Origin: Carnobacterium inhibens subsp. inhibens DSM 13024 | Lineage (GTDB): Bacteria > Bacillota > Bacilli > Lactobacillales > Carnobacteriaceae | Direction: 5' to 3' | Assembly: GCF_000746825.1 (NCBI RefSeq) | Contig: NZ_JQIV01000006.1 | Coordinates: 1,178,001-1,242,000 of the forward strand | Length of the DNA stretch: 64,000 nt | In this document: piece by piece, positions 1 to 64,000 of the stretch | How positions within the stretch are numbered: the first letter of the stretch is position 1 | How the letters are laid out: the number at the start of each line of letters is the position of its first letter | Translations under genes and position numbers: made by a program | The notes under the pieces: generated by a model | The model's input: only the letters and a program-made list of their open reading frames with translations | What the model was told of the DNA's origin: nothing | Databases searched by the model: none

Positions 1-270
1 AGCAATCTCTACTGCAGAAAAGAACAGTTTTGTGATAAAACCAATTGCGATTCCCACTAATACTTCTTTCACGATCAGCAGTGCAAAAAAAAGTGTAGCT
101 GCTTCTTGCTCCATTACAGGTACTGCTGAATAAGCTGCGAGTGTGATTCCCATAGATAAAGCGATTTTGGCAACACTGGGCAATCCTTTAATGGAAAATC
201 CCGGGCTAACTACGATAAAAGCGGTTATACGTATAAATATTAAAATAATGGTTTGCAGTTGTATAGTCAT
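1..270 (-). CDS. fliR: Flagellar export protein FliR (N-terminal part, cut by window edge)
   Basis: Inner-membrane component of the flagellar type III export gate, which works with FliP and FliQ. An open frame starts at ATG 270 and runs without a stop to base 1 (90 codons). It is very hydrophobic and begins MTIQLQTIILIFIRITAF, typical of FliR. GAGGG just upstream serves as ribosome binding site, and the gene starts 10 bp after fliQ, as in the usual P-Q-R order. The C-terminal two thirds lie outside the window. Identity rests on the position after fliQ and on the membrane-segment pattern. Confidence 0.88.
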   Translation of the reverse strand, partial: MTIQLQTIILIFIRITAFIVVSPGFSIKGLPSVAKIALSMGITLAAYSAVPVMEQEAATLFFALLIVKEVLVGIAIGFITKLFFSAVEIA

Positions 271-280
271 GATTACCCTC

Positions 281-544
281 TCAGAGTTCCGCGATCATTT
301 CAAAAATTTTCTGCGTAAACCCAACTAAGCTATTCAGCATAAAATTTCCAAAAACAATCAACGAAACGATTACCGCTAAAATCTTAGGCACAAAGCTTAA
401 CGTTTGTTCTTGAAGTTGTGTGGTTGCTTGGATGATACTGATGATCAACCCTACTACTAGTGCAATAATCAAGGTCGGCCCAGCTACAGTGATCATAACC
501 ATAAAGGCTTCTCTTATAACATCTAAAACTTTTACTATTGTCAT
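281..544 (-). CDS. fliQ: Flagellar export protein FliQ
   Basis: Small export-gate subunit of 87 residues, the usual FliQ length. Two membrane segments are visible (about residues 16-38 and 50-75), separated by the conserved loop with QATTQLQEQTLSFVPK. FliQ assembles with FliP and FliR into the helical export channel in the MS ring. It sits between fliP (11 bp upstream) and fliR (10 bp downstream), so it is translated from the same polycistronic message. Confidence 0.96.
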   Translation of the reverse strand: MTIVKVLDVIREAFMVMITVAGPTLIIALVVGLIISIIQATTQLQEQTLSFVPKILAVIVSLIVFGNFMLNSLVGFTQKIFEMIAEL

Positions 545-555
545 TTTCTACACCT

Positions 556-1320
556 CTACTGAAATCCTGTAACTAACGATTCAACAACTAAATACCATCC
601 ATCGACTAAAACAAATAATAATAGTTTGAATGGCAATGAAATCATAACAGGTGATAGCATAAACATCCCCATCGACATTAAAATACTCGCTACTACAATA
701 TCAATCACCAAAAATGGAATAAAAATCAAAAATCCAATACTGAATGCCGTTCTTAATTCACTGATAATAAACGCAGGAATCGCCACAGTTAAAGGCAAGT
801 CATTCACATCTGCCGGTTTTTCCGTTTTAGAAATATCTAAAAATAATTGAATGTCTTCATCTCTTGTTTGCTTGTACATAAATTCTTTGATCGGCAGCTC
901 TGCTGATTCAAAAGCTTGTTGTCCAGAAATTTCTTCGTTTATGTAAGGTGTAATAGCATCATTCATAACGTCTGTGTAAACAGGTTGCATGATAAACAGA
1001 GATAAGAAAAGCGCTATTCCCATCAATACTATATTCGGTGGATTTTGTTGCGTTCCTAACGAACTTCTAACAAAAGACAAGACAACAATAATCCTAGTGA
1101 AACAAGTTGTCAGCACCAAAAATGTTGGTGCTAAACTTAACGCAGTCGTTAAAAGAAACAATTGGACAACTTCTGACGTTCCACCTGATTGATTCCCTAT
1201 AGCTTCTGTTAATCCACTTAATCCGTCTGTTATTTCAGTAGCTGAAACAACTTGTGGAAAGAGTACGAAAGTAGTGAAAAAGAGGGATAAAGCTAAAACT
1301 AAGATTTTTTTCTTTTGCAA
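556..1320 (-). CDS. fliP: Flagellar export protein FliP
   Basis: Export-gate protein of 254 residues. An N-terminal cleavable signal peptide (about residues 1-27, ending VVSA) is followed by a short periplasmic-type stretch and then the conserved membrane core containing TCFTRIIVVLSFVRSSLGTQ and the C-terminal block MGMFMLSPVMISLPFK. FliP forms the ring of the FliPQR channel. It starts 2 bp after fliO ends, so translation is probably coupled. Confidence 0.97.
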   Translation of the reverse strand: MQKKKILVLALSLFFTTFVLFPQVVSATEITDGLSGLTEAIGNQSGGTSEVVQLFLLTTALSLAPTFLVLTTCFTRIIVVLSFVRSSLGTQQNPPNIVLMGIALFLSLFIMQPVYTDVMNDAITPYINEEISGQQAFESAELPIKEFMYKQTRDEDIQLFLDISKTEKPADVNDLPLTVAIPAFIISELRTAFSIGFLIFIPFLVIDIVVASILMSMGMFMLSPVMISLPFKLLLFVLVDGWYLVVESLVTGFQ

Positions 1321-1322
1321 CT

Positions 1323-1715
1323 CTATTTCCTCTTTTCATAAAAAGATTGGTACTGAGACTGTAATGTTTTAAAGGTCTGACTCGTTTTTTTCCCAGAATA
1401 GGTATTTTTAGCCTTCATTGGAACAACTTGTTTTGTTTCTTCTATATTAGCGGTGATTTTTTCTTTTTCTTCTGTAGTTAGTTCTCTTAATATCTCATTG
1501 CGAGTATCGGTAAAACTCATTAAGTAATACGTATCTGCAATCTCTACGATACTCAGTGCTGAACTTTTACTGATTGGCGTTCTTTCAATCACCTTGATCA
1601 CTTGATTTCTTTTTGTCATAAAGGTACTTAAATATTTCAGTCCATAATTAGCCGCAAGTATGATCACAATTAATGCTACGACACTTTTCACTACATAACT
1701 TAATCCCAGTTCCAA
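1323..1715 (-). CDS. fliO: Flagellar assembly protein FliO
   Basis: 130-residue protein with one N-terminal membrane segment (about residues 5-27) followed by a basic cytoplasmic domain with VIERTPISKSSALSIVEI, the FliO core pattern. FliO stabilises FliP during assembly of the export gate. The start is a TTG at 1715 preceded at good spacing by GGAGGAG; no ATG fits. It lies between fliL and fliP. Short FliO proteins are poorly conserved, so position in the operon supports the call. Confidence 0.88.
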   Translation of the reverse strand: MELGLSYVVKSVVALIVIILAANYGLKYLSTFMTKRNQVIKVIERTPISKSSALSIVEIADTYYLMSFTDTRNEILRELTTEEKEKITANIEETKQVVPMKAKNTYSGKKTSQTFKTLQSQYQSFYEKRK

Positions 1716-1742
1716 CTTTCTACTCCTCCTTCTTCCGTTCTC

Positions 1743-2210
1743 TTATTGCGTAACGATATTGGTAATAAAGATATCGTCTACTATCTCTTCATCTAATTGA
1801 GCGTTGATAGCCTCTTTTAATTCTTGCTTAAGAAGCAAGTTGTTCTCTTCTTCTTTAAAAACAGTAGCTTCTGTTTTCTTACGTAAAACTGAGATAACCG
1901 TATCTCTAATTTGATCAACATTCGCAGTTAACAGTTCCCCAGCGCCTTCTCTTGAACTATGTAAAGAAAGTTCAATTTTCAGAAAGTTCTTCTTAACGGA
2001 TGTACCAGAATCTAAGTTGATCAAAAATTCCTCTAATGGCACAGTCGTTTCCACCACTTCTTCTTTAGCTAAATTTGAAATAATATCTTGTGCTTTGCCA
2101 GAAGTAAAACCAAAACTAACCAAAGCTCCTATTACTACTGCAACGAGAATAATAATGATCCATAACCATTTTTTCTTCCCCTTAGTTGCTTTACCTTTTT
2201 CAGCTTCCAT
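1743..2210 (-). CDS. fliL: Flagellar basal body-associated protein FliL
   Basis: 155-residue bitopic protein. A basic N-terminus is followed by one membrane helix (about residues 14-36) and an extracytoplasmic domain ending in the FliL signature around LKEAINAQLDEEIVDDIFITNIVTQ (last 25 residues). FliL binds the stator and raises motor output. It begins 7 bp after motB stops, with AGGAGG upstream, in the order motA-motB-fliL-fliO. Confidence 0.94.
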   Translation of the reverse strand: MEAEKGKATKGKKKWLWIIIILVAVVIGALVSFGFTSGKAQDIISNLAKEEVVETTVPLEEFLINLDSGTSVKKNFLKIELSLHSSREGAGELLTANVDQIRDTVISVLRKKTEATVFKEEENNLLLKQELKEAINAQLDEEIVDDIFITNIVTQ

Positions 2211-2217
2211 AATCTAT

Positions 2218-2946
2218 TTAGCCTCCTTGCCGATCATAAACAAGTACTATGTTTACTCTTCTGTTTTTTGCTTTATTACTTTCTGAATCATTTGGAACAA
2301 TTGGATGATACTCACCGTATCCCTTAGCTGCCAATCTCGTTGGATCAACATTTCTTTCTTCACTTAAATACCGCAAGACGGATAATGCTCTTCCTGTGGA
2401 TAATTCCCAGTTGCTGCTAAAATTATTATTATTCATCGGTACATTATCCGTGTAGCCTTCTATCACCACAGCATTGTCAAATTGTTGAATCAATTCGCCC
2501 AGATCATTTAACGTATTCTTTCCAGAATCAGCGATAATAGCACTTCCGCTTCCAAATAAAATTGATTCTTGAATGTTTACATAAATCCCATCTTGATCGT
2601 ATTCAACGCTAGCTTGAGAAGTCATCTCTTTCATTTCTAAAAAGGCGACAACTTCGTTATACATTTTGACCAGTTCTGGATCAATCGTTTCTTCACTTTT
2701 TTCTGTTATTTTTTCTGTTTCAATATCTACTACTGTACTTCCTTCAATCATCGATTCTCCACCGCCAAATGCTGATTGCATAGACTTAGCTGCAGCTTCA
2801 AATTTTTCCGCACTGACGCTTGACATGGAATACAGTAAAATAAAGAACGTCAGCAACAACGACATCAAGTCTGAAAAAGTCGTCATCCATCCTCCACCAC
2901 TACTTGAATTGTTTTTGGTTTCTTTTTTCTTCCGTCTTCTAGCCAT
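2218..2946 (-). CDS. motB: Flagellar stator protein MotB
   Basis: 242 residues. A basic N-terminus precedes a single membrane helix with the proton-channel aspartate in TTFSDLMSLLLTFFILLYSM (Asp about 26), followed by a plug/linker and a C-terminal OmpA-like peptidoglycan-binding domain (about 140-238, with VIEGYTDNVPM and NRRVNIVL). It anchors the stator to the cell wall. The first codons overlap the end of motA by 8 bp, so the two are translationally coupled. An aspartate channel and this operon position suggest a proton-driven stator. Confidence 0.97.
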   Translation of the reverse strand: MARRRKKKETKNNSSSGGGWMTTFSDLMSLLLTFFILLYSMSSVSAEKFEAAAKSMQSAFGGGESMIEGSTVVDIETEKITEKSEETIDPELVKMYNEVVAFLEMKEMTSQASVEYDQDGIYVNIQESILFGSGSAIIADSGKNTLNDLGELIQQFDNAVVIEGYTDNVPMNNNNFSSNWELSTGRALSVLRYLSEERNVDPTRLAAKGYGEYHPIVPNDSESNKAKNRRVNIVLVYDRQGG

Positions 2947-3748
2947 AATTCTGTTCCTCTTGTTGAAGTTTTGCTGCAGCTTTCATAGCTTCTTCTTTAT
3001 TTTCAAAAGGCAGATAGCCTTTTAATTTTTGTTCAATGACACGTGGATTTTCACCAGCTTGCAAGGATAAGACACCTTCAATGATCATTTCACAGGTCTG
3101 TACCTCTTCAATGGTTTGCATTTGCAAGTTGCTGGCAATCGGAATAAAGACTAAGTTTGCCAAGAAACTTCCATAGAAAGTAGTGATTAAGGCTGTAGCC
3201 ATTCCCACACCAATGGTACTAGGGTCATCTAACTCTCCCAGCATTATGATCAATCCAATCAATGTTCCAATCATCCCATAAGCCGGAGCCATTTCGCCCC
3301 ACTTTAAAAAGATATCTTGCCCAACGCTATGTCTTTTTTCAATATTCTCTGTCGTAATTTCCATAATGTCTCTAATGGTTTCTGGTTCCAGACCATCTAC
3401 AACCATTTGCAATCCGCTTACCATCAATTCATTGTCTTGTTCTTCTATATCCCCTTCGATTGCTAAGATCCCTTGGCTCCTTGCTTTTCTAGATAATGCC
3501 GCAAAAGTTTCAATCAATTTAGCGTAATCAGTATTAGGATTAAGCAATAATGTTTTCAAAATAGACGGCAATGTTTTGATCGATTTTAGTGGAAAACTGA
3601 TCAGTATGGCACTGAACGAACCGCCAAGTGTGATAACTAACGAAGGTGTATCAATAAAACTGGCAATATTGCCACTAGAAGTGATCGACCAAATAATCAA
3701 CCCCAATCCTAAGACTAAACCAACTATTGGTACAATGTTTTTTTTCAT
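2939..3748 (-). CDS. motA: Flagellar stator protein MotA
   Basis: 269-residue membrane protein of the MotA/TolQ/ExbB family with four membrane segments (about 7-24, 30-50, 150-172, 180-203). The conserved MAPAYGMIGTLIGLIIML block sits in the third helix. MotA pairs with MotB to form the ion-conducting stator that drives FliG. Its ATG overlaps the flbD stop (ATGA) and its end overlaps motB, so flbD-motA-motB form a tightly coupled unit. Confidence 0.97.
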   Translation of the reverse strand: MKKNIVPIVGLVLGLGLIIWSITSSGNIASFIDTPSLVITLGGSFSAILISFPLKSIKTLPSILKTLLLNPNTDYAKLIETFAALSRKARSQGILAIEGDIEEQDNELMVSGLQMVVDGLEPETIRDIMEITTENIEKRHSVGQDIFLKWGEMAPAYGMIGTLIGLIIMLGELDDPSTIGVGMATALITTFYGSFLANLVFIPIASNLQMQTIEEVQTCEMIIEGVLSLQAGENPRVIEQKLKGYLPFENKEEAMKAAAKLQQEEQNYG

Positions 3749-3948
3749 ATTTCTCCTTCTGTAAAACCGTTGTATATTTTTCTTTTATATTGAATGACTT
3801 TTTCTACTATTTCTTTTTCAGTTTCGGTGACTCTTACCGTTTTCCCGTCAGTCAATGTAATAATAGTGTCAAAAGAACGGTCTACTCTATAAATCAATTC
3901 ACAATTTAAATAAAATTCTTTTCCTGAAACAGCTGTTAAAGCAATCAT
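3745..3948 (-). CDS. flbD: FlbD/SwrD-family flagellar motor-power protein
   Basis: 67-residue protein beginning MIALTAVSGKEFYLNCELI, the conserved start of the FlbD family; the Bacillus subtilis member SwrD raises flagellar torque. The ATG at 3948 is preferred over an in-frame TTG six bases earlier, because GGAG lies 7 bases before the ATG and the family starts with MI-LT. The stop overlaps motA, fitting a stator-related role. A GCCGATAA sequence just upstream (3966-3973) may be a weak internal promoter. Confidence 0.9.
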   Translation of the reverse strand: MIALTAVSGKEFYLNCELIYRVDRSFDTIITLTDGKTVRVTETEKEIVEKVIQYKRKIYNGFTEGEI

Positions 3949-3965
3949 ACTCAAACTCCATTCTG

Positions 3966-3992
3966 TTATCGGCCTTTTAACAAGATGGAAGG
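3966..3992 (-). promoter_or_regulatory. Weak candidate sigma-28 promoter before flbD-motA-motB
   Basis: Reading the minus strand, GCCGATAA (3966-3973) is a perfect sigma-28 -10 box. However, the position 15 bases upstream reads CCTT rather than TTAA/TAAA, so the -35 is poor. It lies only about 18 bases before the flbD ATG. It could give extra stator expression, or it may be chance. Confidence 0.3.
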
Positions 3993-4015
3993 TTCTTTGG
4001 ACTGCCTAAGAACCT
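3990..4015 (-). terminator. Hairpin between flgE and flbD
   Basis: AGGTTCTT (3990-3997) pairs with AAGAACCT (4008-4015). It follows flgE, but there is no clean U-run after it on the minus strand. It may attenuate or mark a processing site inside the operon rather than end transcription. Confidence 0.35.
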
Positions 4016-4032
4016 CCTTATCTAGTTTCTAC

Positions 4033-4902
4033 TTATCTTTTCAGATTGATCAATTCTTCTAACATCGTGTCTGAAGTTGTAATGCTTCTTGAGTTGGCTT
4101 GGTAAGATCTGCTGGTTACGATCATTTCAGTAAATTCATTAGCTAAATCCACGTTAGACATTTCTAAGAATCCTGAACGAACACTGCCGTACCCTGTATC
4201 TCCTGGATTACCTGCTACTGGATCGCCTGAGTTCGCAGAAGCTGTGTATAAGTTTCCACCGCTTTTTTCTAGTCCATCTGGATTAGAAAATGACGTTAGA
4301 CCCATGCGTCCTAAGACCATTGATTTTCCGCCGCTGTATGATCCAACAATAAATCCATCATTATCTACGCTATAACTTTGTAATTCAAGCGTACCTGTTC
4401 CATCTGCATTTGGAATCGTTTTAGGGATTTTAATAGGTGACATGTTTGTTCCTAAACTATCTATTTCAAAGGTATCATCGTTTGCTGCAGGTGTTCCTTG
4501 TGTGTATCCTTGTACTTTCAATCCGCTGCTTGTGACTAAATTGCCTTCGGGATCTGCATAGAAACCGCCATCTCTAGTATAAAAAGTGTTTGTGCCATCT
4601 GTTACAGTAAAGAACGAGCTGTCGCCATTTTCAATCCCAAAGTCTAATGCTCTTCCGGTCGATTGCAATGATCCACCTGACATAACAGTATCAATAGAAC
4701 CAACTTGAACCCCTAAACCAACTTGTTGAGCATTAATTCCTGCTTGAGCTGAGGCATTTGTTTGGCTTAACATATCTTCGAAACGCACTCTTCCTGTTTT
4801 AAATGCCGTTGTATTTACATTGGCAATATTATTTGAAATAACGTCCATTTTCGTTTGAATATTTTTCATTCCGGTAACACCTGAGTATAGTGATTTTAAC
4901 AT
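4033..4902 (-). CDS. flgE: Flagellar hook protein FlgE
   Basis: 289 residues, the short Gram-positive hook type. The N-terminus MLKSLYSGVTGMKNIQTKMD with the ISNNIANVNTTAFK rod/hook motif and the C-terminus (VDLANEFTEMIVTSRSYQANSR) are the paired coiled-coil ends common to rod and hook proteins. It forms the flexible hook outside the cell. Placement after flgD and the TIGR02530 gene and before flbD identifies it as hook rather than FlgG. The start has AGGA upstream. Confidence 0.92.
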   Translation of the reverse strand: MLKSLYSGVTGMKNIQTKMDVISNNIANVNTTAFKTGRVRFEDMLSQTNASAQAGINAQQVGLGVQVGSIDTVMSGGSLQSTGRALDFGIENGDSSFFTVTDGTNTFYTRDGGFYADPEGNLVTSSGLKVQGYTQGTPAANDDTFEIDSLGTNMSPIKIPKTIPNADGTGTLELQSYSVDNDGFIVGSYSGGKSMVLGRMGLTSFSNPDGLEKSGGNLYTASANSGDPVAGNPGDTGYGSVRSGFLEMSNVDLANEFTEMIVTSRSYQANSRSITTSDTMLEELINLKR

Positions 4903-4975
4903 TTCTTTTCCTCCATTCGATTATCTCACTTCAGTCAGTCCATGAGAGTGTAGCTTCTTTATAAGTCCAGCTAAT

Positions 4976-5350
4976 TTAGTTATTAATCTTTTTCATGCTA
5001 TCTATATTGGTAATAGTTTCCATTTCATCGGTATGCATTGCCGTGATAATGGTGCGGTTATTGATACTTGTAATAAATGCCATATCTTTATACACAATCA
5101 CCGAATTCTTTGACCCTTTCTGATTCAATTCTTCTATTGCCCCTTCAATCGAGGTTAAATCGGATTGATTCAGTTCAATCCCTCTTTCTTCCATTCGTTT
5201 CTGTGCATGATTTGAAATTTTCATTTCAGTAGAAGGTGTTTGCAATGATTCATTAAAAAAGGATTGGAAGGAACGATCAATTTTTTGATTGATCGAATTC
5301 GGTTTGTTCTCTACTAATTGGTTTGTTGTACTTTCAATGCGAAAAGACAT
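4976..5350 (-). CDS. TIGR02530-family flagellar operon protein
   Basis: 124-residue soluble protein of the family found between flgD and flgE in Gram-positive flagellar operons. The central pattern ISNHAQKRMEERGI followed by IVYKDMAFITSINNRTIITA is characteristic of it. The molecular function is not established; the position suggests hook-assembly control. Its ATG overlaps the flgD stop (TAATG), so translation is coupled to flgD. Confidence 0.85.
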   Translation of the reverse strand: MSFRIESTTNQLVENKPNSINQKIDRSFQSFFNESLQTPSTEMKISNHAQKRMEERGIELNQSDLTSIEGAIEELNQKGSKNSVIVYKDMAFITSINNRTIITAMHTDEMETITNIDSMKKINN

Positions 5351-5781
5351 TAAGCCTGTTCACCAACTTCTAAAATATCATTTAACGTGTAATCTTTACC
5401 GTCAATTTGGATCGTTGCATATCCTTGGTCAAATTTCACTTTATCCACAGTTCCTGTCACAAAACCTGACTCTGCACCAGCCACCTTGACTTCTTTATTT
5501 AATAAACTTAACGCTTGCTGTTGTTGTGTCATTAAGACATTCATATTTAGCGTTTCTGAAACCGTAGTTAACTGATCCAATGTATTAAATTGAGCTAATT
5601 GTGCTAGATAATCGGTTTCTCCACCACCACTGCTTCCACCACTTTCGCCTGGCATAGAAGGCATTTTTATGGATGCTGCCATGATTTGTAGAAAATCTTC
5701 TGTCGCAAGCTCATTATTTTTCTTTTCAGTAGACGAAACATTATTGATTGATCCCATCATAAAACCTATTGGAAAATCCAT
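5350..5781 (-). CDS. flgD: Flagellar hook-capping protein FlgD
   Basis: 143 residues, similar in length to the short Bacillus FlgD. The conserved cap motif appears as TEDFLQIMAASIKMPSMPGE and YLAQLAQFNTLDQLTTVSETL. A glycine/serine-rich stretch (about 45-55) interrupts the usual motif. FlgD forms the temporary scaffold on which hook subunits polymerise. It is followed by the overlapping TIGR02530 gene and preceded by fliK, 19 bp away. Confidence 0.93.
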   Translation of the reverse strand: MDFPIGFMMGSINNVSSTEKKNNELATEDFLQIMAASIKMPSMPGESGGSSGGGETDYLAQLAQFNTLDQLTTVSETLNMNVLMTQQQQALSLLNKEVKVAGAESGFVTGTVDKVKFDQGYATIQIDGKDYTLNDILEVGEQA

Positions 5782-5800
5782 TATTTCCCTCCTCTCACTC

Positions 5801-7216
5801 TTATACTAATATGCTGAGTCTTCCTGAACCTGAATCCCTTTTTTCTTCAACTTGCATAACTTCTGATTCATTGCCTGAAACAGTCATTTTTTGTCCAAAA
5901 GAACTTTTTTGTTCTTCTCCTTGTCTTTCTTGAGAAGTAAAATCTGCTGTGCCATTTTCATTCAATTGAATTGTTAGTTCACCTAAACGAATATTTTGAC
6001 GGTCTAAGTTATCAGTTAACTGGTGCATGCCGGTTGTTAATAACTCTCGTGTTTCTAAGTTATCCACAACGATTTTGGTTACGAGCACATTGTCGATCAT
6101 TTCTACTCTGATATTTACGTTTCCCATTCGCTCCGGGTTTAAACTCACACGCGCTACCGACTGTTTGCCACTTGATACCGTTTCAACTTGTTCTAGCAAG
6201 ACATCGTTTACCATTTGAACCATTGTTTGTCTTACCGGTTCAGCTGTACTTAACGGTTTGATCGACGAAGACTCAACGTTTGATTGTTGTTGAACAGTTG
6301 AAACAGGTGTCTCGATTTCAGCAACTTGTGTATAAGTCTCTTGATGCTCAGCAATCTTTTTAGTCGAAGCAACTTCTTTAACGATTGGTTCAATTGTATT
6401 TAATTCTGCTGATTCATTCGTTTGAGTTTCAGTTGTCTCTTGCTCTAATGGACTGACAACTTTGACTACTCGATTTACTGGTTCAGTCCGTTCACTTGTT
6501 TCAACTGGAATAATAACTGATTCATTGAGCATTTTTGGCTTCTCATTTAATGACAAATCTGGCATTTCGTCTGTTTCAGCACTATTTTGTTCAGTATTGC
6601 CTCCGCTTTTCCATTCCGCAGTTAGAAATCGGCCATTTGCTACTAATGAATCGACCATAAGGACTTCTTTTTTTACAGCAGATAAACCTGGATCGGTTTC
6701 TAGTACAATTGTTTCAGCTAACGCTGTTTTGTCAGAACCTTTAATAGACTGTTCTTCCATAACGTCCATCAAATGAATCGAATTTTTTGGCGCTGTACTT
6801 ACATCTAGTTTTGGTGAGGACAGTTCTTCATTATTAATCATTGATTCGATTTTTTCATCTTCCATACCTAATTGCGTCAAGAATAGAGAGTCATTGCTCT
6901 TTATCATTTGATTTTCTTCATTTATAGATTGTTCACTCAGATTGTCATTTGCTGGTGAGGTTGCTTGTTGCTGATTTTGCCATCCCATGTAAAGCAGTGG
7001 TGTTTCTACGCTAAGCGTTTCGTCTGTTGATTCTTCTGGAGTATCTTCTTCAGCTGTTTCTTTAGAATTAGATTTTTCTTTATGTATCCTGTTTGGCTTC
7101 TCTTTTTCTAAGTACCCTGCAAGCTGAGCTTCAAATTCTTCAGGTTTTACTTCTTGTCGCTGATCAAGCGATTTTTGTACTCCATTACTTATTGGTGCAA
7201 TTGGAGTTGGGTTCAT
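5801..7216 (-). CDS. fliK: Flagellar hook-length control protein FliK
   Basis: 471 residues. A long, Ser/Thr/Glu/Gln-rich and poorly structured N-terminal ruler (about 1-320) is followed by the conserved C-terminal hook-length domain with VSLNPERMGNVNIRVEMID and the LTDNLDRQNIRLGELTIQL stretch. FliK is exported to measure the hook and switch the export gate to filament substrates. Low sequence complexity of the ruler is normal for the family. Confidence 0.93.
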   Translation of the reverse strand: MNPTPIAPISNGVQKSLDQRQEVKPEEFEAQLAGYLEKEKPNRIHKEKSNSKETAEEDTPEESTDETLSVETPLLYMGWQNQQQATSPANDNLSEQSINEENQMIKSNDSLFLTQLGMEDEKIESMINNEELSSPKLDVSTAPKNSIHLMDVMEEQSIKGSDKTALAETIVLETDPGLSAVKKEVLMVDSLVANGRFLTAEWKSGGNTEQNSAETDEMPDLSLNEKPKMLNESVIIPVETSERTEPVNRVVKVVSPLEQETTETQTNESAELNTIEPIVKEVASTKKIAEHQETYTQVAEIETPVSTVQQQSNVESSSIKPLSTAEPVRQTMVQMVNDVLLEQVETVSSGKQSVARVSLNPERMGNVNIRVEMIDNVLVTKIVVDNLETRELLTTGMHQLTDNLDRQNIRLGELTIQLNENGTADFTSQERQGEEQKSSFGQKMTVSGNESEVMQVEEKRDSGSGRLSILV

Positions 7217-7276
7217 TTATTTTTTCACCTCCTTTCATTGGAAGTAGCTATCTCTATTTAATTTACTCTATGTATC

Positions 7277-7711
7277 TTAGAAATAGGATTTTCCAAAACT
7301 TAAGGTAGCCATTTCATCTAGCTGTTTTTGTTCCTCATGTTTTTCTTGTTCCATTAAAAAGCTGTATTCTTTTTCCTTTAACTTCTCCATGACTTTTCGA
7401 TCTTTATGGGCTTCCATTAATTCAAGACGAGCATTTTCTACTTCTTTTTCAGCTTTAGCAACAATATTTTTTTGCTGAATGATCTTTTCATCAATCATAG
7501 TTTTATAAAGATGTTGACGTCTCAATACATCAATTCGTGTCGATGTTAAACTATCATTTTTGATTTTGATATTTTCCCGTATCAACCGTTGTAAGGTGTT
7601 TTCTTGTTGTTCTTTTTGTTGTTGAACGTGTCCCAAATTCTTTTTTTTCTCTTCTTCAGTATCGGATCTCCAATCCAATACTTTTTCCATTGAAAATTGA
7701 TAGTTTGCCAC
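7277..7711 (-). CDS. fliJ: Flagellar export chaperone FliJ
   Basis: 144-residue protein predicted to be almost entirely coiled coil. It begins MANYQFSMEKVLDWRSDTEE, close to the FliJ family start. FliJ links the FliI ATPase ring to FlhA and recycles chaperones. It is separated from fliI by an unusual 218 bp gap holding a hairpin repeat, while the rest of the operon is tight. The fliK gene follows after 60 bp. Confidence 0.92.
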   Translation of the reverse strand: MANYQFSMEKVLDWRSDTEEEKKKNLGHVQQQKEQQENTLQRLIRENIKIKNDSLTSTRIDVLRRQHLYKTMIDEKIIQQKNIVAKAEKEVENARLELMEAHKDRKVMEKLKEKEYSFLMEQEKHEEQKQLDEMATLSFGKSYF

Positions 7712-7847
7712 TTTCTTTGCTCCTTACTTTAATCGACTGAGACACTTGTCCTCATTACTTCTATATACCCAATTAGTTACTTTAGAACGTTTTCCAAAAA
7801 GCAGAACCGACAGCCTTTCCTTCACGAAAAAGGCACTGAAATAATCG

Positions 7848-7892
7848 TTGACGTAAAAGTGGAGCGAGAAAATCAGTTCACTGTTACGTGAA
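7848..7892. repeat. Single hairpin repeat copy between fliI and fliJ
   Basis: Arms TTGACGTAAAAGTGGA (7848-7863) and TTCACTGTTACGTGAA (7877-7892) form an imperfect 16 bp inverted repeat with a 13-base loop. The same TGACGTAARAGTGA core builds the tandem array at 35594-35844. This copy sits in the 218 bp fliI-fliJ gap of an otherwise compact operon, which suggests insertion of a repeat unit. Confidence 0.7.
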
Positions 7893-7929
7893 GCAACATT
7901 TTTTACAACACTTTTCAATTTAATTTCTC

Positions 7930-9267
7930 TTAATTGCCAAATTGCTGCACTTCAAAAAGGGTCTTCAATTGGTCCACTACTTCTTCGAAGGCATAGCGTT
8001 CATCCACCCGTTGTTTCAAAAAATTCTTGATTGGTGTATTTAATTGAACGGCTCGATCGACCAGTGGATTGCTTCCTTTACGGTAAGCACCTACGTCAAT
8101 CAAATCTTTTGAGTCGGCATATACAGCCATATTTTCTTTTACCTTACCAGCTGTTGCTGAATGACTTTCGGTTGTGATGTCTTTCATTAACCGGCTGATG
8201 CTGTTTTGAATATCAATAGCGGGATAATGGTTTTCCGAAGCAATCTTTCGTGACAACACGATGTGTCCATCCAAGATCCCACGCACAGAGTCGGCGATCG
8301 GTTCGTTCATATCGTCCCCTTCAACTAAAACTGTATAAAAGGCCGTTATCGAACCATTTTCCGACATCCCGCTTCGTTCTAACAACTTAGGCAATGTCGT
8401 GAAAACAGAAGGCGTATACCCTTTGGTCGTTGGTGGTTCGCCGGTCGCTAATCCGATCTCGCGTTGAGCCATCGCCACACGCGTTACAGAGTCCATCATC
8501 AACACGACTTTCTTACCTTGATCTCTAAAATATTCTGCAATAGTTGTAGCTACAGAAGCACCTTTTAGTCGTACAAGCGGCGGCATATCAGAAGTGGCAC
8601 ACACCACGACTGATTTTCGATACCCTTCTTCTCCTAAGTCTTTTTCGATAAATTCCAAGACTTCTCTGCCACGCTCACCGATCAAACCAATCACGATAAC
8701 ATCGGCTTCAATGTAGCGAGCCATCATTCCAAGTAAAGTACTCTTTCCGACTCCACTACCCGCAAAAATCCCGACCCGTTGACCTTCTCCGACGGTTAAC
8801 GTGCCGTCGATTGCTTTGATCCCGGTCGGCATAACATCTTGGATTTTTTTTCGTTTAAATGGATTTGGAGAACTTCGGTTTACATCATAGAACACACCAT
8901 CCACTTCTAGAGAGGTGTCCATTGGTCGGCCTAAACCATCCAACGTGTTCCCCAGCAGTTTTTCACTGATTTCAACTTTTAGTGTTTTACCCGTTGGTTT
9001 AACTAAACAACCTGGTCCAATACCTTCTAATTCATCTAAGGGCATCAATAAAACCATTTCGTCTATAAATCCAACAACTTCACTCAAAGCTATTCTGCCA
9101 GATGACTTGATGTGAATCTCGCATACTTCTCCTACAAACGCATCTAAACCTTCTACTTTAATGATTAATCCCGTCACTTGACTGACTTTTCCCATTTTTA
9201 AGTAGTAGCTTTTTCTATTCAATTGGTTGTGGTAAGCATCAAAAGGGATATCAAACATCATCGTCAC
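7930..9267 (-). CDS. fliI: Flagellum-specific ATPase FliI
   Basis: 445 residues, similar to F1-ATPase beta. The Walker A motif GSGVGKST is at about 170-177, and Walker B VVLMMDSVTR is followed by VAMAQREIGLATGEPPTTKGYTPSVF. It energises unfolding and release of export substrates at the membrane. Translation may start at the GTG 9267, which overlaps the fliH stop, or at ATG 9261/9258, which sit better behind CGGAG. It lies between fliH and fliJ. Confidence 0.97.
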   Translation of the reverse strand: MTMMFDIPFDAYHNQLNRKSYYLKMGKVSQVTGLIIKVEGLDAFVGEVCEIHIKSSGRIALSEVVGFIDEMVLLMPLDELEGIGPGCLVKPTGKTLKVEISEKLLGNTLDGLGRPMDTSLEVDGVFYDVNRSSPNPFKRKKIQDVMPTGIKAIDGTLTVGEGQRVGIFAGSGVGKSTLLGMMARYIEADVIVIGLIGERGREVLEFIEKDLGEEGYRKSVVVCATSDMPPLVRLKGASVATTIAEYFRDQGKKVVLMMDSVTRVAMAQREIGLATGEPPTTKGYTPSVFTTLPKLLERSGMSENGSITAFYTVLVEGDDMNEPIADSVRGILDGHIVLSRKIASENHYPAIDIQNSISRLMKDITTESHSATAGKVKENMAVYADSKDLIDVGAYRKGSNPLVDRAVQLNTPIKNFLKQRVDERYAFEEVVDQLKTLFEVQQFGN

Positions 9268-10022
9268 TCCGCATTCTTCATTTCCTCTATCATGGCATCT
9301 AATTGTTTTCTGACTTGCAAATCAATAATGGCATGGGCATTTTCAACAACGCAGCCATTTTTATCCAATGTATTGTCTGTCAGTACTGCAAAGCGAATAT
9401 CTTGGTTTTCTTTTTCAAACTCTTTGACTTTTTCTTTCACGAGTTCCTTTTGTTCCGGTCTGACCATCAAGGTAATGAATTGGTCTTCTCGTTTTAAACG
9501 ATGCAGCACAGGATTGATCAAATCCATCACTTGATCCGACGAAACATCAATACTTTTATGCACAATGGTTTCAGCCATATGTCCAGCTAATTCTAAAAAT
9601 TCATTTTTTTTCGCTTGGTAATAATTCTCCACGGTTTCTTTAGCTTCATCCAGCATCTGTTGAATCGTATCTCTCATAACTTGGCTTTCTGCTTCAGCTT
9701 GTTTCATACCAGTTGTATAGCCGGTTGTGTAACCCGTTTCGTACCCTTGTTTCTTACCTTGTTCAAAGCCAGATTTTTCAGCTGCTTCTTTCAGTTGCTC
9801 TGCTTCTTTTTCAGCTTTTGAGAGAATCGCTTGTTTCTTTTGGCGTGTCTCATCTAACAGGGCTTTGGCTTGAATCGCTTCAATAGGCTCTTCTTCGACC
9901 TGATCTGTTTCATTTAAATAGGCTTCATAGGGTTTTGCAGGTGCCATGTCTGTTTGGATAAAAGTTCGGTTCTCTTCGGTAAAGGATTGTCCTTGCTTAA
10001 TGATCCTATGAGATAATGGCAT
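9264..10022 (-). CDS. fliH: Flagellar assembly protein FliH
   Basis: 252 residues. A variable N-terminus leads to a long charged coiled coil (about 50-130) with a glycine-repeat segment GFEQGKKQGYETGYTTGYTT typical of FliH, then the C-terminal FliI-binding domain. FliH holds FliI at the export gate and controls its ATPase. The first 17 bp overlap the end of fliG and its end overlaps the fliI start. Confidence 0.94.
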   Translation of the reverse strand: MPLSHRIIKQGQSFTEENRTFIQTDMAPAKPYEAYLNETDQVEEEPIEAIQAKALLDETRQKKQAILSKAEKEAEQLKEAAEKSGFEQGKKQGYETGYTTGYTTGMKQAEAESQVMRDTIQQMLDEAKETVENYYQAKKNEFLELAGHMAETIVHKSIDVSSDQVMDLINPVLHRLKREDQFITLMVRPEQKELVKEKVKEFEKENQDIRFAVLTDNTLDKNGCVVENAHAIIDLQVRKQLDAMIEEMKNAE

Positions 10023-11010
10023 CAGAATCGCCTCTTCTCAAATAGATCTCGCCTTTTTCATCTAAGCGACGAATCACGGTCACAATGCGTTGTTGAGCTT
10101 CTTCAACGGCAGATAAGCGAATAGGTCCCATGAATTGAAGATCTTCTTTAAGTGTGTCCACTGCACGAGTAGATAAGTTGGTGTAAATGAAGTTCTTGAT
10201 TTCATCCGATACTCCTTTAAGAGCCAATGCCAAGTCGTCATTTTTAACATCTCTAAGAACTTTTTGTACATCGCCTTTTTCAAGCGTGATGATATCTTCA
10301 AACGTAAATAGACTTGCTTTGATTTCTTCAGCCAGTTCGGGTTGTTTTTCTTCCAACACCTTAATAATATTTTTCTCAGTGCTTCGTCCAACTGAATTCA
10401 AGATTTCAACTAATGTACGAACGCCACCAACTGTTTCCAGATCATTTTCAATGTAATTAGAAAATTTATTTTCAATTACTTTTTCAATCTTCTCAATAAT
10501 GGCAGGAGATGTGCTGGTGATTGTTCCGATTCTTTCAGCAATTTCTGACTGCAATTCAATTGGAAATTCAGATAAAATTATGGCTGCTTTTTCAGGTTGC
10601 ATATAACATAAGATCAAAGCGACAGTCTGAGGTTGCTCATTTAGCAATAAATTTGTCAGTTGTTGAGGGTCTGCTTTACGCGCAATGTTGAATGGGCGTT
10701 CACGCAATTGGATCTGATTCAACATGTCGATTACTTCTTTTGCACGCTGAGGGCCGATTGCCATATTTAACAAGTTCTTCGCATAATCGATCCCTCCATC
10801 GATCACGTATTCTCTTGCTTGAGACATTTCGATAAATTCATTGATGACCGCATCCCGTTCTTCTGGATTCACATAATCAATGTTGGCTATTTCATAACTC
10901 ACTTTTTGAATGTAGCTGTCCGGCAGATTCTTCATGATCTTGGCTGACGTTTCTGAGCCTAACGATATCAGCAATATAGCCGCTTTTTTTAATCCGTCTA
11001 CTTCTTTCAT
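10006..11010 (-). CDS. fliG: Flagellar motor switch protein FliG
   Basis: 334 residues. The N-terminal domain begins KEVDGLKKAAILLISLGSE and binds FliF. The middle domain carries NEQPQTVALILCYMQPEKAA (EHPQ motif as EQPQ), and the C-terminal torque domain has charged residues in FTFEDIITL and VLRDVKNDDLALALKG. FliG transmits stator force to the rotor. It starts 8 bp after fliF and overlaps fliH. Confidence 0.97.
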   Translation of the reverse strand: MKEVDGLKKAAILLISLGSETSAKIMKNLPDSYIQKVSYEIANIDYVNPEERDAVINEFIEMSQAREYVIDGGIDYAKNLLNMAIGPQRAKEVIDMLNQIQLRERPFNIARKADPQQLTNLLLNEQPQTVALILCYMQPEKAAIILSEFPIELQSEIAERIGTITSTSPAIIEKIEKVIENKFSNYIENDLETVGGVRTLVEILNSVGRSTEKNIIKVLEEKQPELAEEIKASLFTFEDIITLEKGDVQKVLRDVKNDDLALALKGVSDEIKNFIYTNLSTRAVDTLKEDLQFMGPIRLSAVEEAQQRIVTVIRRLDEKGEIYLRRGDSDAIIS

Positions 11011-11018
11011 ACCTTCAC

Positions 11019-12593
11019 CTACTCATCTTTCATCCAAATTTTGATCAAGTCAGCTGCGCCTTCTGGACTTTCTTTCGCGTAATCTCTTACAGTGCTTTCT
11101 TTTTCAGACATATTTTTATTTAATTCTCGCTTCAGATCTGCTTTTTCTTTCGCTTTTCTTTCCTCATCTAGTGGTTTGACTGGACTGCGTGGCGCTACGA
11201 TTGGCTCTGGTTCTTCCTCATCAAAGAAATCCAATTCATCGTCAGCAGTTGATCGTCTGCGTAACAGTGTTAGCAATAAAATCAAGATCACAACGATCGC
11301 TAATCCACCAACAAGATATGGCCAATACCGCATCATAACATCCTGGATACTGCTCTTTAATTGCTCTGGTGCTGTTGTTTCAATTACATCAGTACTGGTT
11401 GCAAAATCAATCCCTTGTATAGAAATCACATCTCGTTCTTCAACCGAACCAACTGTTGTAGCCACAATCGCTTCAAGAGCTTCTTTGTCAGCTGGGCTTA
11501 AATTGCCGTCAAAAATAACCGAAGTGCTTAAACGTTCTACTTCTCCAGGTGCTTTGACCGTATTTGTTGTTTCCGAGTTCAACTCATAATTCGTGGTACG
11601 ATTATAGGTAGAGTTTCCGCCTTCTTCGCCACTCTCGATTTGATTGATACTGTTTTCGAACCCTTCGCCTTCTTCTACATCAATGGTTCCACCACCGGCA
11701 GAAACTGTTTCGCTGCGAACAGAAGAATCGCCATAATTGATGATTTCACTTTCACTTGAGTCAAAATTCATCTCAGCAGTCACTGCAACCGTCAATTTTT
11801 CGATGCCATAAATTGGACCTAACGTTTGAATCAGTTTTTGCTCCAACTCTTGTTCATAGCTGCGCGTGATAGCTTGGTATTTACTAACTAAGTCGGTTGC
11901 ATTCAAATTGCCTTCATCTTCCAGCGCTGTGCTCAATAAGTTTCCTGCTGTATCGACGATCTTAATGTTCTCTTTAGGCAGATTGTCTACAGCTCCTGAA
12001 ATCAATGAAGCGATACCTTGTACAGCAGAAACAGGAATTTGTGACCCGCTGATTGGCGTCAAAACGACAGAAGCAGAAGCTTTTGATACATTTTCTTCGC
12101 TAGTAAAGACACTGTCTTCTGGTAATGACAACAGCACCTTTGCTTGTTCAATCGAATCCAATGCCGAAATCGAGCGTTCCAATTCACCTGTGACCGCTCT
12201 TTGGTACATGATTTTACGATCTTCATCTGTCGCCATCATGCTGGTCTCGTCAAAGATCTCAAATCCTGTGTTGCTTTTTGGCAGCATATCGTTTACGGCC
12301 AATTCAATTCTATATGTATCTACTTGAGCTTGATCAATTAAAATCGTTGTCCCATTGTCTTCTAACTTATAATCGATTCCTTTAGCTTTGATATCATTTA
12401 CAATTGTCCCTGCATCGGCTTCTTCTAAATTAGAAAATAATGTAGCATACTCTACTTTTTGCGTATAGAAGGTCAAAGCCGTTACAATCGTAATGACAAG
12501 TACTAGAACCACACCTAATCCGATTCGTTTGCTTTTGCCAAGATTCGTCCAACCGTCTTTGATGCCAGTCCAGATTTTCTTAATTCCATTCAT
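11019..12593 (-). CDS. fliF: Flagellar MS-ring protein FliF
   Basis: 524 residues with membrane helices near both ends (about 23-45 and 435-456). The extracytoplasmic ring-building motif domains lie between them (YATLFSNLEEADAGTIVNDIK; VNDMLPKSNTGFEIFD), and the C-terminal tail binds FliG. It forms the MS ring on which the motor is built. Cotranscribed with fliE upstream and fliG downstream. Confidence 0.97.
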   Translation of the reverse strand: MNGIKKIWTGIKDGWTNLGKSKRIGLGVVLVLVITIVTALTFYTQKVEYATLFSNLEEADAGTIVNDIKAKGIDYKLEDNGTTILIDQAQVDTYRIELAVNDMLPKSNTGFEIFDETSMMATDEDRKIMYQRAVTGELERSISALDSIEQAKVLLSLPEDSVFTSEENVSKASASVVLTPISGSQIPVSAVQGIASLISGAVDNLPKENIKIVDTAGNLLSTALEDEGNLNATDLVSKYQAITRSYEQELEQKLIQTLGPIYGIEKLTVAVTAEMNFDSSESEIINYGDSSVRSETVSAGGGTIDVEEGEGFENSINQIESGEEGGNSTYNRTTNYELNSETTNTVKAPGEVERLSTSVIFDGNLSPADKEALEAIVATTVGSVEERDVISIQGIDFATSTDVIETTAPEQLKSSIQDVMMRYWPYLVGGLAIVVILILLLTLLRRRSTADDELDFFDEEEPEPIVAPRSPVKPLDEERKAKEKADLKRELNKNMSEKESTVRDYAKESPEGAADLIKIWMKDE

Positions 12594-12620
12594 AATTAGC
12601 GTAACTCCCTCAAAAACTCA

Positions 12621-12941
12621 TTAAAATTGCATATTTTTTATTTCGTTGTAAGCTTCTAGGCCTTTATTTCTTAATTGCAAAGCTAGTTCTAGTGACAATT
12701 GAGCCTCAGAAGTTTGAATCATCACATTATGTAAATTATCTGTATTGCCAGATATCAGGTCTTGTACACCTTGATCCGCTGATACTTGTTGTTCATTTAG
12801 TGAACTCATCGCATTTTCTAACATACCCGAAAATGACGATAGTCCGTTTGTTTCTTCGCTCGTTTGGGTATTCATTCCACTCGTTAGCCCTGTTTGTGAT
12901 GGACCATTAACTAAACTATTAAAAAGTGAATCTACATTCAT
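12621..12941 (-). CDS. fliE: Flagellar hook-basal body protein FliE
   Basis: 106 residues, the expected FliE size. The C-terminal half has the conserved AQLSLELALQLRNKGLEAYNEI rod motif, while the N-terminus is Ser/Thr/Gln-rich. FliE connects the MS ring to the rod. The gene order flgB-flgC-fliE-fliF is the canonical start of Gram-positive flagellar operons. Confidence 0.95.
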   Translation of the reverse strand: MNVDSLFNSLVNGPSQTGLTSGMNTQTSEETNGLSSFSGMLENAMSSLNEQQVSADQGVQDLISGNTDNLHNVMIQTSEAQLSLELALQLRNKGLEAYNEIKNMQF

Positions 12942-12968
12942 TTTAACTTCTCCTCTAAACCTTATTTA

Positions 12969-13406
12969 TTAACCAATCGTGATTTGCAACGCTTTTGAGA
13001 GCATTTCTTTGCTGGCATTCATAGCTGTTACATTAGCGTCATACGTACGCAGTGTCGTCATCATATCGATCATTTCATCCGCCATATTGACGTTCGATTG
13101 TTGAACATATCCCTCTTCGTTTGCATCTGGGTTTGTTGGATCATACTCCATCACGATATCTTCTGTATTTTCTCTAATTTCAGTAGGTTTTACGCCAAAA
13201 CTTTTTTCAGTTCCTTGACCAGCCATAGATGATTCAACTTGTTTCAAACTTTCTTCAAATACGACTTCTTTTTTTAAGTAAGGGCCTTCTCCATCTTCCG
13301 TACGTGTGGTATTGACGTTCGCAATATTTGTTGAAATCGTATCTAGTTTTAATCGTTCTAAACTTAATCCACTTGCATTTATCTGCATGGAATCAAAAAT
13401 CGACAT
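12969..13406 (-). CDS. flgC: Flagellar rod protein FlgC
   Basis: 145 residues. The N-terminal rod motif ISTNIANVNTTRTEDGEGPY and the C-terminal VNMADEMIDMMTTLRTYDANVTAMN are diagnostic of FlgC. It is a proximal rod subunit exported through the flagellar gate. It lies 27 bp after flgB and 27 bp before fliE. Confidence 0.96.
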   Translation of the reverse strand: MSIFDSMQINASGLSLERLKLDTISTNIANVNTTRTEDGEGPYLKKEVVFEESLKQVESSMAGQGTEKSFGVKPTEIRENTEDIVMEYDPTNPDANEEGYVQQSNVNMADEMIDMMTTLRTYDANVTAMNASKEMLSKALQITIG

Positions 13407-13433
13407 GAATACACCTTCTTCTTTTTCTATTTA

Positions 13434-13826
13434 CTACTTCGTAATTACACTCCGCAACATAGAGTACTTAGCGTTTAATTGCGTTATCATTGCATTATAA
13501 TAAATACTGTTGCTGGCTTCTTCCGCCATTTCGATATCAATGTCGACATTATTGCCATTTTCTTTCACTGTTGTATCTGTTCTTTTAGATACCACCGGTG
13601 AAACATCTTCTAAACTTCCAAAACCTATATGTAAATCGTTCGTTTTATTCATCGCTGTCCCATTTGATACATTGTCTAAAATCGTTTCAAAATCGACTTT
13701 GTTTACTTTGTAATCCGCTGTATTCACATTCGCAACATTGCTTGAAATCATTTCTTGCCTCATAGATGAGGCATCTAATGCATTTTTCATCAAATTATAG
13801 GTAGAGTCCACTTCTTTCACTCCCAT
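13434..13826 (-). CDS. flgB: Flagellar rod protein FlgB
   Basis: Proximal rod protein of about 125-130 residues with SSNVANVNTADYKVNKVDFE and a C-terminal helix (AMITQLNAKYSMLRSVITK). First gene of the large basal-body operon. The start is uncertain: ATG 13826 has no ribosome site, whereas GTG 13811 (giving MDSTYNLMKNAL) sits 8 bases after GGGAG and is more likely used. A sigma-A-like promoter with a palindrome lies just upstream. Confidence 0.95.
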   Translation of the reverse strand: MGVKEVDSTYNLMKNALDASSMRQEMISSNVANVNTADYKVNKVDFETILDNVSNGTAMNKTNDLHIGFGSLEDVSPVVSKRTDTTVKENGNNVDIDIEMAEEASNSIYYNAMITQLNAKYSMLRSVITK

Positions 13827-13873
13827 ATACTCATTTTTTATCTTGCTCTGTTATGATAATTACTTTTAAATAA

Positions 13874-13898
13874 AACACATGTGTTATTAATTATTATA
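13874..13898 (-). promoter_or_regulatory. Candidate promoter and operator of the flgB operon
   Basis: On the minus strand TATAAT (13893-13898) forms a perfect sigma-A -10 without an obvious -35. The predicted start (about 13886) is directly followed by the 12 bp perfect palindrome AACACATGTGTT (13874-13885). No GCCGATA box is present, so the early operon appears to use the main sigma factor with a regulator. Confidence 0.5.
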
Positions 13899-14012
13899 CA
13901 TTTCTGGGTCGCCTTTTTGGCAAACTATGCAATAATATCAACCTAAGAAAGTATATCTCATTTGTTTTTATTCAGCAATATACTTTCTATGTTCGAATTG
14001 CTCAAAAACACA

Positions 14013-14046
14013 CAAAAAAAATTTTTTTAAAAAAAAATTTTTTTTT
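14013..14046. promoter_or_regulatory. Alternating A-tract/T-tract block upstream of flgB
   Basis: About 34 bases consist of four homopolymer blocks, A8-T7-A9-T9, inside the 392 bp gap between flgB and fliS. The junctions match TTTT-N5-AAAA, the type of site bound by the Listeria motility repressor MogR. It may equally act through DNA curvature. The rest of the gap (13899-14106) is AT-rich, with no gene seen. Confidence 0.35.
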
Positions 14047-14108
14047 ATTGATTTTTTTATTTACTTTGATAATCAAATAAACTGTTGCTATTCTTAATTT
14101 TCTACGCA

Positions 14109-14135
14109 AAAAAACCTTACTCTTTTTAAGTAAGG
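14109..14135 (-). terminator. Terminator after fliS
   Basis: CCTTACT/AGTAAGG 7 bp stem (14115-14121 and 14129-14135), followed on the minus strand by seven T. It ends the flaG-fliD-fliT-fliS unit before the flgB promoter region. Confidence 0.85.
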
Positions 14136-14218
14136 AGAGCTAATTCCATTTAATTGATCACGTTATTTTACTGCACAAAAAGAATGTGTCAAAAAATCAA
14201 CACTTGTCGTTTTGGTTC

Positions 14219-14584
14219 TTATTCTATTTCAATCCAAGCGTCACGTAGTTCTTCTACTAATTTGCGGCTGCGCTTCACATCTTCTGCATTTTTTGACACA
14301 TTTGCTTTGATCAATTCACTAGCGATGTATTCATACATGCGATAAAGGTTTTCTGCGACCTCTCCGCCTTTTTCAAAATCTAACGTATTCATCAATTCAG
14401 CAATGATATCTTGTGCTTTAATCAATACTTGATTCGTTTTTTCAATATTCTTTTCAGCAATACTGATTTCAGCTAATTTCAAATTTTTGATGCAACCTTC
14501 ATATAAAAGGACAATCAATTTTTTTGGAGATGCATTCAAAATTTGATTTTCTTTATAAATCGCTGATCCATTTTTTTGGTACAT
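14219..14584 (-). CDS. fliS: Flagellin export chaperone FliS
   Basis: 121 residues, all-helical. It begins near YKENQILNASPKKLIVLLYEGCIKNLKLAE, the FliS signature (A-SP-LI-MLYEG), with CIKNL binding the flagellin C-terminus in the cytoplasm. Last gene of flaG-fliD-fliT-like-fliS, followed by a terminator. Confidence 0.95.
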   Translation of the reverse strand: MYQKNGSAIYKENQILNASPKKLIVLLYEGCIKNLKLAEISIAEKNIEKTNQVLIKAQDIIAELMNTLDFEKGGEVAENLYRMYEYIASELIKANVSKNAEDVKRSRKLVEELRDAWIEIE

Positions 14585-14618
14585 TGTTTCTACCCCCTAC
14601 TATTCAATTTAATTGTTA

Positions 14619-14984
14619 CTAGATACCTCTGTCTACAAATAACGGAGCACGTTGCACCGACACATAATTATCTCTAACTTTATTTTTTTGATTGATTTGT
14701 TTCATTTTATTCATCAAGCTTATTTTTTCGCCACGAATAGCGGCAATCATTTGTTGTTGTTTCGGAATAATTACAGTAAGAAGTTGTTTTTCAACTGAAG
14801 TGTACTGAAATGCCTCATCTTCACTTAATTGCTCTTCAATTTTTTTTAATTGATTCATGTTTCGTTCATTTTCAGATATCAGTGTTACAGCGTCTTCTGT
14901 ACTTCCATTCCATGAATCCAGTAAAGATTTAATGTTTTCCAATACATCCGTTCGAAGTTTAGCACATTGAGTATCGGTTGTCAT
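14619..14984 (-). CDS. FliT-like flagellar chaperone (putative)
   Basis: 121-residue helical protein starting at ATG 14984 (MTTDTQCAKLR), with AAAGGAG 8 bases upstream. A frame extending further into fliD has no ribosome site. There is no strong motif, but size, helical charge pattern and position between fliD and fliS match FliT, which chaperones the FliD cap protein. Sequence similarity alone would not prove it, so the FliT role is inferred from context. Confidence 0.65.
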   Translation of the reverse strand: MTTDTQCAKLRTDVLENIKSLLDSWNGSTEDAVTLISENERNMNQLKKIEEQLSEDEAFQYTSVEKQLLTVIIPKQQQMIAAIRGEKISLMNKMKQINQKNKVRDNYVSVQRAPLFVDRGI

Positions 14985-15030
14985 AGTGAGCACTCCTTTC
15001 TTAAATTGCTTTATTAAGTATAAGTACCTT

Positions 15031-16515
15031 TTAGTCTGCTGTACTAAATTGGCTTTGTAAGTAAGCAAGTTGCGACTCAGCTTCCATCATAGCTGTATCT
15101 AAGCGGGTAAACATAGCAACGTAATTTTCACGTTTTTTCACTAGACGCTCATTGAATTTTGTAATACTGCTAGATAGGTCTTTTAGTGATTTATCATAAG
15201 TGTCAGATTTAGTTGCAATAATTCCAGTCTTTTCTGAAATATACGTATTCACTAGTGCACGCATTTTTTGAGCCATACCCACTTCAGCTTCAGTGGTTAC
15301 AATAGTTTCTTTACCATCCGCATCTATATTAGTTGTTTCAGTCGAAGTTGTTTGGAATAACACTTTTTTCACCGCTGTTGGATCATCTGCTAATGCTGTT
15401 TTTAATTTTCCTGTATCAAGAGTTGCGGCACCATAACGGTCTACTGAAATCCCAATTGATTCTAAATTGTTGTATGCAGCATTTCCAGTGCTCACGCTTT
15501 GAGTCATTAAAGAACGTAAACTTGACTGCAACCGCATTAAAGAACTATCACCTGCTAGTGCTCCAGTAGTATTCCCTTCTGCTGAAGGATCCCCTACGTC
15601 TAATTGATCGCCTATAAATGTTAAGGTTGAATTGTACTGATCTACAAATTCCTGAAATGCTTTTACTGACGTATCTGTATCTTCTTTAATACCAATAGTA
15701 ATAGGTTTAGAGGCTTCCGTTACGCCTTTTAGTTCAAGTGTTAAACCTTCGACAGCATCGGTGATACTATTGGTATCGCGAGTCATTTCAATACCGTCTA
15801 TCTTAAGTAGCGCTGACTGTCCAGCCACTTGTTTTGAGCTTGCTCCTAACCCTAGTTCATCAATCATACTGCCTGTGTCTGTTTTGCCACCAGCAGTTAA
15901 TGTACCTTCAAACGACATTGTGCGTTCGCCCATTTTACTATCTGTCATAACAATTCGGTTATCAACAATTTTGGCTTGTATACCCGTTTCTTTTGACACT
16001 TCATTGATCTTGCCAACGATATCTTTCAAGCTGTCTTTTTCTAAAATTTTAATTTCAAATCCTGCTTTAGGCGTTTCACCCTCTACTTCTGGTCCGGTCT
16101 CTTCTTGATTTATAATGGTAAATGTTCCGGTTAGCCCCAAACTTTCTTTAATTGTTTTTCCAGCAGCTGAACTAATAACACCTGATGTTGTTTGGGTTGC
16201 AGTTGCTAATCGAGATACTTCAATGCTATAATCACTTGCTGTTGAATCAGTATTGGCCATAATGCTAACTTTACTTTCGTCACTGGATGTTGCTAGTTTT
16301 GATTGGAAGGTTTTATCCTCTCCGAGAGTACCTAGCTTTGTAAACAAACTATCTAACCGTGTATTGATATCTTTCCAAGCATTTTTTTCTGCTGTAATGC
16401 TTGTTTGCTTGTTTGTATATTGAACAAGCTTACCAGATTCGGCTTCAATCATTGAGTCAATTGTTGCTGAATCGATACCTGAATACGATCCTAAAAAACT
16501 AATACTACCAGCCAT
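15031..16515 (-). CDS. fliD: Flagellar filament cap protein FliD
   Basis: 494 residues. The conserved N-terminal part begins with SYSGIDSATIDSMIEAESGK and ITAEKNAWKDINTRLDSLFTKL. The C-terminus contains YISEKTGIIATKSDTYDKSL and a coiled coil ending QLAYLQSQF. FliD caps the growing filament and folds flagellin outside the cell. It is 4 bp downstream of flaG. Confidence 0.96.
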   Translation of the reverse strand: MAGSISFLGSYSGIDSATIDSMIEAESGKLVQYTNKQTSITAEKNAWKDINTRLDSLFTKLGTLGEDKTFQSKLATSSDESKVSIMANTDSTASDYSIEVSRLATATQTTSGVISSAAGKTIKESLGLTGTFTIINQEETGPEVEGETPKAGFEIKILEKDSLKDIVGKINEVSKETGIQAKIVDNRIVMTDSKMGERTMSFEGTLTAGGKTDTGSMIDELGLGASSKQVAGQSALLKIDGIEMTRDTNSITDAVEGLTLELKGVTEASKPITIGIKEDTDTSVKAFQEFVDQYNSTLTFIGDQLDVGDPSAEGNTTGALAGDSSLMRLQSSLRSLMTQSVSTGNAAYNNLESIGISVDRYGAATLDTGKLKTALADDPTAVKKVLFQTTSTETTNIDADGKETIVTTEAEVGMAQKMRALVNTYISEKTGIIATKSDTYDKSLKDLSSSITKFNERLVKKRENYVAMFTRLDTAMMEAESQLAYLQSQFSTAD

Positions 16516-16519
16516 TATT

Positions 16520-16891
16520 TCACTCCTTTCGATCTATTATGATTCCCGCCATATCCCAAATGCCCGCAATAACATCAAGCATTTTTTCTGGAGGAATCTC
16601 TTTTACTACTTCTTCTGTTTGTTTATCGACCAATCTAACAACTGTTCTACCTGTACCTTCGTGCACTTTAAAATCAAATTGTGTATTTAGCCCCAATAAG
16701 AACTGATTGGCTTTTTCTATAGATTGTTCCAGTTCTTCTTTAGATATTTCAGAAACGATTATAGGTTCATTTATTTCTTTTGTACCTGACGTTCCTTTTA
16801 TGTATGATTTTTGTATACCCGATTGATGGATTGCATTCGATTCTACTGGACGAATTTGAAGAGATTTAGTGACAGCTTGTATAATATCCAT
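16520..16891 (-). CDS. flaG: FlaG family flagellar protein
   Basis: 123-residue protein whose second half has NQFLLGLNTQFDFKVHEGTG and VVRLVDKQTEEVVKEIPPEK, the FlaG pattern. In other bacteria FlaG affects filament length. The start at ATG 16891 (MDIIQAV) is preferred because TGGAG lies 9 bases upstream; an ATG five codons earlier lacks a ribosome site. It follows the flagellin terminator and precedes fliD. Confidence 0.9.
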   Translation of the reverse strand: MDIIQAVTKSLQIRPVESNAIHQSGIQKSYIKGTSGTKEINEPIIVSEISKEELEQSIEKANQFLLGLNTQFDFKVHEGTGRTVVRLVDKQTEEVVKEIPPEKMLDVIAGIWDMAGIIIDRKE

Positions 16892-16933
16892 ATCTGACAA
16901 CTCCATTTCTCAACATCATATAGTTTACTATAA

Positions 16934-16960
16934 ATAAAAAACCGGCACAATGCCGGCTTT
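16934..16960 (-). terminator. Terminator after flagellin gene 1
   Basis: GC-rich stem CCGGC (16942-16946) / GCCGG (16952-16956), flanked by A-runs on the left and T on the right, so on the minus strand it is followed by a T-run. It separates the highly expressed flagellin from flaG-fliD. Confidence 0.85.
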
Positions 16961-16989
16961 TATTGTGCTTCAAAGTTTTCATGCAATTA

Positions 16990-17859
16990 TTATTGTAATA
17001 ATTGTAGTACGCCTTGTGGCATTTGATTAGCTTGTGCCAACATTGCTGTTGAAGCTTGAGAAAGAATATTTGATTTAGTAAAGCTCATCATTTCTTCAGC
17101 CATATCTACGTCAGTAATACGAGAATTAGCTTCTGATAAGTTTTCTTTTGTTGTAGCTAGGTTAGAAACAGTGTGATCTAAACGGTTTTGTGTTGCACCT
17201 AGGTTTGCACGTTCTGTTGATACTGAACTAATTGCATCGTCAAGTTTTCCAATAACTGTATCAAAATCAGCTGCTGATAAAGTATCAGTTGAAACGTCTA
17301 ATTTATCTGCTACATCTAATACACCATCTGTAACAGTTCCAACTTTAAGAGATGCTGCTGTCATGTCTGCTACTTTTAACGTAATATCTTGTCCCTTGTT
17401 AGCACCGATTTGGAAAGTAAAGCTACTTCCTTCTCCTGCAGCTCCTTCTTTTAATAGTTTCTTACCATTAAATTCAGTTTGGTTAGCAATACGGTCTACT
17501 TCTAATGTTAATGAATCCATTTCTTTTTGGATTGCTCCCCTATCTTCAGAAGTATTCGTATCATTTTTAGCTTGAACAGCTAAATCACGCATGCGGTTTA
17601 AGATACTGTGTGTTTCTGTTAATCCACCTTCTGCTGTTTGAATCAATGAAATTCCATCTTGGGCATTACGTGAAGCTTGATTCATACCACTGATTTGGTT
17701 TTTCATTTTTTCAGAGATTGCTAAACCTGCTGCGTCATCCCCAGCTTTATTGATGCGTAGTCCAGATGATAATTTAGCTAGTGAACTGCTTTTTGAAGCA
17801 TTAGCTGAAGTTAGTTGAGAGTAAGTATTCATTGCTGCTGTGTTTGTATTGATTCTCAT
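16990..17859 (-). CDS. hag: Flagellin 1
   Basis: 289 residues, a compact flagellin with D0/D1 domains only. The N-terminus MRINTNTAAMNTYSQLTSAN and C-terminus (NILSQASTAMLAQANQMPQG) are the conserved filament-core helices. It is nearly identical to the tandem copy upstream over the first 96 and last 76 residues and differs only in a short central region (about 135-205). It has its own sigma-28 promoter and a GC-rich terminator. Filament subunit, exported with FliS. Confidence 0.96.
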   Translation of the reverse strand: MRINTNTAAMNTYSQLTSANASKSSSLAKLSSGLRINKAGDDAAGLAISEKMKNQISGMNQASRNAQDGISLIQTAEGGLTETHSILNRMRDLAVQAKNDTNTSEDRGAIQKEMDSLTLEVDRIANQTEFNGKKLLKEGAAGEGSSFTFQIGANKGQDITLKVADMTAASLKVGTVTDGVLDVADKLDVSTDTLSAADFDTVIGKLDDAISSVSTERANLGATQNRLDHTVSNLATTKENLSEANSRITDVDMAEEMMSFTKSNILSQASTAMLAQANQMPQGVLQLLQ

Positions 17860-17905
17860 TATATTGTTCCTCCTAAGTTTAAAATTTAATTGCTTTTCTT
17901 GGTTT

Positions 17906-17932
17906 ATATCGGACGATTTTTAGTTTCGTTAA
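17906..17932 (-). promoter_or_regulatory. Sigma-28 promoter of flagellin 1
   Basis: Minus strand TTAA (17929-17932), 15 bases, TCCGATAT (17906-17913). It begins 2 bp after the flagellin 2 terminator hairpin, giving a compact terminator-promoter junction. Confidence 0.8.
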
Positions 17933-17933
17933 T

Positions 17934-17972
17934 ATAAAAGTTGAAATAAAAATTATTTATTTCAACTTTTAT
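17934..17972 (-). terminator. Terminator after flagellin 2
   Basis: Perfect 17 bp inverted repeat (17934-17950 and 17956-17972) with a 5-base loop AATTA. It lies 23 bp after the flagellin 2 stop codon and immediately before the flagellin 1 promoter. Confidence 0.85.
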
Positions 17973-17994
17973 ACTTACTGACTGATTCAAATTT

Positions 17995-18846
17995 TTATTG
18001 TAATAATTGTAGTACGCCTTGAGGCATTTGATTAGCTTGTGCCAACATTGCTGTTGAAGCTTGAGAAAGGATATTTGATTTAGTGAAGCTCATCATTTCT
18101 TCAGCCATATCTACATCAGTAATACGAGAATTTGCCTCTGAAAGGTTTTCTTTAGTTGTAGCTAAATTAGAAACTGTGTGGTCTAAACGGTTTTGTGTTG
18201 CACCTAAATTTGCACGTTCTGTTGATACTGAACTAATTGCTGTATCTAAATCTTCAATTACTTTATCAAAATCAGCTGCTGCAGTCGATACATCTGGACC
18301 AGTCATTGTGTCGCCTGTACCCGTACCTACTCCTAATTCACTAGCTGTCATATTAGATATACTTAACGTAATATCTTGTCCTTTGTTAGCACCGATTTGG
18401 AAAGTGAAGCTAGTACCACTAGTACCATCATCTGCAGTTAATAATTTTTTTCCGTTAAACTCTGTCTGATTTGCAATGCGGTCTACTTCTTTAGTAAGAG
18501 AATCCATTTCTTTTTGGATAGCTCCTCTATCTTCGTCAGTATTCGTATCGTTTTTAGATTGAACAGCTAAATCACGCATACGATTTAAGATGCTGTGTGT
18601 TTCTGTTAATCCACCCTCAGCTGTTTGAATCAATGAAATTCCATCTTGAGCGTTACGTGAAGCTTGATTCATACCGCTGATTTGATTTTTCATTTTTTCT
18701 GAGATTGCTAATCCTGCTGCATCATCCCCAGCTTTGTTGATACGTAATCCTGATGATAGTTTAGCTAATGAGCTGCTTTTTGAAGCGTTAGCTGATGTTA
18801 ATTGAGAGTAAGTATTCATTGCTGCTGTATTTGTATTGATTCTCAT
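17995..18846 (-). CDS. Flagellin 2
   Basis: 283-residue flagellin, tandem paralogue of flagellin 1. The N- and C-terminal core helices are the same, including MRINTNTAAMNTYSQL and the identical last 76 residues. The central part (about 137-197) is different and slightly shorter. Two sigma-28 promoters precede it, so it may be the more strongly expressed copy. GGAGG lies before the ATG. Exported filament subunit. Confidence 0.96.
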   Translation of the reverse strand: MRINTNTAAMNTYSQLTSANASKSSSLAKLSSGLRINKAGDDAAGLAISEKMKNQISGMNQASRNAQDGISLIQTAEGGLTETHSILNRMRDLAVQSKNDTNTDEDRGAIQKEMDSLTKEVDRIANQTEFNGKKLLTADDGTSGTSFTFQIGANKGQDITLSISNMTASELGVGTGTGDTMTGPDVSTAAADFDKVIEDLDTAISSVSTERANLGATQNRLDHTVSNLATTKENLSEANSRITDVDMAEEMMSFTKSNILSQASTAMLAQANQMPQGVLQLLQ

Positions 18847-18898
18847 GTTGTATTTCCTCCTAAAGTCTATTTTGTGAAGGTGTTGCCTTCTACATCTT

Positions 18899-18925
18899 AT
18901 ATCGGTATGTTTCTTTATCTATTAA
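18899..18925 (-). promoter_or_regulatory. Sigma-28 promoter P1 (proximal) of flagellin 2
   Basis: Minus strand TTAA (18922-18925), 15 bases, ACCGATAT (18899-18906), about 50 bases before the ATG. Confidence 0.82.
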
Positions 18926-18987
18926 GCTTTTTTTCTATGTTACTGAACAATCATGTTTTATTTAAATAAGCTTGCCTGATACTTCTT

Positions 18988-19014
18988 ATATCGGCAGAGC
19001 AAATTAAGAGTTAA
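18988..19014 (-). promoter_or_regulatory. Sigma-28 promoter P2 (distal) of flagellin 2
   Basis: Minus strand TTAA (19011-19014), 15 bases, GCCGATAT (18988-18995). It lies 89 bases upstream of P1; the pair would give a long-leader and a short-leader flagellin message. Confidence 0.82.
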
Positions 19015-19032
19015 GTCTTTTTTATAAATTAA

Positions 19033-19061
19033 ATAAAAAAAGACTATCTTAAAGATAGTCT
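19033..19061 (-). terminator. Terminator overlapping the end of flgL
   Basis: AGACTATCTT/AAGATAGTCT perfect stem (19041-19061) followed by seven T on the minus strand. The upstream arm is made of the last flgL codons and its TAA stop, so ribosomes reaching the stop would cover the hairpin. Confidence 0.88.
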
Positions 19062-19972
19062 AATATGCTTGTTTGCAATATTTTAGTTCCCATAGACAAA
19101 GATGCTTCATAAGCTGATTTTTCCATGGTGAATTGCATATATTTTTCAGCTACGTCAATGTCTTGATTTTCAGATAACATCGTTTTAAGGTTAAGTTTTT
19201 CACTGTCATTACGCTCTAATGTCGCAGTTAATCGATTAAAGATAGATCCGGTTTTAGAACGATTCGATACGACATTTTCAATTTCTTGATCTGCTCTGTC
19301 TAATAAGCCAGATAATTTTTCTGTGTCATCTGCGTCTAGAGCAGTTAATACCTCAGAAAAGAAAGAACCTATATTATCTGAACCATCCGCATTTTGTGCA
19401 TTCATAAAGTTACGACCATCCGTACTCAATTCCACCGAAACACCTGGTGCAATTTCACGTGATAGATTTCCATTACCTTCAGCTGTTCCACTATAAGTAA
19501 TCCCAGTAATTTCACCAGCTTCGTCTTTTTGTACTTCAAATGGCTTCTCTGTGGTGTTTTTTCCTGCAAAAACATAGCGTCCACCAAAATTGGTATTCAA
19601 TGCATCAACAGTTCCTTGGATTTCAGATTCAATTTCGGCTTTATTGGCTTGACGATCTTCATGGCTAAGTGTGCCATTGGCTGAGTATTGAATCAGTGTT
19701 TTGATGCGTTGCATCGATTCTGTAGCACTGCTTAATGCAGAATCTTGTACATTGGTCCATTGAATCGCGTCATTGATGGTTGTTTTATATTGGTCATTTT
19801 GAATAATTGAATTATTTAAATCTAATATCTTTGACACTTTTAGCGGATCGTCAGAAGGTTTACTGACTTCTTTTAACGTTGACAATTGATTTTGGTATTT
19901 CATAACATTTGTTGTATTAGCCGAAAGATTGCGCAAAAAACTTTTCGACATTAACGAATCGGTTACACGCAT
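19049..19972 (-). CDS. flgL: Hook-filament junction protein FlgL
   Basis: 307 residues, flagellin-like. N-terminal core MRVTDSLMSKSFLRNLSANT, then KYQNQLSTLKEVSKPSDDP, and C-terminal helix MQFTMEKSAYEASLSMGTKI. FlgL (HAP3) joins the filament to FlgK. It lies 3 bp after flgK; the terminator begins within its last codons. Confidence 0.96.
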   Translation of the reverse strand: MRVTDSLMSKSFLRNLSANTTNVMKYQNQLSTLKEVSKPSDDPLKVSKILDLNNSIIQNDQYKTTINDAIQWTNVQDSALSSATESMQRIKTLIQYSANGTLSHEDRQANKAEIESEIQGTVDALNTNFGGRYVFAGKNTTEKPFEVQKDEAGEITGITYSGTAEGNGNLSREIAPGVSVELSTDGRNFMNAQNADGSDNIGSFFSEVLTALDADDTEKLSGLLDRADQEIENVVSNRSKTGSIFNRLTATLERNDSEKLNLKTMLSENQDIDVAEKYMQFTMEKSAYEASLSMGTKILQTSILDYL

Positions 19973-19975
19973 TTC

Positions 19976-21397
19976 CTATACCCCCGTTCGGTTGATTAGC
20001 GTATCTAGCATTTCTGAAACAACTGAAATAATTCGAGAATTGGCTTCAAAGGCACTTTGATAGGCAATTGTATTGGTTACTTCTTCATTAATTGAAACAC
20101 CTGAAACAGAATCTCTACGGGCTTCTAGAAGACTAACTAAACTTTCTTGACTGTCTACCATATTATCCGATTGTTGTTTCACAATTCCCATTTGTGTAAC
20201 ACTGTCATTATAAGCACCAGAAACAGTTGATCCGCCATTTTGATTTTTAATTGTCATTGTGGTTGGATCGTATTCAATTTCAGTTGGATTAACAGGATAG
20301 TCTAATTTTGTGTTTTGTAAAGCAGCAATGGCTTGGGCACGTGTACCATCTCCACTTACTACAGTTTCAATATTTTTTCCTGCATTGATTTTAGAAGTAT
20401 CAGCTAATATTTCTTTATTCACTTGAATCGATGCAGCATAATTCTCATCTTCTCCTAAATCAAAGAAAGGTATTCCTTCTTCGCCATTGCTATGTACCTT
20501 GTTTACAGCTGTTGCAAAAGTATAAGCTAATTCATTTAATTCTTGTTTTTTAGTATCGATCTCAGTTAACGCTTCTTGAGATCCTTTAATATTTCCAGAA
20601 GTAATAGCGATGTTGGTTTCATTTACTACTAATTGTCCAGCAGGGTCTGGCGCAACACTCATTTTAGAAATAGAATCTTCGGTTAAAACAGATTCTCCAC
20701 CAACCGTCACACTTACACGATTAAACTTATCATAGCTAGCCTCGACTCCAGCAATTCCTGTTAATTCGCTCAAGATTTTATCTTGTTGATCCAATAGATC
20801 ATTAGGAGCTTGACCTTGAGAAGTCATATTGAAAATTTGTTTGTTTAGTGAATCTAATTGCTCTACCTTTGCGTTAAAATCTAACACATTTTTTTCAATA
20901 TCTTGAACCGTACCTTCGTGAAGACTATCGATTTGATTAGACATATGGTGTAAGGTATCCGTGAACGTTTCTGAGTTTTGAGCTACCATTGTTTTAGCAG
21001 TCGCAAGTTCAGGGTTAGAACCTAAGTAAGTCCATGAAGAAAAGACTTGGCTTAAATTATTGTTTAATCCCGTTGTAGAAGGTTCGTTAAAGATCCCTTC
21101 TAATTGACCTAACACTTCAGACTTTTTACTGTACATTTCTAAAGAAGAGTTTTCATTTCTTAATTGTTTATTCACATAAGGATCAACGATGCGGTCAATA
21201 GAAGAAATTCTGACACCTGTACCGAGTTGACCAATTCCTCCTAATGTATACGGATTATCAGCTACCATAGTAACTTTTTGCCTAGAGTAACCTACTGTGT
21301 TCGCATTGGAGATATTGTGGCTGGTTGTTTGTAAAGCGGATTGTTGTACATTCAAGCCTTTGGTTGCATTGTTTAATGTTCCGAATAAACCTGACAT
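19976..21397 (-). CDS. flgK: Hook-filament junction protein FlgK
   Basis: 473 residues. The N-terminal SGLFGTLNNATKGLNVQQSA with TTSHNISNANTVGYSRQKV and the C-terminal NEEVTNTIAYQSAFEANSRI are the FlgK (HAP1) ends. It caps the hook before filament growth. It is cotranscribed after flgM-flgN and before flgL. Confidence 0.97.
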   Translation of the reverse strand: MSGLFGTLNNATKGLNVQQSALQTTSHNISNANTVGYSRQKVTMVADNPYTLGGIGQLGTGVRISSIDRIVDPYVNKQLRNENSSLEMYSKKSEVLGQLEGIFNEPSTTGLNNNLSQVFSSWTYLGSNPELATAKTMVAQNSETFTDTLHHMSNQIDSLHEGTVQDIEKNVLDFNAKVEQLDSLNKQIFNMTSQGQAPNDLLDQQDKILSELTGIAGVEASYDKFNRVSVTVGGESVLTEDSISKMSVAPDPAGQLVVNETNIAITSGNIKGSQEALTEIDTKKQELNELAYTFATAVNKVHSNGEEGIPFFDLGEDENYAASIQVNKEILADTSKINAGKNIETVVSGDGTRAQAIAALQNTKLDYPVNPTEIEYDPTTMTIKNQNGGSTVSGAYNDSVTQMGIVKQQSDNMVDSQESLVSLLEARRDSVSGVSINEEVTNTIAYQSAFEANSRIISVVSEMLDTLINRTGV

Positions 21398-21409
21398 TCT
21401 TTCACCTCA

Positions 21410-21778
21410 TTATAGGGATTGGTCAATAAGATTAGCTTGTTGTGTGGTACTATAGTCTCCCTGTTTGGAGTAAGTAGACCCACCTGTTTTAACCCCTTTA
21501 GTAATAGCTTCCATCATTGTTTCTTGATACTGCAAAGCTTGTTTTGCTAGAGTTAAATTTGTTTCTTGCAAAATTTTAATGTCTTCCACCACTTCAATAA
21601 GGTCTGCTTTTGTTAATCCTTCTGTTATTAGTGTCGGAAGACTGTCTAAGAATAGTTGTTTTTTTTCCACAAGAGCTTTTACTTTTGCACTATCATTTTT
21701 AATTAATGCTTCTTTTTCATCTATAAGAACATTTTTAAATTTCAGTAGTGTCTCAAGTGCAGTCGTTTCTTTATTCAT
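21410..21778 (-). CDS. flgN: FlgN-family flagellar chaperone
   Basis: 122-residue helical protein with coiled-coil character (LLKFKNVLIDEKEALIKNDS), matching the FlgN family in length and position. FlgN chaperones FlgK and FlgL before export, and both are encoded immediately downstream. Its ATG overlaps the flgM stop by one base (TAATG), so translation is coupled. Confidence 0.85.
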   Translation of the reverse strand: MNKETTALETLLKFKNVLIDEKEALIKNDSAKVKALVEKKQLFLDSLPTLITEGLTKADLIEVVEDIKILQETNLTLAKQALQYQETMMEAITKGVKTGGSTYSKQGDYSTTQQANLIDQSL

Positions 21779-22080
21779 TACTTAGTAAACTCCCTTTGGT
21801 TGTTCATTGCTTGCATCATGCCATTCGCAATTTTTTCAGGTGAGACGTCATAGGTACCATTTAATACAGCCTTTTTAATTGCTTCTACATTTGATGACAT
21901 TGCTACAGTATCGGTTGATTTAATCTTTGCCAATTGTTTAGCTGCATCCGAAATGTTAACTGTTACTGATTCTTCATTAATGTCTGCATTCGTTTTAGTT
22001 AAACCTTTGCTAGGTGTGTTTTCTTGATTTTGACGGACATTATTAACGTATTGGTTGTAGCCATTATTTCCTATTTTCAT
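21778..22080 (-). CDS. flgM: Anti-sigma-28 factor FlgM
   Basis: 100 residues, mostly disordered. The conserved C-terminal half has VNISDAAKQLAKIKS and NVEAIKKAVLNGTYDVSPEKIANGMM, the sigma-binding region. FlgM holds the flagellar sigma factor until the hook is complete and is then exported. ATG 22080 is chosen because AGAAAGGAG lies just upstream; a frame eight codons longer would contain that ribosome site. Two sigma-28 boxes upstream indicate feedback control. Confidence 0.92.
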   Translation of the reverse strand: MKIGNNGYNQYVNNVRQNQENTPSKGLTKTNADINEESVTVNISDAAKQLAKIKSTDTVAMSSNVEAIKKAVLNGTYDVSPEKIANGMMQAMNNQREFTK

Positions 22081-22157
22081 TGGTGGTGCTCCTTTCTTGT
22101 GCATGGTCTCAAGTTTTTGATTAGTTGACTTAGTTTTTGAATTAAGTTAGTTGTTAT

Positions 22158-22185
22158 CTATCGGCAATTTTGCCTTACATGTTTA
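22158..22185 (-). promoter_or_regulatory. Sigma-28 promoter P1 of flgM-flgN-flgK-flgL
   Basis: Minus strand TAAA (22182-22185), 16 bases, GCCGATAG (22158-22165). Spacing is one base longer than in the other copies. Confidence 0.65.
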
Positions 22186-22212
22186 CTATCGGCAGCTTTT
22201 TAAGATACTTAA
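22186..22212 (-). promoter_or_regulatory. Sigma-28 promoter P2 of flgM-flgN-flgK-flgL
   Basis: Minus strand TTAA (22209-22212), 15 bases, GCCGATAG (22186-22193). It abuts P1, so the two -10 boxes are 28 bases apart. Confidence 0.75.
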
Positions 22213-22262
22213 GTCTTAGATTTAAAAAAACCTCTTCAATTTATTATTTACAGGTTGATAAT

Positions 22263-22380
22263 TATTAGTGTTGTGAAATCATTTGAGCCTCTTACTTGAA
22301 GCTTCAGGAGGTCCCATTAGCTTTACACAAGCAAACCCGTTCATTCCAGAAGAAATTTCTTTTGAAGCACCAACACTATT
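22263..22380. other. Unexplained element closed by TAGTGTTG/CAACACTA arms
   Basis: In the 447 bp gap between flgM and fliY, TAGTGTTG and CAACACTA form an 8 bp inverted repeat around roughly 100 bases that are less AT-rich than the flanks and contain GAAGCTTC and CCTC/GAGG pairing segments. On the minus strand a short frame reads through most of it (GASKEISSGMNGFACVKLM...). It could be a decayed mobile element or a structured RNA. The remaining gap sequence shows only promoters and the fliY terminator. Confidence 0.35.
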
Positions 22381-22478
22381 TATGAAACATTTTTTTATGT
22401 ACATCTGTTTATAAACTAGACTCTTCTACACTAGTCTCTTCTATACTAGCGGTTACTTTTCCAATATTCAAGATAAAA

Positions 22479-22510
22479 CAAAAAAGCCAGAACAATTCAT
22501 TCTGGCTTTT
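22479..22510 (-). terminator. Terminator after fliY
   Basis: AGCCAGA (22485-22491) pairs with TCTGGCT (22501-22507), flanked by A-runs and T-runs. On the minus strand it ends with six T. It closes the chemotaxis-fliM-fliY operon and, being symmetric, may work both ways. Confidence 0.88.
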
Positions 22511-22527
22511 CCCATTTTCGTACATAA

Positions 22528-23613
22528 TTAGTTCAAATGTTGAATGCGTTGTTCTTTGCTTAAAATGTTGGTGATTCGAATTCCGAAGCTTTCATTGATT
22601 ACAACCACTTCGCCTTCAGCGATTAATTTTCCATTTACATAAATTTCTAAAGGTTCATCAGTCATTTTGTTTAGTTCCACAACTGATCCGGTTCCTAAAG
22701 ACAAAATGTCTTTGATGGTTTTTTTGCTTTCGCCCAGCATAACGCTGAATTGCAATGGCACATCCATAATTAAATCTAAATTTCTTGGAGTCTTCAAACT
22801 GCCAGCATGTGTCAATTCTTGGAACTCAGGTTTTTGAATTGCGATTTTACCTTCTGTGCTTTGCAGTACTTGGCTAGTAGCCGGTTCGATTGGAACAGTA
22901 GGGGCTTCAGGTTTGGCCGGCAATTCACGGTCTTGAATCACTTCACCTTCATCTGCTAACACAATTTTTGAGATGTTTCTTACCGTCTCAAGAGTAAAGA
23001 TCTGCATGATTTCACTTTGAATCAAGTCATCTACTGTCATCTGAAAAGCAATTTTGCAGACTGTCGTATCTCCACTAATTTTGTCGTAGTTGGTGTGTTC
23101 TTGGTCTTTCCATACTTCAACATCTGGCGGGAAAATATCTACAATGCGTTCCAACATGGTCGCCATAGCGGTAGCAGCAGAACCCATCATTTGGTTCATG
23201 GCTTCTCCTACAGCGCTTAATTCAAGCTCCGTAAATTCTTTTCCTTCAGCATCACCGTTTCCGTCCATCATGAGATCCGCAATAATAATCGCATCTTTTT
23301 CATTCATCATTAACAGGTTACTGCCAGCTAACCCTTTTTTAAATTTAATGGTTGTGACTACTTTTGGTACAACACTTTCGTCAATGATTTCTTGGAATTT
23401 CAAGCAAGACACAACAGGCGTCGTGATCGTTACTCGATGATTCAAGATCGAAGACAATGTCGTAGCGGCTTGAGACATGGAAATATTTCCAATTTCTCCA
23501 ATAATATCTACTTGTGTTTGGTCAAGTGTGTCAGTTGTTTGTGGCTCAGGGATAGGGGCATTTCCATTCAACATTGCATCAATTTCTTCTTGCGTTAATT
23601 TTTCACTGCTCAT
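22528..23613 (-). CDS. fliY: Flagellar motor switch phosphatase FliY (FliN type)
   Basis: 361 residues in three parts: an N-terminal CheY-P binding motif LTQEEIDAMLNG (about 5-16), two CheC-like phosphatase repeats (IIGEIGNISMSQAATTLSSI near 38 and ELSAVGEAMNQMMGSAATAM near 135), a Pro-rich linker (about 235-260) and a C-terminal FliN/SpoA domain (about 280-358). It is a C-ring component that also dephosphorylates CheY-P. It overlaps the fliM stop by 4 bp. Confidence 0.95.
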   Translation of the reverse strand: MSSEKLTQEEIDAMLNGNAPIPEPQTTDTLDQTQVDIIGEIGNISMSQAATTLSSILNHRVTITTPVVSCLKFQEIIDESVVPKVVTTIKFKKGLAGSNLLMMNEKDAIIIADLMMDGNGDAEGKEFTELELSAVGEAMNQMMGSAATAMATMLERIVDIFPPDVEVWKDQEHTNYDKISGDTTVCKIAFQMTVDDLIQSEIMQIFTLETVRNISKIVLADEGEVIQDRELPAKPEAPTVPIEPATSQVLQSTEGKIAIQKPEFQELTHAGSLKTPRNLDLIMDVPLQFSVMLGESKKTIKDILSLGTGSVVELNKMTDEPLEIYVNGKLIAEGEVVVINESFGIRITNILSKEQRIQHLN

Positions 23614-24611
23614 TCGTCTGTCTCTCCTCCAATATACTGTAATACTTCAACCGCCATGTTTTTTCCTTTTAATCCTGGCTTAACAAAATAGCGTGGAAGT
23701 TTTTCCACAGATAAGATCAACGGATCAGATGTTTTACCATCTAAAGGAATGATGTCTCCCAATTCTAATTGTAGAAAGTTTTCCAACGTCATGACTGTTT
23801 CACCTAAAAGTACTTCTAGGTTTACTGGGGCAGAATGCAGACTTTTTTCTAATTTCCCACTATCTGAATGGTCGGTTTCTTTTTCAGAATGGAACCAATT
23901 GCGTAAACTTAATTTATCTAATATCCCTTCAAAAAAGATATAAGGAATACATAAATTAATAAATGTTCGAACATTAAACAATTCAACTGTGAATGTGACC
24001 AAAACGACTGGTTCATTTGGAGACATGGCTTGCATCATTTGAGGGTTGGTTTCTGTTGAATCCATTGTCCCTTTAATTTCTACCACATCACGCCAAGCCA
24101 ATTCAAAAGAATGAACAAAATTCGTTAATACTTCTTCTAAGATTGCCATCTCAATATCGGTAAAACTTTCTTTCGTCATTTCCTCTGCGTTGTCTCGAAT
24201 TTCCATACTGCCGCATAACAAATCAACCAATTGCAAACAAAGTTGCGGACTGATTTCTATGATCTGCGTTCCTTCTAATGGTGCAGAATGGAATAATCCC
24301 ATTAACGTAAAGCGCGGAACCGAGTGCACAAACTCATCAAAACTGACTTGTTCGATTGAAGCTAACTGCACATCTACATTAGTTCTGACTTGAGTGGAAA
24401 GTATATTACCGATTATTTTAGTGAATTCTTCGAAAACCATATTTAATGTACTTATGTATTCTTTTGACAGACGAACAGGACGTCTAAAGTCATAGCTTTT
24501 GACCTTGTTTTTTTCCTGTTCTTGCTCGTCTAAACCTTTAGCATCAATTTCTCCACTTTCTACCGCTTGCAATAACGAATCAATCTCTTGCTGTGATAAA
24601 ACTTGCTTCAC
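23610..24611 (-). CDS. fliM: Flagellar motor switch protein FliM
   Basis: 333 residues. The N-terminal CheY-P binding peptide LSQQEIDSLLQAVESGE leads to the CheC-like middle domain and the C-terminal SpoA domain (VNLEVLLGETVMTLENFLQL). FliM is the C-ring protein that receives the chemotaxis signal. It lies 16 bp after cheW and overlaps fliY, which places the switch genes in the chemotaxis operon. Confidence 0.97.
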   Translation of the reverse strand: MKQVLSQQEIDSLLQAVESGEIDAKGLDEQEQEKNKVKSYDFRRPVRLSKEYISTLNMVFEEFTKIIGNILSTQVRTNVDVQLASIEQVSFDEFVHSVPRFTLMGLFHSAPLEGTQIIEISPQLCLQLVDLLCGSMEIRDNAEEMTKESFTDIEMAILEEVLTNFVHSFELAWRDVVEIKGTMDSTETNPQMMQAMSPNEPVVLVTFTVELFNVRTFINLCIPYIFFEGILDKLSLRNWFHSEKETDHSDSGKLEKSLHSAPVNLEVLLGETVMTLENFLQLELGDIIPLDGKTSDPLILSVEKLPRYFVKPGLKGKNMAVEVLQYIGGETDE

Positions 24612-24627
24612 TAGTTATCCCTCATTT

Positions 24628-25029
24628 TTATAAAAATAGTTTCTCCATGTTGATGACACTCACTATTTGGTCTTTTACTTGAATCACGCTAGACACTAGC
24701 TCATCAGTTTTATCATCCAACTGTTGAATAGCAGACGGTTCAATATCCAAAACCCATGCGACTTCATCTACCATGAATGCTATCTTTTCCTCATCATTTT
24801 TCACAATGATGATGTTATTGTAACATATTTCTTCGATTTCATCCTTGGGAGAAAGCAATTTATAAAAATTTATCAAAGTGATCACATTTCCGCGCAGATT
24901 AACAAGCCCTTGAACCCAAGCTGGAGATTGAGGGACTGGGGTCCAAGGCATTTTATTTGTTATCTCTTCAACGTTTTCAGATGAAAAGGCATAATAATTT
25001 TCGTTTAAAGTAAAAATAATCATCTGCAT
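24628..25029 (-). CDS. cheW: Chemotaxis adaptor protein CheW (second copy)
   Basis: 133-residue CheW domain with GLVNLRGNVITLINFYKLLS and a C-terminal IVSVINMEKLFL. It couples receptors to CheA. This is the second cheW of the operon, placed after cheY and before fliM, and differs clearly from the first (30446-30895). The second copy may join a different receptor array or serve in part as a CheV-like adaptor without a receiver domain. Confidence 0.93.
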   Translation of the reverse strand: MQMIIFTLNENYYAFSSENVEEITNKMPWTPVPQSPAWVQGLVNLRGNVITLINFYKLLSPKDEIEEICYNNIIIVKNDEEKIAFMVDEVAWVLDIEPSAIQQLDDKTDELVSSVIQVKDQIVSVINMEKLFL

Positions 25030-25042
25030 ATTTTTGTCACCT

Positions 25043-25405
25043 TTACAGACTTGCTTTGTCTAAAGCTTTGATTACACGATCACTATCGAATGGTTTTACG
25101 ATAAAATCGACTGCTCCAGAACGAATAGCGTCCATAACCATTCCTTGTTGTCCCATAGCACTACACATAACCACACGAGCAGCAGGGTCAAAAGCTTTGA
25201 TTTCTTTTAACGCATCTACCCCATCCATTTCAGGCATGGTAATATCCATAGTTACTAGGTTTGGTTTTTCAGCTTTATATTTTTCAACGGCTTCAATCCC
25301 ATTTTGTGCTTCTGCTACTACGTTATACCCATTCTTTTCTAAAATATCTTTCAATTTCATCCTCATAAAAGCTGCATCGTCTACGATCATTACATTTTTT
25401 GTCAT
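25043..25405 (-). CDS. cheY: Chemotaxis response regulator CheY
   Basis: 120-residue single receiver domain. The acidic pair is Asp9-Asp10, the phosphoacceptor Asp54 lies in LVTMDITMPEMDG, and the conserved Lys is in VKPF. CheY-P binds FliM and FliY; in Bacillus-type systems this favours smooth swimming. ATG 25405 follows AGAGGAG at good spacing; an in-frame TTG further upstream includes the ribosome site and is unlikely. Confidence 0.97.
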   Translation of the reverse strand: MTKNVMIVDDAAFMRMKLKDILEKNGYNVVAEAQNGIEAVEKYKAEKPNLVTMDITMPEMDGVDALKEIKAFDPAARVVMCSAMGQQGMVMDAIRSGAVDFIVKPFDSDRVIKALDKASL

Positions 25406-25419
25406 TTGTTTTTCTCCTC

Positions 25420-26037
25420 TCAAACTGTTAGTGCTGTTAACATCTTTTCTATTATCCCTGGTTTTGGGACGAAATACAATGAAGATTCTAATCGATCGCC
25501 TAAATAATAAAATTCATTTTTAATGATCATGATAGAATCATCGTATTGGTTTTGTTCTAAATACACACTGCTCATAATGGCGCCGAACATATCTTCAATA
25601 ATGATGGGCACAGACGTGATCAAGTTAGCATCCATTAGTTTCATTACTGCATTCAAAAATGAATTAACGAGTATGTTTACCAACTCTTGCAAGGCTGAAT
25701 TAGCCAAGTCTTCCGAGTAAGGTGTATTTTCCGGCAACATCATAGCTACGATCGTCTCTGAGACTTGTTGATCGACTGTGAAAAGAAAGACACCTTCTGC
25801 ATCTCCCATCATCTTAATGATGACGGATTTTATCACAGCTTCTTCCGGCATGATCTGCTCATAAACATCTGCATATTCCATCATTTCAATAACTGGAACC
25901 GTCATGTGGACCGGTTTTTCAATCAATTGAGATAAACTCGTTGCTGCATGTCCGCCACCAATATTGATCACTTCTTTTAGTACATCTAATTCCACTGCTG
26001 AGTAGTTAGACTTCACTGTACTCACCGATTCTTTCAT
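25420..26037 (-). CDS. cheC: CheY-P phosphatase CheC
   Basis: About 198-205 residues with two phosphatase motifs, LDVLKEVINIGGGHAATSLS near the N-terminus and LANSALQELVNILVNSFLNA in the middle. CheC dephosphorylates CheY-P and interacts with CheD. ATG 26037 would overlap cheA by 32 bp and lacks a ribosome site. GTG 26016, behind GGTGAG, gives a family-like start (MKSNYSAVELDVL) and is a good alternative. Confidence 0.93.
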   Translation of the reverse strand: MKESVSTVKSNYSAVELDVLKEVINIGGGHAATSLSQLIEKPVHMTVPVIEMMEYADVYEQIMPEEAVIKSVIIKMMGDAEGVFLFTVDQQVSETIVAMMLPENTPYSEDLANSALQELVNILVNSFLNAVMKLMDANLITSVPIIIEDMFGAIMSSVYLEQNQYDDSIMIIKNEFYYLGDRLESSLYFVPKPGIIEKMLTALTV

Positions 26038-28075
26038 TGCAAATAGCCGTTACATCCAAGATCAAAATGATGCTTCCATCTCCTAGAATGGTTGCGCCTA
26101 AGTATTTCTTCAGCATACTCAATTCTTGGCCTAGTTTTTTGATCACAATTTCTTGTTGTCTGACTAAATCGTCTACGACCAAGGCATTGTAGCTGTCTCC
26201 TTGTTTTACCAATACCAAGTGCAGATTGGTTTCTTCTATCGGTTCAATACCAAGTGATTGGTTCAAACGAACGACCGGAACAGCTAACCCTTCGTATTTA
26301 TAGACTTCACGGTTGTGAATACGGATAATGTCTTCTTCGGTTACTTTAACAATCGTTTTGATGATCCCTAATGGAATTGCAAAAGAATCTTGTCCCACTT
26401 TTACAAGCAAGGATTGAATAATCGATAACGTTAAAGGCAAATTGATTTTGAAAACTGTTCCTTGGTTGACTACACTTTCCAATTCAACTGTTCCGCCTAG
26501 TTCAGTGATTTTTTGTTTAACAGCATCCATTCCTACACCACGGCCAGAAATACTGGTCACTTCTTTAGCTGTTGAAAATCCTGGATGGAAAATCAATTGT
26601 TGGATCTCTTTGTCGCTCATTCCTTCAGTTGAGATCCCTTTTCGTTCAGCACTTTCTTTAATAATGGTAGGATTAACACCTTTTCCATCATCGCTCAACG
26701 TCAATACTACTCGATTGCCTTCTTGATAAGCAGTAATTTTAATGGTTCCTTTTGGATCTTTGCCTAATTTTACACGATCAGCGGGCATTTCTACTCCATG
26801 ATCAGCTGAATTACGCAACAAATGCACTAAGGGTTCACTTAGTTCAGAAACAACGGTACGATCTAATTCCGTATCTTCACCTTCGATAACCAACTCAAAC
26901 TCTTTACCTAAATCGTTTGCTAAGTCTCGGATCATGCGAGGAAAACGAGTCATTACCGTACTGACCGGCTGCATTCTGATTTTCAAAACCAAATCTTGTA
27001 ATTCAGAACTGATCCTTGCTACGTGGTCCAACGGTTCTTTCATTTCAGATACTTGCATTTGGTCGCTTAAGTCTTCTAATCGCGTACGGTAGATTACCAA
27101 TTCTGACACTAAATTCATAAAGGAATCTAATTTTCCGATATCTACTCTGATGGATTGATTCATTGCATGACTTTGGCCTTTTGCTTTAGTTGTTTTTTCA
27201 ACTTGAGCAGGTTTAGCAGCACCTTCAACGGTTGTAATTGCTGTTTGTTCCACTTGATTTTCTTGCGGCTCAGACGGAGTCGTTTCAGGTTCTTTCACGA
27301 TTAAATCTTCTGCTTGTTGAACCGTTTGAATCAATACTTCTTCAATTTCACTATTGTCTAACGCCAAGTTGAAAACTGTTTCTTCATCCAATTTGCTGAC
27401 ATAGATCAGTTTAAACACACTGCCGAAATCGTCATTTTCAAGAACTTCTGTGCCTGGTTCAGAATATAACACATCTCCATGTTGTTCCAACTTACTCATC
27501 ACAAGATACACGCGGGCATTTTTCATTGAACTATCTTCATCAATTCGGATAGCCAATACATAAGCATTGTAACCATCTTCTTTTGCTGCTTCAATGATCA
27601 TTAAGTCTGAGTCTTCTACATTTTCTAAGGCTAGATTAAGGGATGAACTTGTTTCTTGTTCCATTATCACTGTTCCTTGTGCTGTAGAACTATCACCGGA
27701 AGCTACATTATCCAACCGTTGAATCAAGTTTTTGATATCGCGTTCTGCTTCATTTCCTTCTCTTAAATCTTCCACTAAGTCAGACAAGGTATCTAAACAA
27801 TCAAATATTAGAGCGATTGAAGTTGCATCGGCCGGAATGATCTTTTGCTTCAATAAATCAAATACGTTTTCCATTTTGTGGGTCAATTTAGCCATTGTAT
27901 CGTAGCCCATTGTTGCAGCCATTCCTTTAATCGTATGAGCTGACCGAAACATAACGTCTACAATACTGGAATCTTCAGGATGGTTTTCTAATTCAAGTAC
28001 TTGTTCATTCAAACTTTGTAAATGTTCGTCTGTTTCTTCAAAAAATAAATCGAGGTATTTACTATTTTCGTCCAT
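26006..28075 (-). CDS. cheA: Chemotaxis histidine kinase CheA
   Basis: 689 residues: P1 phosphotransfer domain (His47 in SAHTIKGMAATMGYD), P2 CheY-binding domain (about 160-265), an Ala/Glu-rich linker, P3 dimerisation (SIRVDIGKLDSFMNLVSELV), P4 kinase with the N box HLLRNSADHGVEMP and G boxes, and P5 CheW-like regulatory domain. It phosphorylates CheY and CheB. ATG 28075 follows AAAGGGAGGG; a start six codons earlier lacks a ribosome site. Confidence 0.97.
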   Translation of the reverse strand: MDENSKYLDLFFEETDEHLQSLNEQVLELENHPEDSSIVDVMFRSAHTIKGMAATMGYDTMAKLTHKMENVFDLLKQKIIPADATSIALIFDCLDTLSDLVEDLREGNEAERDIKNLIQRLDNVASGDSSTAQGTVIMEQETSSSLNLALENVEDSDLMIIEAAKEDGYNAYVLAIRIDEDSSMKNARVYLVMSKLEQHGDVLYSEPGTEVLENDDFGSVFKLIYVSKLDEETVFNLALDNSEIEEVLIQTVQQAEDLIVKEPETTPSEPQENQVEQTAITTVEGAAKPAQVEKTTKAKGQSHAMNQSIRVDIGKLDSFMNLVSELVIYRTRLEDLSDQMQVSEMKEPLDHVARISSELQDLVLKIRMQPVSTVMTRFPRMIRDLANDLGKEFELVIEGEDTELDRTVVSELSEPLVHLLRNSADHGVEMPADRVKLGKDPKGTIKITAYQEGNRVVLTLSDDGKGVNPTIIKESAERKGISTEGMSDKEIQQLIFHPGFSTAKEVTSISGRGVGMDAVKQKITELGGTVELESVVNQGTVFKINLPLTLSIIQSLLVKVGQDSFAIPLGIIKTIVKVTEEDIIRIHNREVYKYEGLAVPVVRLNQSLGIEPIEETNLHLVLVKQGDSYNALVVDDLVRQQEIVIKKLGQELSMLKKYLGATILGDGSIILILDVTAICNERIGEYSEV

Positions 28076-28116
28076 AGTGTCCCTCCCTTTCATTGTTTCT
28101 CGTAGTTTCTTTTGTG

Positions 28117-28887
28117 TTATATTTTTTCATAAATGAAAGAAGCTCGTTTAATAAGTCCGTACTTCTCTGGACTATAAATGGTTTCTGTCGCTCCAGTGAA
28201 AAACAAGCCGCCAGGAACCAATGCATCACTGAATTTTTGGTACAATTCTTCTTTTACTTCATTTTTAAAATAAATGGTCACATTGCGGCATACGATCACG
28301 TTGTATCCTGTTCCAAAGCGGTCCCCAATTAAATCATGTTTTTTAAAAGCTACTTTATTCTTGATTTGTTCAGATAAATAAAATGCATTATCTTCTTGAG
28401 TAAAGTAGTTCTGGCGATTCTTTTCATCAACATTTTTGATTTCTACACTTGAGTAGATTCCTTTTTTAGCTTTCGCTAAAATTGTTTCATCAATATCTGT
28501 AGCCGTTATTTTTTCCGCATGCTTGATGTTATGATTGGTCATGATCATAGCCAACGAATAAGCTTCTGCTCCGGTAGAACAAGCAGCACTCCAGATTTTT
28601 AAAGCACCAAACTTTGGCTCTAAATACGATACCATCAATTCTTCGAATTCATCAAACACTTCTTTATTACGGAAAAAATCCGTTACATTAATGGTAATGT
28701 AATTCAAAAAGTTCTTTTTCACTATAGGATCTGATTGTATTTTAACCGCATATTCTTCCAACGTTGCTGCACCGGTATTCTTCATGATCGTGCCAATCCG
28801 TCTTTGAAGCTGTTTTTCTTTGTATCCTTCTAGATTAATATTTAAATGTTCTTTTGTCCACGCGTAAAAAAAATCGAAATTCAACAT
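28117..28887 (-). CDS. cheR: Chemoreceptor methyltransferase CheR
   Basis: 256 residues. The helical N-terminal domain has YKEKQLQRRIGTIM and is followed by the SAM-binding fold with IWSAACSTGAEAYSLAMIM and the FTGATE motif near the end. It methylates glutamates of chemoreceptors for adaptation. It starts 0 bp after cheB and precedes cheA. Confidence 0.96.
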   Translation of the reverse strand: MLNFDFFYAWTKEHLNINLEGYKEKQLQRRIGTIMKNTGAATLEEYAVKIQSDPIVKKNFLNYITINVTDFFRNKEVFDEFEELMVSYLEPKFGALKIWSAACSTGAEAYSLAMIMTNHNIKHAEKITATDIDETILAKAKKGIYSSVEIKNVDEKNRQNYFTQEDNAFYLSEQIKNKVAFKKHDLIGDRFGTGYNVIVCRNVTIYFKNEVKEELYQKFSDALVPGGLFFTGATETIYSPEKYGLIKRASFIYEKI

Positions 28888-29910
28888 TTAGCTTCGCATC
28901 CTTATCATCCAATTGATCAATTCTGATATTTCATCTAAACTGGCGATCTCGTCAATAACACCTTTTTGTACCGCATTACCTGGCATCCCATAAACAATTG
29001 ATGTCTCTCTGTTTTGAGCCACTGTAAAACCGCCTGCTTTTTTAATTTTAGCTAACCCGCGAGCTCCGTCATGACCCATTCCGGTTAAAATAAAGCTGAC
29101 TAAATCACTGCCATAAACTTCAGCAGCAGCTTCAAATAAGTAATCGACAGCTGGTCTCACACCATGTAGCTTATCTACTTCATTTAGTTTGATGCAGTTA
29201 TCTTCAATAATCATATGGTATCCACCTGGAGCAACATAAACGACACCGCCTTTGATTGGCATACCATCTTCGGCTTCTACTACATTTGCTGCAGATTCTT
29301 TGTCCAACCGTTTAGAAAATGACGTTGTAAATCCTTTTGGCATGTGTTGAACAATAAAAATAGGAAAGCTTAAGTTTTCCGGCAATGATCGAATAATCGA
29401 AAACAATGCTTTAGGTCCGCCGGTTGAAGCACCTATCGTAATGGCTTTTACTTTCTTTGGTAATCTTTTTTCTAATTCATTTGCCTGCAACAGTGATGTT
29501 TCTAGTGGTCGTTCACTTTTTTTCTGTTCAAATAAAGGTTTGATTTTATCTGCTACTTCGTTTTTGAATCCATCTGTTTGATTTCTGATATCATGTGGCT
29601 TTTCAATAAAATCCATTGCTCCCAAGTCCAAAGCAGCGATTGTATTGTCTTCTCCGCTAAACGAACTCATCATGATAACCGGTATAGAGTAATCTTTCTT
29701 TATGATCTCAAGTGTTTCTAGCCCATTTAATCCCGGCATTTCAATATCCAATGTGATCACATCAGGTTGAAGCTGCGGAATTGCCTTTAGCGCATCTCGA
29801 CCATTTCTAGCCGTCCCGATAACTTCCAATCCCTCAATACTCGCTATCGTTTCACTGATAACTTTTCTCATGAAAGGAGAATCATCCACAACCAGTACTT
29901 TTATATTCAC
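28888..29910 (-). CDS. cheB: Receptor methylesterase/glutamine deamidase CheB
   Basis: 340 residues. N-terminal receiver with Asp9-Asp10 and phosphoacceptor Asp55 (VITLDIEMPG), a linker (about 125-150), and a C-terminal esterase domain with the catalytic Ser in TIGASTGGPKALF, His in IFIVQHMPKGF and Asp in TGMGHDGARG. It removes receptor methyl groups on activation by CheA. It lies between cheD and cheR. Confidence 0.97.
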   Translation of the reverse strand: MNIKVLVVDDSPFMRKVISETIASIEGLEVIGTARNGRDALKAIPQLQPDVITLDIEMPGLNGLETLEIIKKDYSIPVIMMSSFSGEDNTIAALDLGAMDFIEKPHDIRNQTDGFKNEVADKIKPLFEQKKSERPLETSLLQANELEKRLPKKVKAITIGASTGGPKALFSIIRSLPENLSFPIFIVQHMPKGFTTSFSKRLDKESAANVVEAEDGMPIKGGVVYVAPGGYHMIIEDNCIKLNEVDKLHGVRPAVDYLFEAAAEVYGSDLVSFILTGMGHDGARGLAKIKKAGGFTVAQNRETSIVYGMPGNAVQKGVIDEIASLDEISELINWMIRMRS

Positions 29911-29934
29911 TCTTTATTACTCCCCTATCCCTGT

Positions 29935-30417
29935 TTACAGTACAATTATTTCTCTATTCACCATTCGAATATTCACTGTAAAGGTGGCTAAGTCTACGCT
30001 CATTGTTCTGCCCATGTTTCCTCCAGTATGATTGGCTAATAAAGGAATCCCTAGTTGTTTCAAAACTTCTTCAACCGCAAGTACATTTCGATCTCCGATA
30101 CTTCCATGCGGAAGATCTTTAGAAAATTGAAACATACTTGCGCCACCTGCTATTTTAGCCACAAGCGGATTATTGTTGGTTCGTTTATTTATTTCTGATA
30201 CCATGTGAGGAATAGCTAAATCAGCAAATTTTTCAACTTTGCTGGCATCTTTGAACGCACTGCTCTCAGGCAGCATGATGTGGCTCAATCCGCCGATTTT
30301 TGTTTTAGGATCATAGAGCGCAATGCCTACACAAGAGCCCAACCCTACTGTTATTAACGTTTGAGGTTGTTGTGCAACTTTATAATCTGAGATCCCAACC
30401 CTTAATTCATCTGCCAT
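29935..30417 (-). CDS. cheD: Chemoreceptor glutamine deamidase CheD
   Basis: 160 residues with catalytic Cys29 in TVGLGSCVGIALYD and His46 in GGLSHIMLPES. CheD deamidates receptor glutamines and is regulated by CheC, which is also encoded here, so the Bacillus-type CheC-CheD adaptation loop is complete. Located between the first cheW and cheB. Confidence 0.96.
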   Translation of the reverse strand: MADELRVGISDYKVAQQPQTLITVGLGSCVGIALYDPKTKIGGLSHIMLPESSAFKDASKVEKFADLAIPHMVSEINKRTNNNPLVAKIAGGASMFQFSKDLPHGSIGDRNVLAVEEVLKQLGIPLLANHTGGNMGRTMSVDLATFTVNIRMVNREIIVL

Positions 30418-30445
30418 ACATCTTTCACCATTCCTCTAACCATTC

Positions 30446-30895
30446 TTATCGATTCATCAATGACAGCAATTCATGTTCGCCATATTCTGAAAAAATACTA
30501 TTCACATCTAATTGTAAAATGATGCCCTCTTCTGTTCTGATAAAAGCCATCACATAACTAGCTGCTTCTTGATTTCTTTTCTCTGATACTTCATGATCAC
30601 TATTGTCAAAAGAACGAATAGTGGTTACTTTATCTACTGCTAAACCAATCTTTTTCTCTTGCCAACTTACAACGATCACTTTAGTTTCATCGATCACTTC
30701 TGTTTTACGTTGGAAGAACCGTTCACTTAAATCAATGATCGGTAAAATACCGTCCCCGTAATCTATCGCTCCTAATACATAGTCAGATGTATCTGGGATC
30801 TTTGTTAATTCTTCGACATGAATGATTTTTTCAGTTACTTCGATTGGAACGGCAAAACTTTGACCACCACTATTAAACACAACAAACTTTTCCAT
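30446..30895 (-). CDS. cheW: Chemotaxis adaptor protein CheW (first copy)
   Basis: 149-residue CheW domain (FVVFNSGGQSFAVPIEVTEK; LGAIDYGDGILPIIDLSERF; IILQLDVNSIF). It couples the receptor to CheA at the polar array. It directly follows the single chemoreceptor gene of the island, so it is probably that receptor's main adaptor. No receiver domain is present, so it is not CheV. Confidence 0.93.
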   Translation of the reverse strand: MEKFVVFNSGGQSFAVPIEVTEKIIHVEELTKIPDTSDYVLGAIDYGDGILPIIDLSERFFQRKTEVIDETKVIVVSWQEKKIGLAVDKVTTIRSFDNSDHEVSEKRNQEAASYVMAFIRTEEGIILQLDVNSIFSEYGEHELLSLMNR

Positions 30896-30984
30896 TATTC
30901 TACTCCTCCGTTTTATTTATAGGATAATGAACGTGTACCAACTTTGTGAGCATACGCCACATTCCATTCCCATTGTTTTATTTT

Positions 30985-33057
30985 CTAATCCAACTTAAAT
31001 TGATTCGTTTCTTCTTTTAATTCATTCGCAATAGATTCTAATTTGGCGATACTTGAAGAAAATTCTTCCATTGTAGCTAAAATTTCTTCCGCATTTGCAG
31101 ACACTTCCTCAGTTCCAGCTGAGTTCTCTTCTGCTGAAGCAGCAATATTTTCAATCGCTACCACTGTTTCATCTTTTTTAGCTGAGATAACAAAGCCTAA
31201 GCTAGCTACATTCATAATACTTTCAACCAATTTATCCATTTGATCCGTTACTTTATTTGATGAATCGATTGCTTCATTAATCGTTTTCGTTTGGACTTCA
31301 CTTTCTGCATGGGATTGTTCTACTTTGTTGACCATTTCATTTGATTTTTCTTGGATTGTTTTGATAATTGCTGCAATATCTTTTGTTGATTCGTCACTCT
31401 TCTCAGCTAATTTTCTGATTTCATTAGCAACAACTGCAAATCCTCGACCACTTTCTCCTGCACGAGCAGCTTCAATAGAAGCATTCAATGCTAACAGATT
31501 AGTCTGGTCAGATATTCCATCAATAACTTTAACAATTTTTTCAATATTTTGAATATCTTCATTTACATCGTGAATACTATCGCCTAATTTATTCATTGTC
31601 TCAATCGTGGTTTCCCAATTCTCATGAACGACAGCCATCATTTGAGAGTTTTTACCATTTGCAATCGTCGTATCATCGGTATGTTGACCCATTTTTTGGA
31701 TGTTTTGATCAATTTCACCTAATGTTTTAGATAATTCTTCCATTTTCCCTACTGTATCCTCAGTATCTTGTGTTTGGATACTTGTTGCTTGAGCAATACC
31801 CGTGATTGTTTCAGATACTTCTTCTGTTGCGGAAGTGGTTTGTTTAGAAATATCGTTCAATGTTTGAGTCATATCCGTTAAATGATTGCTTTTTTGTTGA
31901 ATGCCTCCTACCATTTCTCTGAATTGATGCATCATTTTATTAAAAGCAAATCCAATTCTTCCGATTTCATCACTATTTTCATTAATTGTTTTTCGTTTTC
32001 TAAACGCTTTAAAGTAAGGTTTATTTGGTAGAATATTAAAATCTTCGCTGGTAATTTCTGCAGTCAAATCTCCAGCTTCAACTTTACTGAAAGCTTTAGT
32101 CAATGCTTTGGCAATCGTCATAACATATTTTGAAGCCATCAATGCACTTAGTATGGCGATAATGATGCCGATAACTAAACCAATAAGAGCTGATCGTTTT
32201 GTAGCATTTACTTCATTAGCCATTTCGTCCTCGCCAACTACTCCATACACAGTCATTCCTAATCGGCTGGCTTTAGCATAGTAGCTGTCAATTTCTTGAT
32301 TATTATTTTCATCATAAATATAACCTGTTTGGTCTGTTGCCTCTTTGACTAAGGTACTGTCACTAATATTCGTTCCAATTTTCTTAGGATCATTATCCAT
32401 CAAATAATCCCCTGATTCAGAAAGAACAAAAAAGTGTCCAGTATTGCCGTTTTGTATAGAAGTTAAGTAGGTATTCATTCTCTCTAAGTTTAAATCAATT
32501 GCTAAAACACCATAAAAAGTGTCATCTACAATGATTGCTCTAGAAAGAGTCATTGCCATAGACCCTGTCTTTGCATCACGATAGGGCTCACTCCAAATCA
32601 TTGCGCCATTACGTTTGACTGCTCTTTGGTACCAAGTTGTTGCACTTGCATCAAAGTCTGAGTCTAAATCTTCAACTGTTCCCATGACTTCTTGATTTTC
32701 AGGTGCATAATAAGCATTTCCTATGTACATACTATTGTTCAAAACAAATTGTAATTCTTCTTGAACGAAGGCCTGAGCATCTTCATCCTCAGCAACTTCT
32801 TGAAATTCTGGCTTTTCGGCTAAAGAATTAATGGTATTTTCTAATTCTTGACCAATCCAGTCTAGTTGCGTTGTGAATTGTGTGGCTAGATTCTTTTCAC
32901 TTTGTTCAATACGCTGAGATAGCAAATTTTGTGTACTGTAATAATTCATGACCAACACAATAATGATCGGTAGTGTGATCATTACAATCAAAGTAGGGAT
33001 GATCATCAATCTAATACTTTTTTTCCTTTGACTCTTCTTTTCACGTAGCTTCTTCAC
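30985..33057 (-). CDS. Methyl-accepting chemotaxis protein
   Basis: 690 residues. A basic N-terminus, membrane helix 1 (about 17-40), an extracellular dCache-type sensor (about 41-280, with [20 protein letters not shown]), membrane helix 2 (about 290-315), HAMP, and a long cytoplasmic coiled coil with the signalling tip [23 protein letters not shown] 33057 is chosen because AAGGAGG lies 9 bases before it; longer frames have no ribosome site. First gene of the chemotaxis operon, driven by a sigma-28 promoter. The ligand is unknown; dCache domains often bind amino acids. Confidence 0.93.
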
Positions 33058-33165
33058 CAACAAGCTCCTCCTTATGTAAAACTTCTCTAAAAACAATATT
33101 TTTTTACTAACTGTATTTTATTAAAGTTCTCATTGCTCTTTTTATTTAAACGTTTATTAAATAGC

Positions 33166-33192
33166 ATATCGGTATTTTCCTTTCTTTCTTAA
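33166..33192 (-). promoter_or_regulatory. Sigma-28 promoter of the mcp-che-fliM-fliY operon
   Basis: Minus strand TTAA (33189-33192), 15 bases, ACCGATAT (33166-33173), about 110 bases before the mcp start. Same pattern as both flagellin promoters. Confidence 0.8.
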
Positions 33193-33298
33193 GGGTTTAA
33201 GTTTCTTTTTTTATTTGTTCTTAATGTTGTCACACCTTATCCATCGAAATAAAAAGTGATTGATTATTTTTAACATTGCGTACAAACACTAAAAATCA

Positions 33299-33342
33299 AA
33301 AAATAAGCACCCTTTTATACTGAAAAGTAAAAGGATGCTTAG
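33299..33342 (-). terminator. Terminator after the aldo/keto reductase gene
   Basis: An AAGCACCCTTTTA arm pairs with TAAAAGGATGCTT with one mismatch, followed on the minus strand by TATTTTTTG. It ends the transcript of the gene at 33385-34302. Confidence 0.85.
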
Positions 33343-33384
33343 TTTTGTTTTATTCAATTTATTGAGACTTGTTACTTTTATCGC

Positions 33385-34302
33385 TTAAGGCAATTTATTT
33401 CCAGCTGCTCGATAAATGTCATACCATTCTTCATGTGTGATGCGCACTTCAGAAGCTTTTGCATAATCTGTCAAACGCTCTGGAGTCATTGTTCCAACAA
33501 TTGCTTGTATATGTGCTGGATGGCGTAAAATCCAAGCAATAGCCGTTGCTGAATTCGATAAGCCGTAACGTTCACCAATTTCTTTCAACTTTGAATTTAT
33601 TTCAGGGAAGTTTTCGTTATCCACAAAGATATCTCCACCGCTTTTGATCGGTGACCACGCTTGCAATGTCATATCTTCTAAACGACTATAATCCAATATT
33701 CCACCATCTCGATTTATCCCATTATCAAACTCAGTATTCACGTTTATTCCAGCATCCACCATACCAGTATGCATCGCACTAAACTGCATTTGGTTCGCGA
33801 CTAAAGGTTGCTTTACATATTTTTTCAATAATTCAATCTGGTAAGGATTGTGGTTGCTGACACCAAAATTGCGGACTTTTCCGCTTTTTTCTAATTCTTC
33901 AAAAACTTCAGCTACGATCTCTGGTTCAACCAATGCATCTGGACGGTGCAATAACAACGCGTCTAAGTAATCTGTATTTAAGCGTTTCAAGATATCGTCT
34001 ACACTCGTTACTAAATGCTCTTTTGAAAAATCATAACTCCCTTTTCGAATGCCTACTTTAGATTGGATCAACATTCTTTCTCGTAGAGAAGGATCCATTT
34101 CGATTACTTTTCCTAACGTTTCTTCGGCTTTTCCACCACCATAGATATCGGCTAAATCAAAAAAATCAACTTCTAAGTTTAAAGCATTTCTCACTACTTT
34201 ATCAGCTTCTTCTGGTGATAATTTCCCCATTGACATACAGCCTAATGCAATATTTGGTACCATTAATTCACTTTTCCCTAAAAACATTCTTTTCATATTC
34301 AT
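33385..34302 (-). CDS. Aldo/keto reductase family oxidoreductase
   Basis: 305 residues forming a TIM barrel. The catalytic tetrad is visible as Asp and Tyr in FDLADIYGGG, Lys in QSKVGIRKG and His in LLLHRPD. The NADPH-binding C-terminal part has IVGTMTPERL. It resembles the YdhF-like subgroup that reduces carbonyl compounds; the substrate is unknown. ATG two codons inside (34296) has better spacing from AAAGG than the first ATG. Single-gene transcript. Confidence 0.92.
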   Translation of the reverse strand: MNMKRMFLGKSELMVPNIALGCMSMGKLSPEEADKVVRNALNLEVDFFDLADIYGGGKAEETLGKVIEMDPSLRERMLIQSKVGIRKGSYDFSKEHLVTSVDDILKRLNTDYLDALLLHRPDALVEPEIVAEVFEELEKSGKVRNFGVSNHNPYQIELLKKYVKQPLVANQMQFSAMHTGMVDAGINVNTEFDNGINRDGGILDYSRLEDMTLQAWSPIKSGGDIFVDNENFPEINSKLKEIGERYGLSNSATAIAWILRHPAHIQAIVGTMTPERLTDYAKASEVRITHEEWYDIYRAAGNKLP

Positions 34303-34556
34303 TAACCTTCTTTCTTTTATCTAAGAAATCGTTTTCAGTATACCACTTTTGACTATTTTTTACTAAAGATAGAATGTTCATTACCTTCGTTCAATTTGCA
34401 TATTAGACTGCTTTTTTTTGCTCAGTGTATGTTAGTTGACGTAAGAATAAAGCTTCTTTTATAAGTAACTACTGAATTTTTTAAATCCTTTCAAATTTTA
34501 AGTACATTAAAAATGATTTTTGCTCTTTCTTCTTATATTAATAGAGAGATAACAAA

Positions 34557-35498
34557 ATGAAGGAGCACACAAAAATAATGATACTAAAAGAACGCACAAA
34601 ATCAGTCACTTACCGCGTATTAGAGTCTTTGAATTATCGAATGAGATTAACAGCTGAAGAAAAAACAAATTATGAAAATCAAGTGAAGGGTTTTGCTGGT
34701 GAAATACAATTTGATTCCTACATGGCTCAAGCTAAAATTTCTGGACTCGTATTGAATGATCTCATACTAAGCCACCGAGATACTAGTTTCCAAATCGACT
34801 CTCTTCTTATTACAAATGATTCTGTCTACTTATATGAAGTAAAAAATTATGCCGGTTCGTACTTTTATAAAGAGGAGTCTTTATTTACAGAATCAGGTTA
34901 TCAAATTCTTAATCCACTCAGACAAATCGACAGAAGTGTGACTTATCTACAAAATGTGATGCTTCGCATAGGATATACATTGCCCATACACCCCGTTATT
35001 ATTTTCATTAATCCAGACTTTATTCTCTACTCTTTCTTACCAAACAAGTTATTCTTATTTTCAAATCAATTACCTAAGCACTTTAATGCTTTATCGAATC
35101 AAAAAAAATTAATAAAGAATGAACATTTGGAACTTGCGAATAAACTTAAAAAGTTACACAATGAAAATTATCGCCCTGATAATTTACCTACTTATCATTT
35201 TGATCAATTAAAGAAAGGAATCATATGTCCAATTTGTTTTTCAACTAGTCATATAGACACAAGACAAAATTACGTTTGTTCTATATGTGGACACAAAGAA
35301 ATCATTACAAGTGTGATTGAACGTAGCATAATAGAATTCAAAGACCTATTTCCTGATAAACCTATTATGACAAATTTGATTTACCAATGGTGTGGAGAAG
35401 TTTATTCCAAAGAACGCATTCGAATGATATTAAAAAAGAATTACCAGAATCATTTATCCGGGCAAAAGACTTATTATAGTGATAAACAGCTATCATAA
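34557..35498 (+). CDS. NERD-domain protein with C-terminal zinc ribbon
   Basis: 313 residues. The nuclease-related (NERD) domain covers about 40-150, with QIDSLLITNDSVYLYEVKNY carrying the D...EVK catalytic-type pattern of restriction-like folds. A C-terminal zinc ribbon has CPIC and CSIC pairs (about 223-245). The family may process nucleic acid, but activity is unproven. Starts possible at 34557 or at the ATG 34578 behind GAAGGAG. Lone plus-strand gene; the tandem hairpin array lies downstream and no clear intrinsic terminator was seen. Confidence 0.85.
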   Translation: MKEHTKIMILKERTKSVTYRVLESLNYRMRLTAEEKTNYENQVKGFAGEIQFDSYMAQAKISGLVLNDLILSHRDTSFQIDSLLITNDSVYLYEVKNYAGSYFYKEESLFTESGYQILNPLRQIDRSVTYLQNVMLRIGYTLPIHPVIIFINPDFILYSFLPNKLFLFSNQLPKHFNALSNQKKLIKNEHLELANKLKKLHNENYRPDNLPTYHFDQLKKGIICPICFSTSHIDTRQNYVCSICGHKEIITSVIERSIIEFKDLFPDKPIMTNLIYQWCGEVYSKERIRMILKKNYQNHLSGQKTYYSDKQLS

Positions 35499-35540
35499 GT
35501 CAATTTATCCGTTACTTACATAACTCCTCTATTCCTCATA

Positions 35541-35580
35541 CTCACTTTTAGAGAAGAATGCTTAGTCACGGAAAAGTGAG
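35541..35580. repeat. Decayed flanking copy of the hairpin repeat
   Basis: CTCACTTTT (35541-35549) and AAAAGTGAG (35572-35580) keep the outer arms of the unit, while the inner TACGTCA part is degenerate. It precedes the regular array by 13 bp. Confidence 0.6.
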
Positions 35581-35593
35581 GTCGTTTTTTAGG

Positions 35594-35844
35594 TCTACTT
35601 TCACGTCAAGTACCTATTGACGTAAGAGTGAGTGCATTTTGTTAGTTCACTTTTACGTCAAGTGCCTGATGACGTAAGAGTGAGTGCATTTTGTTAGTTC
35701 ACTTTTACGTCAAGTGCCTGATGACGTAAGAGTGAGTGCATTTTGTTGGTTCACTTTTACGTCAAGTACCTAATGACGTAAGAGTGAGTGCATTTTGTTG
35801 GTTCACTTTTACGTCAAGTACCTAATGACGTAAAAGTGAGGCTT
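35594..35844. repeat. Tandem array of five 52 bp hairpin units
   Basis: The ACGTC marker recurs exactly every 52 bases (35603, 35655, 35707, 35759, 35811). Each unit holds CACTTTTACGTCA, a 9-base loop (AGTGCCTGA or AGTACCTAA) and TGACGTAAGAGTG, then the spacer AGTGCATTTTGTTAGTT. Neighbouring units also pair across the spacer. Units differ by few bases (GTGCCTG versus GTACCTA), so the array has expanded recently. It fills the space between the NERD gene and the permease terminator; no gene lies inside. Confidence 0.93.
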
Positions 35845-35864
35845 CTTATAAGCAACAAGGCGAC

Positions 35865-35909
35865 AAAAAAACGTTCAGCACCCACCTATAAGATAGAATG
35901 CTGAACGTC
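35865..35909 (-). terminator. Terminator after the NCS2 permease
   Basis: ACGTTCAGCA (35871-35880) pairs with TGCTGAACGT (35899-35908), followed on the minus strand by seven T. Confidence 0.88.
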
Positions 35910-35920
35910 TTGTATTTTAG

Positions 35921-37327
35921 CTAAACTGTTTCGCTTTCCATCACCGGAGTTTCTTTAAGAATAATATTTAAAACTAAGGTAACGATCGTTCCAGCTGAAA
36001 TCCCAGATGAGAATAATCCACCAAGAATTCCTGGTAGCCCAGCGACAATTTCAGGTCTGAATGATACACCAAGGCCCACACCCAAACCAGCAGCGACAAT
36101 AACCAAATTGCGGTTGTCAAAATTGACACGTGATAATGATTTAACACCAGAAGCAGCTACATTTCCAAACATCAATACTCCAGCTCCACCAAGTACAGCC
36201 ATAGGCATAATTGAAACTAACGTCGCAAATTTAGGTAAAAAGCTCATCGCCATTAAAAGGACACCAGCTGTTATCGCTACTGAACGAGAAGCATTGCGAG
36301 TTAAGGGAATTAAACCAGCATTTTGACTAAATGTAGCTACTGGACCTGATCCCATTGCAGGTCCGATAAATGAACCGACTCCATCTGCACGAACACCATT
36401 TGCAATGTCTTCATCCGTTAATTCTGTTTCTGTTACGGCTCCAATTGTTTGCATAACACCCACTGTTTCAATAACGGTTACTAGATAGCCTGAGATAAAC
36501 GGAATAGCAAATTTCAAATCAAAATTGACACCATATTTGAACAATTGAGGCATAGCAAACCAGTTAGCTTGAGCAACTTGATTAAAATCAACCATTCCAA
36601 GCGGAATACACATGACATAACCAGCAACGATCCCAATCAGAACAGCTGCAGGTCCAATTTTGACACTGCCATAATGATTTAATAAAACAATCAATAAGAA
36701 GACAATTGTTGCAATTGCTAGATTAAGAGGCGAACCGTAGTTGGCTGCACCAACTCCACCAGCCACCCAATCAAAGGCTACAGGCATCAACGTTAATCCC
36801 ATCAGTGAAATAACGGTACCTGTAACAACAGGAGGGAAAAATTTCATTAGCGGTTTAATAAAATAACTCAAGATGATTTCTAAAACGGCTCCCATCATCG
36901 TTCCACCAAAATAACCAGCAATACCGCCACCCATTGTGTTGATAACCGCATTTGCTGGACCAACAAATCCAAAATCGGTTCCCATAATCGTTGGAAGACC
37001 GGCTCCTACACGAAACCATTTTGGCCCAATTCCTTTAGATTGAATAATTGAAACAACACCCGAGCCTAACAACGCTGCACTAATCATATATGAGGTGTCC
37101 GCGACTCCAAACCCTGCCATACCTGAAATCACTAAAGGTACAGCTACGATTCCTCCAAAGGCTGTCAATATATTTTGAAATCCTAAAAGGGTCATCAATA
37201 CAAATCCTGGCTTATCGTCTACTTGATAAATAAGAGTGGATTCAGGTTTCGGTGTGACCTTCGCTTGTTTTCTTTCTCTTTTCGGCAATACGATTGTTCC
37301 TGCTGGACGTTTCATTCTTTCTTCCAA
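35921..37327 (-). CDS. NCS2-family nucleobase permease (xanthine/uracil type)
   Basis: 468 residues with about 12-14 membrane segments and the NCS2 signature QNAGLIPLTRNASR at about residue 335. It imports a purine or pyrimidine base with a cation. PurR-type boxes upstream favour a purine, most likely xanthine (PbuX-like). TTG 37327 is chosen because AGGAGGG sits at the right distance; ATG 37315 is an alternative and a longer ATG frame contains the ribosome site. Confidence 0.88.
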   Translation of the reverse strand: MEERMKRPAGTIVLPKRERKQAKVTPKPESTLIYQVDDKPGFVLMTLLGFQNILTAFGGIVAVPLVISGMAGFGVADTSYMISAALLGSGVVSIIQSKGIGPKWFRVGAGLPTIMGTDFGFVGPANAVINTMGGGIAGYFGGTMMGAVLEIILSYFIKPLMKFFPPVVTGTVISLMGLTLMPVAFDWVAGGVGAANYGSPLNLAIATIVFLLIVLLNHYGSVKIGPAAVLIGIVAGYVMCIPLGMVDFNQVAQANWFAMPQLFKYGVNFDLKFAIPFISGYLVTVIETVGVMQTIGAVTETELTDEDIANGVRADGVGSFIGPAMGSGPVATFSQNAGLIPLTRNASRSVAITAGVLLMAMSFLPKFATLVSIMPMAVLGGAGVLMFGNVAASGVKSLSRVNFDNRNLVIVAAGLGVGLGVSFRPEIVAGLPGILGGLFSSGISAGTIVTLVLNIILKETPVMESETV

Positions 37328-37401
37328 AATAACCCTCCTATTAAATACGAACATTAATTTTAATAATACACTTATATTTCGTTAATAATTAACACTTTTA
37401 T

Positions 37402-37430
37402 AGTATAACTTCAAACAAGAGTTAAGTAAA
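37402..37430 (-). promoter_or_regulatory. Sigma-A promoter of the NCS2 permease
   Basis: Minus strand TTTACT (37425-37430), 17 bases, TATACT (37402-37407). The PurR-type boxes lie just upstream of the -35. Confidence 0.65.
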
Positions 37431-37436
37431 GACCTA

Positions 37437-37476
37437 AAAACGAATTATTTTACATTTACCTGGTTTATAATGTTCG
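37437..37476 (-). promoter_or_regulatory. PurR box pair upstream of the permease promoter
   Basis: AACGAATTATT (37439-37449) and inverted ATAATGTTCG (37467-37476, CGAACATTAT on the minus strand) are separated by 17 bases, the arrangement of paired PurBoxes (core CGAAC). A third CGAACATTA stands at 37348-37356 in the leader. The position upstream of the -35 would fit either repression or Lactococcus-type activation by PurR. Confidence 0.65.
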
Positions 37477-37486
37477 TGTTTTTATC

Positions 37487-37523
37487 CAAAAAAAGAACCT
37501 CTCACATGAAGTGAAAAGTTCTT
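37487..37523 (-). terminator. Terminator after the flavin oxidoreductase gene
   Basis: AAGAACCTCTCAC pairs with GTGAAAAGTTCTT (two mismatches), followed on the minus strand by TTTTTTT. Confidence 0.85.
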
Positions 37524-37549
37524 TTCAAGCTTACTATTTATTGTTCTTA

Positions 37550-38668
37550 CTAAACGATCGGGAACCAACCCGGTCTACTTTCAATATACTCCCACATAGC
37601 GTCAGGCAAAGTAAGATCTTCCCGATATTCTGGTTTTATTTTTTTACGAATAGCCGTTTCATTTCCTAGTTTTACTTTTTGGACCCAGTCTGGTTCAATC
37701 ACTAATTCACGACCGATAGCCACAAGCGGTAATCCTAATTCCATTGCTGCTACAGCATCGTCTGGTGTGATGATCGATCCAACTCCTATAATCGGGAAAT
37801 CCTTTCCGACTGATTCTTGGATACGTTGAACAACAGGTTTGGTTACTTTTGGATCACGAACTGAAGCTTGCGTCCATTCATTGGTTGAAACATGAATGTA
37901 ATCCAGTCCTTGTTCTTTTAATTTAGCAATCAATTGTAAAGTATCTTCAATAGTAATGCCGGGTTCCTTTATTTCTTCTGGAGAAATGCGGTACCCAAAA
38001 ATAAACGGTTTATCTGCATAGGTTTGGATTGCTTCTTTTGCAGCTTGAACGACCGCTAAAGGAAAGTTCATGCGTTTTTCAAGTGATCCACCCCACTGAT
38101 CTTCACGGCGATTGGAATGCGGAGAGAAGAATTGTTGGATCATATAATTGTTTGCTCCATGCAATTCAATTCCATCAAATCCTGCTTGGATCGCGCGTCT
38201 TGTCGCTTGTCCAAAAGCATCAATCAATTCATGCACTTCTTTATCCGATAGTTCTCTGGGTACTTCTGCACCTTCAACATCAAGTGGCACAGCACTTGCA
38301 CTGACTGGCTGTTCCCCTCTTAATGTCCTTTTTGATCCAAGTCGACCCACGTGAAAAATTTGTAAAATAGCTTTGGGTCCTTCATTTTGAATCGTTTTTG
38401 CTAGTTTTGATAAACTGTCGATTCGGTTGTCGGATGCGGCACTTAGTGAACCAGCGAAACGTCCGTTTTCCATTACTTGAGCACATGAAGTCACGACAGC
38501 TCCAAGCCCAGCAACACGTCTTTTATAGTACTCTTTTTCTTCAGTTGTAACCATTCCATTTTCGAAAGAGGAATTAGTCGTCATCGGTGCCATAACCAAC
38601 CGATTATCCACTTTGACTCCTGATGCAAATGTAAAAGGCTGAAACAAGGGATTGTATTTTGAATTCAT
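37550..38668 (-). CDS. Old Yellow Enzyme-type NADH:flavin oxidoreductase
   Basis: 372-residue FMN-binding TIM barrel. Visible features are NRLVMAPMTTNSSFENG near the N-terminus, FHVGRLGSKR, the catalytic HGANNYMIQQFFSPHSNRR with His/Asn substrate ligands, and C-terminal VGSIITPDDA / AIGRELVIEPDW phosphate-binding parts. It reduces activated alkenes or similar electrophiles; the substrate is unknown. Close to the YqiG/NamA-like branch. Monocistronic, with its own terminator. Confidence 0.92.
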   Translation of the reverse strand: MNSKYNPLFQPFTFASGVKVDNRLVMAPMTTNSSFENGMVTTEEKEYYKRRVAGLGAVVTSCAQVMENGRFAGSLSAASDNRIDSLSKLAKTIQNEGPKAILQIFHVGRLGSKRTLRGEQPVSASAVPLDVEGAEVPRELSDKEVHELIDAFGQATRRAIQAGFDGIELHGANNYMIQQFFSPHSNRREDQWGGSLEKRMNFPLAVVQAAKEAIQTYADKPFIFGYRISPEEIKEPGITIEDTLQLIAKLKEQGLDYIHVSTNEWTQASVRDPKVTKPVVQRIQESVGKDFPIIGVGSIITPDDAVAAMELGLPLVAIGRELVIEPDWVQKVKLGNETAIRKKIKPEYREDLTLPDAMWEYIESRPGWFPIV

Positions 38669-38851
38669 TCGTTTTCTCCTACTTCTTATTTATTTATTTT
38701 TAGTATACGTCTAACTATTCTTCTAATAATATAAGATTTTTCTTCTTTTTTCAATTTATCTTACTTATTAGAAGTAAATCATTCTCTCTAAACTTTTAGC
38801 CTTGATTTTGGTATACTGAATAAAAGACGTTATCTCATTGGAGGAATCACG

Positions 38852-39268
38852 ATGAAACAAGAAAAATCATGTGGAGCTGTAATTGTTACAAAAGAAACAG
38901 AAGAGCCTAAATTTTTATTGATCAAACACCATAATGGAGGACACTGGGCTTTTCCTAAAGGCCATGTAGAAGGCAATGAAATAGAAGAAGAAACAGCTTT
39001 AAGAGAAATTATGGAAGAAACACACCTAACAGTTGAACTGGACACTCAATTCAGACATGTCGTCCGTTATTCTCCTTATGAAGGCACCGTAAAAGATGTG
39101 ATTTATTTTATGGCCTATACTTCTGAACAAGAAATCCATAAACAAGATGAAGAAGTTCTAGATAGCTCTTGGTCAAACTTTGAAGAAGCATTGGCTTTAG
39201 TTACTTATGAAAATGATCGAACGATTCTTCAAGCAGCCAAGGATTACTTAACTAAAAAGAACTCGTAG
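38852..39268 (+). CDS. Nudix hydrolase (Ap4A hydrolase-like)
   Basis: 138 residues. The Nudix box runs from GHVEGNEIEEETALREIMEE, with the REXXEE core at about 48-53. The N-terminus KSCGAVIVTKETEEPKFLLI and WAFPKGHVE resemble bis(5'-nucleosyl)-tetraphosphatases that remove alarmone-like dinucleotides. An extended -10 TGGTATACT lies upstream and GGAGG precedes the ATG. Convergent with hsp20 through a shared terminator. Confidence 0.9.
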   Translation: MKQEKSCGAVIVTKETEEPKFLLIKHHNGGHWAFPKGHVEGNEIEEETALREIMEETHLTVELDTQFRHVVRYSPYEGTVKDVIYFMAYTSEQEIHKQDEEVLDSSWSNFEEALALVTYENDRTILQAAKDYLTKKNS

Positions 39269-39280
39269 ATGATACATTAA

Positions 39281-39323
39281 AAAGAAGGTATTGAGATCTG
39301 TGTCTCAACACCTTCTTTTTTTT
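39281..39323. terminator. Bidirectional terminator between Nudix gene and hsp20
   Basis: AGAAGGTATTGAGA pairs with TCTCAACACCTTCT (one mismatch), with T-runs on both strands, serving both convergent genes. Confidence 0.9.
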
Positions 39324-39330
39324 AGTTTTT

Positions 39331-39750
39331 TTATTTGATCTCAATTTGTTTAGGTGTTGTGCCTTCAGAATCTTTCTTAGGCAATGTTACGGTTAAAACA
39401 CCATTATCAAATGCTGCTGAGATTTCTTCTTCGTTGACGTTTTTCAATAAAAATTGGCGACTGTAAGATTTAGTTGAACGCTCTCTACGGATATAGTTGC
39501 CTTCTTCATCCTTTTCATCTTTACCTTCTTCTTGAGTTGCCCCAATTGACAATACATTGTCTTCATATTTCAACTGAATACTGTCTTTAGGCATACCTGG
39601 CAAATCAGCTTCTACAATATAAGCATTCTCTTCTTCTCGAATGTCTACATTAAAATTAGCCGTGTGTGCTAATAAATGGTCAAAAGGATCCTCGAAAAAG
39701 TTTTTGCCAAAATTCATGAAATCACGTCCTACTGGAAATAAATTACTCAT
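39331..39750 (-). CDS. Small heat-shock protein Hsp20
   Basis: 139 residues. The alpha-crystallin domain spans about 33-139, with VDIREEENAYIVEADLPGMP and the C-terminal GVLTVTLPK. An ATP-independent holdase for unfolded proteins. Controlled by a perfect CIRCE element that contains the -35 of its promoter, so it belongs to the HrcA regulon rather than being controlled by CtsR alone. GAGGG is upstream of the ATG. Confidence 0.96.
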   Translation of the reverse strand: MSNLFPVGRDFMNFGKNFFEDPFDHLLAHTANFNVDIREEENAYIVEADLPGMPKDSIQLKYEDNVLSIGATQEEGKDEKDEEGNYIRRERSTKSYSRQFLLKNVNEEEISAAFDNGVLTVTLPKKDSEGTTPKQIEIK

Positions 39751-39814
39751 AAATTTAACCCTCTTTCTAAAATTTTTTTAACCTCTTGAGCAAGTATTTC
39801 CTTTGCTCATGTAT

Positions 39815-39843
39815 AATATAATAAAATTTAGCACTCTTGTCAA
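39815..39843 (-). promoter_or_regulatory. Sigma-A promoter of hsp20
   Basis: Minus strand TTGACA (39838-39843), 17 bases, TATATT (39815-39820). The -35 lies inside the CIRCE spacer and left arm, so HrcA would block polymerase directly. Confidence 0.8.
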
Positions 39844-39854
39844 CAGAGTGCTAA
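39828..39854. promoter_or_regulatory. CIRCE operator (HrcA binding site)
   Basis: TTAGCACTC (39828-39836), 9 bases, GAGTGCTAA (39846-39854): a perfect match to the CIRCE consensus, upstream of hsp20. Confidence 0.97.
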
Positions 39855-39960
39855 AAAAATTTTGAAGTTTTTTTTACTAGCTAGCCTACTAGTCATATTA
39901 GTATTCTCTTTCGCTATTGTTTGCTATACTAATTAAATAAAGACTGTACTGGAGGTAGGT

Positions 39961-40140
39961 ATGATGTTTAATCTATTAGGAAAAATTTTATTGATAGTAG
40001 GTATCATTATCATAGTATTTGGATACTTTGGTCCTGTAAGATCTGGTGACCCCATTATTGGAACCTTATTTATTATAATCGGTTTAGCTATCGCAGCATT
40101 AGCCTTTTTCTTAGGCAGAACCCAAACACCAAGAAGATAG
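39961..40140 (+). CDS. Small two-helix membrane protein (59 aa)
   Basis: ATG 39961 to TAG 40140, translating to MMFNLLGKILLIVGIIIIVF and a second hydrophobic helix (IIGTLFIIIGLAIAALAFFL), ending QTPRR. GGAGG lies 5-6 bases before the first ATG, and a strong terminator follows. There is no family I can name; size and topology resemble small stress or membrane-tuning proteins. It stands alone between hsp20 and an unrelated gene. Confidence 0.75.
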   Translation: MMFNLLGKILLIVGIIIIVFGYFGPVRSGDPIIGTLFIIIGLAIAALAFFLGRTQTPRR

Positions 40141-40153
40141 TTCATCCAAAATC

Positions 40154-40206
40154 AAAAGAATGGCATTATTTCCCTGAAACCAAAAGGAAATAATGCCATT
40201 CTTTTT
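40154..40206 (+). terminator. Strong terminator after the 59-aa membrane protein gene
   Basis: AAAAGAATGGCATTATTTCC pairs perfectly with GGAAATAATGCCATTCTTTT around a 12-base loop: a 20 bp stem followed by T-rich sequence. Confidence 0.9.
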
Positions 40207-40609
40207 ATCTATTAGTATAAAACAATTTTAAATAAGCTATTTATATTGTTAGAACTAGCAAAATACGCCTTATTTCTCTTCTAAAACTCCCATGTAATCT
40301 CACTTCTATCATTTCTAATCAATAATCATTCTCTTATACATTTTACTTTATAATTATTTATGAACAAATGCCGGAAAAAAGCCCCCCGTTTTCACAGGAT
40401 TCTGAACTACTTTTTTTAGAGAATCGTAGGCTCTATAACATTTGTTTAATTATCATATGATTTTTTTTAGTATGCAATCAATATGTACGTTATAGTACAG
40501 ATGTTCATTTACTCTAGTATTGAGAACGCATCCGGAGTAAGCTTTACCCATGAAAGAAACAGCTGTGGGGAGTTGTTCTTTACATACAATAAGAAAGAGG
40601 TCGGAAATA
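40207..40609. other. AT-rich intergenic region, probable leader of the secreted-protein gene
   Basis: No gene is seen. Near its right end AACAGCT/AGTTGTT (about 40559-40578) can form a hairpin in the likely 5' leader, just before the AAAGAGG ribosome site. No known riboswitch consensus was recognised. Confidence 0.4.
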
Positions 40610-41126
40610 ATGAAAAAATTATTTAGCATCAGCACTATTGGCCGGATTAATGTTAGGAACAACAACTCAAGTTTTTGCAGCAACTGGAGCAGAAGGTACA
40701 ACGACCACAGGAAAAACAAAGGTTGAGAGTACTATTACAGCTTCTTATTCTGTAACTATCCCAGCAGACTCAACGATTGATCTTACTGGAGATAACAAAT
40801 CTATGACTGGTAAAGTTGAAATAGCTGGCTTAAATACAGCAGGAACAGTTGATGTAACAGCAACCGTTACAAATTTAACTCTAAATGGTGAAGCTACAAA
40901 TGACCCGCAAAAACAACTATCTACTACGATTGCAGTCGACGGAGATAGTGATCCGTCAGACCAATTGAGCGTATTCAAACTTTCAAATGATGATTCCTTA
41001 AAAACTATTACAGTTGCAACAGATGCAGATAGTAAAGACAAATTCTCTGGATTATATACAGGTGCCGTTAACTTTACATTTGACTATGCAAATCCTGTTG
41101 ACGCTGAAGTACCAGTAGCAGAATAA
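40610..41126 (+). pseudogene. Secreted beta-rich protein gene, frameshifted in the signal peptide
   Basis: A good ribosome site (AAAGAGG) and ATG 40610 open a frame that is one base out of phase with the gene body. In the body frame the sequence before TTG 40638 reads NYLASALLAGLMLGTTTQVF-A-ATGAEG, clearly the rest of a signal peptide, and the A6 run at 40613-40618 is the natural slip point (one A fewer restores MKNYLASALL). The mature 148 residues are Thr/Asp-rich and beta-like (SYSVTIPADSTIDLTG; YTGAVNFTFDYANP). Function unknown. It may be phase variable, an assembly error, or start at TTG 40638. Confidence 0.7.
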
Positions 41127-41161
41127 TACTCGAATATTATTCTCAAAAAATCAATTACAGT

Positions 41162-41184
41162 GATTAGAGCCCCACGCTCTAATT
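41162..41184 (+). terminator. Intergenic hairpin between secreted protein and its membrane partner
   Basis: ATTAGAGC pairs with GCTCTAAT around a 5-6 base loop, followed by TTTT. It is short and may reduce rather than stop read-through to the next gene. Confidence 0.5.
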
Positions 41185-41203
41185 TTAAATCAAAGGAGTT
41201 CCT

Positions 41204-41710
41204 ATGAAAAAAGAGAACAGAACTAAAAATCCTATCGTTACATTTCTATTAAAAGGAATACTATTTATTGCTGTTGTGGCTGGAACCATAATAGCAATAA
41301 ATTATTTTACAAATGATGAAGCAAAAGATAGCGTTGGTGACCTTTTAGGACTTGATCCTAATGCAACTAACGAACAAGCACAAGAAGAAAGTGTTGAAAG
41401 TGCAGCTGGGATTTCTATTCCAGGATTTGAAAAATTAGTTTTTCAAGCAGACAGTTTAACTCAAGATGTTGCTTTTGAAAATCCTGAACAAAATGACGTT
41501 TATTTTATCATTTATTTGACCATAAACGATGAAATTGTTTATGAATCTAAATTAATTGAGCCAGGAAAAGGCATTTATTCTATCGAATTACCTACTAGTT
41601 ATGCGGCAGGAGAATATGCCGGCAAACTAACTTATGAAACAAGAAGTATGAGCGATTCGAATGAGCAAAAAAATGGAGCTGAAATTAACGTTCCTATTAT
41701 TTTTGAATAA
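41204..41710 (+). CDS. Membrane-anchored extracytoplasmic protein, unknown family
   Basis: 168 residues. A basic N-terminus, one membrane helix (about 11-32) and an extracellular part with an acidic linker (about 38-68) and a beta-sandwich-like domain (about 72-168) with DVYFIIYLTINDEIVYESKL and GEYAGKLTYET. Probably works with the secreted protein encoded 77 bp upstream, as both are surface-exposed and in line. AAAGGAG precedes the ATG. No enzymatic motif. Confidence 0.75.
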   Translation: MKKENRTKNPIVTFLLKGILFIAVVAGTIIAINYFTNDEAKDSVGDLLGLDPNATNEQAQEESVESAAGISIPGFEKLVFQADSLTQDVAFENPEQNDVYFIIYLTINDEIVYESKLIEPGKGIYSIELPTSYAAGEYAGKLTYETRSMSDSNEQKNGAEINVPIIFE

Positions 41711-41712
41711 GT

Positions 41713-41750
41713 AAGATAGATTAATCTTAATGATTGATCTATCTTTTTTT
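41713..41750 (+). terminator. Terminator after the membrane-anchored protein gene
   Basis: AAGATAGAT pairs with ATCTATCTT, followed by a T-run. Confidence 0.85.
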
Positions 41751-41840
41751 GTGCAGTCAATTCTATTAGGCTTATCTATTTAATCGGTTCAATTTGAGAT
41801 AACTTAATCGCTTATTTGATCATAAAGCAGTTCAAATTAC

Positions 41841-41882
41841 TTTACCTGTCGTAGTAAAAGAAGTATACTGTAATTACTACGA
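41841..41882 (+). promoter_or_regulatory. padR promoter with overlapping inverted repeat
   Basis: TTTACC (41841-41846), 17 bases, TATACT (41864-41869). The inverted repeat TCGTAGTAA (41849-41857) / TTACTACGA (41874-41882), with a 16-base spacer, brackets the -10. A regulator bound here would block the promoter, so autorepression by the PadR protein is likely. Confidence 0.7.
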
Positions 41883-41911
41883 TAGATGAAGTAAAAAAAT
41901 GAGGTGATTAA

Positions 41912-42238
41912 GTGATATCAAGTGATGTCATGCGCGGGTTCAATAGTTTGATCCTATTATCTATTTTGATGAAAGAAGATTCTTATGGTTACAAAATTTC
42001 AAATACTATTAAAGAAATAACTAATGATAAATACGTCATGAAAGAAACCACTCTCTACTCTGCGTTTAACCGTTTAGAAAAAAGCGACCTTATTCAATCT
42101 TATTCAAGTACTGAAACCAATGGAAAACCTCGGACCTATTATAGAATTACTGATTTAGGCAGACAGACCTACCATGATAAAGTAACCGAATGGCTGGATA
42201 CAAAAAAAGTGATGGATCAATTTATAAAGGAGGAATAA
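41912..42238 (+). CDS. PadR-family transcriptional regulator
   Basis: 108 residues. The winged-helix domain includes LILLSILMKEDSYGYKISNT and KETTLYSAFNRLEKSDLIQS, then GKPRTYYRITDLGRQ, the PadR wing. It probably represses its own operon through the inverted repeat in its promoter. The start is GTG 41912 behind GAGGTG. It lies 5 bp before the membrane-protein gene it likely controls. Confidence 0.93.
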   Translation: MISSDVMRGFNSLILLSILMKEDSYGYKISNTIKEITNDKYVMKETTLYSAFNRLEKSDLIQSYSSTETNGKPRTYYRITDLGRQTYHDKVTEWLDTKKVMDQFIKEE

Positions 42239-42243
42239 TAACT

Positions 42244-43227
42244 ATGGATACTATTAAAAACTATGTCGATTCAGTTTTCATTAATCTCCCGCGTACTTCT
42301 GAAATGCTGCAACTGAAAGAAGATATGCTCACCAATATGGAAGATAAATACTTTCAATTAAAGTCAGAAGGAAAAAGTGAAAATGAAGCTATTGGGACTG
42401 TCTTATCCGAGTTTGGGAATATTGATGAAATCATTGAGGAGTATAATTTAGACATTGATTCTGAAGAAGACAATGAGCAGAACGTTCCAATGTCAGAAGC
42501 TGAAGTGGAAGATTTTATGCAACATCGGACAAAATTTGGAATGGCGATTGCTACAGGTGTTGCACTTTGCATTCTCGCTCCTGCTATGATGCTTTTATTT
42601 CGAGAAGTTGCTCTATTGTTTTCTTTTACATCCCCTGTAGCTATGGAAAGAGTTGATTTGTTGTCCATCATTCCTCTTTTCTTCTTTATCGCAATCGCCG
42701 TTGGATTGTTCATTATTTTTGGTTTAAAAGAAGAACAATACAATCTTGATGGAAAAGTGGTCCTTCTTGATGCTCCTACACATATCAAATTAGATCATGA
42801 ATTCAAGGAATTCAAACCTAGTTTTGCAAAAGCCATTGCTTCTGGCGTTATTCTTTGTATTCTAGCTCCTATTTCTTTATTGCTGGCCATTGTTCTTTTA
42901 GGCGAAGATAATGCTTGGTCTGTGATTTTTCTGTTAGGGTTTGTTGCTGTTGGTGTTTTCCTATTTGTTTTTTATGGTGTTTTGTATTCAACTTATGAAA
43001 AACTTCTTTCACTTGGTGATTACAGACCTGAAAAAGTTATCGCAGGCAAGTTGACGGATAAAATTGCCGGAGTTGTCTTTCCTTTAGTAACTGCTGTTTA
43101 TCTATTTTTCGGCTTTTTATACGATGCTTGGGGAACAGCTTGGATCATTTTCCCAATAACTGGGATCCTTTTCGCCGCTTTCTCTTCCCTTTATCAAAGC
43201 CAAATCAAAATGAAACGAAAAAAATAA
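42244..43227 (+). CDS. Permease-prefix-domain membrane protein linked to PadR
   Basis: 327 residues. An N-terminal helical 'permease prefix' type domain (MDTIKNYVDSVFINLPRTSE; LKSEGKSENEAIGTVLSEFG) is followed by an acidic linker and about six membrane helices in pairs (near 100-125, 145-165, 195-220, 230-255, 275-300, 303-320). Such proteins are commonly paired with PadR regulators, but their substrate is unknown. ATG 42244 follows AAAGGAGG; a longer frame overlapping padR is unlikely. Confidence 0.88.
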   Translation: MDTIKNYVDSVFINLPRTSEMLQLKEDMLTNMEDKYFQLKSEGKSENEAIGTVLSEFGNIDEIIEEYNLDIDSEEDNEQNVPMSEAEVEDFMQHRTKFGMAIATGVALCILAPAMMLLFREVALLFSFTSPVAMERVDLLSIIPLFFFIAIAVGLFIIFGLKEEQYNLDGKVVLLDAPTHIKLDHEFKEFKPSFAKAIASGVILCILAPISLLLAIVLLGEDNAWSVIFLLGFVAVGVFLFVFYGVLYSTYEKLLSLGDYRPEKVIAGKLTDKIAGVVFPLVTAVYLFFGFLYDAWGTAWIIFPITGILFAAFSSLYQSQIKMKRKK

Positions 43228-43240
43228 ATGTAGATCATCC

Positions 43241-43276
43241 AAAGCCTCTACTTGCCTATAAGTAGAAGCTTTTTTT
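43241..43276 (+). terminator. Terminator after the PadR-linked membrane gene
   Basis: AAGCCTCTACTT pairs with AAGTAGAAGCTT (one mismatch), followed by T7. Confidence 0.88.
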
Positions 43277-43413
43277 ACTTTTAACTTATCAAAGTTCATT
43301 ACTATTCTTACAAAAATAAGTCATCTTTTAGAAAACTATTGTTATGAAGAATCGCTACTTGTATACTTAAGATTACTGGAAACGCATCTAAAAAAAGACT
43401 GGAGTTTTAACTT

Positions 43414-43692
43414 ATGTATAACACTAAAAAAAATACTCAAAAATGGCCAACAATTTTAATTTTGATCTCATTTGTATTAACTATCGCTTCTATTTTTATT
43501 CAAAGTCAATTTTCTTTGTTCACCTTCCCTATCTTTCTTGGTGTTCTCATTGTTGCCATCTTATTAAATACTTTATCAATTGCTTTATCTTTAAAAGCAA
43601 GAAATCAAATGTATACAATTATCTTATTTATTCTTAATTTGCTAATTATTGCTTTTCTAGCGTTCACTCTCTATACTCTTTTAATGGCTTAA
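43414..43692 (+). CDS. Hypothetical three-helix membrane protein
   Basis: 92 residues with three membrane helices (about 13-31, 35-56, 68-90) and short basic loops. No known motif. The ATG is preceded by ACTGGAG. Monocistronic, without clear partners; function unknown. Confidence 0.7.
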   Translation: MYNTKKNTQKWPTILILISFVLTIASIFIQSQFSLFTFPIFLGVLIVAILLNTLSIALSLKARNQMYTIILFILNLLIIAFLAFTLYTLLMA

Positions 43693-43802
43693 ATCAATTA
43701 GGAACTCTTCTTCCAAAAATCTTCACATTTTCTTTTACTTAAGATCATAAAAAAGGACAAGGTTACCGTTAATTTTTCATATTTAGCGTCTATACTAAAG
43801 AC

Positions 43803-43900
43803 ATACCAAACCTAAAACTTTTTCTTTTCTACTTATTTATCCCCATGAATAAGTAACCCCCTTTTTTAAGCCTTTGCTTTCATTAGCAAAGGCTTTTTTT
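43803..43900 (+). ncRNA. Candidate trans-acting small RNA with C-rich loops
   Basis: A possible -10 TATACT (43791-43796, weak -35) precedes about 95 bases with no frame. Hairpin 1 is ACTTATT (43831-43837) / AATAAGT (43848-43854), with loop TATCCCCATG. A single-stranded AACCCCCTTTTTT follows, then a strong terminator AAGCCTTTGCT (43868-43878) / AGCAAAGGCTT (43885-43895) and T7. UCCCC in a loop and CCCCCUUUUUU between hairpins are hallmarks of Gram-positive sRNAs that pair with ribosome sites (RoxS/RsaE and csRNA types). Confidence 0.5.
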
Positions 43901-43924
43901 CATATAAGAGTAATTTTTTTACTC

Positions 43925-43960
43925 CACTCTTTCGTAAGAGACCATTTGACGGAAGAATGG
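43925..43960. repeat. Decayed single copy of the TGACGTAAGAGTG hairpin repeat
   Basis: CACTCTTTCGT (43925-43935) and GACGGAAGAATGG (43948-43960) correspond to the arms of the 52 bp repeat family, with several changes. Located between the sRNA candidate and the pepF terminator. Confidence 0.45.
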
Positions 43961-43973
43961 CGACTTCTGAAAG

Positions 43974-44028
43974 CAAAAAAAAACTCATTCTTACTTTTGA
44001 TGAAAGTATCAAAAGTAAAAATAAGTTT
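43974..44028 (-). terminator. Terminator after pepF
   Basis: Long stem of about 21 bp (43981-44001 with 44008-44028, three mismatches) and a T-rich run on the minus strand. Confidence 0.88.
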
Positions 44029-44045
44029 TCTGCTGTGAATGGTGT

Positions 44046-45857
44046 TTATTTAGTTGTTTCGCTGGTTAAAGCAATAATCGTATCCACTGTTTCATCTAAA
44101 TAATGAATTGTATCTGATAATGGTTTATCTGTTGTAATATCTACGCCAGCAATTTTAGCAGCTTCAGCTGGACGATATTGGTCTCCAAGAGCCAAGAATT
44201 CTAACCACTCATCTACTGCTGGTTGCCCCAATTCTTTGATACGCAAAAACGCTTGAGTCGCAATCGTCAATCCTGCAGAATAAGTATAAGAGTATAACCC
44301 CATATAGTAATGGCTTTGGCGCATCCAAGTTAATTCTGCTCCTGGATTGATTTCAACTGCATCTCCCCAGAATTTATTCAAAACAGAACGTTTAATTTCA
44401 CTTAATTGAGCAGCATCAAAGCTTTTGCCTTCATCAATCAATTGGTAAACTTCACGTTGATAAGCAGCTTCCAATAAATGAGTAATAAAGTTATGGAAAT
44501 ACGTATTTGAGATCATGTTTGATAAAGCATAACGTTTTTCACGTGGGTTGTCGCTTTTACGTTTTAACGATTCTGTCAATAATAATTCGTTAAATGTAGA
44601 AGGTGCTTCAATCAAGTAAAGTGATGGCTCTGCACCTAAAATAGCATTGTTTTCGTTAGACATAATGCCTTGACCAGCATGTCCCAATTCATGGATAAAT
44701 GTATAAACATCTGACAACTGGTTGTTCCAAGACATCAAAATATAAGGATGTTTGCCATAAGGAGATGTACAGAATCCGCCGGTTGATTTCCCTTTATTTT
44801 GGACGAAATCCACCCAACGTTCTGGATAAGCTTTCATGATTCGATCAACATACTCTTGACCTAAAACACTTACTGCATCAGCAACCAGTTCTTTTGATTT
44901 TTCTATCGTAACTTCTGATGAATAATCAGCATCTAAATCGATTTTCAAATCAGCGTAGGTCATTTTGTTCAGTCCATTGACTTCTTTAACATGTGTAATG
45001 TATTTTTGCATCACAGGTGCTAAATCAGTCATAATGCTATCAATTTGACGATTGTATAATGAACGATCAACTTCTTGATCATATAAAAGATAATCAATAA
45101 CCGAATCAAATCCGCGCATCGTAGCAATTGTTTTTTCTTTTTGAACTTGTGTATAATAAGCAGCTGCCACAACGTTTTGATAGTTGCTCAATACAGCTGA
45201 AAATTTATCAAATGCCGCACGACGAATGGCTGTGTCCGCATGATACATATAATGTTCTTCATAGAGTACAAAACTTAGTGGGTACTCTTTTCCATCTACA
45301 CTAAAGGTTCCAAAGTCCATATCTGCTAATCGTGCTTGTTCGTATATCGCTTCTGGAGCATTAAGAACGGGCGACAGTTGAGCAAATGCTTTTTCAACTT
45401 TAGGATCTAATTGAATCTTTTTGTCTTCTTTGATGTGACGAATAAATGAAGCAAATTGAGGTTCTTCTGTTTCTACTTGATCTAAGACAACTGTGTCAGC
45501 TGCTTTTAATTCTGAATCAAAGAAAGATAATTGAGCACTCACTTCTGCTAATACATTTTCTATTGAACGAGACCGTTGCGTATTTTCAGGATTTGTTAAA
45601 TCAGTAGCCGTCGGTAAAAATGCATAATGATTTATCCAATCTGCGTTTTGTGTAATTTCACTGTATTCTTTTAAAGCTGTTTGGATCGTTTGAGCATCTG
45701 TTAAATTTCCTTCATAAGCTGTGCAGAATTGTTTAACTGCTGATTGCATATCGGCTACTGCCGTTTCGAAAGCTTCTTTAGTAGGATATAAGCCAGTAAG
45801 ATCCCATGTTAATGCTTCAGGGACATCTGCTCTATTTTTCAATTCTTCTTGTGTCAT
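44046..45857 (-). CDS. pepF: Oligoendopeptidase F (M3B)
   Basis: 603-residue cytoplasmic zinc metallopeptidase. The HEXXH motif appears as FIHELGHAGQG, and the third ligand Glu lies in the EAPSTFNELLLTE helix. It cleaves peptides of about 7-17 residues brought in by Opp-type transporters. ATG 45857 has AAGGAG 8-9 bases upstream; a longer frame includes that site. It is near pepT and the oligopeptide-binding lipoprotein, forming a peptide-use neighbourhood. Confidence 0.96.
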   Translation of the reverse strand: MTQEELKNRADVPEALTWDLTGLYPTKEAFETAVADMQSAVKQFCTAYEGNLTDAQTIQTALKEYSEITQNADWINHYAFLPTATDLTNPENTQRSRSIENVLAEVSAQLSFFDSELKAADTVVLDQVETEEPQFASFIRHIKEDKKIQLDPKVEKAFAQLSPVLNAPEAIYEQARLADMDFGTFSVDGKEYPLSFVLYEEHYMYHADTAIRRAAFDKFSAVLSNYQNVVAAAYYTQVQKEKTIATMRGFDSVIDYLLYDQEVDRSLYNRQIDSIMTDLAPVMQKYITHVKEVNGLNKMTYADLKIDLDADYSSEVTIEKSKELVADAVSVLGQEYVDRIMKAYPERWVDFVQNKGKSTGGFCTSPYGKHPYILMSWNNQLSDVYTFIHELGHAGQGIMSNENNAILGAEPSLYLIEAPSTFNELLLTESLKRKSDNPREKRYALSNMISNTYFHNFITHLLEAAYQREVYQLIDEGKSFDAAQLSEIKRSVLNKFWGDAVEINPGAELTWMRQSHYYMGLYSYTYSAGLTIATQAFLRIKELGQPAVDEWLEFLALGDQYRPAEAAKIAGVDITTDKPLSDTIHYLDETVDTIIALTSETTK

Positions 45858-45999
45858 TTTATCGCGCTCCTTCATCCATTCCATTTAGGTGGTTAGTCAA
45901 AATCTCTTCTTCTCTAGTATAGCACTAACTGATTTGCAGGTTGAAAACTTCTTTATCTCAGGCAAAAAAAACTCCATAAGAGATAAGCCTTTTTTTAAG

Positions 46000-46141
46000 T
46001 ACCATAAGATTAAACTAATTTATTCTTGTGGTACGTACTCTGCCTTTGTATACCATAAAGATTTAAAAAAATACCTTTATGGTGTGTAAACTGCTTTTGA
46101 GTACCATAAGATTAAAAATAATCTATCCTTATGGTACACAA
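46000..46141. repeat. Tandem array of three 51 bp hairpin units (TACCATAAG type)
   Basis: TACCATAA recurs at 46000, 46051 and 46102, exactly 51 bases apart. Each unit is a hairpin: GTACCATAAGA with TTCTTGTGGTAC (45999-46034), ACCATAAAG with CTTTATGGT (46052-46081), GTACCATAAG with CTTATGGTAC (46101-46136). Loops and spacers vary, and a decayed first unit (ACTCCATAAG, 45971) precedes. It fills the gap between pepF and the pepT stop. Confidence 0.9.
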
Positions 46142-46156
46142 ACCGACTTTATATAC

Positions 46157-47386
46157 TTATTTTTTTGAATTTAATCGAGCGATTTCGATCACGACTTGAG
46201 CGGCTTGCTGCATACCTTCGAGCGAAACGAATTCATATTTGCCATGCAAATTCTCAGCGCCTGTAAAAATGTTTGGTGTAGGCAATCCTTTATACGTAAT
46301 AATACTGCCATCCGTTCCACCTCTAAATGGCTTCACATCAGGTTCGATACCGATTGAGCGGTAAGCCTCTAAAGCTAGCTCTACTATCGAAAAATCTTTT
46401 TCAATGATGTCGCGCATATTGTAGTATTGATCGTATAAATGTAATGCAATACGAGGGTGGTCAAACGATTGATTGAACTGATCAACTAATGCGGCAAACT
46501 GTTTCTTGCGTTTCTCAAAAGTAGCTTTATCGTGATCTCGAATGATATACGTTGCTTTTACTTCATCAATTGTTCCAATTTGGCTGGACAACATGTAAAA
46601 ACCTTCATATCCTGCTGTTTTTTCTGGAACTTCTTCTTGCGGCAATGCCGTTGCAAATTGAGCTGCTACTAACAAGGCATTAACCATACTGTCTTTAGCT
46701 GATCCTGGGTGCACACTCGTTCCTTTAATCGTTAATTCAGCTTGAGCTGCATTAAATGTCTCGTATTCAAATTTCCCAACTACTCCACTATCTAGTGTAT
46801 ACGCAAAATCGGCTTGAAAATGGTCGACATCAAATAATAACGCTCCGCGCCCAATTTCTTCATCTGGGCCAAAAGCTACTCGTATTTTTCCGTGTGGAAG
46901 TTCTTGATGTTGAATCAATTCTTCCATTGCGGTAACAATCGAAGCCATCCCCGCCTTATCATCTGCTCCCAGCAATGTTGTGCCATCTGTCGTGACCAAG
47001 GTTTTTCCAATATAATTTACTAGTTGAGGAAATTCAGTCGTCGTCATTACAATTCCAAGATCTTCATTAAGCAAAATATCTTTCCCATCATAATTCTTGT
47101 GTATTTGAGGTTGAATATTTTCCGCATTAAAATCAGCTGTATCAATATGAGCGATAAATCCGATTACTGGAACATCAACCATTAAATTGCTCGGCAATGT
47201 TGCTGTTACAAATCCATTAGCCTCATTATATTCAACTTCTTTCATACCTATTTTTTTTAATTCTTCAGCTAACGTCAACGCAAATTCAACTTGAGTATAA
47301 GTAGTTGGTACGGTCTGACTGTTCATGTCAGACCGTGTATTGACTTTGGCATAGTTTACAAATCGTTCGAGTAAGTGTTCATTCAT
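46157..47386 (-). CDS. pepT: Peptidase T (tripeptidase)
   Basis: 409-residue M20B metallopeptidase removing N-terminal residues from tripeptides in the cytoplasm. Zinc ligands and catalytic residues are visible in GFIAHIDTADF, LLGADDKAGMASIV, FGPDEEIGRGALLF and FTGAENLHGKYEFV. ATG 47386 (MNEHLLERF) follows TAGGAG and lies 13 bp after the oppA-type stop; longer frames run into that gene. Confidence 0.97.
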   Translation of the reverse strand: MNEHLLERFVNYAKVNTRSDMNSQTVPTTYTQVEFALTLAEELKKIGMKEVEYNEANGFVTATLPSNLMVDVPVIGFIAHIDTADFNAENIQPQIHKNYDGKDILLNEDLGIVMTTTEFPQLVNYIGKTLVTTDGTTLLGADDKAGMASIVTAMEELIQHQELPHGKIRVAFGPDEEIGRGALLFDVDHFQADFAYTLDSGVVGKFEYETFNAAQAELTIKGTSVHPGSAKDSMVNALLVAAQFATALPQEEVPEKTAGYEGFYMLSSQIGTIDEVKATYIIRDHDKATFEKRKKQFAALVDQFNQSFDHPRIALHLYDQYYNMRDIIEKDFSIVELALEAYRSIGIEPDVKPFRGGTDGSIITYKGLPTPNIFTGAENLHGKYEFVSLEGMQQAAQVVIEIARLNSKK

Positions 47387-47399
47387 TTTTTTCATTCTC

Positions 47400-49070
47400 C
47401 TATTCTTCAACATAAGCATTACGGTAATCATAACGAGAACTGACGGAATGAACTTCAACGCCTTTCAGTTTTGGATTACGTAAATGTACTTCAGCAGTGT
47501 GGTACAAAGGGATAAAGCCCTTTTCTTTTAGCATGATAGCTTGAGCGTCAAGCATATCTTTCCATCGTGCTTCTATATCGTTTGCATTGATCGTTTCTGC
47601 ATCATTTAATAATTGATCTACTTTTTCATTTTTGTAAGGTCCATTATTGAATGTTGTCTCGCTATTCATGATGTCTAGCAAGTTGATAGCATCTGGTAAA
47701 ATTGCTCCCCAGCCCCCTAGAATTATATCAAAATCACCTGATTGACCTTTTTCGATTCGATTATTTTTGGGTACATTTGTCAGATTGATTGTTAGTCCGT
47801 CAAAATTATTTTGCAATTCACCTTGAACATATTGGCCTACTAACTTACTGGTTTCATCATCATCTGCCAGCAAGGCCAATTCAATCGTATCGACGCCTAA
47901 TTCTTCTTTTGCTTCTTCATATAGTTGTTTCGCTTTTTCTGTGTCATACGTCAAGAAATCCCCTGCATCATCAGCAAAGTCGTTCCCAGTAACGGGATTC
48001 GTTACAAAGTCATGTGGAACCAATGCTTTAGCTGGAAGTGATCCGTTTCCTAAAATGGTATTAGCTAGTTCTTCACGATTTAGAACTAATGAAAAGGCCT
48101 CTCTCAATTTTTCATTAGAAATCATCGGTACATCTGTATAATTAAATTGCAGAAAATTTGTACGAGCTTCGGGCTCTACTACATAAGCCTCATGATCTAC
48201 ATATTGTTTTGCGATTTCTCCTGAAAGAATAGCATCATCTAATCCCCCTGATTCAAATAAGTTGAGTGCTGTTGAAACTTCCTTGATCACTTGAACATCA
48301 ATGCTCTCTAATGCCACATTTTCTGCATCCCAATAGTCTGAATTTTTTTCATAGCTCCAAGCTTGGTTCGTTCCATCCCATCCGGTTAAAATAAATGGTC
48401 CGTTTGATAAAGTAGTATCACTACTTGTTCCATAATTTGAGCCCATTTCCTCTACAAACGTTTGATTTTGTGGAAAAAACGGCATAAAGGCCATTTCACC
48501 TAAGAAATAAGACACCGGTACATTCAATTCTACTTTTAATTCATAATCGTCAACAGCTTCTATACCGAGTTCTTCAGGTTTCATCTCACCATTGATGATT
48601 TCTTCTGCATTTACAACAGAAGTAAACATATACGAATAAGGAGCAGCCTTTTCAGGATTGACCGCTTGTCTCCAAGCATAAACAAAATCATGTGCTGTGA
48701 CGGGGTCGCCATTTGACCATTTTGCATCTTCCCTAAGTTTGAAGGTATAAGTTAATCCATCTTCTGAAATATTCGTCTCTTCAGCTAATGCTGGAACCGG
48801 CTGATTGTCCTCATCTAGTCGATACAAACCTTCTAAGTATTGGTTCATAGCTGTATTTGTTCCAATATCAGATACCAGCAATGTATCTCCTGTGGATAAC
48901 TCATTTAATACTCCTACAGAAATTGTTTGATCTGATGCATGATTCTTTCCTTCATTAGATCCTTCTGCGTTTGTTGATTTTGTATCACCATTAGATCCAC
49001 CACATGCTGCAAGTACAGCAGCTGTTAGTGCCAGCCCTATAGATAATGCGCCTTTTTTATTTATTTCCAT
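47400..49070 (-). CDS. oppA: Oligopeptide ABC transporter substrate-binding lipoprotein
   Basis: 556 residues of the SBP family 5. A signal peptide with lipobox LAAC (Cys about 23) is followed by an acidic, low-complexity linker and the ligand-binding fold (KWSNGDPVTAHDFVYAWRQA is the family signature; SNGPFILTGW). It captures extracellular peptides for an Opp permease, which is not in this window, so it is an orphan binding protein cotranscribed with pepT. Confidence 0.94.
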   Translation of the reverse strand: MEINKKGALSIGLALTAAVLAACGGSNGDTKSTNAEGSNEGKNHASDQTISVGVLNELSTGDTLLVSDIGTNTAMNQYLEGLYRLDEDNQPVPALAEETNISEDGLTYTFKLREDAKWSNGDPVTAHDFVYAWRQAVNPEKAAPYSYMFTSVVNAEEIINGEMKPEELGIEAVDDYELKVELNVPVSYFLGEMAFMPFFPQNQTFVEEMGSNYGTSSDTTLSNGPFILTGWDGTNQAWSYEKNSDYWDAENVALESIDVQVIKEVSTALNLFESGGLDDAILSGEIAKQYVDHEAYVVEPEARTNFLQFNYTDVPMISNEKLREAFSLVLNREELANTILGNGSLPAKALVPHDFVTNPVTGNDFADDAGDFLTYDTEKAKQLYEEAKEELGVDTIELALLADDDETSKLVGQYVQGELQNNFDGLTINLTNVPKNNRIEKGQSGDFDIILGGWGAILPDAINLLDIMNSETTFNNGPYKNEKVDQLLNDAETINANDIEARWKDMLDAQAIMLKEKGFIPLYHTAEVHLRNPKLKGVEVHSVSSRYDYRNAYVEE

Positions 49071-49339
49071 GACTCTACCCCCAAAAATTAAAGTATTATT
49101 ATTCTAACACAAAACTATTCTAATTTTAATCTTTTACTCATTTCACATTCGTTTTTTTAATAATAACTAAATAAGGCCTGTCAATGGTGTATATTCTTCC
49201 AGATTCTATTTTCTTTAAAAATAGAATCCATCCCTATATAGCAATCGACTTGTTTGGGTGGTATACTGCTAATTGCGTTAAAATTCAGTTGAAAGAAATT
49301 CCTTTTATTTTTTCAACATTCAAAAAGGAGATTAGCCAA

Positions 49340-51586
49340 TTGAAAGACAGCCTATCTACAGAACAACAACGTGTCCATGCCGTTGTTAAAAAAATCCAAG
49401 CAGAATTAGAAGAACTCAAAGAAACAGTTGCACAAGACAGTGCTGAACAAAAAAGACGGTTAAAAGAATCCGGTGAGATTAAAATCAATCAAGGTTCAAG
49501 TGAAAGTATGTGGGAATCAGCCGGGGAATTACGTGCAGTGGAACAAGATTTATTGATCCGCAGCAAAACATTAGCAAAAAATCAAAACCGTGTTATTGCT
49601 TTAGAAAAAATGGTAGATGATCCTTATTTTGGTCGTATTGATTATGAAGATGAATACGGTCAAGAAACAATTTACATTGGTATAAGCTCTGTATTTGATG
49701 AATATGATAATTTAGTCGTTGATTGGCGATCACCTATCGCTTCACTTTATTACGAAGGAAATGTAGGGGATACGATCCCTTTGACTATTAGAGAGCAACG
49801 GCTATCTCTTTCAATCGAGTTGAAACGACAATTTTTGATCCGTCAAGCTAAAATCATTCAAATGTTAGATACAGATAATGTTATGGGTGACCCTTATTTA
49901 TTGGAAGTTTTAGAAGACCGCTCTTCTTACCAAATGGGAGCTGTCGTTTCAACGTTGCAAAAAGAGCAAAATCAAATTGTACGAGATACTTCTGCTAAAG
50001 TGACCTTAATCGAAGGCGTAGCAGGATCTGGAAAAACAGTTGTTTTGATGCAAAAAATTGCTTATCTGCTTTATACGTTCAGAGACCAATTAAAAGCTTC
50101 TGAAATTATTTTATTTTCACCAAATAAAATTTTCCAAACGTATATTTCTCAAGTATTACCTGAATTAGGTGAACTAAACGTGACGAGCCATACTTTCCCA
50201 GAATTTATGAAATCGCGAGTGCCAAAATTCAATCTCATTACGAACCAAGACGAAAAGTTGTCGGACATCACATTATTGAAAGGCAGTTTACAATTTTCAG
50301 CTGCTTTGAAACGCTATACCAATCGATTAAAAACGAATTATATACGTTTTTCTTCGCTCTCTTTTCAAGGTGAGATCATCATCTCTAAAGAAGAGATCAA
50401 AGAATTATTTTACAGTATCGAAAGCAAAGGGACTTTAGCCAGCAAATTAGGCTTGCTCCAAAGAATACTGACTCAAAAAGTAGAACAGTTAAAAGGGTCT
50501 CAACGAACGGCTAAATGGGTAGAAGATGTACTGCTTTCAATGTCAGACGCTGAATTACGTCAACATGAAAGTGATGCGAAAGATGAACAAAAAGCTGAAG
50601 AAACGTTGATCGATTCGATTTTAGAGACTGCTTATGCTCCAGTGATTAAGAGAATAAAAAGATTGGCTTTTATTCGTTACCAACATCAATATATTCATTT
50701 CTTAAAAGCTATTCCAAAATTGATTTCACTAGAAGACTTTTCGATCACTGAAGAGATCTGGACTGAACACATCCAACAAGTCCTGACAAATATGGCACAC
50801 AAAAAATTAGCTTTGGAAGATATGGATGCCTTTTACAGCTTATTCCAATTAATGAATGGCCCAATCAGTACAACTAAATTCAAATACATTTGTCTTGATG
50901 AGGTACAAGATTTCTCTCCATTCCAATTGCAAATGCTAAAAGACTTCTATCCAACAGCCCATTTTGTGATGAGTGGCGATTTAAATCAAAATATTTTGAT
51001 GAAAAGAGTCTCTTTTAATGATTTAGAGACCATTTTTAGTGAAAGTTCTTTCCAACGCTACCAGTTGTTGACCAGTTACCGTTCTACAAATGAAATTATT
51101 CGATTCTCAAATCATTTCTTAGGAGAAAAACCGGCTGTAGAAACGACTTTTCGTGAAGGAAAAAAACCAGAAGTGATTGTAGCCAATGAGTCCATTCCTT
51201 ATATGGATTATGTACAGAAAAAAGTTGCTGGAAGTAAAAAAGCTAGTACTCGTGTAGCTTTTATTACTAAAAATTATGCAGAAGCGGAACGTTTTTATCA
51301 AGAACTGACCAATGCTGGTATTGAAAGCAACTTAGTCTTAAAAGATACAGATAATAGCCATTATCCCGTTATTGTCATTCCTGTACAGTTAGCTAAAGGT
51401 TTGGAATTTGATGTTGTTTTTGCTCTTTTCCACTATTCGACTCACTCTTCTTCTAACGATCTATCTACTGCTTATACCATTTGTAGTAGAGCAATGCATG
51501 AGCTGTATTTCTTGGCATCTAGCATTGAAGATCCTTTTGTACAAAGAGTCGAACCAACTGATTACCACTTAGTAGAATTAAATTAA
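49340..51586 (+). CDS. helD: HelD-type RNA polymerase recycling ATPase/UvrD-like helicase
   Basis: 748 residues. The N-terminal antiparallel coiled coil (about 1-85) leads to the HelD block DDPYFGRIDYEDEYG and VVDWRSPIASLYYEG. Walker A GVAGSGKT is at about 226-233, Walker B is in YICLDEVQDFSPFQ, and helicase motifs follow (SYRSTNEIIRFSNHF; ARAMHELYFL-like end). HelD removes RNA polymerase from stalled complexes. TTG 49340 is chosen for AAAGGAG 9 bases upstream and because the family begins with this coiled coil; a frame 52 codons longer lacks both. Confidence 0.92.
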   Translation: MKDSLSTEQQRVHAVVKKIQAELEELKETVAQDSAEQKRRLKESGEIKINQGSSESMWESAGELRAVEQDLLIRSKTLAKNQNRVIALEKMVDDPYFGRIDYEDEYGQETIYIGISSVFDEYDNLVVDWRSPIASLYYEGNVGDTIPLTIREQRLSLSIELKRQFLIRQAKIIQMLDTDNVMGDPYLLEVLEDRSSYQMGAVVSTLQKEQNQIVRDTSAKVTLIEGVAGSGKTVVLMQKIAYLLYTFRDQLKASEIILFSPNKIFQTYISQVLPELGELNVTSHTFPEFMKSRVPKFNLITNQDEKLSDITLLKGSLQFSAALKRYTNRLKTNYIRFSSLSFQGEIIISKEEIKELFYSIESKGTLASKLGLLQRILTQKVEQLKGSQRTAKWVEDVLLSMSDAELRQHESDAKDEQKAEETLIDSILETAYAPVIKRIKRLAFIRYQHQYIHFLKAIPKLISLEDFSITEEIWTEHIQQVLTNMAHKKLALEDMDAFYSLFQLMNGPISTTKFKYICLDEVQDFSPFQLQMLKDFYPTAHFVMSGDLNQNILMKRVSFNDLETIFSESSFQRYQLLTSYRSTNEIIRFSNHFLGEKPAVETTFREGKKPEVIVANESIPYMDYVQKKVAGSKKASTRVAFITKNYAEAERFYQELTNAGIESNLVLKDTDNSHYPVIVIPVQLAKGLEFDVVFALFHYSTHSSSNDLSTAYTICSRAMHELYFLASSIEDPFVQRVEPTDYHLVELN

Positions 51587-51589
51587 ACC

Positions 51590-51630
51590 TAAAAGGAAGA
51601 TAAAAAGCAGCAGCTTTTTATCTTCCTTTT
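51590..51630. terminator. Bidirectional terminator between helD and PNPOx-like gene
   Basis: AAAAGGAAGATAAAAAGC pairs perfectly with GCTTTTTATCTTCCTTTT around a 4-base loop AGCA, with T-runs on both strands. Confidence 0.92.
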
Positions 51631-51641
51631 CATTTTTCTAA

Positions 51642-52061
51642 TTAGTTTAAATCAACCGAGATAACTTCAGTATCTTTTGTACCTCGAAGCGTTACTGTAT
51701 CAGGTTGAATTTTTAAAATAACAATATTAGGATCATCTTTTCCATCAAAAATAAGATTCATGTATGGGCTCCACAAATGCTCGATCAGCGATTGATCCTC
51801 CGTAATCGTAACTTGTCCCGCAATTTCAACGTATTTATTATTCAGCAGTCCTGTATCGTATCCTAATAAAATAAACGCATTAGGGTTTTCTTCTAAATCT
51901 TCTACTTTGTCTGTTCGTTTATCGGTTAACGTGTAAAGAATAAAACCTTCATTAAAAAAAGTCATGTAACGAGATACGGGTTTATTACCTGAGATAGTCG
52001 ACAGAGTTCCTATATTATTCTTTTCAATAATTTTTAAAGCTTTTTCGCGTTCATCAGCCAT
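51642..52061 (-). CDS. PNPOx-fold protein (general stress protein 26-like)
   Basis: 139-residue split-barrel flavin-binding-type protein. It begins MADEREKALKIIEKNNIGTL, with SRYMTFFNEGFILYTLTDKR and the FILLGYD strand. Members bind FMN or similar and take part in stress responses; the reaction is unknown. ATG 52061 follows GGAGGG; an upstream frame includes that site. A 13-base motif shared with the Mn-catalase gene lies 52 bases upstream. Confidence 0.85.
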   Translation of the reverse strand: MADEREKALKIIEKNNIGTLSTISGNKPVSRYMTFFNEGFILYTLTDKRTDKVEDLEENPNAFILLGYDTGLLNNKYVEIAGQVTITEDQSLIEHLWSPYMNLIFDGKDDPNIVILKIQPDTVTLRGTKDTEVISVDLN

Positions 52062-52112
52062 AATTGCATCCCTCCATTTTTCATTTATTATGTCATAACC
52101 TGAGTTCTTATT

Positions 52113-52125
52113 CAAAGAATACGCT
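52113..52125 (-). promoter_or_regulatory. AGCGTATTCTTTG motif upstream of PNPOx-like gene
   Basis: Minus strand AGCGTATTCTTTG, identical to the motif at 56024-56036 before Mn-catalase. With its flanks (AGAAAGCGTATTCT) it resembles a degenerate cre (CcpA) site, matching 11 of 14 positions. Confidence 0.45.
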
Positions 52126-52255
52126 TTCTACAAGTAGGAATCCATATCTTTTTACACTATTTTTTACATATGTCATACTAAGGATAACTTTCATTTGAAC
52201 TAAGTTTCTATATTGTTGCCTAAACTATTCTGAACTACAATGAGGAGGAATTAAG

Positions 52256-53119
52256 ATGGATCTAGCGAACTACCGTATCACTCCAAACCAGACACCAATA
52301 AAATTATCTGATTACCCTACTACTGACAACAAACACTTTAACGAAGAAGAGCTGAAAGAAAAATTGATTCCTGAGAGCATAAAAAAATTACAAGAGTTGC
52401 ATTTAAAACTTCATGCGGAAGAACAAAAAGGCATTATGGTCGTTCTGCAAGCGATCGATGCCGGTGGGAAAGATGAAGCCATCAGTTTTATTTTTTCGAA
52501 CTTAACAGCTCAAGGTTTAAAAACGACTTCTGTAAAAAAGCCTTCTGAAACTGAGGTAAAACACGATTACCTTTGGAGGATTCACGAAGGAAAACCTGCC
52601 AGAGGAGAAATCAGTATTTTAAATCGATCTTATTATGAAGAAGTGATCGCCCCGCGTATTCATGATGTATTGGATCAGGATCCTCTTCCAGACCATTTGA
52701 TTGATGACGATATTTGGGTAACTCGTTTTCGTCAATTAAATGATTTTGAACGTTACATGACAGAAAATGGATTTCCGGTCATTAAGTTTTTCTTTCATGT
52801 TTCGAAAGATGTCCAAAAAGAACGATTACTTGAACGAATGAAAGATCCCAAGAAAAATTGGGAGTTTTCTTTTAGTGACATTGAAGAACGAAAACATTGG
52901 GACACGTACCAAGAAGTTTTCGAAGATATGCTGACGCATACTTCGACAGAATATGCGCCTTGGTATATCCTTCCCGCTGATGACGATTGGTATGCACGCT
53001 ACATTATTTCTGAAGCTATGATAGATGTGTTGGAAAACCTTGATCCACAATTTCCGGAAATTTCTGGCGAAGACCAAAAAGAACTTGATGAAAGTATCGA
53101 AATGCTTGAAAAAGAATAG
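52256..53119 (+). CDS. Polyphosphate kinase 2 family protein
   Basis: 287 residues of the PPK2 family. Walker A-like QAIDAGGKDE is at about 65-74, the lid KKPSETEVKHDYLWRIHEGK follows, and Walker B-like ILNRSYYEEV is at about 121-130. It transfers phosphate between polyphosphate and nucleotides. Length and single domain suggest class I, but direction and preferred nucleotide cannot be told from sequence. GAGGAGG precedes the ATG. Confidence 0.92.
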   Translation: MDLANYRITPNQTPIKLSDYPTTDNKHFNEEELKEKLIPESIKKLQELHLKLHAEEQKGIMVVLQAIDAGGKDEAISFIFSNLTAQGLKTTSVKKPSETEVKHDYLWRIHEGKPARGEISILNRSYYEEVIAPRIHDVLDQDPLPDHLIDDDIWVTRFRQLNDFERYMTENGFPVIKFFFHVSKDVQKERLLERMKDPKKNWEFSFSDIEERKHWDTYQEVFEDMLTHTSTEYAPWYILPADDDWYARYIISEAMIDVLENLDPQFPEISGEDQKELDESIEMLEKE

Positions 53120-53252
53120 CCAAATGGTCTTAGTACTTCAACTAACGTTTATTCTGGAATAGACGGATTTACTTGTAAAACCTACTTCTCCTGAAATGTC
53201 GGGTCTTTAATTGAACTCAGTAACCCGCACTAAAAAGTATAGTCTCTGGATT

Positions 53253-53281
53253 GCAGCCAAGTCCCATTGGCTGCTTTTTTG
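53253..53281 (+). terminator. Terminator downstream of ppk2
   Basis: GCAGCCAA (53253-53260) pairs with TTGGCTGC (53267-53274), followed by TTTTTT. It lies 130 bp after the ppk2 stop. Confidence 0.8.
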
Positions 53282-53357
53282 ATTCGTATGCTACACTAAC
53301 TTTCAAAAACAATGTGGCACAGTACAACTTAAAATTAGAATTGAGACACAAAGAAGA

Positions 53358-53456
53358 ATGACAGATGACTTTTTCGGTCACCGAATGAAATTTTTAGTAT
53401 GGCACAACAAACCTGAAGCGATGATCACCGATGCAGAAAAAGCCAGTATGGAATAA
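53358..53456 (+). pseudogene. Short remnant frame (MTDDFFGHRMKFLVWHN...)
   Basis: 33 codons from ATG 53358 to TAA 53456 with protein-like composition (ending KPEAMITDAEKASME). There is no proper ribosome site, and the frame is closed shortly upstream. It looks like the C-terminal leftover of a lost gene; the family was not recognised. Confidence 0.35.
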
Positions 53457-53549
53457 ACTACTTTGTTAAAATTGTTTTTAAAAATTAGTACAAGCAGATT
53501 TTACTTAAAGATTCTTTGCTATTTTGTAAAAAAAAGCAATAATCCAAAA

Positions 53550-53592
53550 AGGACTTTACTGAATTTTGTATTCTCCAGTAAAGCCCTTATTT
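53550..53592 (-). terminator. Terminator after the NAD(P)-binding reductase gene
   Basis: AGGACTTTACTG pairs with CAGTAAAGCCCT (one mismatch), with TTTTTGG on the minus strand. Confidence 0.82.
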
Positions 53593-53602
53593 ATATTCAT
53601 TA

Positions 53603-54250
53603 TTATTCAGACTCGGAAATAACGGTAAAACGTTCATTTTTATGTGTTGCTTGTTCAATTTCATCTACAATAGCAATCGCAAAGTCTGCATAACTGATGT
53701 AACTTTGATTTTTTGAATTTACTATAACTTGATCGGTTCCAACTTGATAGGAACCCGTACGTTTTCCTGTTGCATCAAAGTCTAAAGCGGGACTGACAAA
53801 TGTCCATGTTATCTCATCAGTTTCTTCTAAATCTTCTAAGTTTTTAGCTTGATTAATAGCTGTCGGTTGAAAAAAAGTGGGCAGATCTGGTGTATCCATT
53901 ACTCGAATAGTTCGATCTTCATTTACAAACAAGCTGCCTGCTCCACCTACAACGATCAATCTTGTATCAGAGGCTTCTTTTAGTGCTTCAATTAAAATTT
54001 TACCAAATTGAACATGCTTAACCGCTTGTTCTTGTTCCATACCCGTACCAAATGCATTAATTACTACGTCATAATTCTTTATATCCTTTGCAGTTAATGT
54101 AAACAAATCTTTTTCGACTACTCTTAAATCTTTATCTTTTACTTTTTCCGCATTTCTTACGATTGCCGTAACTTGGTGCCCTCTATCTTTTGCTTCTTTT
54201 GCAATTAAACTTCCTGCTCTTCCACTTGCTGCAATAACGGCAACTTTCAC
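53603..54250 (-). CDS. NAD(P)-binding atypical SDR (YwnB/YhfK-like)
   Basis: 215 residues with an N-terminal Rossmann start MKVAVIAASGRAGSLIAKEA, then YDVVINAFGTG and LIVVGGAGSLF. It resembles NmrA-like/atypical SDR proteins that bind NAD(P) and often lack classical dehydrogenase residues. GTG 54250 is chosen because AAAGGGGGA precedes it and the nucleotide-binding motif is at the right distance. Divergent from the spx gene. Confidence 0.88.
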   Translation of the reverse strand: MKVAVIAASGRAGSLIAKEAKDRGHQVTAIVRNAEKVKDKDLRVVEKDLFTLTAKDIKNYDVVINAFGTGMEQEQAVKHVQFGKILIEALKEASDTRLIVVGGAGSLFVNEDRTIRVMDTPDLPTFFQPTAINQAKNLEDLEETDEITWTFVSPALDFDATGKRTGSYQVGTDQVIVNSKNQSYISYADFAIAIVDEIEQATHKNERFTVISESE

Positions 54251-54372
54251 TGTCTTATCCCCCTTTAGTTTAGTTACTTCTCTTTCTAATAGATTAACAT
54301 ATGGCTCCATTCATTCAAAATTTCTTACTCTATTATGCTTTATTTACATATCTTTACACTAAATTTGTCTAA

Positions 54373-54403
54373 TTGTCACAAAGTTGTGAACGATTTGTGA
54401 CAA
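54373..54403. promoter_or_regulatory. Palindrome TTGTCACAAA-N11-TTTGTGACAA upstream of spx
   Basis: Perfect 10 bp arms (54373-54382 and 54394-54403). Extra half-sites are the inner GTTGTGAAC and TTGTCACA at 54418-54425. The palindrome ends 6 bases before the -35, a natural site for an activator or repressor of spx or of the divergent gene. Confidence 0.65.
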
Positions 54404-54409
54404 AAAGTG

Positions 54410-54438
54410 TTGCATTATTGTCACATTCATAGTAATAT
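54410..54438 (+). promoter_or_regulatory. Sigma-A promoter of spx
   Basis: TTGCAT (54410-54415), 17 bases, TAATAT (54433-54438), about 70 bases before the ATG. Confidence 0.65.
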
Positions 54439-54512
54439 ATTCCTTGTAGACGATTTCCAATCAAATCGATCAATTATTAATTAGTTTAATTATAAATAGG
54501 AGAGTGAAAAAA

Positions 54513-54917
54513 ATGATTACATTGTATACAACACCTAGCTCAGCTTCATGTCGTAAAGCAAAATCATGGTTAGAGGAAAATAACCTACCTTTTATTGAAA
54601 AAAATATTTTCAACGAAAGCTTAACTATTTCAGAACTGAAAGCAATTTTACGTTTGACAGAAAATGGAACAGAAGATATTATCTCATACCGTTCACAAGC
54701 CTTTCAAAATTTAAACGTACCATTAGATGAGCTTTCTTTGTCTGAAGTATTGGAATTGATCCAAGAAGAACCAAGTTTGATTCGCCGCCCTATTCTAATT
54801 GATGAAAAAAGATTGCAAATTGGGTTCAATGACGATGATATCCGTCGTTTCTTACCAAGAGAAGTTCGTCGCATTGATTTGTTAGAAATGCAAAAACAAC
54901 TTTCTCATATTTCTTAG
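54513..54917 (+). CDS. spx: Spx/ArsC-family transcriptional regulator, Ser10 variant
   Basis: 134 residues, full Spx length, with MITLYTTPSSASCRKAKSWL at the N-terminus, NIFNESLTISELKAILRLTE and RRPILIDEKRLQIGFNDDDI. Spx binds the RNA polymerase alpha C-terminal domain to switch on thiol-stress genes. The redox CxxC (Cys10/Cys13) is reduced to Ser10-Ala-Ser-Cys13, so the disulfide switch cannot form; RNA polymerase binding residues and Arg-Arg are kept. ATG 54513 follows AGGAGAG; a GTG three codons earlier is less likely. Confidence 0.93.
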   Translation: MITLYTTPSSASCRKAKSWLEENNLPFIEKNIFNESLTISELKAILRLTENGTEDIISYRSQAFQNLNVPLDELSLSEVLELIQEEPSLIRRPILIDEKRLQIGFNDDDIRRFLPREVRRIDLLEMQKQLSHIS

Positions 54918-54990
54918 AACGCCATTATACTTAGCAGGAAAAAGACCAATCTTTCTTCTTGTAAACTAGTATTTTAATCACATAATAATA

Positions 54991-55048
54991 GAACCCGTTA
55001 CATTAATGTCTGATGGTCAACCGTTAATGTAAGGGGTTCTTTGCTTTT
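54991..55048 (+). terminator. Terminator after spx
   Basis: GAACCCGTTACATTAA pairs with TTAATGTAAGGGGTTC (minor mismatches), followed by a T-rich stretch. Confidence 0.8.
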
Positions 55049-55049
55049 T

Positions 55050-55111
55050 AGTTATAAAAGCAGCTTCTTTTAACAAAGGCCTTAGTAAGACCCTGTTAAA
55101 AGAAGCTGCTT
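55050..55111 (-). terminator. Terminator after Mn-catalase
   Basis: Perfect 18 bp arms (55058-55075 and 55094-55111) with an 18-base loop, then TTTTAT on the minus strand. The unusually strong stem may also stabilise the message. Confidence 0.75.
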
Positions 55112-55123
55112 ATTTGTAATCAA

Positions 55124-55945
55124 TTATTTTTTAGCATCCATATCAACTGTATTGTGTAAGCTAGGTGGAGCTGGTTTTAAAACTGGTTTTTCTCCCATCA
55201 CTTCTGGCACATCTTTATAGATAAATTTCCCGCCATCTGGAGCTTCTCCTGTTGCGAATAGTTTGCTGTCTTCACCTTCAGAAAAGTTGTATAAGATATG
55301 GTTAATATCTTGGATTTCCCATTCTGAAACGCCTGAAGGAACAATGATTCCTTCTACTGCTTCAAGCTCTCTAGCAGCTTTGATCCATTGGTTTTGATGC
55401 ATTGTATCACGAGCTAATAGAAATCCTAGCATATCTCTTACACCAGCATCATTTGTCATATGATACAGTCTAGCTACTTGAAGACGTCCTTGAGATTCTG
55501 CATTAATATTTGAACGGAAATCAGCCAGCAAGTTTCCACTTGCAGTAATATAAGAACCACTCCAAGGAACACCGTTTGAATCTTTTGCAGTGGGTCCAAG
55601 GCCCGTTACGATCGCATGTTGTAAATCCATGCCTCCCATAACCGCTGCAATAGCTGGATCGCTTTCAAATGCATTTTCTTGTGCATCTACTGGGGCATCA
55701 TCAAGTAATTGAGCGATCATTGTAGCAATCATTTCAACGTGTCCAATTTCTTCCGCACCGGTATCTAAAATAAGGTCTTTGTATTTTCCATTTCCACGCG
55801 TATTCCATCCTTGGAACATATATTGCATAGCTACTGAAATTTCACCATACTGTCCTCCTAGGATCTCTTGCATTTTTCGAGCCATAAGTGGATCGGACTT
55901 GTCAGGTTTTGCATGATATTGTAATTCTTTTTTATGAATAAACAT
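55124..55945 (-). CDS. Manganese catalase
   Basis: 273-residue four-helix-bundle dimanganese catalase degrading hydrogen peroxide in the cytoplasm. Metal ligands are visible: Glu in GGQYGEISVAMQY, Glu and His in TGAEEIGHVEM, Glu in NINAESQGRLQVARL, His in RDTMHQNQW. Haem-independent, suited to lactic acid bacteria that do not make haem. It shares an upstream 13-base motif with the PNPOx-like stress gene. Confidence 0.95.
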   Translation of the reverse strand: MFIHKKELQYHAKPDKSDPLMARKMQEILGGQYGEISVAMQYMFQGWNTRGNGKYKDLILDTGAEEIGHVEMIATMIAQLLDDAPVDAQENAFESDPAIAAVMGGMDLQHAIVTGLGPTAKDSNGVPWSGSYITASGNLLADFRSNINAESQGRLQVARLYHMTNDAGVRDMLGFLLARDTMHQNQWIKAARELEAVEGIIVPSGVSEWEIQDINHILYNFSEGEDSKLFATGEAPDGGKFIYKDVPEVMGEKPVLKPAPPSLHNTVDMDAKK

Positions 55946-56023
55946 CTTTTATTTCCTTCCATTCTTCTCCAATATCTTATTTTTTATTACAACAGTAATT
56001 TACCACATAGACCATTTTCCTCG

Positions 56024-56036
56024 CAAAGAATACGCT
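56024..56036 (-). promoter_or_regulatory. AGCGTATTCTTTG motif upstream of Mn-catalase
   Basis: Minus strand, 79 bases before the ATG; identical over 13 bases to 52113-52125. Possible cre or stress-regulator site. Confidence 0.45.
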
Positions 56037-56139
56037 CTCAATTTTTAGTTTATTTTATACCTCTTAACAGATTATAAATCAGGGAATTCAGCACTTTCTG
56101 TAGTAATAAAAATGGTAGATTCATCTTAAGGTAAAATAA

Positions 56140-56175
56140 AAAAACACGCTCCTTTTTAAAGCCAGGAAACGTGCA
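56140..56175 (-). terminator. Terminator after the DUF6320 operon
   Basis: CACG-N3-CCT and AGG-N3-CGTG arms (56144-56152 and 56164-56173, roughly), with seven T on the minus strand. Confidence 0.7.
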
Positions 56176-56194
56176 AAAATCAACTTTTTAACTA

Positions 56195-56860
56195 TTAAAT
56201 CATCATTCTTTTTTCTAATTCATTCAAAACTTCTCTTCTATAAAAAATAATAGTAATAATCAGCATAAACGTACTCAATCCAATCGACAGCCACGCTGGG
56301 AATGGATTCAACACCATGTCGAAAAAAAGGAAGACAAGCGGGATCAATCCTATCAATGCAGCACTCAGCAAGTACAAAATATAATCTCCGACTTCTACTT
56401 TTACTAAGCGAACAGCGACATACATAGCAACGAGGGAAAAACTACAAATAATTGGTACTGCATAAGTAGTTGACCAAGCTGCCCAACCCTCTACGTAATC
56501 CCAATAGATACTTAATAATGACAATGAAACAATTAGATAAACAATGCTTTTAGCAATACTTCGGCGTTTGCGAATGATGATCAAGATTACTAACCACATA
56601 CTCACAATACCGAATAAAATGATGTTAAGACCTTTCATTGAGTGCAACCAGAATAATTCAATCAACAACGTTAGACTGATAGTCACAATAGAAATGCTCA
56701 TTAAAATCCGTAAAACTTGTTCCTTATTAAAGCGTAAAGGAATATCTGGATAAGGATTAGGATCCTTCCCTTTTGAAATTCGTTCCAATGGCTGGTGACA
56801 AAGAGGGCAATTTAACCAATCGCCTTTAACCGATACATTACAATGCTGGCAATGACTCAT
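56195..56860 (-). CDS. DUF6320-type membrane protein with N-terminal zinc ribbon
   Basis: 221 residues. A zinc ribbon with Cys4/Cys7 and Cys18/Cys21 (HCQHC, NCPLC) precedes six membrane helices (about 48-68, 74-92, 99-118, 130-150, 160-182, 188-208). It is last of a three-gene operon with an acyltransferase and an esterase; its ATG overlaps the acyltransferase stop by 4 bp. Function unknown; perhaps a membrane partner for acyl transfer to a cell-surface or lipid target. Confidence 0.82.
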   Translation of the reverse strand: MSHCQHCNVSVKGDWLNCPLCHQPLERISKGKDPNPYPDIPLRFNKEQVLRILMSISIVTISLTLLIELFWLHSMKGLNIILFGIVSMWLVILIIIRKRRSIAKSIVYLIVSLSLLSIYWDYVEGWAAWSTTYAVPIICSFSLVAMYVAVRLVKVEVGDYILYLLSAALIGLIPLVFLFFDMVLNPFPAWLSIGLSTFMLIITIIFYRREVLNELEKRMMI

Positions 56861-58266
56861 GCTTCCTCACTCCTCATATCTGTATCAGTTATTTTGTTGG
56901 CCGCAATTGTCACAGGTACTCCAAGAGCCGTTAAATCTCTAACAAATTGTTTATATAATGTTGTCTCAACAAATGGAGAATTCAGGCAAATTGATAGATG
57001 TTCTCCGTGACTGATCACACAAAACTGTGGTCTTACAGCAGACGTTTGAAAATAAAACTGATGTACTTGTTCATCGATTGATTTAGGTAATGTTACACTT
57101 CCTAAATTAGACATCGCAAATGTTAGATTACGATTATTAAAGTAATTGATCACTTTTAAAATGACGTCTTTGATAGGTCTAATGATCACTCGCGTAAACG
57201 GATTGAACTCATAGGCAATCAATTTATTTAATCGTTGCTCTAAACTAACTGGATTAAGCTGCAGTTGCAGTTGTTCTTTAAGTGTTTTGCAAATAACTGC
57301 TAAATTTGTTTTTTCTTCAGGATCATACGTGTATTCCAAACGTGTAGTGCTAAAAAAATTTCGTGCAGAGTCTGAATAATAAAATTGTCTTAAATTGACA
57401 GGGACCGATACCGCTATTGTCATTCCTTTTTGTACAGCTGGATTCGTTTTTCGAATCGCTTCAATGAACAATGCTATTAAATAAATCGTAAGAGAAGCGT
57501 TCTGTTCATGTGCTAATGTCAAAAGATGTTGAATCGGCATATTTAGTTCAACGACATGTGTCCGATTATCAATAGTTCGTTTGCCTTTTATTTGATAAAC
57601 TTTCTTTTTTTTCTCTTTTTTCTGTTGTGTAGAGGTTTCATATTGCAAGGCTATTTTCCCGTAACGGAGGGCGAATTTTCCAACCGTTTTACTTGCACCC
57701 GTTAATTTTCGGATAGCTGATTGTGTAGCTTCTGTATAATTGCGCTGTCCTTTATGGCGAAAGTAATGAATAAAACTATCGGCATTCGTATTTTCTATTG
57801 GACGCTTTAATCGGTAACTTTCTTTATTCCATTCAGATGAGTTGTCAGCGTATCGAAGGAAAGCATATTCACTAATTAAATCTTCAAAGAACCACAATGC
57901 ACCAGTTCCATCTGATAATGCATGAAAAACTTCTAAATGAATACGATTTCGATAATAAACTACTCGAAACAACAATTCCTTGCGGTCATAATGATACAAT
58001 TGCGCACAAGGGGTTTGTTCGTCTAACGTTACTTTTGGCTTAAGATCGCTTTCTTCTAAGTAATACCAAAAAATACCTCTGCGTAGTACACTATGGTATA
58101 AAACATAGGACTCAAACGTATTATCTAGCGCTTGCTGCAACAGTTCGGGATCAACGGGATCTTCCATGGCTGCACTCAGACGGAAAACTTTAGTATCAAA
58201 ATCAGTCATGGCTGCGAGAAAAATATTAGACGCATTATCCAAACGGACCCATGTTTTCTTCTTCAT
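56857..58266 (-). CDS. Condensation/alcohol O-acetyltransferase-like acyltransferase
   Basis: 469 residues. It resembles BAHD/condensation-type acyltransferases: the active-site motif HXXXDG is present as FHALSDGTGALWF (about residue 112), and a second lobe has MTIAVSVPVNLRQFYY. A basic, Lys-rich stretch (about 215-228) lies between the lobes. It probably transfers an acyl group to an alcohol or sugar acceptor. Middle gene of the operon, 18 bp after the esterase. Confidence 0.82.
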   Translation of the reverse strand: MKKKTWVRLDNASNIFLAAMTDFDTKVFRLSAAMEDPVDPELLQQALDNTFESYVLYHSVLRRGIFWYYLEESDLKPKVTLDEQTPCAQLYHYDRKELLFRVVYYRNRIHLEVFHALSDGTGALWFFEDLISEYAFLRYADNSSEWNKESYRLKRPIENTNADSFIHYFRHKGQRNYTEATQSAIRKLTGASKTVGKFALRYGKIALQYETSTQQKKEKKKKVYQIKGKRTIDNRTHVVELNMPIQHLLTLAHEQNASLTIYLIALFIEAIRKTNPAVQKGMTIAVSVPVNLRQFYYSDSARNFFSTTRLEYTYDPEEKTNLAVICKTLKEQLQLQLNPVSLEQRLNKLIAYEFNPFTRVIIRPIKDVILKVINYFNNRNLTFAMSNLGSVTLPKSIDEQVHQFYFQTSAVRPQFCVISHGEHLSICLNSPFVETTLYKQFVRDLTALGVPVTIAANKITDTDMRSEEA

Positions 58267-58284
58267 ATTTCTCTCCCTTCCAGC

Positions 58285-59208
58285 TTAAGTTTCATTTAAA
58301 AAATCATTTATAGCTTGATAAGCTGCTGTCACTGGAGTTGCAAATTTAGGATACGTAATGAACCCATGTACCGCTCCTCCAATACGTTGAATTACGACAT
58401 CGTTCCCTGCTTCTCTTAGAGCAATTCCATACATTTCACCTTCATCACGCAATGGATCAAATTCTGCTGTAATAACCAATGTTTTAGGTTGATTGGTTAA
58501 ATCTTTTGTCAGCAGTGGTGCTATATAAGAATTTTTACGATTAGCCTTATTTGGTTCATACATTTCCATGTATTCTTGGATTTTTTTAGCTGTCAGCCCA
58601 TATTTATAGCCATTTGTACGAATCGATTTAAATGGAGAATTTTTCGTATGATCCCAATAAGTAACCGGATAAAGTAAAATTTGTTTGGTTGGCACGGCTT
58701 TTCCTCTATCTCTCAATAATAAAGAAACGGCTGCCGCTAAATTTCCGCCGGCTGAATCCCCAATCAAGGTGATTTGTGAAGCATTCCTTAATCCACTTAG
58801 CTCCAAATGTGTCATTAAAGTTTCTGCAACTCGATAGCAATCTTCCAACCCGGATGGGAAGGGAAACTCAGGAGCTAAACGATAATCAACGGAATAGACC
58901 ATTCTTCCAGTTAAATCAGCCATGTTCTTACAGGCACTCGTATAGGTATCAATATCACCTATTACCCAACCGCCACCATGAAAAAACACTAATGCATCTT
59001 CATTTAATGGCTCTTTTGGAAAGAAGATACGTACTGGAATATCATGCGATCGATCTTGCGAATAAATTTTCTTATCCATGATGCGGTATCCGTTTCTTGG
59101 TTTCTTTGAAAAAAATTGTTGTACTTTTCGTATCCAAACATAATCTTCTTGCATATTGATTTTTGGTGAAGATATTAATTTTAAGATAAATCTAACGAAT
59201 GGATTCAT
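58285..59208 (-). CDS. Alpha/beta hydrolase (hormone-sensitive-lipase-like esterase)
   Basis: 307 residues of the HSL family. The oxyanion motif is in VFFHGGGWVIGD, the nucleophile Ser in LIGDSAGGNLAAA, Asp in ITAEFDPLRDEGE and His in GAVHGFITYP. It hydrolyses short-chain esters and here probably acts with the acyltransferase encoded next. ATG 59208 (MNPFVRF) has AAAGGG upstream; a start nine codons earlier has none. A sigma-28-like promoter lies upstream. Confidence 0.9.
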   Translation of the reverse strand: MNPFVRFILKLISSPKINMQEDYVWIRKVQQFFSKKPRNGYRIMDKKIYSQDRSHDIPVRIFFPKEPLNEDALVFFHGGGWVIGDIDTYTSACKNMADLTGRMVYSVDYRLAPEFPFPSGLEDCYRVAETLMTHLELSGLRNASQITLIGDSAGGNLAAAVSLLLRDRGKAVPTKQILLYPVTYWDHTKNSPFKSIRTNGYKYGLTAKKIQEYMEMYEPNKANRKNSYIAPLLTKDLTNQPKTLVITAEFDPLRDEGEMYGIALREAGNDVVIQRIGGAVHGFITYPKFATPVTAAYQAINDFLNET

Positions 59209-59335
59209 TGTTTTTTTCCCTTTCACACAAACCATTTCTTTTGTTTAGCATGAATTATCCTATTAAGATTGTCAAGCCAAATTAGTCTTCTATTGTTGAT
59301 CCATTTATAAAATAATTTGGTTCTATAATTTTTAG

Positions 59336-59362
59336 TATCGGTAATTAAATTAATTAGTTTAA
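59336..59362 (-). promoter_or_regulatory. Sigma-28-like promoter upstream of the esterase operon
   Basis: Minus strand TAAA (59359-59362), 15 bases, ACCGATAC (59336-59343), about 128 bases before the esterase ATG. Spacing and -10 agree with the flagellar late promoters of this window. Confidence 0.5.
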
Positions 59363-59505
59363 ATTTCTACATTAGTATTGCATGAACAAAAAATTGACTG
59401 CTTCTATAGAACATTATCTTTTAAAAGGGACTTTTCAGTTAGATGGTTTTGAGCACCTTATGAAGAATGGAATGGCCGTCACAAGGTGCAGAAACTCATG
59501 TTATA

Positions 59506-59591
59506 GACCATAGGAGTGAAATAAAACTAATCATATGGTATTCAAGGTCGGTTTACGGACCATACGTGTGTGATAAAGCTAATCATATGGT
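59506..59591. repeat. Two 52 bp hairpin repeat units (GACCATA type)
   Basis: GACCATA at 59506 and 59558 are 52 bases apart. Each is matched by a downstream TATGGT (59534-59539 and 59585-59590), with AAACTAATCA or AAGCTAATCA before it. It shares layout and ACCATA/TATGGT arms with the array at 46000-46141. The remaining parts of the 59236-59762 gap show only the sigma-28-like site and a terminator. Confidence 0.7.
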
Positions 59592-59704
59592 CCACAAAAC
59601 CTTTTAAGAATAGTGAGGACAAAAAAAACATCCATTTAGCAGATAAGAACATATTATTTATTGAATAACTAGTGATTTCGACTCAAGTCGCTTATTCAGG
59701 CATA

Positions 59705-59741
59705 CAAAAAGGTTTGAGATATCACTACTATCCCAAACCTT
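59705..59741 (-). terminator. Terminator after the DUF2512 gene
   Basis: AAGGTTTG (59709-59716) pairs with CAAACCTT (59734-59741), followed on the minus strand by TTTTTG. Confidence 0.8.
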
Positions 59742-59762
59742 CTATTATAATTTTAATTAAGT

Positions 59763-60128
59763 TTATTTCATTTTTCTTTCATCTGGTACAACATCACTTT
59801 TTAATAACCATTTATGGAAGAACCATTCTCCTCCACCAATTAAAACGGCTGGAATCAATACCATCATCCATAAATCATTTGTATAATCCATAGAAGTAAG
59901 GTAAATCCATAAAATAATTGCAGCTGCTCCTGAGTCGGCAATCGTAGCAGCGACATTACCTATTTTTCTCAAAATAACCAAGTCACCTAAAATATAGATC
60001 ATGACTACAATGATAACTCCAACAATAGTAGAATCCATGAAACTTACATCATATATTCCTGTCAATACGATCCATAAAATAGCCCAAATCATAATGGCTT
60101 TTATTACTAAAGCTTTTACATGTTTCAT
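59763..60128 (-). CDS. DUF2512-family membrane protein (YndM-like)
   Basis: 121 residues with four membrane helices (about 6-24, 30-50, 58-76, 87-105), starting MKHVKALVIKAIMIW as in the DUF2512 family. ATG 60128 follows AAAAAGGAG; a longer frame includes that site. Function unknown. Monocistronic. Confidence 0.82.
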   Translation of the reverse strand: MKHVKALVIKAIMIWAILWIVLTGIYDVSFMDSTIVGVIIVVMIYILGDLVILRKIGNVAATIADSGAAAIILWIYLTSMDYTNDLWMMVLIPAVLIGGGEWFFHKWLLKSDVVPDERKMK

Positions 60129-60277
60129 TTTCCCATCACTCCTTTTTCTTATTTTTATTGCACAAAACAATTGGTAAATAAAATACCAATTGTATTGCTT
60201 TGTCTAATGAAAGTTTACCTTACTGCTTATTCAAAATCAAAAAAATAACGACCTGTCGTTTTGTAATCCTACATTCA

Positions 60278-60619
60278 TCAATAAATCGATGTAACAAAAG
60301 CTTCGGTTTCTTCAGTTGTCATCATTTTAAGGCCGCTGTACATTTTTTGAATTTCATTTACTATTGCTTTTCCTACTCCTTCTCCTCTGAAGGAAGGCAA
60401 GACTGCTAAATGTTGAATAACAAATTCTTGTTTTTGTACTTCAATACCAATAATGCCAATATATTTTCCTTCTTCTTGCCAAAAATACATTTCCCAATTT
60501 TTATTCTGCTGGTACCGTAGCATTGTTTGTTGGAGGTGCTTTAATTCATGTCCTTTTGGCATGAGTGATAGCAAACCTAAAGCCACTTTATTCTGGCTAT
60601 TTCTATACTTAACTAACAC
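60278..60619 (-). CDS. RibT-like GNAT acetyltransferase
   Basis: 113 residues beginning MLVKYRNSQNKVALGLLSLM, close to Bacillus RibT of the riboflavin operon. The acetyl-CoA motif is RGEGVGKA within HLAVLPSFRGEGVGK. It is about ten residues shorter at the C-terminus than B. subtilis RibT. It stands alone, with no riboflavin genes nearby, so its link to flavin metabolism is uncertain. Confidence 0.82.
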   Translation of the reverse strand: MLVKYRNSQNKVALGLLSLMPKGHELKHLQQTMLRYQQNKNWEMYFWQEEGKYIGIIGIEVQKQEFVIQHLAVLPSFRGEGVGKAIVNEIQKMYSGLKMMTTEETEAFVTSIY

Positions 60620-60730
60620 TAGATATCTTGCTCCTTTTTACTCATCCTTATTTGTAAAAAAAGATTACCATATCCTCAGCTTCTATACTATTAAAATAAC
60701 CTTCTTTTTAACTCCTTTTTAAAAGTAAAT

Positions 60731-60774
60731 AAGACAAAAAACTTTGCCAATTTTGCAGCGAAGCTTTTTATCTT
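60731..60774 (-). terminator. Probable terminator after the DUF421 gene
   Basis: Imperfect stem of about 17 bp (AAGATAAAAAGCTTCGC with GCAAAGTTTTTTGTCTT) on the minus strand, with a T-run inside the 3' arm. Confidence 0.5.
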
Positions 60775-60804
60775 ATTTAGAATTTTCAAGCAACTAACAA
60801 ATGA

Positions 60805-61476
60805 TCAATTCTCTAGTTTAATTTGTTTTTTTTCTGATTGTTGATAGGTTTTTACATACAAGCCTTGTTTAGGAGACCATTCAGCATAAACAATGTCTTC
60901 CAGGTTTGGATGCCCTTTTTCTTTTAAACTTTCTATCAGCCATTTTTTATCTTTTCCAATAGATTGTAAGGTGTTCATTTCAATGACTTTTTCATCAACT
61001 AATAAATAAGAAAATTCTTCATTTCCCTCAGATTCTTTCATCACACTGACCGAACCACCTATTTCTAAAACAGCATATTTGACCATTCTCAAAGAAAAGC
61101 AGTTTTGGCTTCTCAGCATAGATCTTAACTGTTCCATTTCAATATGATTACTCTTGATTTCTGATAAATTCAGTTCTCCTTCATAGATTAAAACAGAAGG
61201 AATGCCTTTTATGAAATTATTCACTTTATCCTTTTTTTGCACAACCGTTTCCAATAAATAAATCATTATTCCCCATAACGCAACTGCAAATAAAAAATGC
61301 AAAATATTTATTTTATCGTCATATAGTGATTCTTCTAAGATTCCGCCAAGAACGAGAGTATAAATCAAATCAAACGGAGTAATTTCTGACAACGTTTTTT
61401 TTCCTAAAAGACGTGTAACTAATAGTAACCCTATTAAACCAACGACCAACTTGGACGCTATTTGCAGAAACATCAT
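60805..61476 (-). CDS. DUF421-family membrane protein (YetF/YkjA-like)
   Basis: 223 residues. Three N-terminal membrane helices (about 4-22, 36-54, 60-78) with LLVTRLLGKKTLSEITPFDL, then two DUF421 cytoplasmic units (LIYEGELNLSEIKSNHIEME; VLEIGGSVSVMKES). Family members affect spore or stress physiology in bacilli; molecular function unknown. Confidence 0.9.
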   Translation of the reverse strand: MMFLQIASKLVVGLIGLLLVTRLLGKKTLSEITPFDLIYTLVLGGILEESLYDDKINILHFLFAVALWGIMIYLLETVVQKKDKVNNFIKGIPSVLIYEGELNLSEIKSNHIEMEQLRSMLRSQNCFSLRMVKYAVLEIGGSVSVMKESEGNEEFSYLLVDEKVIEMNTLQSIGKDKKWLIESLKEKGHPNLEDIVYAEWSPKQGLYVKTYQQSEKKQIKLEN

Positions 61477-61632
61477 CTCTTATTCCCTCCTATGTTTTTT
61501 TAAGTACTGTATCTACTTTTCAACTTTTTTAATCTCTAGCGGACCTTTTCTACTCTTGTTCATCGGCTTCATTCTAATTCTATCGTACTTAATTTAATTG
61601 TCCATTTTATTGATTAGTTAACCTTAGCACAA

Positions 61633-61668
61633 AATAAAAAGCCTAAAATAGTTTTTAGACTTTTTATT
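61633..61668 (-). terminator. Terminator after the YesL-like gene
   Basis: AAAAAGCCTAAAA pairs with TTTTTAGACTTTT (one mismatch), followed by a T-run on the minus strand. Confidence 0.75.
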
Positions 61669-61671
61669 TTT

Positions 61672-62295
61672 TTACTCTTTAACTATATTTTTCGCTGTTT
61701 TTTTGTACGCTTTTTCCATTGCAAGCGTTGCTAGCCAAGCAACTAGGCTTACTAAAAAAAAGAAACCCAACACTGGCCATTTTAATAAAACTATTACCAT
61801 AACAATTATACTGATTAGCAATAATAAGCTGATTAGTGGTTGACTGATCATTATTACCATACCTGTTAAAAAAAGGCGAGATACAGATACATTCTCTTTT
61901 TTTGATAATGGACAGCTGTATAAAGAAGTTAATCCAAATAATATGCCAAAAGTATAAAGAGCGTATTTATAGATTTGTATGCCTGCTGTAGCGGTCATCT
62001 GGGTATTTAAAAACCAACTATCTAAAAATAAAATAAACATAATGAAGCAAATTGGCAATCCAATCTTAAAACTACTCCAAAAGTTTTGTTTAAAATAATG
62101 CATAAAAGTACGAAAAATAGGTTTAGCCGTTTCTCCATTAGACCAGTCACTCATTAATTGAAACAACGCACCAGTTGCTGGAACGAGTGTAATCAGAGGC
62201 AGGGAAAATAACAGCCATACTAGATTAGCAATGGCTAAACGGGAGATCCATTCTGTTCCTTCAACCACACTATTTGTTAAATCAAATTTTTTCAT
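61672..62295 (-). CDS. YesL/DUF624-family membrane protein
   Basis: 207 residues with about five to six membrane helices, beginning MKKFDLTNSVVEGTEWISRL and SLPLITLVPATGALFQLM, typical of DUF624 (YesL). These proteins are encoded with LplB/LplC-type sugar ABC permeases and may assist them. ATG 62295 has AAGGGAG upstream; a TTG two codons earlier is too close to it. Last gene of the permease operon. Confidence 0.9.
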   Translation of the reverse strand: MKKFDLTNSVVEGTEWISRLAIANLVWLLFSLPLITLVPATGALFQLMSDWSNGETAKPIFRTFMHYFKQNFWSSFKIGLPICFIMFILFLDSWFLNTQMTATAGIQIYKYALYTFGILFGLTSLYSCPLSKKENVSVSRLFLTGMVIMISQPLISLLLLISIIVMVIVLLKWPVLGFFFLVSLVAWLATLAMEKAYKKTAKNIVKE

Positions 62296-62350
62296 TTTCA
62301 ACTATCTCCCTTCTAACACAATCTTTCATAAATTAAAAATTTTTTTAAAG

Positions 62351-63247
62351 CTAACCTTTTGTTCCACCAGTTAAATCCATTCCTTGAATAAAGTATTTTT
62401 GAGCAAAGAAGAATAACAGTACTGTTGGAATCATAACCAGAGTTGCCCCCGCCATTAAATAGTTCCACTGAGTAGAAGATTGACTTTGGAACGATTGCAA
62501 ACCGATTTGTAGTGTATACATATCTTCATCATGAATATAAAGCAATGGCCCAAGAAAATCATTCCATGCTCCATTAAAAGAAGTAATCCCGATCGTAATT
62601 AAGGCAGGCTTAGTTAAAGGGACCATCAAACGGCTCCAAATAAATAAGTGGTTGGCTCCATCTATTTGAGCTGCTTCAATTAATTCGTCATTAATGGAAA
62701 GATAAAATTGACGCATCAAAAAGATATTAAATGCACTTCCAAAAAATGAGGGCACAATCAGCGGTAAATAAGTTCCTACCCATCCGATTTTGGTGAATAA
62801 AATGTATTGTGGGATCATAGTAACAAATCCAGGTATCATCATAGTTGCTAACACTAAAGAAAATAAGAACTTTTTGCCTGGAAAAGAAATTTTAGCAAAA
62901 CCATATGCAATAAATGAATTAGATACCACATTTCCAAGAACCACAAAAAAAGTGATATACAATGTGTTTTTCATGTATTGGAAAAATGGAAAAGCTTGAA
63001 TGGTTTCAGTATAATTAGACCATTGAAATGTCTCAGGGAAGAAAGTTGGTGGAAACTGAACAACTTCTTCCATTGGTTTCAAAGAAGTAAAAACCATCCA
63101 AAAGAGCGGAGCTAAGAGAACAATACTGATACCGATTAAAAGAATGTATGTGACAATTTGTCCAATTTTTTTTTGTCTTTTCCTGCTCTTAAAATGCTTC
63201 TGTTTAGGTACGTCTGTAGCTTCTTTTAAAGATGTTGATTCAATCAT
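62351..63247 (-). CDS. Carbohydrate ABC transporter permease (LplC/MalG type)
   Basis: 298 residues with six membrane helices and a basic N-terminal tail. The EAA loop that contacts the ATPase is EAAQIDGANHLFIWSRLMVP (about 200-219). It forms the inner-membrane channel with the upstream permease, for an oligosaccharide or lipooligosaccharide-type substrate that cannot be told from sequence. It overlaps the upstream permease stop by 4 bp. Confidence 0.93.
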   Translation of the reverse strand: MIESTSLKEATDVPKQKHFKSRKRQKKIGQIVTYILLIGISIVLLAPLFWMVFTSLKPMEEVVQFPPTFFPETFQWSNYTETIQAFPFFQYMKNTLYITFFVVLGNVVSNSFIAYGFAKISFPGKKFLFSLVLATMMIPGFVTMIPQYILFTKIGWVGTYLPLIVPSFFGSAFNIFLMRQFYLSINDELIEAAQIDGANHLFIWSRLMVPLTKPALITIGITSFNGAWNDFLGPLLYIHDEDMYTLQIGLQSFQSQSSTQWNYLMAGATLVMIPTVLLFFFAQKYFIQGMDLTGGTKG

Positions 63248-64000
63248 TCACTTCGCCCTCCTCCATAGTGTACCCAACGAGGGGCTAATTTCATATTGAT
63301 AAACGTTAAACTTAATACAATGACAAAAAGAATCATCGACATAGCCATAGCATATCCCATATCAAAAGCTACAAAGGCTTTGTTCCACATGTGTAAATTA
63401 TAGAACAGTAAGGAATTTGCTGGACCATTTGTTCCACTTTCTGACATAACATAGGCTTCTTGAAAGATTTGAAAAGCTCCAATTGTCGAAGTAACCACAT
63501 CATAAAAAATAATTGGTGTGATCATTGGTAATGTAATATGACGGAAACGTGCAAATGCACTAGCTCCATCTATTTCTGCTGATTCATATAACTGATTCGG
63601 AACATTTTGCAGAGTAGCCAAGTAAAGCAGCATTGCTCCACCTACACTCCACAGTTTCATTAAAATCAGTGCCGGTTTTGTCCAATTCGGATCAAACAAC
63701 CATGCAGGTCCATCAATACTGAACCAAGACAATACCACATTGACTAATCCTGATGAAGGAGAAAGCATCTGCATCCATAAAACATACACTGCTACTCCGG
63801 ATAAAATAGCTGGCAAGTAAAAAATTGTTCTAAAAATAGAGATTCCACGGACTCTTTGGTTTAATAATACTGCTAATAAAACACTTCCTATAGCTGTAAG
63901 AGGCACGTTAAATAGCACATAATAGCCCGTATTATAAAGTGATTTCCAAAAAAGGTCATCTTGGGTAAACATTCTTTTAAAATTATCCATTCCAATATAA
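63244..64000 (-). CDS. Carbohydrate ABC transporter permease (LplB type), 5' end cut
   Basis: At least 251 residues visible to the window edge. The frame stays open upstream of ATG 63990 (reading YIGMDNFKRMF), so the N-terminus with the first helix lies outside. The EAA loop is ESAEIDGASAFARFRHITLP (about 150 in the visible part). It is the heterodimer partner of the LplC-type permease. The substrate-binding protein and ATPase are not in the window. Confidence 0.92.
   Translation of the reverse strand, partial: YIGMDNFKRMFTQDDLFWKSLYNTGYYVLFNVPLTAIGSVLLAVLLNQRVRGISIFRTIFYLPAILSGVAVYVLWMQMLSPSSGLVNVVLSWFSIDGPAWLFDPNWTKPALILMKLWSVGGAMLLYLATLQNVPNQLYESAEIDGASAFARFRHITLPMITPIIFYDVVTSTIGAFQIFQEAYVMSESGTNGPANSLLFYNLHMWNKAFVAFDMGYAMAMSMILFVIVLSLTFINMKLAPRWVHYGGGRSE

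What the first reader, a model, noticed from the sequence alone, without database searches (positions are those of the whole stretch)
35594..35844. Five-unit, exact 52 bp tandem hairpin array
Five copies spaced exactly 52 bases apart each form a 13 bp-arm hairpin (CACTTTTACGTCA / TGACGTAAGAGTG) and can also pair with neighbours through the 15-17 base spacer. Near-identity between units suggests recent expansion. There are no cas genes and no transposase. It could be a recombination hot spot, an RNA-processing or terminator cassette, or a nucleoid/protein binding array.
Basis: seen in the sequence. Interest (0 to 1): 0.75.

Follow-up and report, generated by a model that had tools for sequence, protein, structure and literature searches.

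The report
Nuclease gene with phased palindrome arrays
The five repeats are DNA palindromes laid out every 52 bases beside a gene for a nuclease-like protein, and many relatives of that gene in other bacteria sit beside arrays of the same layout but with a different palindrome, which points to an undescribed partnership between a nuclease and repeated DNA.

Summary
The array is real: five 35-bp palindromes at an exact 52-bp step (35596-35838), plus a degenerate sixth upstream. It is not unique. Nine places in this chromosome carry such sites (six with two or more units), as do all six genus genomes held and Atopococcus tabaci. Length (35) and spacer (17) hold even where sequences have diverged. 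In all six genus genomes and A. tabaci its closest homolog lies beside an array. Other homologs in Bacilli are flanked by tandem palindromes of other sequence at the same 50-53-bp step (strict test: 17 of 61 loci, 13 of them with other motifs; 0 of 673 control windows), and site similarity tracks protein similarity. Arm pairing barely exceeds shuffles and no U-tract follows the stems directly, so RNA hairpins or terminators are less likely. Best reading: phased double-stranded binding sites of the neighbouring nuclease, dispersed as REP palindromes are with RAYT transposases, but with a different enzyme and architecture. Binding and dispersal are inferred. Against it: two species keep arrays although their cognate gene is interrupted. 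My searches of open-access papers found no description.

The parts
34557..35498 (+). Gene of the proposed partner protein, 313 aa: NERD nuclease-related domain (residues 44-151), four-cysteine ribbon (C224, C227, C241, C244)
   Evidence: PF08378 E=4.5e-18; E49, D53, Q79, D81, E94, K96, N97 and the four Cys in 27 of 27 full-length homologs, out of 30 loci
35543..35578 (.). Degenerate outlying unit of the array (36 bp)
   Evidence: score 23 of 28; lies inside the BLAST piece 35542-35632 (77%)
35596..35630 (.). Palindromic site 1 (35 bp)
35648..35682 (.). Palindromic site 2 (35 bp)
35700..35734 (.). Palindromic site 3 (35 bp)
35752..35786 (.). Palindromic site 4 (35 bp)
35804..35838 (.). Palindromic site 5 (35 bp), 13-bp arms perfectly complementary
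35585..35840 (.). Whole tandem array, period 52, with a short T-tract in the middle of each 17-bp spacer
35871..35908 (.). Separate stem-loop outside the array with a U-run after it on the minus strand: likely terminator of the permease gene
   Evidence: -24 kcal/mol on the minus strand; not called by the scan
35921..37354 (-). Convergent neighbour gene, xanthine/uracil permease family
43925..43959 (.). Second, single and diverged site of the same family, at a locus where four other genus genomes carry 2-3 units

Best explanation
The repeats are double-stranded DNA sites: 35-bp palindromes with two half-sites of about 13-15 bp, set 52 bp (five helical turns, recalled value 10.4-10.5 bp per turn) apart, so that the copies face the same side of the helix. 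Their partner is the neighbouring NERD-zinc-ribbon protein, which I propose binds them as a dimer, several dimers in a row. Many genes of this family have a palindrome of their own. The array beside the gene, most often just downstream, is the one that amplifies; copies are established at other intergenic places, where the sites are then kept. In overall logic this works like REP palindromes with their RAYT transposase, with a nuclease-like NERD protein in place of the tyrosine transposase. Shown: the site, the nearly fixed step, dispersed arrays, the gene-array association in several genera of Bacilli, the correlation of protein and site sequence. Inferred: binding, nuclease activity, amplification and dispersal by the protein, and any benefit to the cell.
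For: (1) Geometry: 62 of 69 scan hits are 35 bp and 35 of 45 gaps are 17 bp in loci found by single-site patterns or by BLAST with the window array; 141 of 143 sites and 69 of 76 gaps in a larger set, chosen with model R1, which has the step built in. (2) The closest homolog of the window protein is beside an array in 6 of 6 genus genomes and in A. tabaci. (3) Strict tandem palindromes in the 800-bp flanks of 17 of 61 NERD loci, steps 50-53 with 38-70 allowed; 13 of the 17 have motifs other than the window's; 0 of 673 control windows, which are richer in coding DNA. Without the likeness condition, first 30 loci: centre spacing 51-53 seen 29 times against 2.8 expected. (4) Paralogs in one genome have different palindromes: G009 two kinds, G788 four. 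(5) Protein identity and half-site similarity correlate over 31 loci, Spearman 0.384, 0 of 2000 permutations (half-sites written down by eye). (6) A second motif is dispersed in its own genome: R2 gives 178 hits in G009, 1 weak in G013, 0 in 16 others; 101 of 103 sites 35 bp, 69 of 81 gaps 17 bp (some loci overlap and count twice). (7) 43 of 60 genus places fall into 12 groups with both flanks shared; core positions 84.5% identical, spacer, loop and flank 48-52%. (8) 22 of 27 independent loci lie within 0.5 Mb of the gene, p=9e-6.
Against: The cognate gene is interrupted in G002 and G003 although both keep many high-scoring dispersed arrays (the scoring matrix was built partly from their sites). 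44 of 61 NERD loci fail the strict array test; 13 of 50 show fewer than two spaced palindromes even under the relaxed one, among them both other copies in the window's own genome (L219, L220). No binding or cleavage data; the structure model is unusable (pLDDT 41). Core conservation between orthologous arrays is inflated because arrays were found by the motif. In G009 the listed hits on the gene's own contig are only those flanking the gene, so clustering near the gene is not seen there (capped list). Arm pairing is a little above shuffles (82.2% against 78.6%, 0 of 500 as high), so a pairing role is not excluded.
Confidence: 0.55

Rival explanations
1. The dispersed arrays are chromosome-organising or DNA-maintenance sites (in the manner of matS or parS, recalled), and the NERD protein is their resident binding or repair protein; dispersal by the nuclease is not part of the story.
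For: Places are shared between species whose flanks are near saturation; 50 of 56 places lie on one chromosome arm and 49 of 56 within 0.5 Mb of the gene; phase-locked sites suit a cooperative protein array; no homolog was found on plasmid or phage records or viral contigs with the queries used.
Against: The motif differs between genera and between paralogs in one genome, unlike housekeeping sites; in the family, genera g2 (G006, G011, G015) and g6 (G010) have no homolog at E 1e-8.
Confidence: 0.22
2. Tandem RNA hairpins acting as a terminator or 3'-end cassette (first reader's guess; compare hairpin clusters in PMC8355165, abstract and outline seen).
For: 39 of 60 places in the genus lie between convergent genes against 11-15% of gene pairs in a G003 sample; 15 of 18 strict NERD-flank arrays are downstream of the gene; single units fold well as RNA; T- or A-tracts lie in the spacers of several families.
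Against: No terminator-like call inside the array (weak test); in the window the T-tract begins six bases after the stem; arm pairing barely above shuffles, with many C-C, G-G and C-A cells; the step needs a DNA explanation; in G009 only 1 of 12 distinct classified places is convergent (2 of 15 rows); by eye, the left gene has its own terminator-like hairpin before the array at several A. tabaci loci (sequences).
Confidence: 0.12
3. A REP/BIME-type or MITE-type repeat moved by an unrelated transposase, with the NERD gene only a hitch-hiker.
For: Palindromes dispersed in intergenic DNA, with genus- or genome-specific sequences.
Against: No conserved GTAG or CGTC tag beside the palindrome; the gene association recurs with NERD homologs carrying different motifs. 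Transposase genes were not searched for in these genomes.
Confidence: 0.06
4. Neutral tandem duplications without function.
For: The window array has near-identical units.
Against: Diverged arrays keep length and core positions; the step is the same with unrelated sequences beside one gene family.
Confidence: 0.03

Closest known systems
REP/BIME palindromes with RAYT transposases (PMC2817692, PMC3733652; abstracts and outlines seen)
   Same: Species-specific intergenic palindromes, regular arrays, enzyme gene flanked by its palindromes, several types per genome, enzyme and repeat vary together; many REPs lie between convergent genes or downstream of genes.
   Different: Enzyme is a NERD nuclease-like protein with a zinc ribbon, not a Y1 tyrosine transposase; no conserved GTAG/CGTC tag; fixed 35-bp site (in the genera measured) and about 52-bp step; arms not strongly co-varying.
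Clustered hairpin terminators (PMC8355165; abstract and outline seen)
   Same: Several stem-loops in a row downstream of genes.
   Different: No U-tract directly after stems, nearly base-exact spacing, sequence conserved within a family, tied to one gene family.
CRISPR arrays (recalled)
   Same: About 35-bp palindromic repeats with short spacers of even length beside a nuclease-like gene.
   Different: Spacers are 17 bp and near-identical in gene-side arrays; the gene is NERD-zinc-ribbon.
matS/parS-type organising sites (recalled)
   Same: Palindromic sites concentrated in one part of a chromosome.
   Different: Phased tandem arrays; sequence differs between genera and paralogs.
EFAR repeats of Enterococcus faecalis (recalled; the paper was not found in the library)
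   Same: Small palindromic intergenic repeats of a Lactobacillales species, as I recall them.
   Different: Not compared; relation unknown.

Membership tests
REP/RAYT | Unpaired GTAG or CGTC tag at one end of the palindrome | tested here: not met
   Columns next to the palindrome in the 29-row alignment are variable, no conserved tag
REP/RAYT | Associated gene is a Y1 (IS200/IS605-type) tyrosine transposase | tested here: not met
   Associated gene is PF08378 NERD in the window and in 9 of 9 homologs scanned; a genome-wide search for Y1 transposases was not made
REP/RAYT | Palindromes flank the cognate gene and vary with it | tested here: met
   (17 of 61 loci strict; an analogy of logic)
CRISPR | Unique spacers between repeats | tested here: not met
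   Spacers near-identical in the window and in the G009 gene-side arrays
CRISPR | cas genes | not tested
   Only the neighbour protein was scanned; it has marginal PADLOC Cas10 scores (E about 1e-3) that I take as noise
Intrinsic terminator | Stem followed directly by a U-tract | tested here: not met
   No terminator-like call within 35596-35838 on either strand; the scan is insensitive, it missed 35871-35908
Structured RNA | Compensatory changes in the stem | tested here: inconclusive
   Small excess over shuffles, 82.2% against 78.6% paired cells, covariation score 0.204 against 0.150; relatedness not removed; pairs 5/31, 10/26, 12/24 near shuffle level, 8/28 above it
NERD domain proteins (PF08378) | Match above the family cut-off | tested here: met
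   66.2 bits against cut-off 22.1
Active PD-(D/E)xK nuclease | Cleaves DNA | not testable with these tools
   Residues of the motif in 27 of 27 homologs; activity unknown; assignment of the motif to PD-(D/E)xK is recalled
EFAR repeats | Consensus of the E. faecalis family | not testable with these tools
   Paper not found

The most novel reading that the evidence does not exclude
A large, undescribed family of chromosome-bound systems in Bacilli: a NERD-zinc-ribbon nuclease plus its own private palindrome, laid out as helically phased arrays on a 52-bp pitch, amplified beside the gene and spread through the chromosome, with several mutually distinct (orthogonal) systems per genome.
Probability: 0.6. 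Interest if true: 0.92.

Novelty: categorically new. Interest (0 to 1): 0.85.

Why it matters
It would give a widespread nuclease-like domain of unclear role (NERD) a concrete DNA partner, explain a class of intergenic palindrome arrays in Bacilli, and offer many natural pairs of protein and palindrome for reading out DNA recognition. It is testable with one binding assay. If the proteins disperse their sites, it is an independent invention of the REP/RAYT way of life; if they organise chromosomes, it is a new site-specific chromosome system.

Tried and rejected
RNA or terminator cassette: weakened. Stem extension into the spacer (45-nt hairpin plus 7-nt tract): only the first flanking position pairs clearly above shuffles (p=0.0015; second position p=0.07), rejected. 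Terminus macrodomain: GC-skew sampling puts the terminus between about 1.2 and 1.3 Mb in G003, away from the main cluster 0.45-0.97 Mb left of dnaA, rejected in that form; convergent gene pairs are as common on both arms of G003 (18 against 21), so gene order does not explain the one-sidedness. Mobile carriage: no homolog found in plasmids (two query proteins), phages (two) or viral contigs (pattern plus tblastn). Rfam: no match at gathering score. Solved structures: none with a convincing match. Structure: AlphaFold2 with two sequences gave pLDDT 41, not used; no fold search made. Papers: searches (listings seen) gave no description of NERD genes with tandem palindromes; passages seen in PMC7549939, PMC2267715, PMC6563490, PMC10910872; the library holds open-access papers only. 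L024 (Endomicrobiellum) is a single perfect hairpin and was set aside.

Full report
WHAT IS THERE. The window holds five 35-bp palindromes (CACTTTTACGTCA, nine bases, TGACGTAAGAGTG in the commonest form) at an exact step of 52 bp, 35596-35838, and a degenerate sixth at 35543-35578. Shuffles give 0.02 matches of the relaxed pattern in the window, 6 are seen. The array lies between convergent genes: a 313-aa gene on the plus strand (34557-35498) and a permease gene on the minus strand (35921-37354). A separate strong stem-loop at 35871-35908 is the likely terminator of the permease gene.

A FAMILY OF ARRAYS. The window lies in a 2.75-Mb genome of the order Lactobacillales (my inference from A. 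tabaci falling in the same order). A single-site pattern found sites in this genome and three other species of the genus, 4 of 18 genomes of the family, with none for the reversed control pattern, and in Atopococcus tabaci, in another family of the order. With length free, 62 of 69 scan hits were 35 bp; gaps between neighbours were 17 bp in 35 of 45 (four of the loci came from BLAST with the window array, the rest from single-site patterns). In a sample of 395 genomes of the order it matched 9: the six of the genus and G167 strongly, G013 and G340 weakly; G167 shows the same coordinates as the A. tabaci genome. I fetched 55 stretches around listed matches and scanned these and the window locus: 143 sites, 141 of them 35 bp, 69 of 76 gaps 17 bp, and four gaps of 69 bp (one unit missing). 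A 400-kb sample of G003 had no site at the same threshold. This second set was found with a model that has the step built in, so the first set is the fairer one for the step.

WHERE THE ARRAYS LIE. 54 of the 56 stretches gave 60 places, 54 of them with two or more units, mostly 2 or 3: 39 between convergent genes, 13 codirectional, 8 divergent. In a G003 sample 11-15% of adjacent gene pairs are convergent, depending on the gap length asked for. Gene calls are by a crude open-reading-frame script. Of 56 places in the five genomes with a placed dnaA, 50 lie on one arm and 49 within 0.5 Mb of the NERD gene; as independent loci 22 of 27, p=9e-6, and 20 of 25 without the gene's own locus. Contigs were taken as circles for this. 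43 of 60 places belong to 12 groups with both flanks shared (one group joins arrays from both sides of the NERD gene); within groups the core site positions are 84.5% identical, the middle of the spacer 76%, while spacer, loop, degenerate positions and flank are 48-52%. That comparison favours the core because arrays that lost the motif are not seen.

NOT MAINLY A HAIRPIN. If base pairing were what counts, the two arms should change together. In 59 units positions 5/31, 10/26 and 12/24 vary freely and pair at about the shuffled level, while 8/28, 17/19 and a few others exceed it. The formal count gives 82.2% paired cells against 78.6% in shuffles and a covariation score of 0.204 against 0.150 (0 of 500 shuffles as high), a small excess that relatedness could give. 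With the fixed 35-bp length and 52-bp step this favours a double-stranded site read by a protein on one face of the helix. This is inference.

THE PARTNER. The 313-aa neighbour has a NERD domain (PF08378, E=4.5e-18) and a four-cysteine ribbon. In 27 full-length homologs E49, D53, Q79, D81, E94, K96, N97 and the four cysteines are invariant. Its closest homolog stands beside an array in every genus genome: one side in G000, G002, G003 and G005, both sides in G001 and G004, and 2 bp from an array in A. tabaci (53% identity). Homologs occur in 76 of 395 genomes of the order at E 1e-10 and in 5 further genomes of the class among 398 sampled from the phylum, two of them weakly, often several per genome. 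None was found in 72,556 plasmid records or 50,697 phage records (two query proteins each) or in viral contigs.

THE TEST THAT DECIDED IT. If the gene matters, homologs with other sequences should have other palindromes. I examined 61 NERD loci: the 30 loci returned, 20 chosen further copies and 11 from other Bacilli; one search listed many more that I did not open. Strict test (two palindromes of equal length, at least 65% alike, step free from 38 to 70, 800-bp flanks): 17 of 61 loci, 18 of 122 flanks, steps 50 (1), 51 (2), 52 (13), 53 (2); 15 of the 18 flanks are downstream, starting 4-291 bp into the flank. Four of the 17 are the genus and A. tabaci main loci with the window's kind of motif; 13 have others. 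For interrupted genes the flank was measured from the open fragment. The same test on 673 windows of 800 bp, from 17 control stretches and the G003 sample, gave none; these windows hold more coding DNA than the flanks do. Without the likeness condition, on the first 30 loci, centre spacings of 51-53 occur 29 times against 2.8 expected. The sequences differ: ACTTGTTCACAGAC in G009, with a second kind, TGAGTTGGAACGATA, beside another copy; ACTAGTCGCTATAT in G042; four different ones beside copies in G788. Protein identity and half-site similarity correlate over 31 loci (Spearman 0.384, 0 of 2000 permutations), with half-sites written down by eye.

A SECOND GENOME. A model of the G009 array searched in 18 family genomes hit G009 178 times, on at least 15 contigs in the capped list (both strands and overlapping frames counted), G013 once weakly, and no other. 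In 17 fetched loci, some overlapping and so counted twice, 101 of 103 sites are 35 bp and 69 of 81 gaps 17 bp, with up to 11 units per array; of 15 classified rows 2 are convergent, which is 1 of 12 distinct places. So dispersal and geometry recur, while the convergent bias does not.

AGAINST. In G002 and G003 the NERD gene beside the arrays is interrupted (frame change; in-frame stop). A profile search with all candidates scored shows only more distant copies (the others reach 44% identity to the window protein in G003 and 37% in G002). Yet both species keep many high-scoring arrays (the matrix was built partly from their sites). Either the losses are recent, or arrays can do without this protein. 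The two other NERD genes of the window's genome have no detectable array. 44 of 61 loci fail the strict test.

VERDICT. The explanation moves from hairpins to a nuclease-like gene with its own phased palindrome array, an arrangement I could not find in print with the searches named. It resembles REP/RAYT in logic (abstracts seen) but fails two defining features of that family. What the protein does at the sites is open.

Noticed in passing
window 43925-43959: A single diverged site of the same family between a plus-strand gene of about 92 aa and a minus-strand gene; four other species carry 2-3 units at the shared place.
   Followed up: partly
G002:C8:1101377-1102305 and G003:C2:2111530-2112465: The NERD gene at the conserved locus is interrupted in two species, in different ways, while their dispersed arrays persist.
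   Followed up: partly
L272-L275 (G788): One genome with at least five NERD-zinc-ribbon genes, four of them followed by tandem palindromes of four different sequences at 52-53 bp (104 for one).
   Followed up: partly
L194 (G007): Long array in which two different palindromes alternate, most neighbours of one kind recurring every 102-106 bp.
   Followed up: no
window 26006-33096: Chemotaxis-like gene cluster (my reading of the translations, not searched) near the locus, suggesting a motile species.
   Followed up: no
arrays in general: Each array has two kinds of dyad: within the unit and across the spacer, so half-sites could pair either way (one search lists both kinds).
   Followed up: no
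L024 4824-4858: A single perfect stem-loop with a similar sequence in an Endomicrobiellum genome; looks like an ordinary terminator and chance likeness.
   Followed up: no
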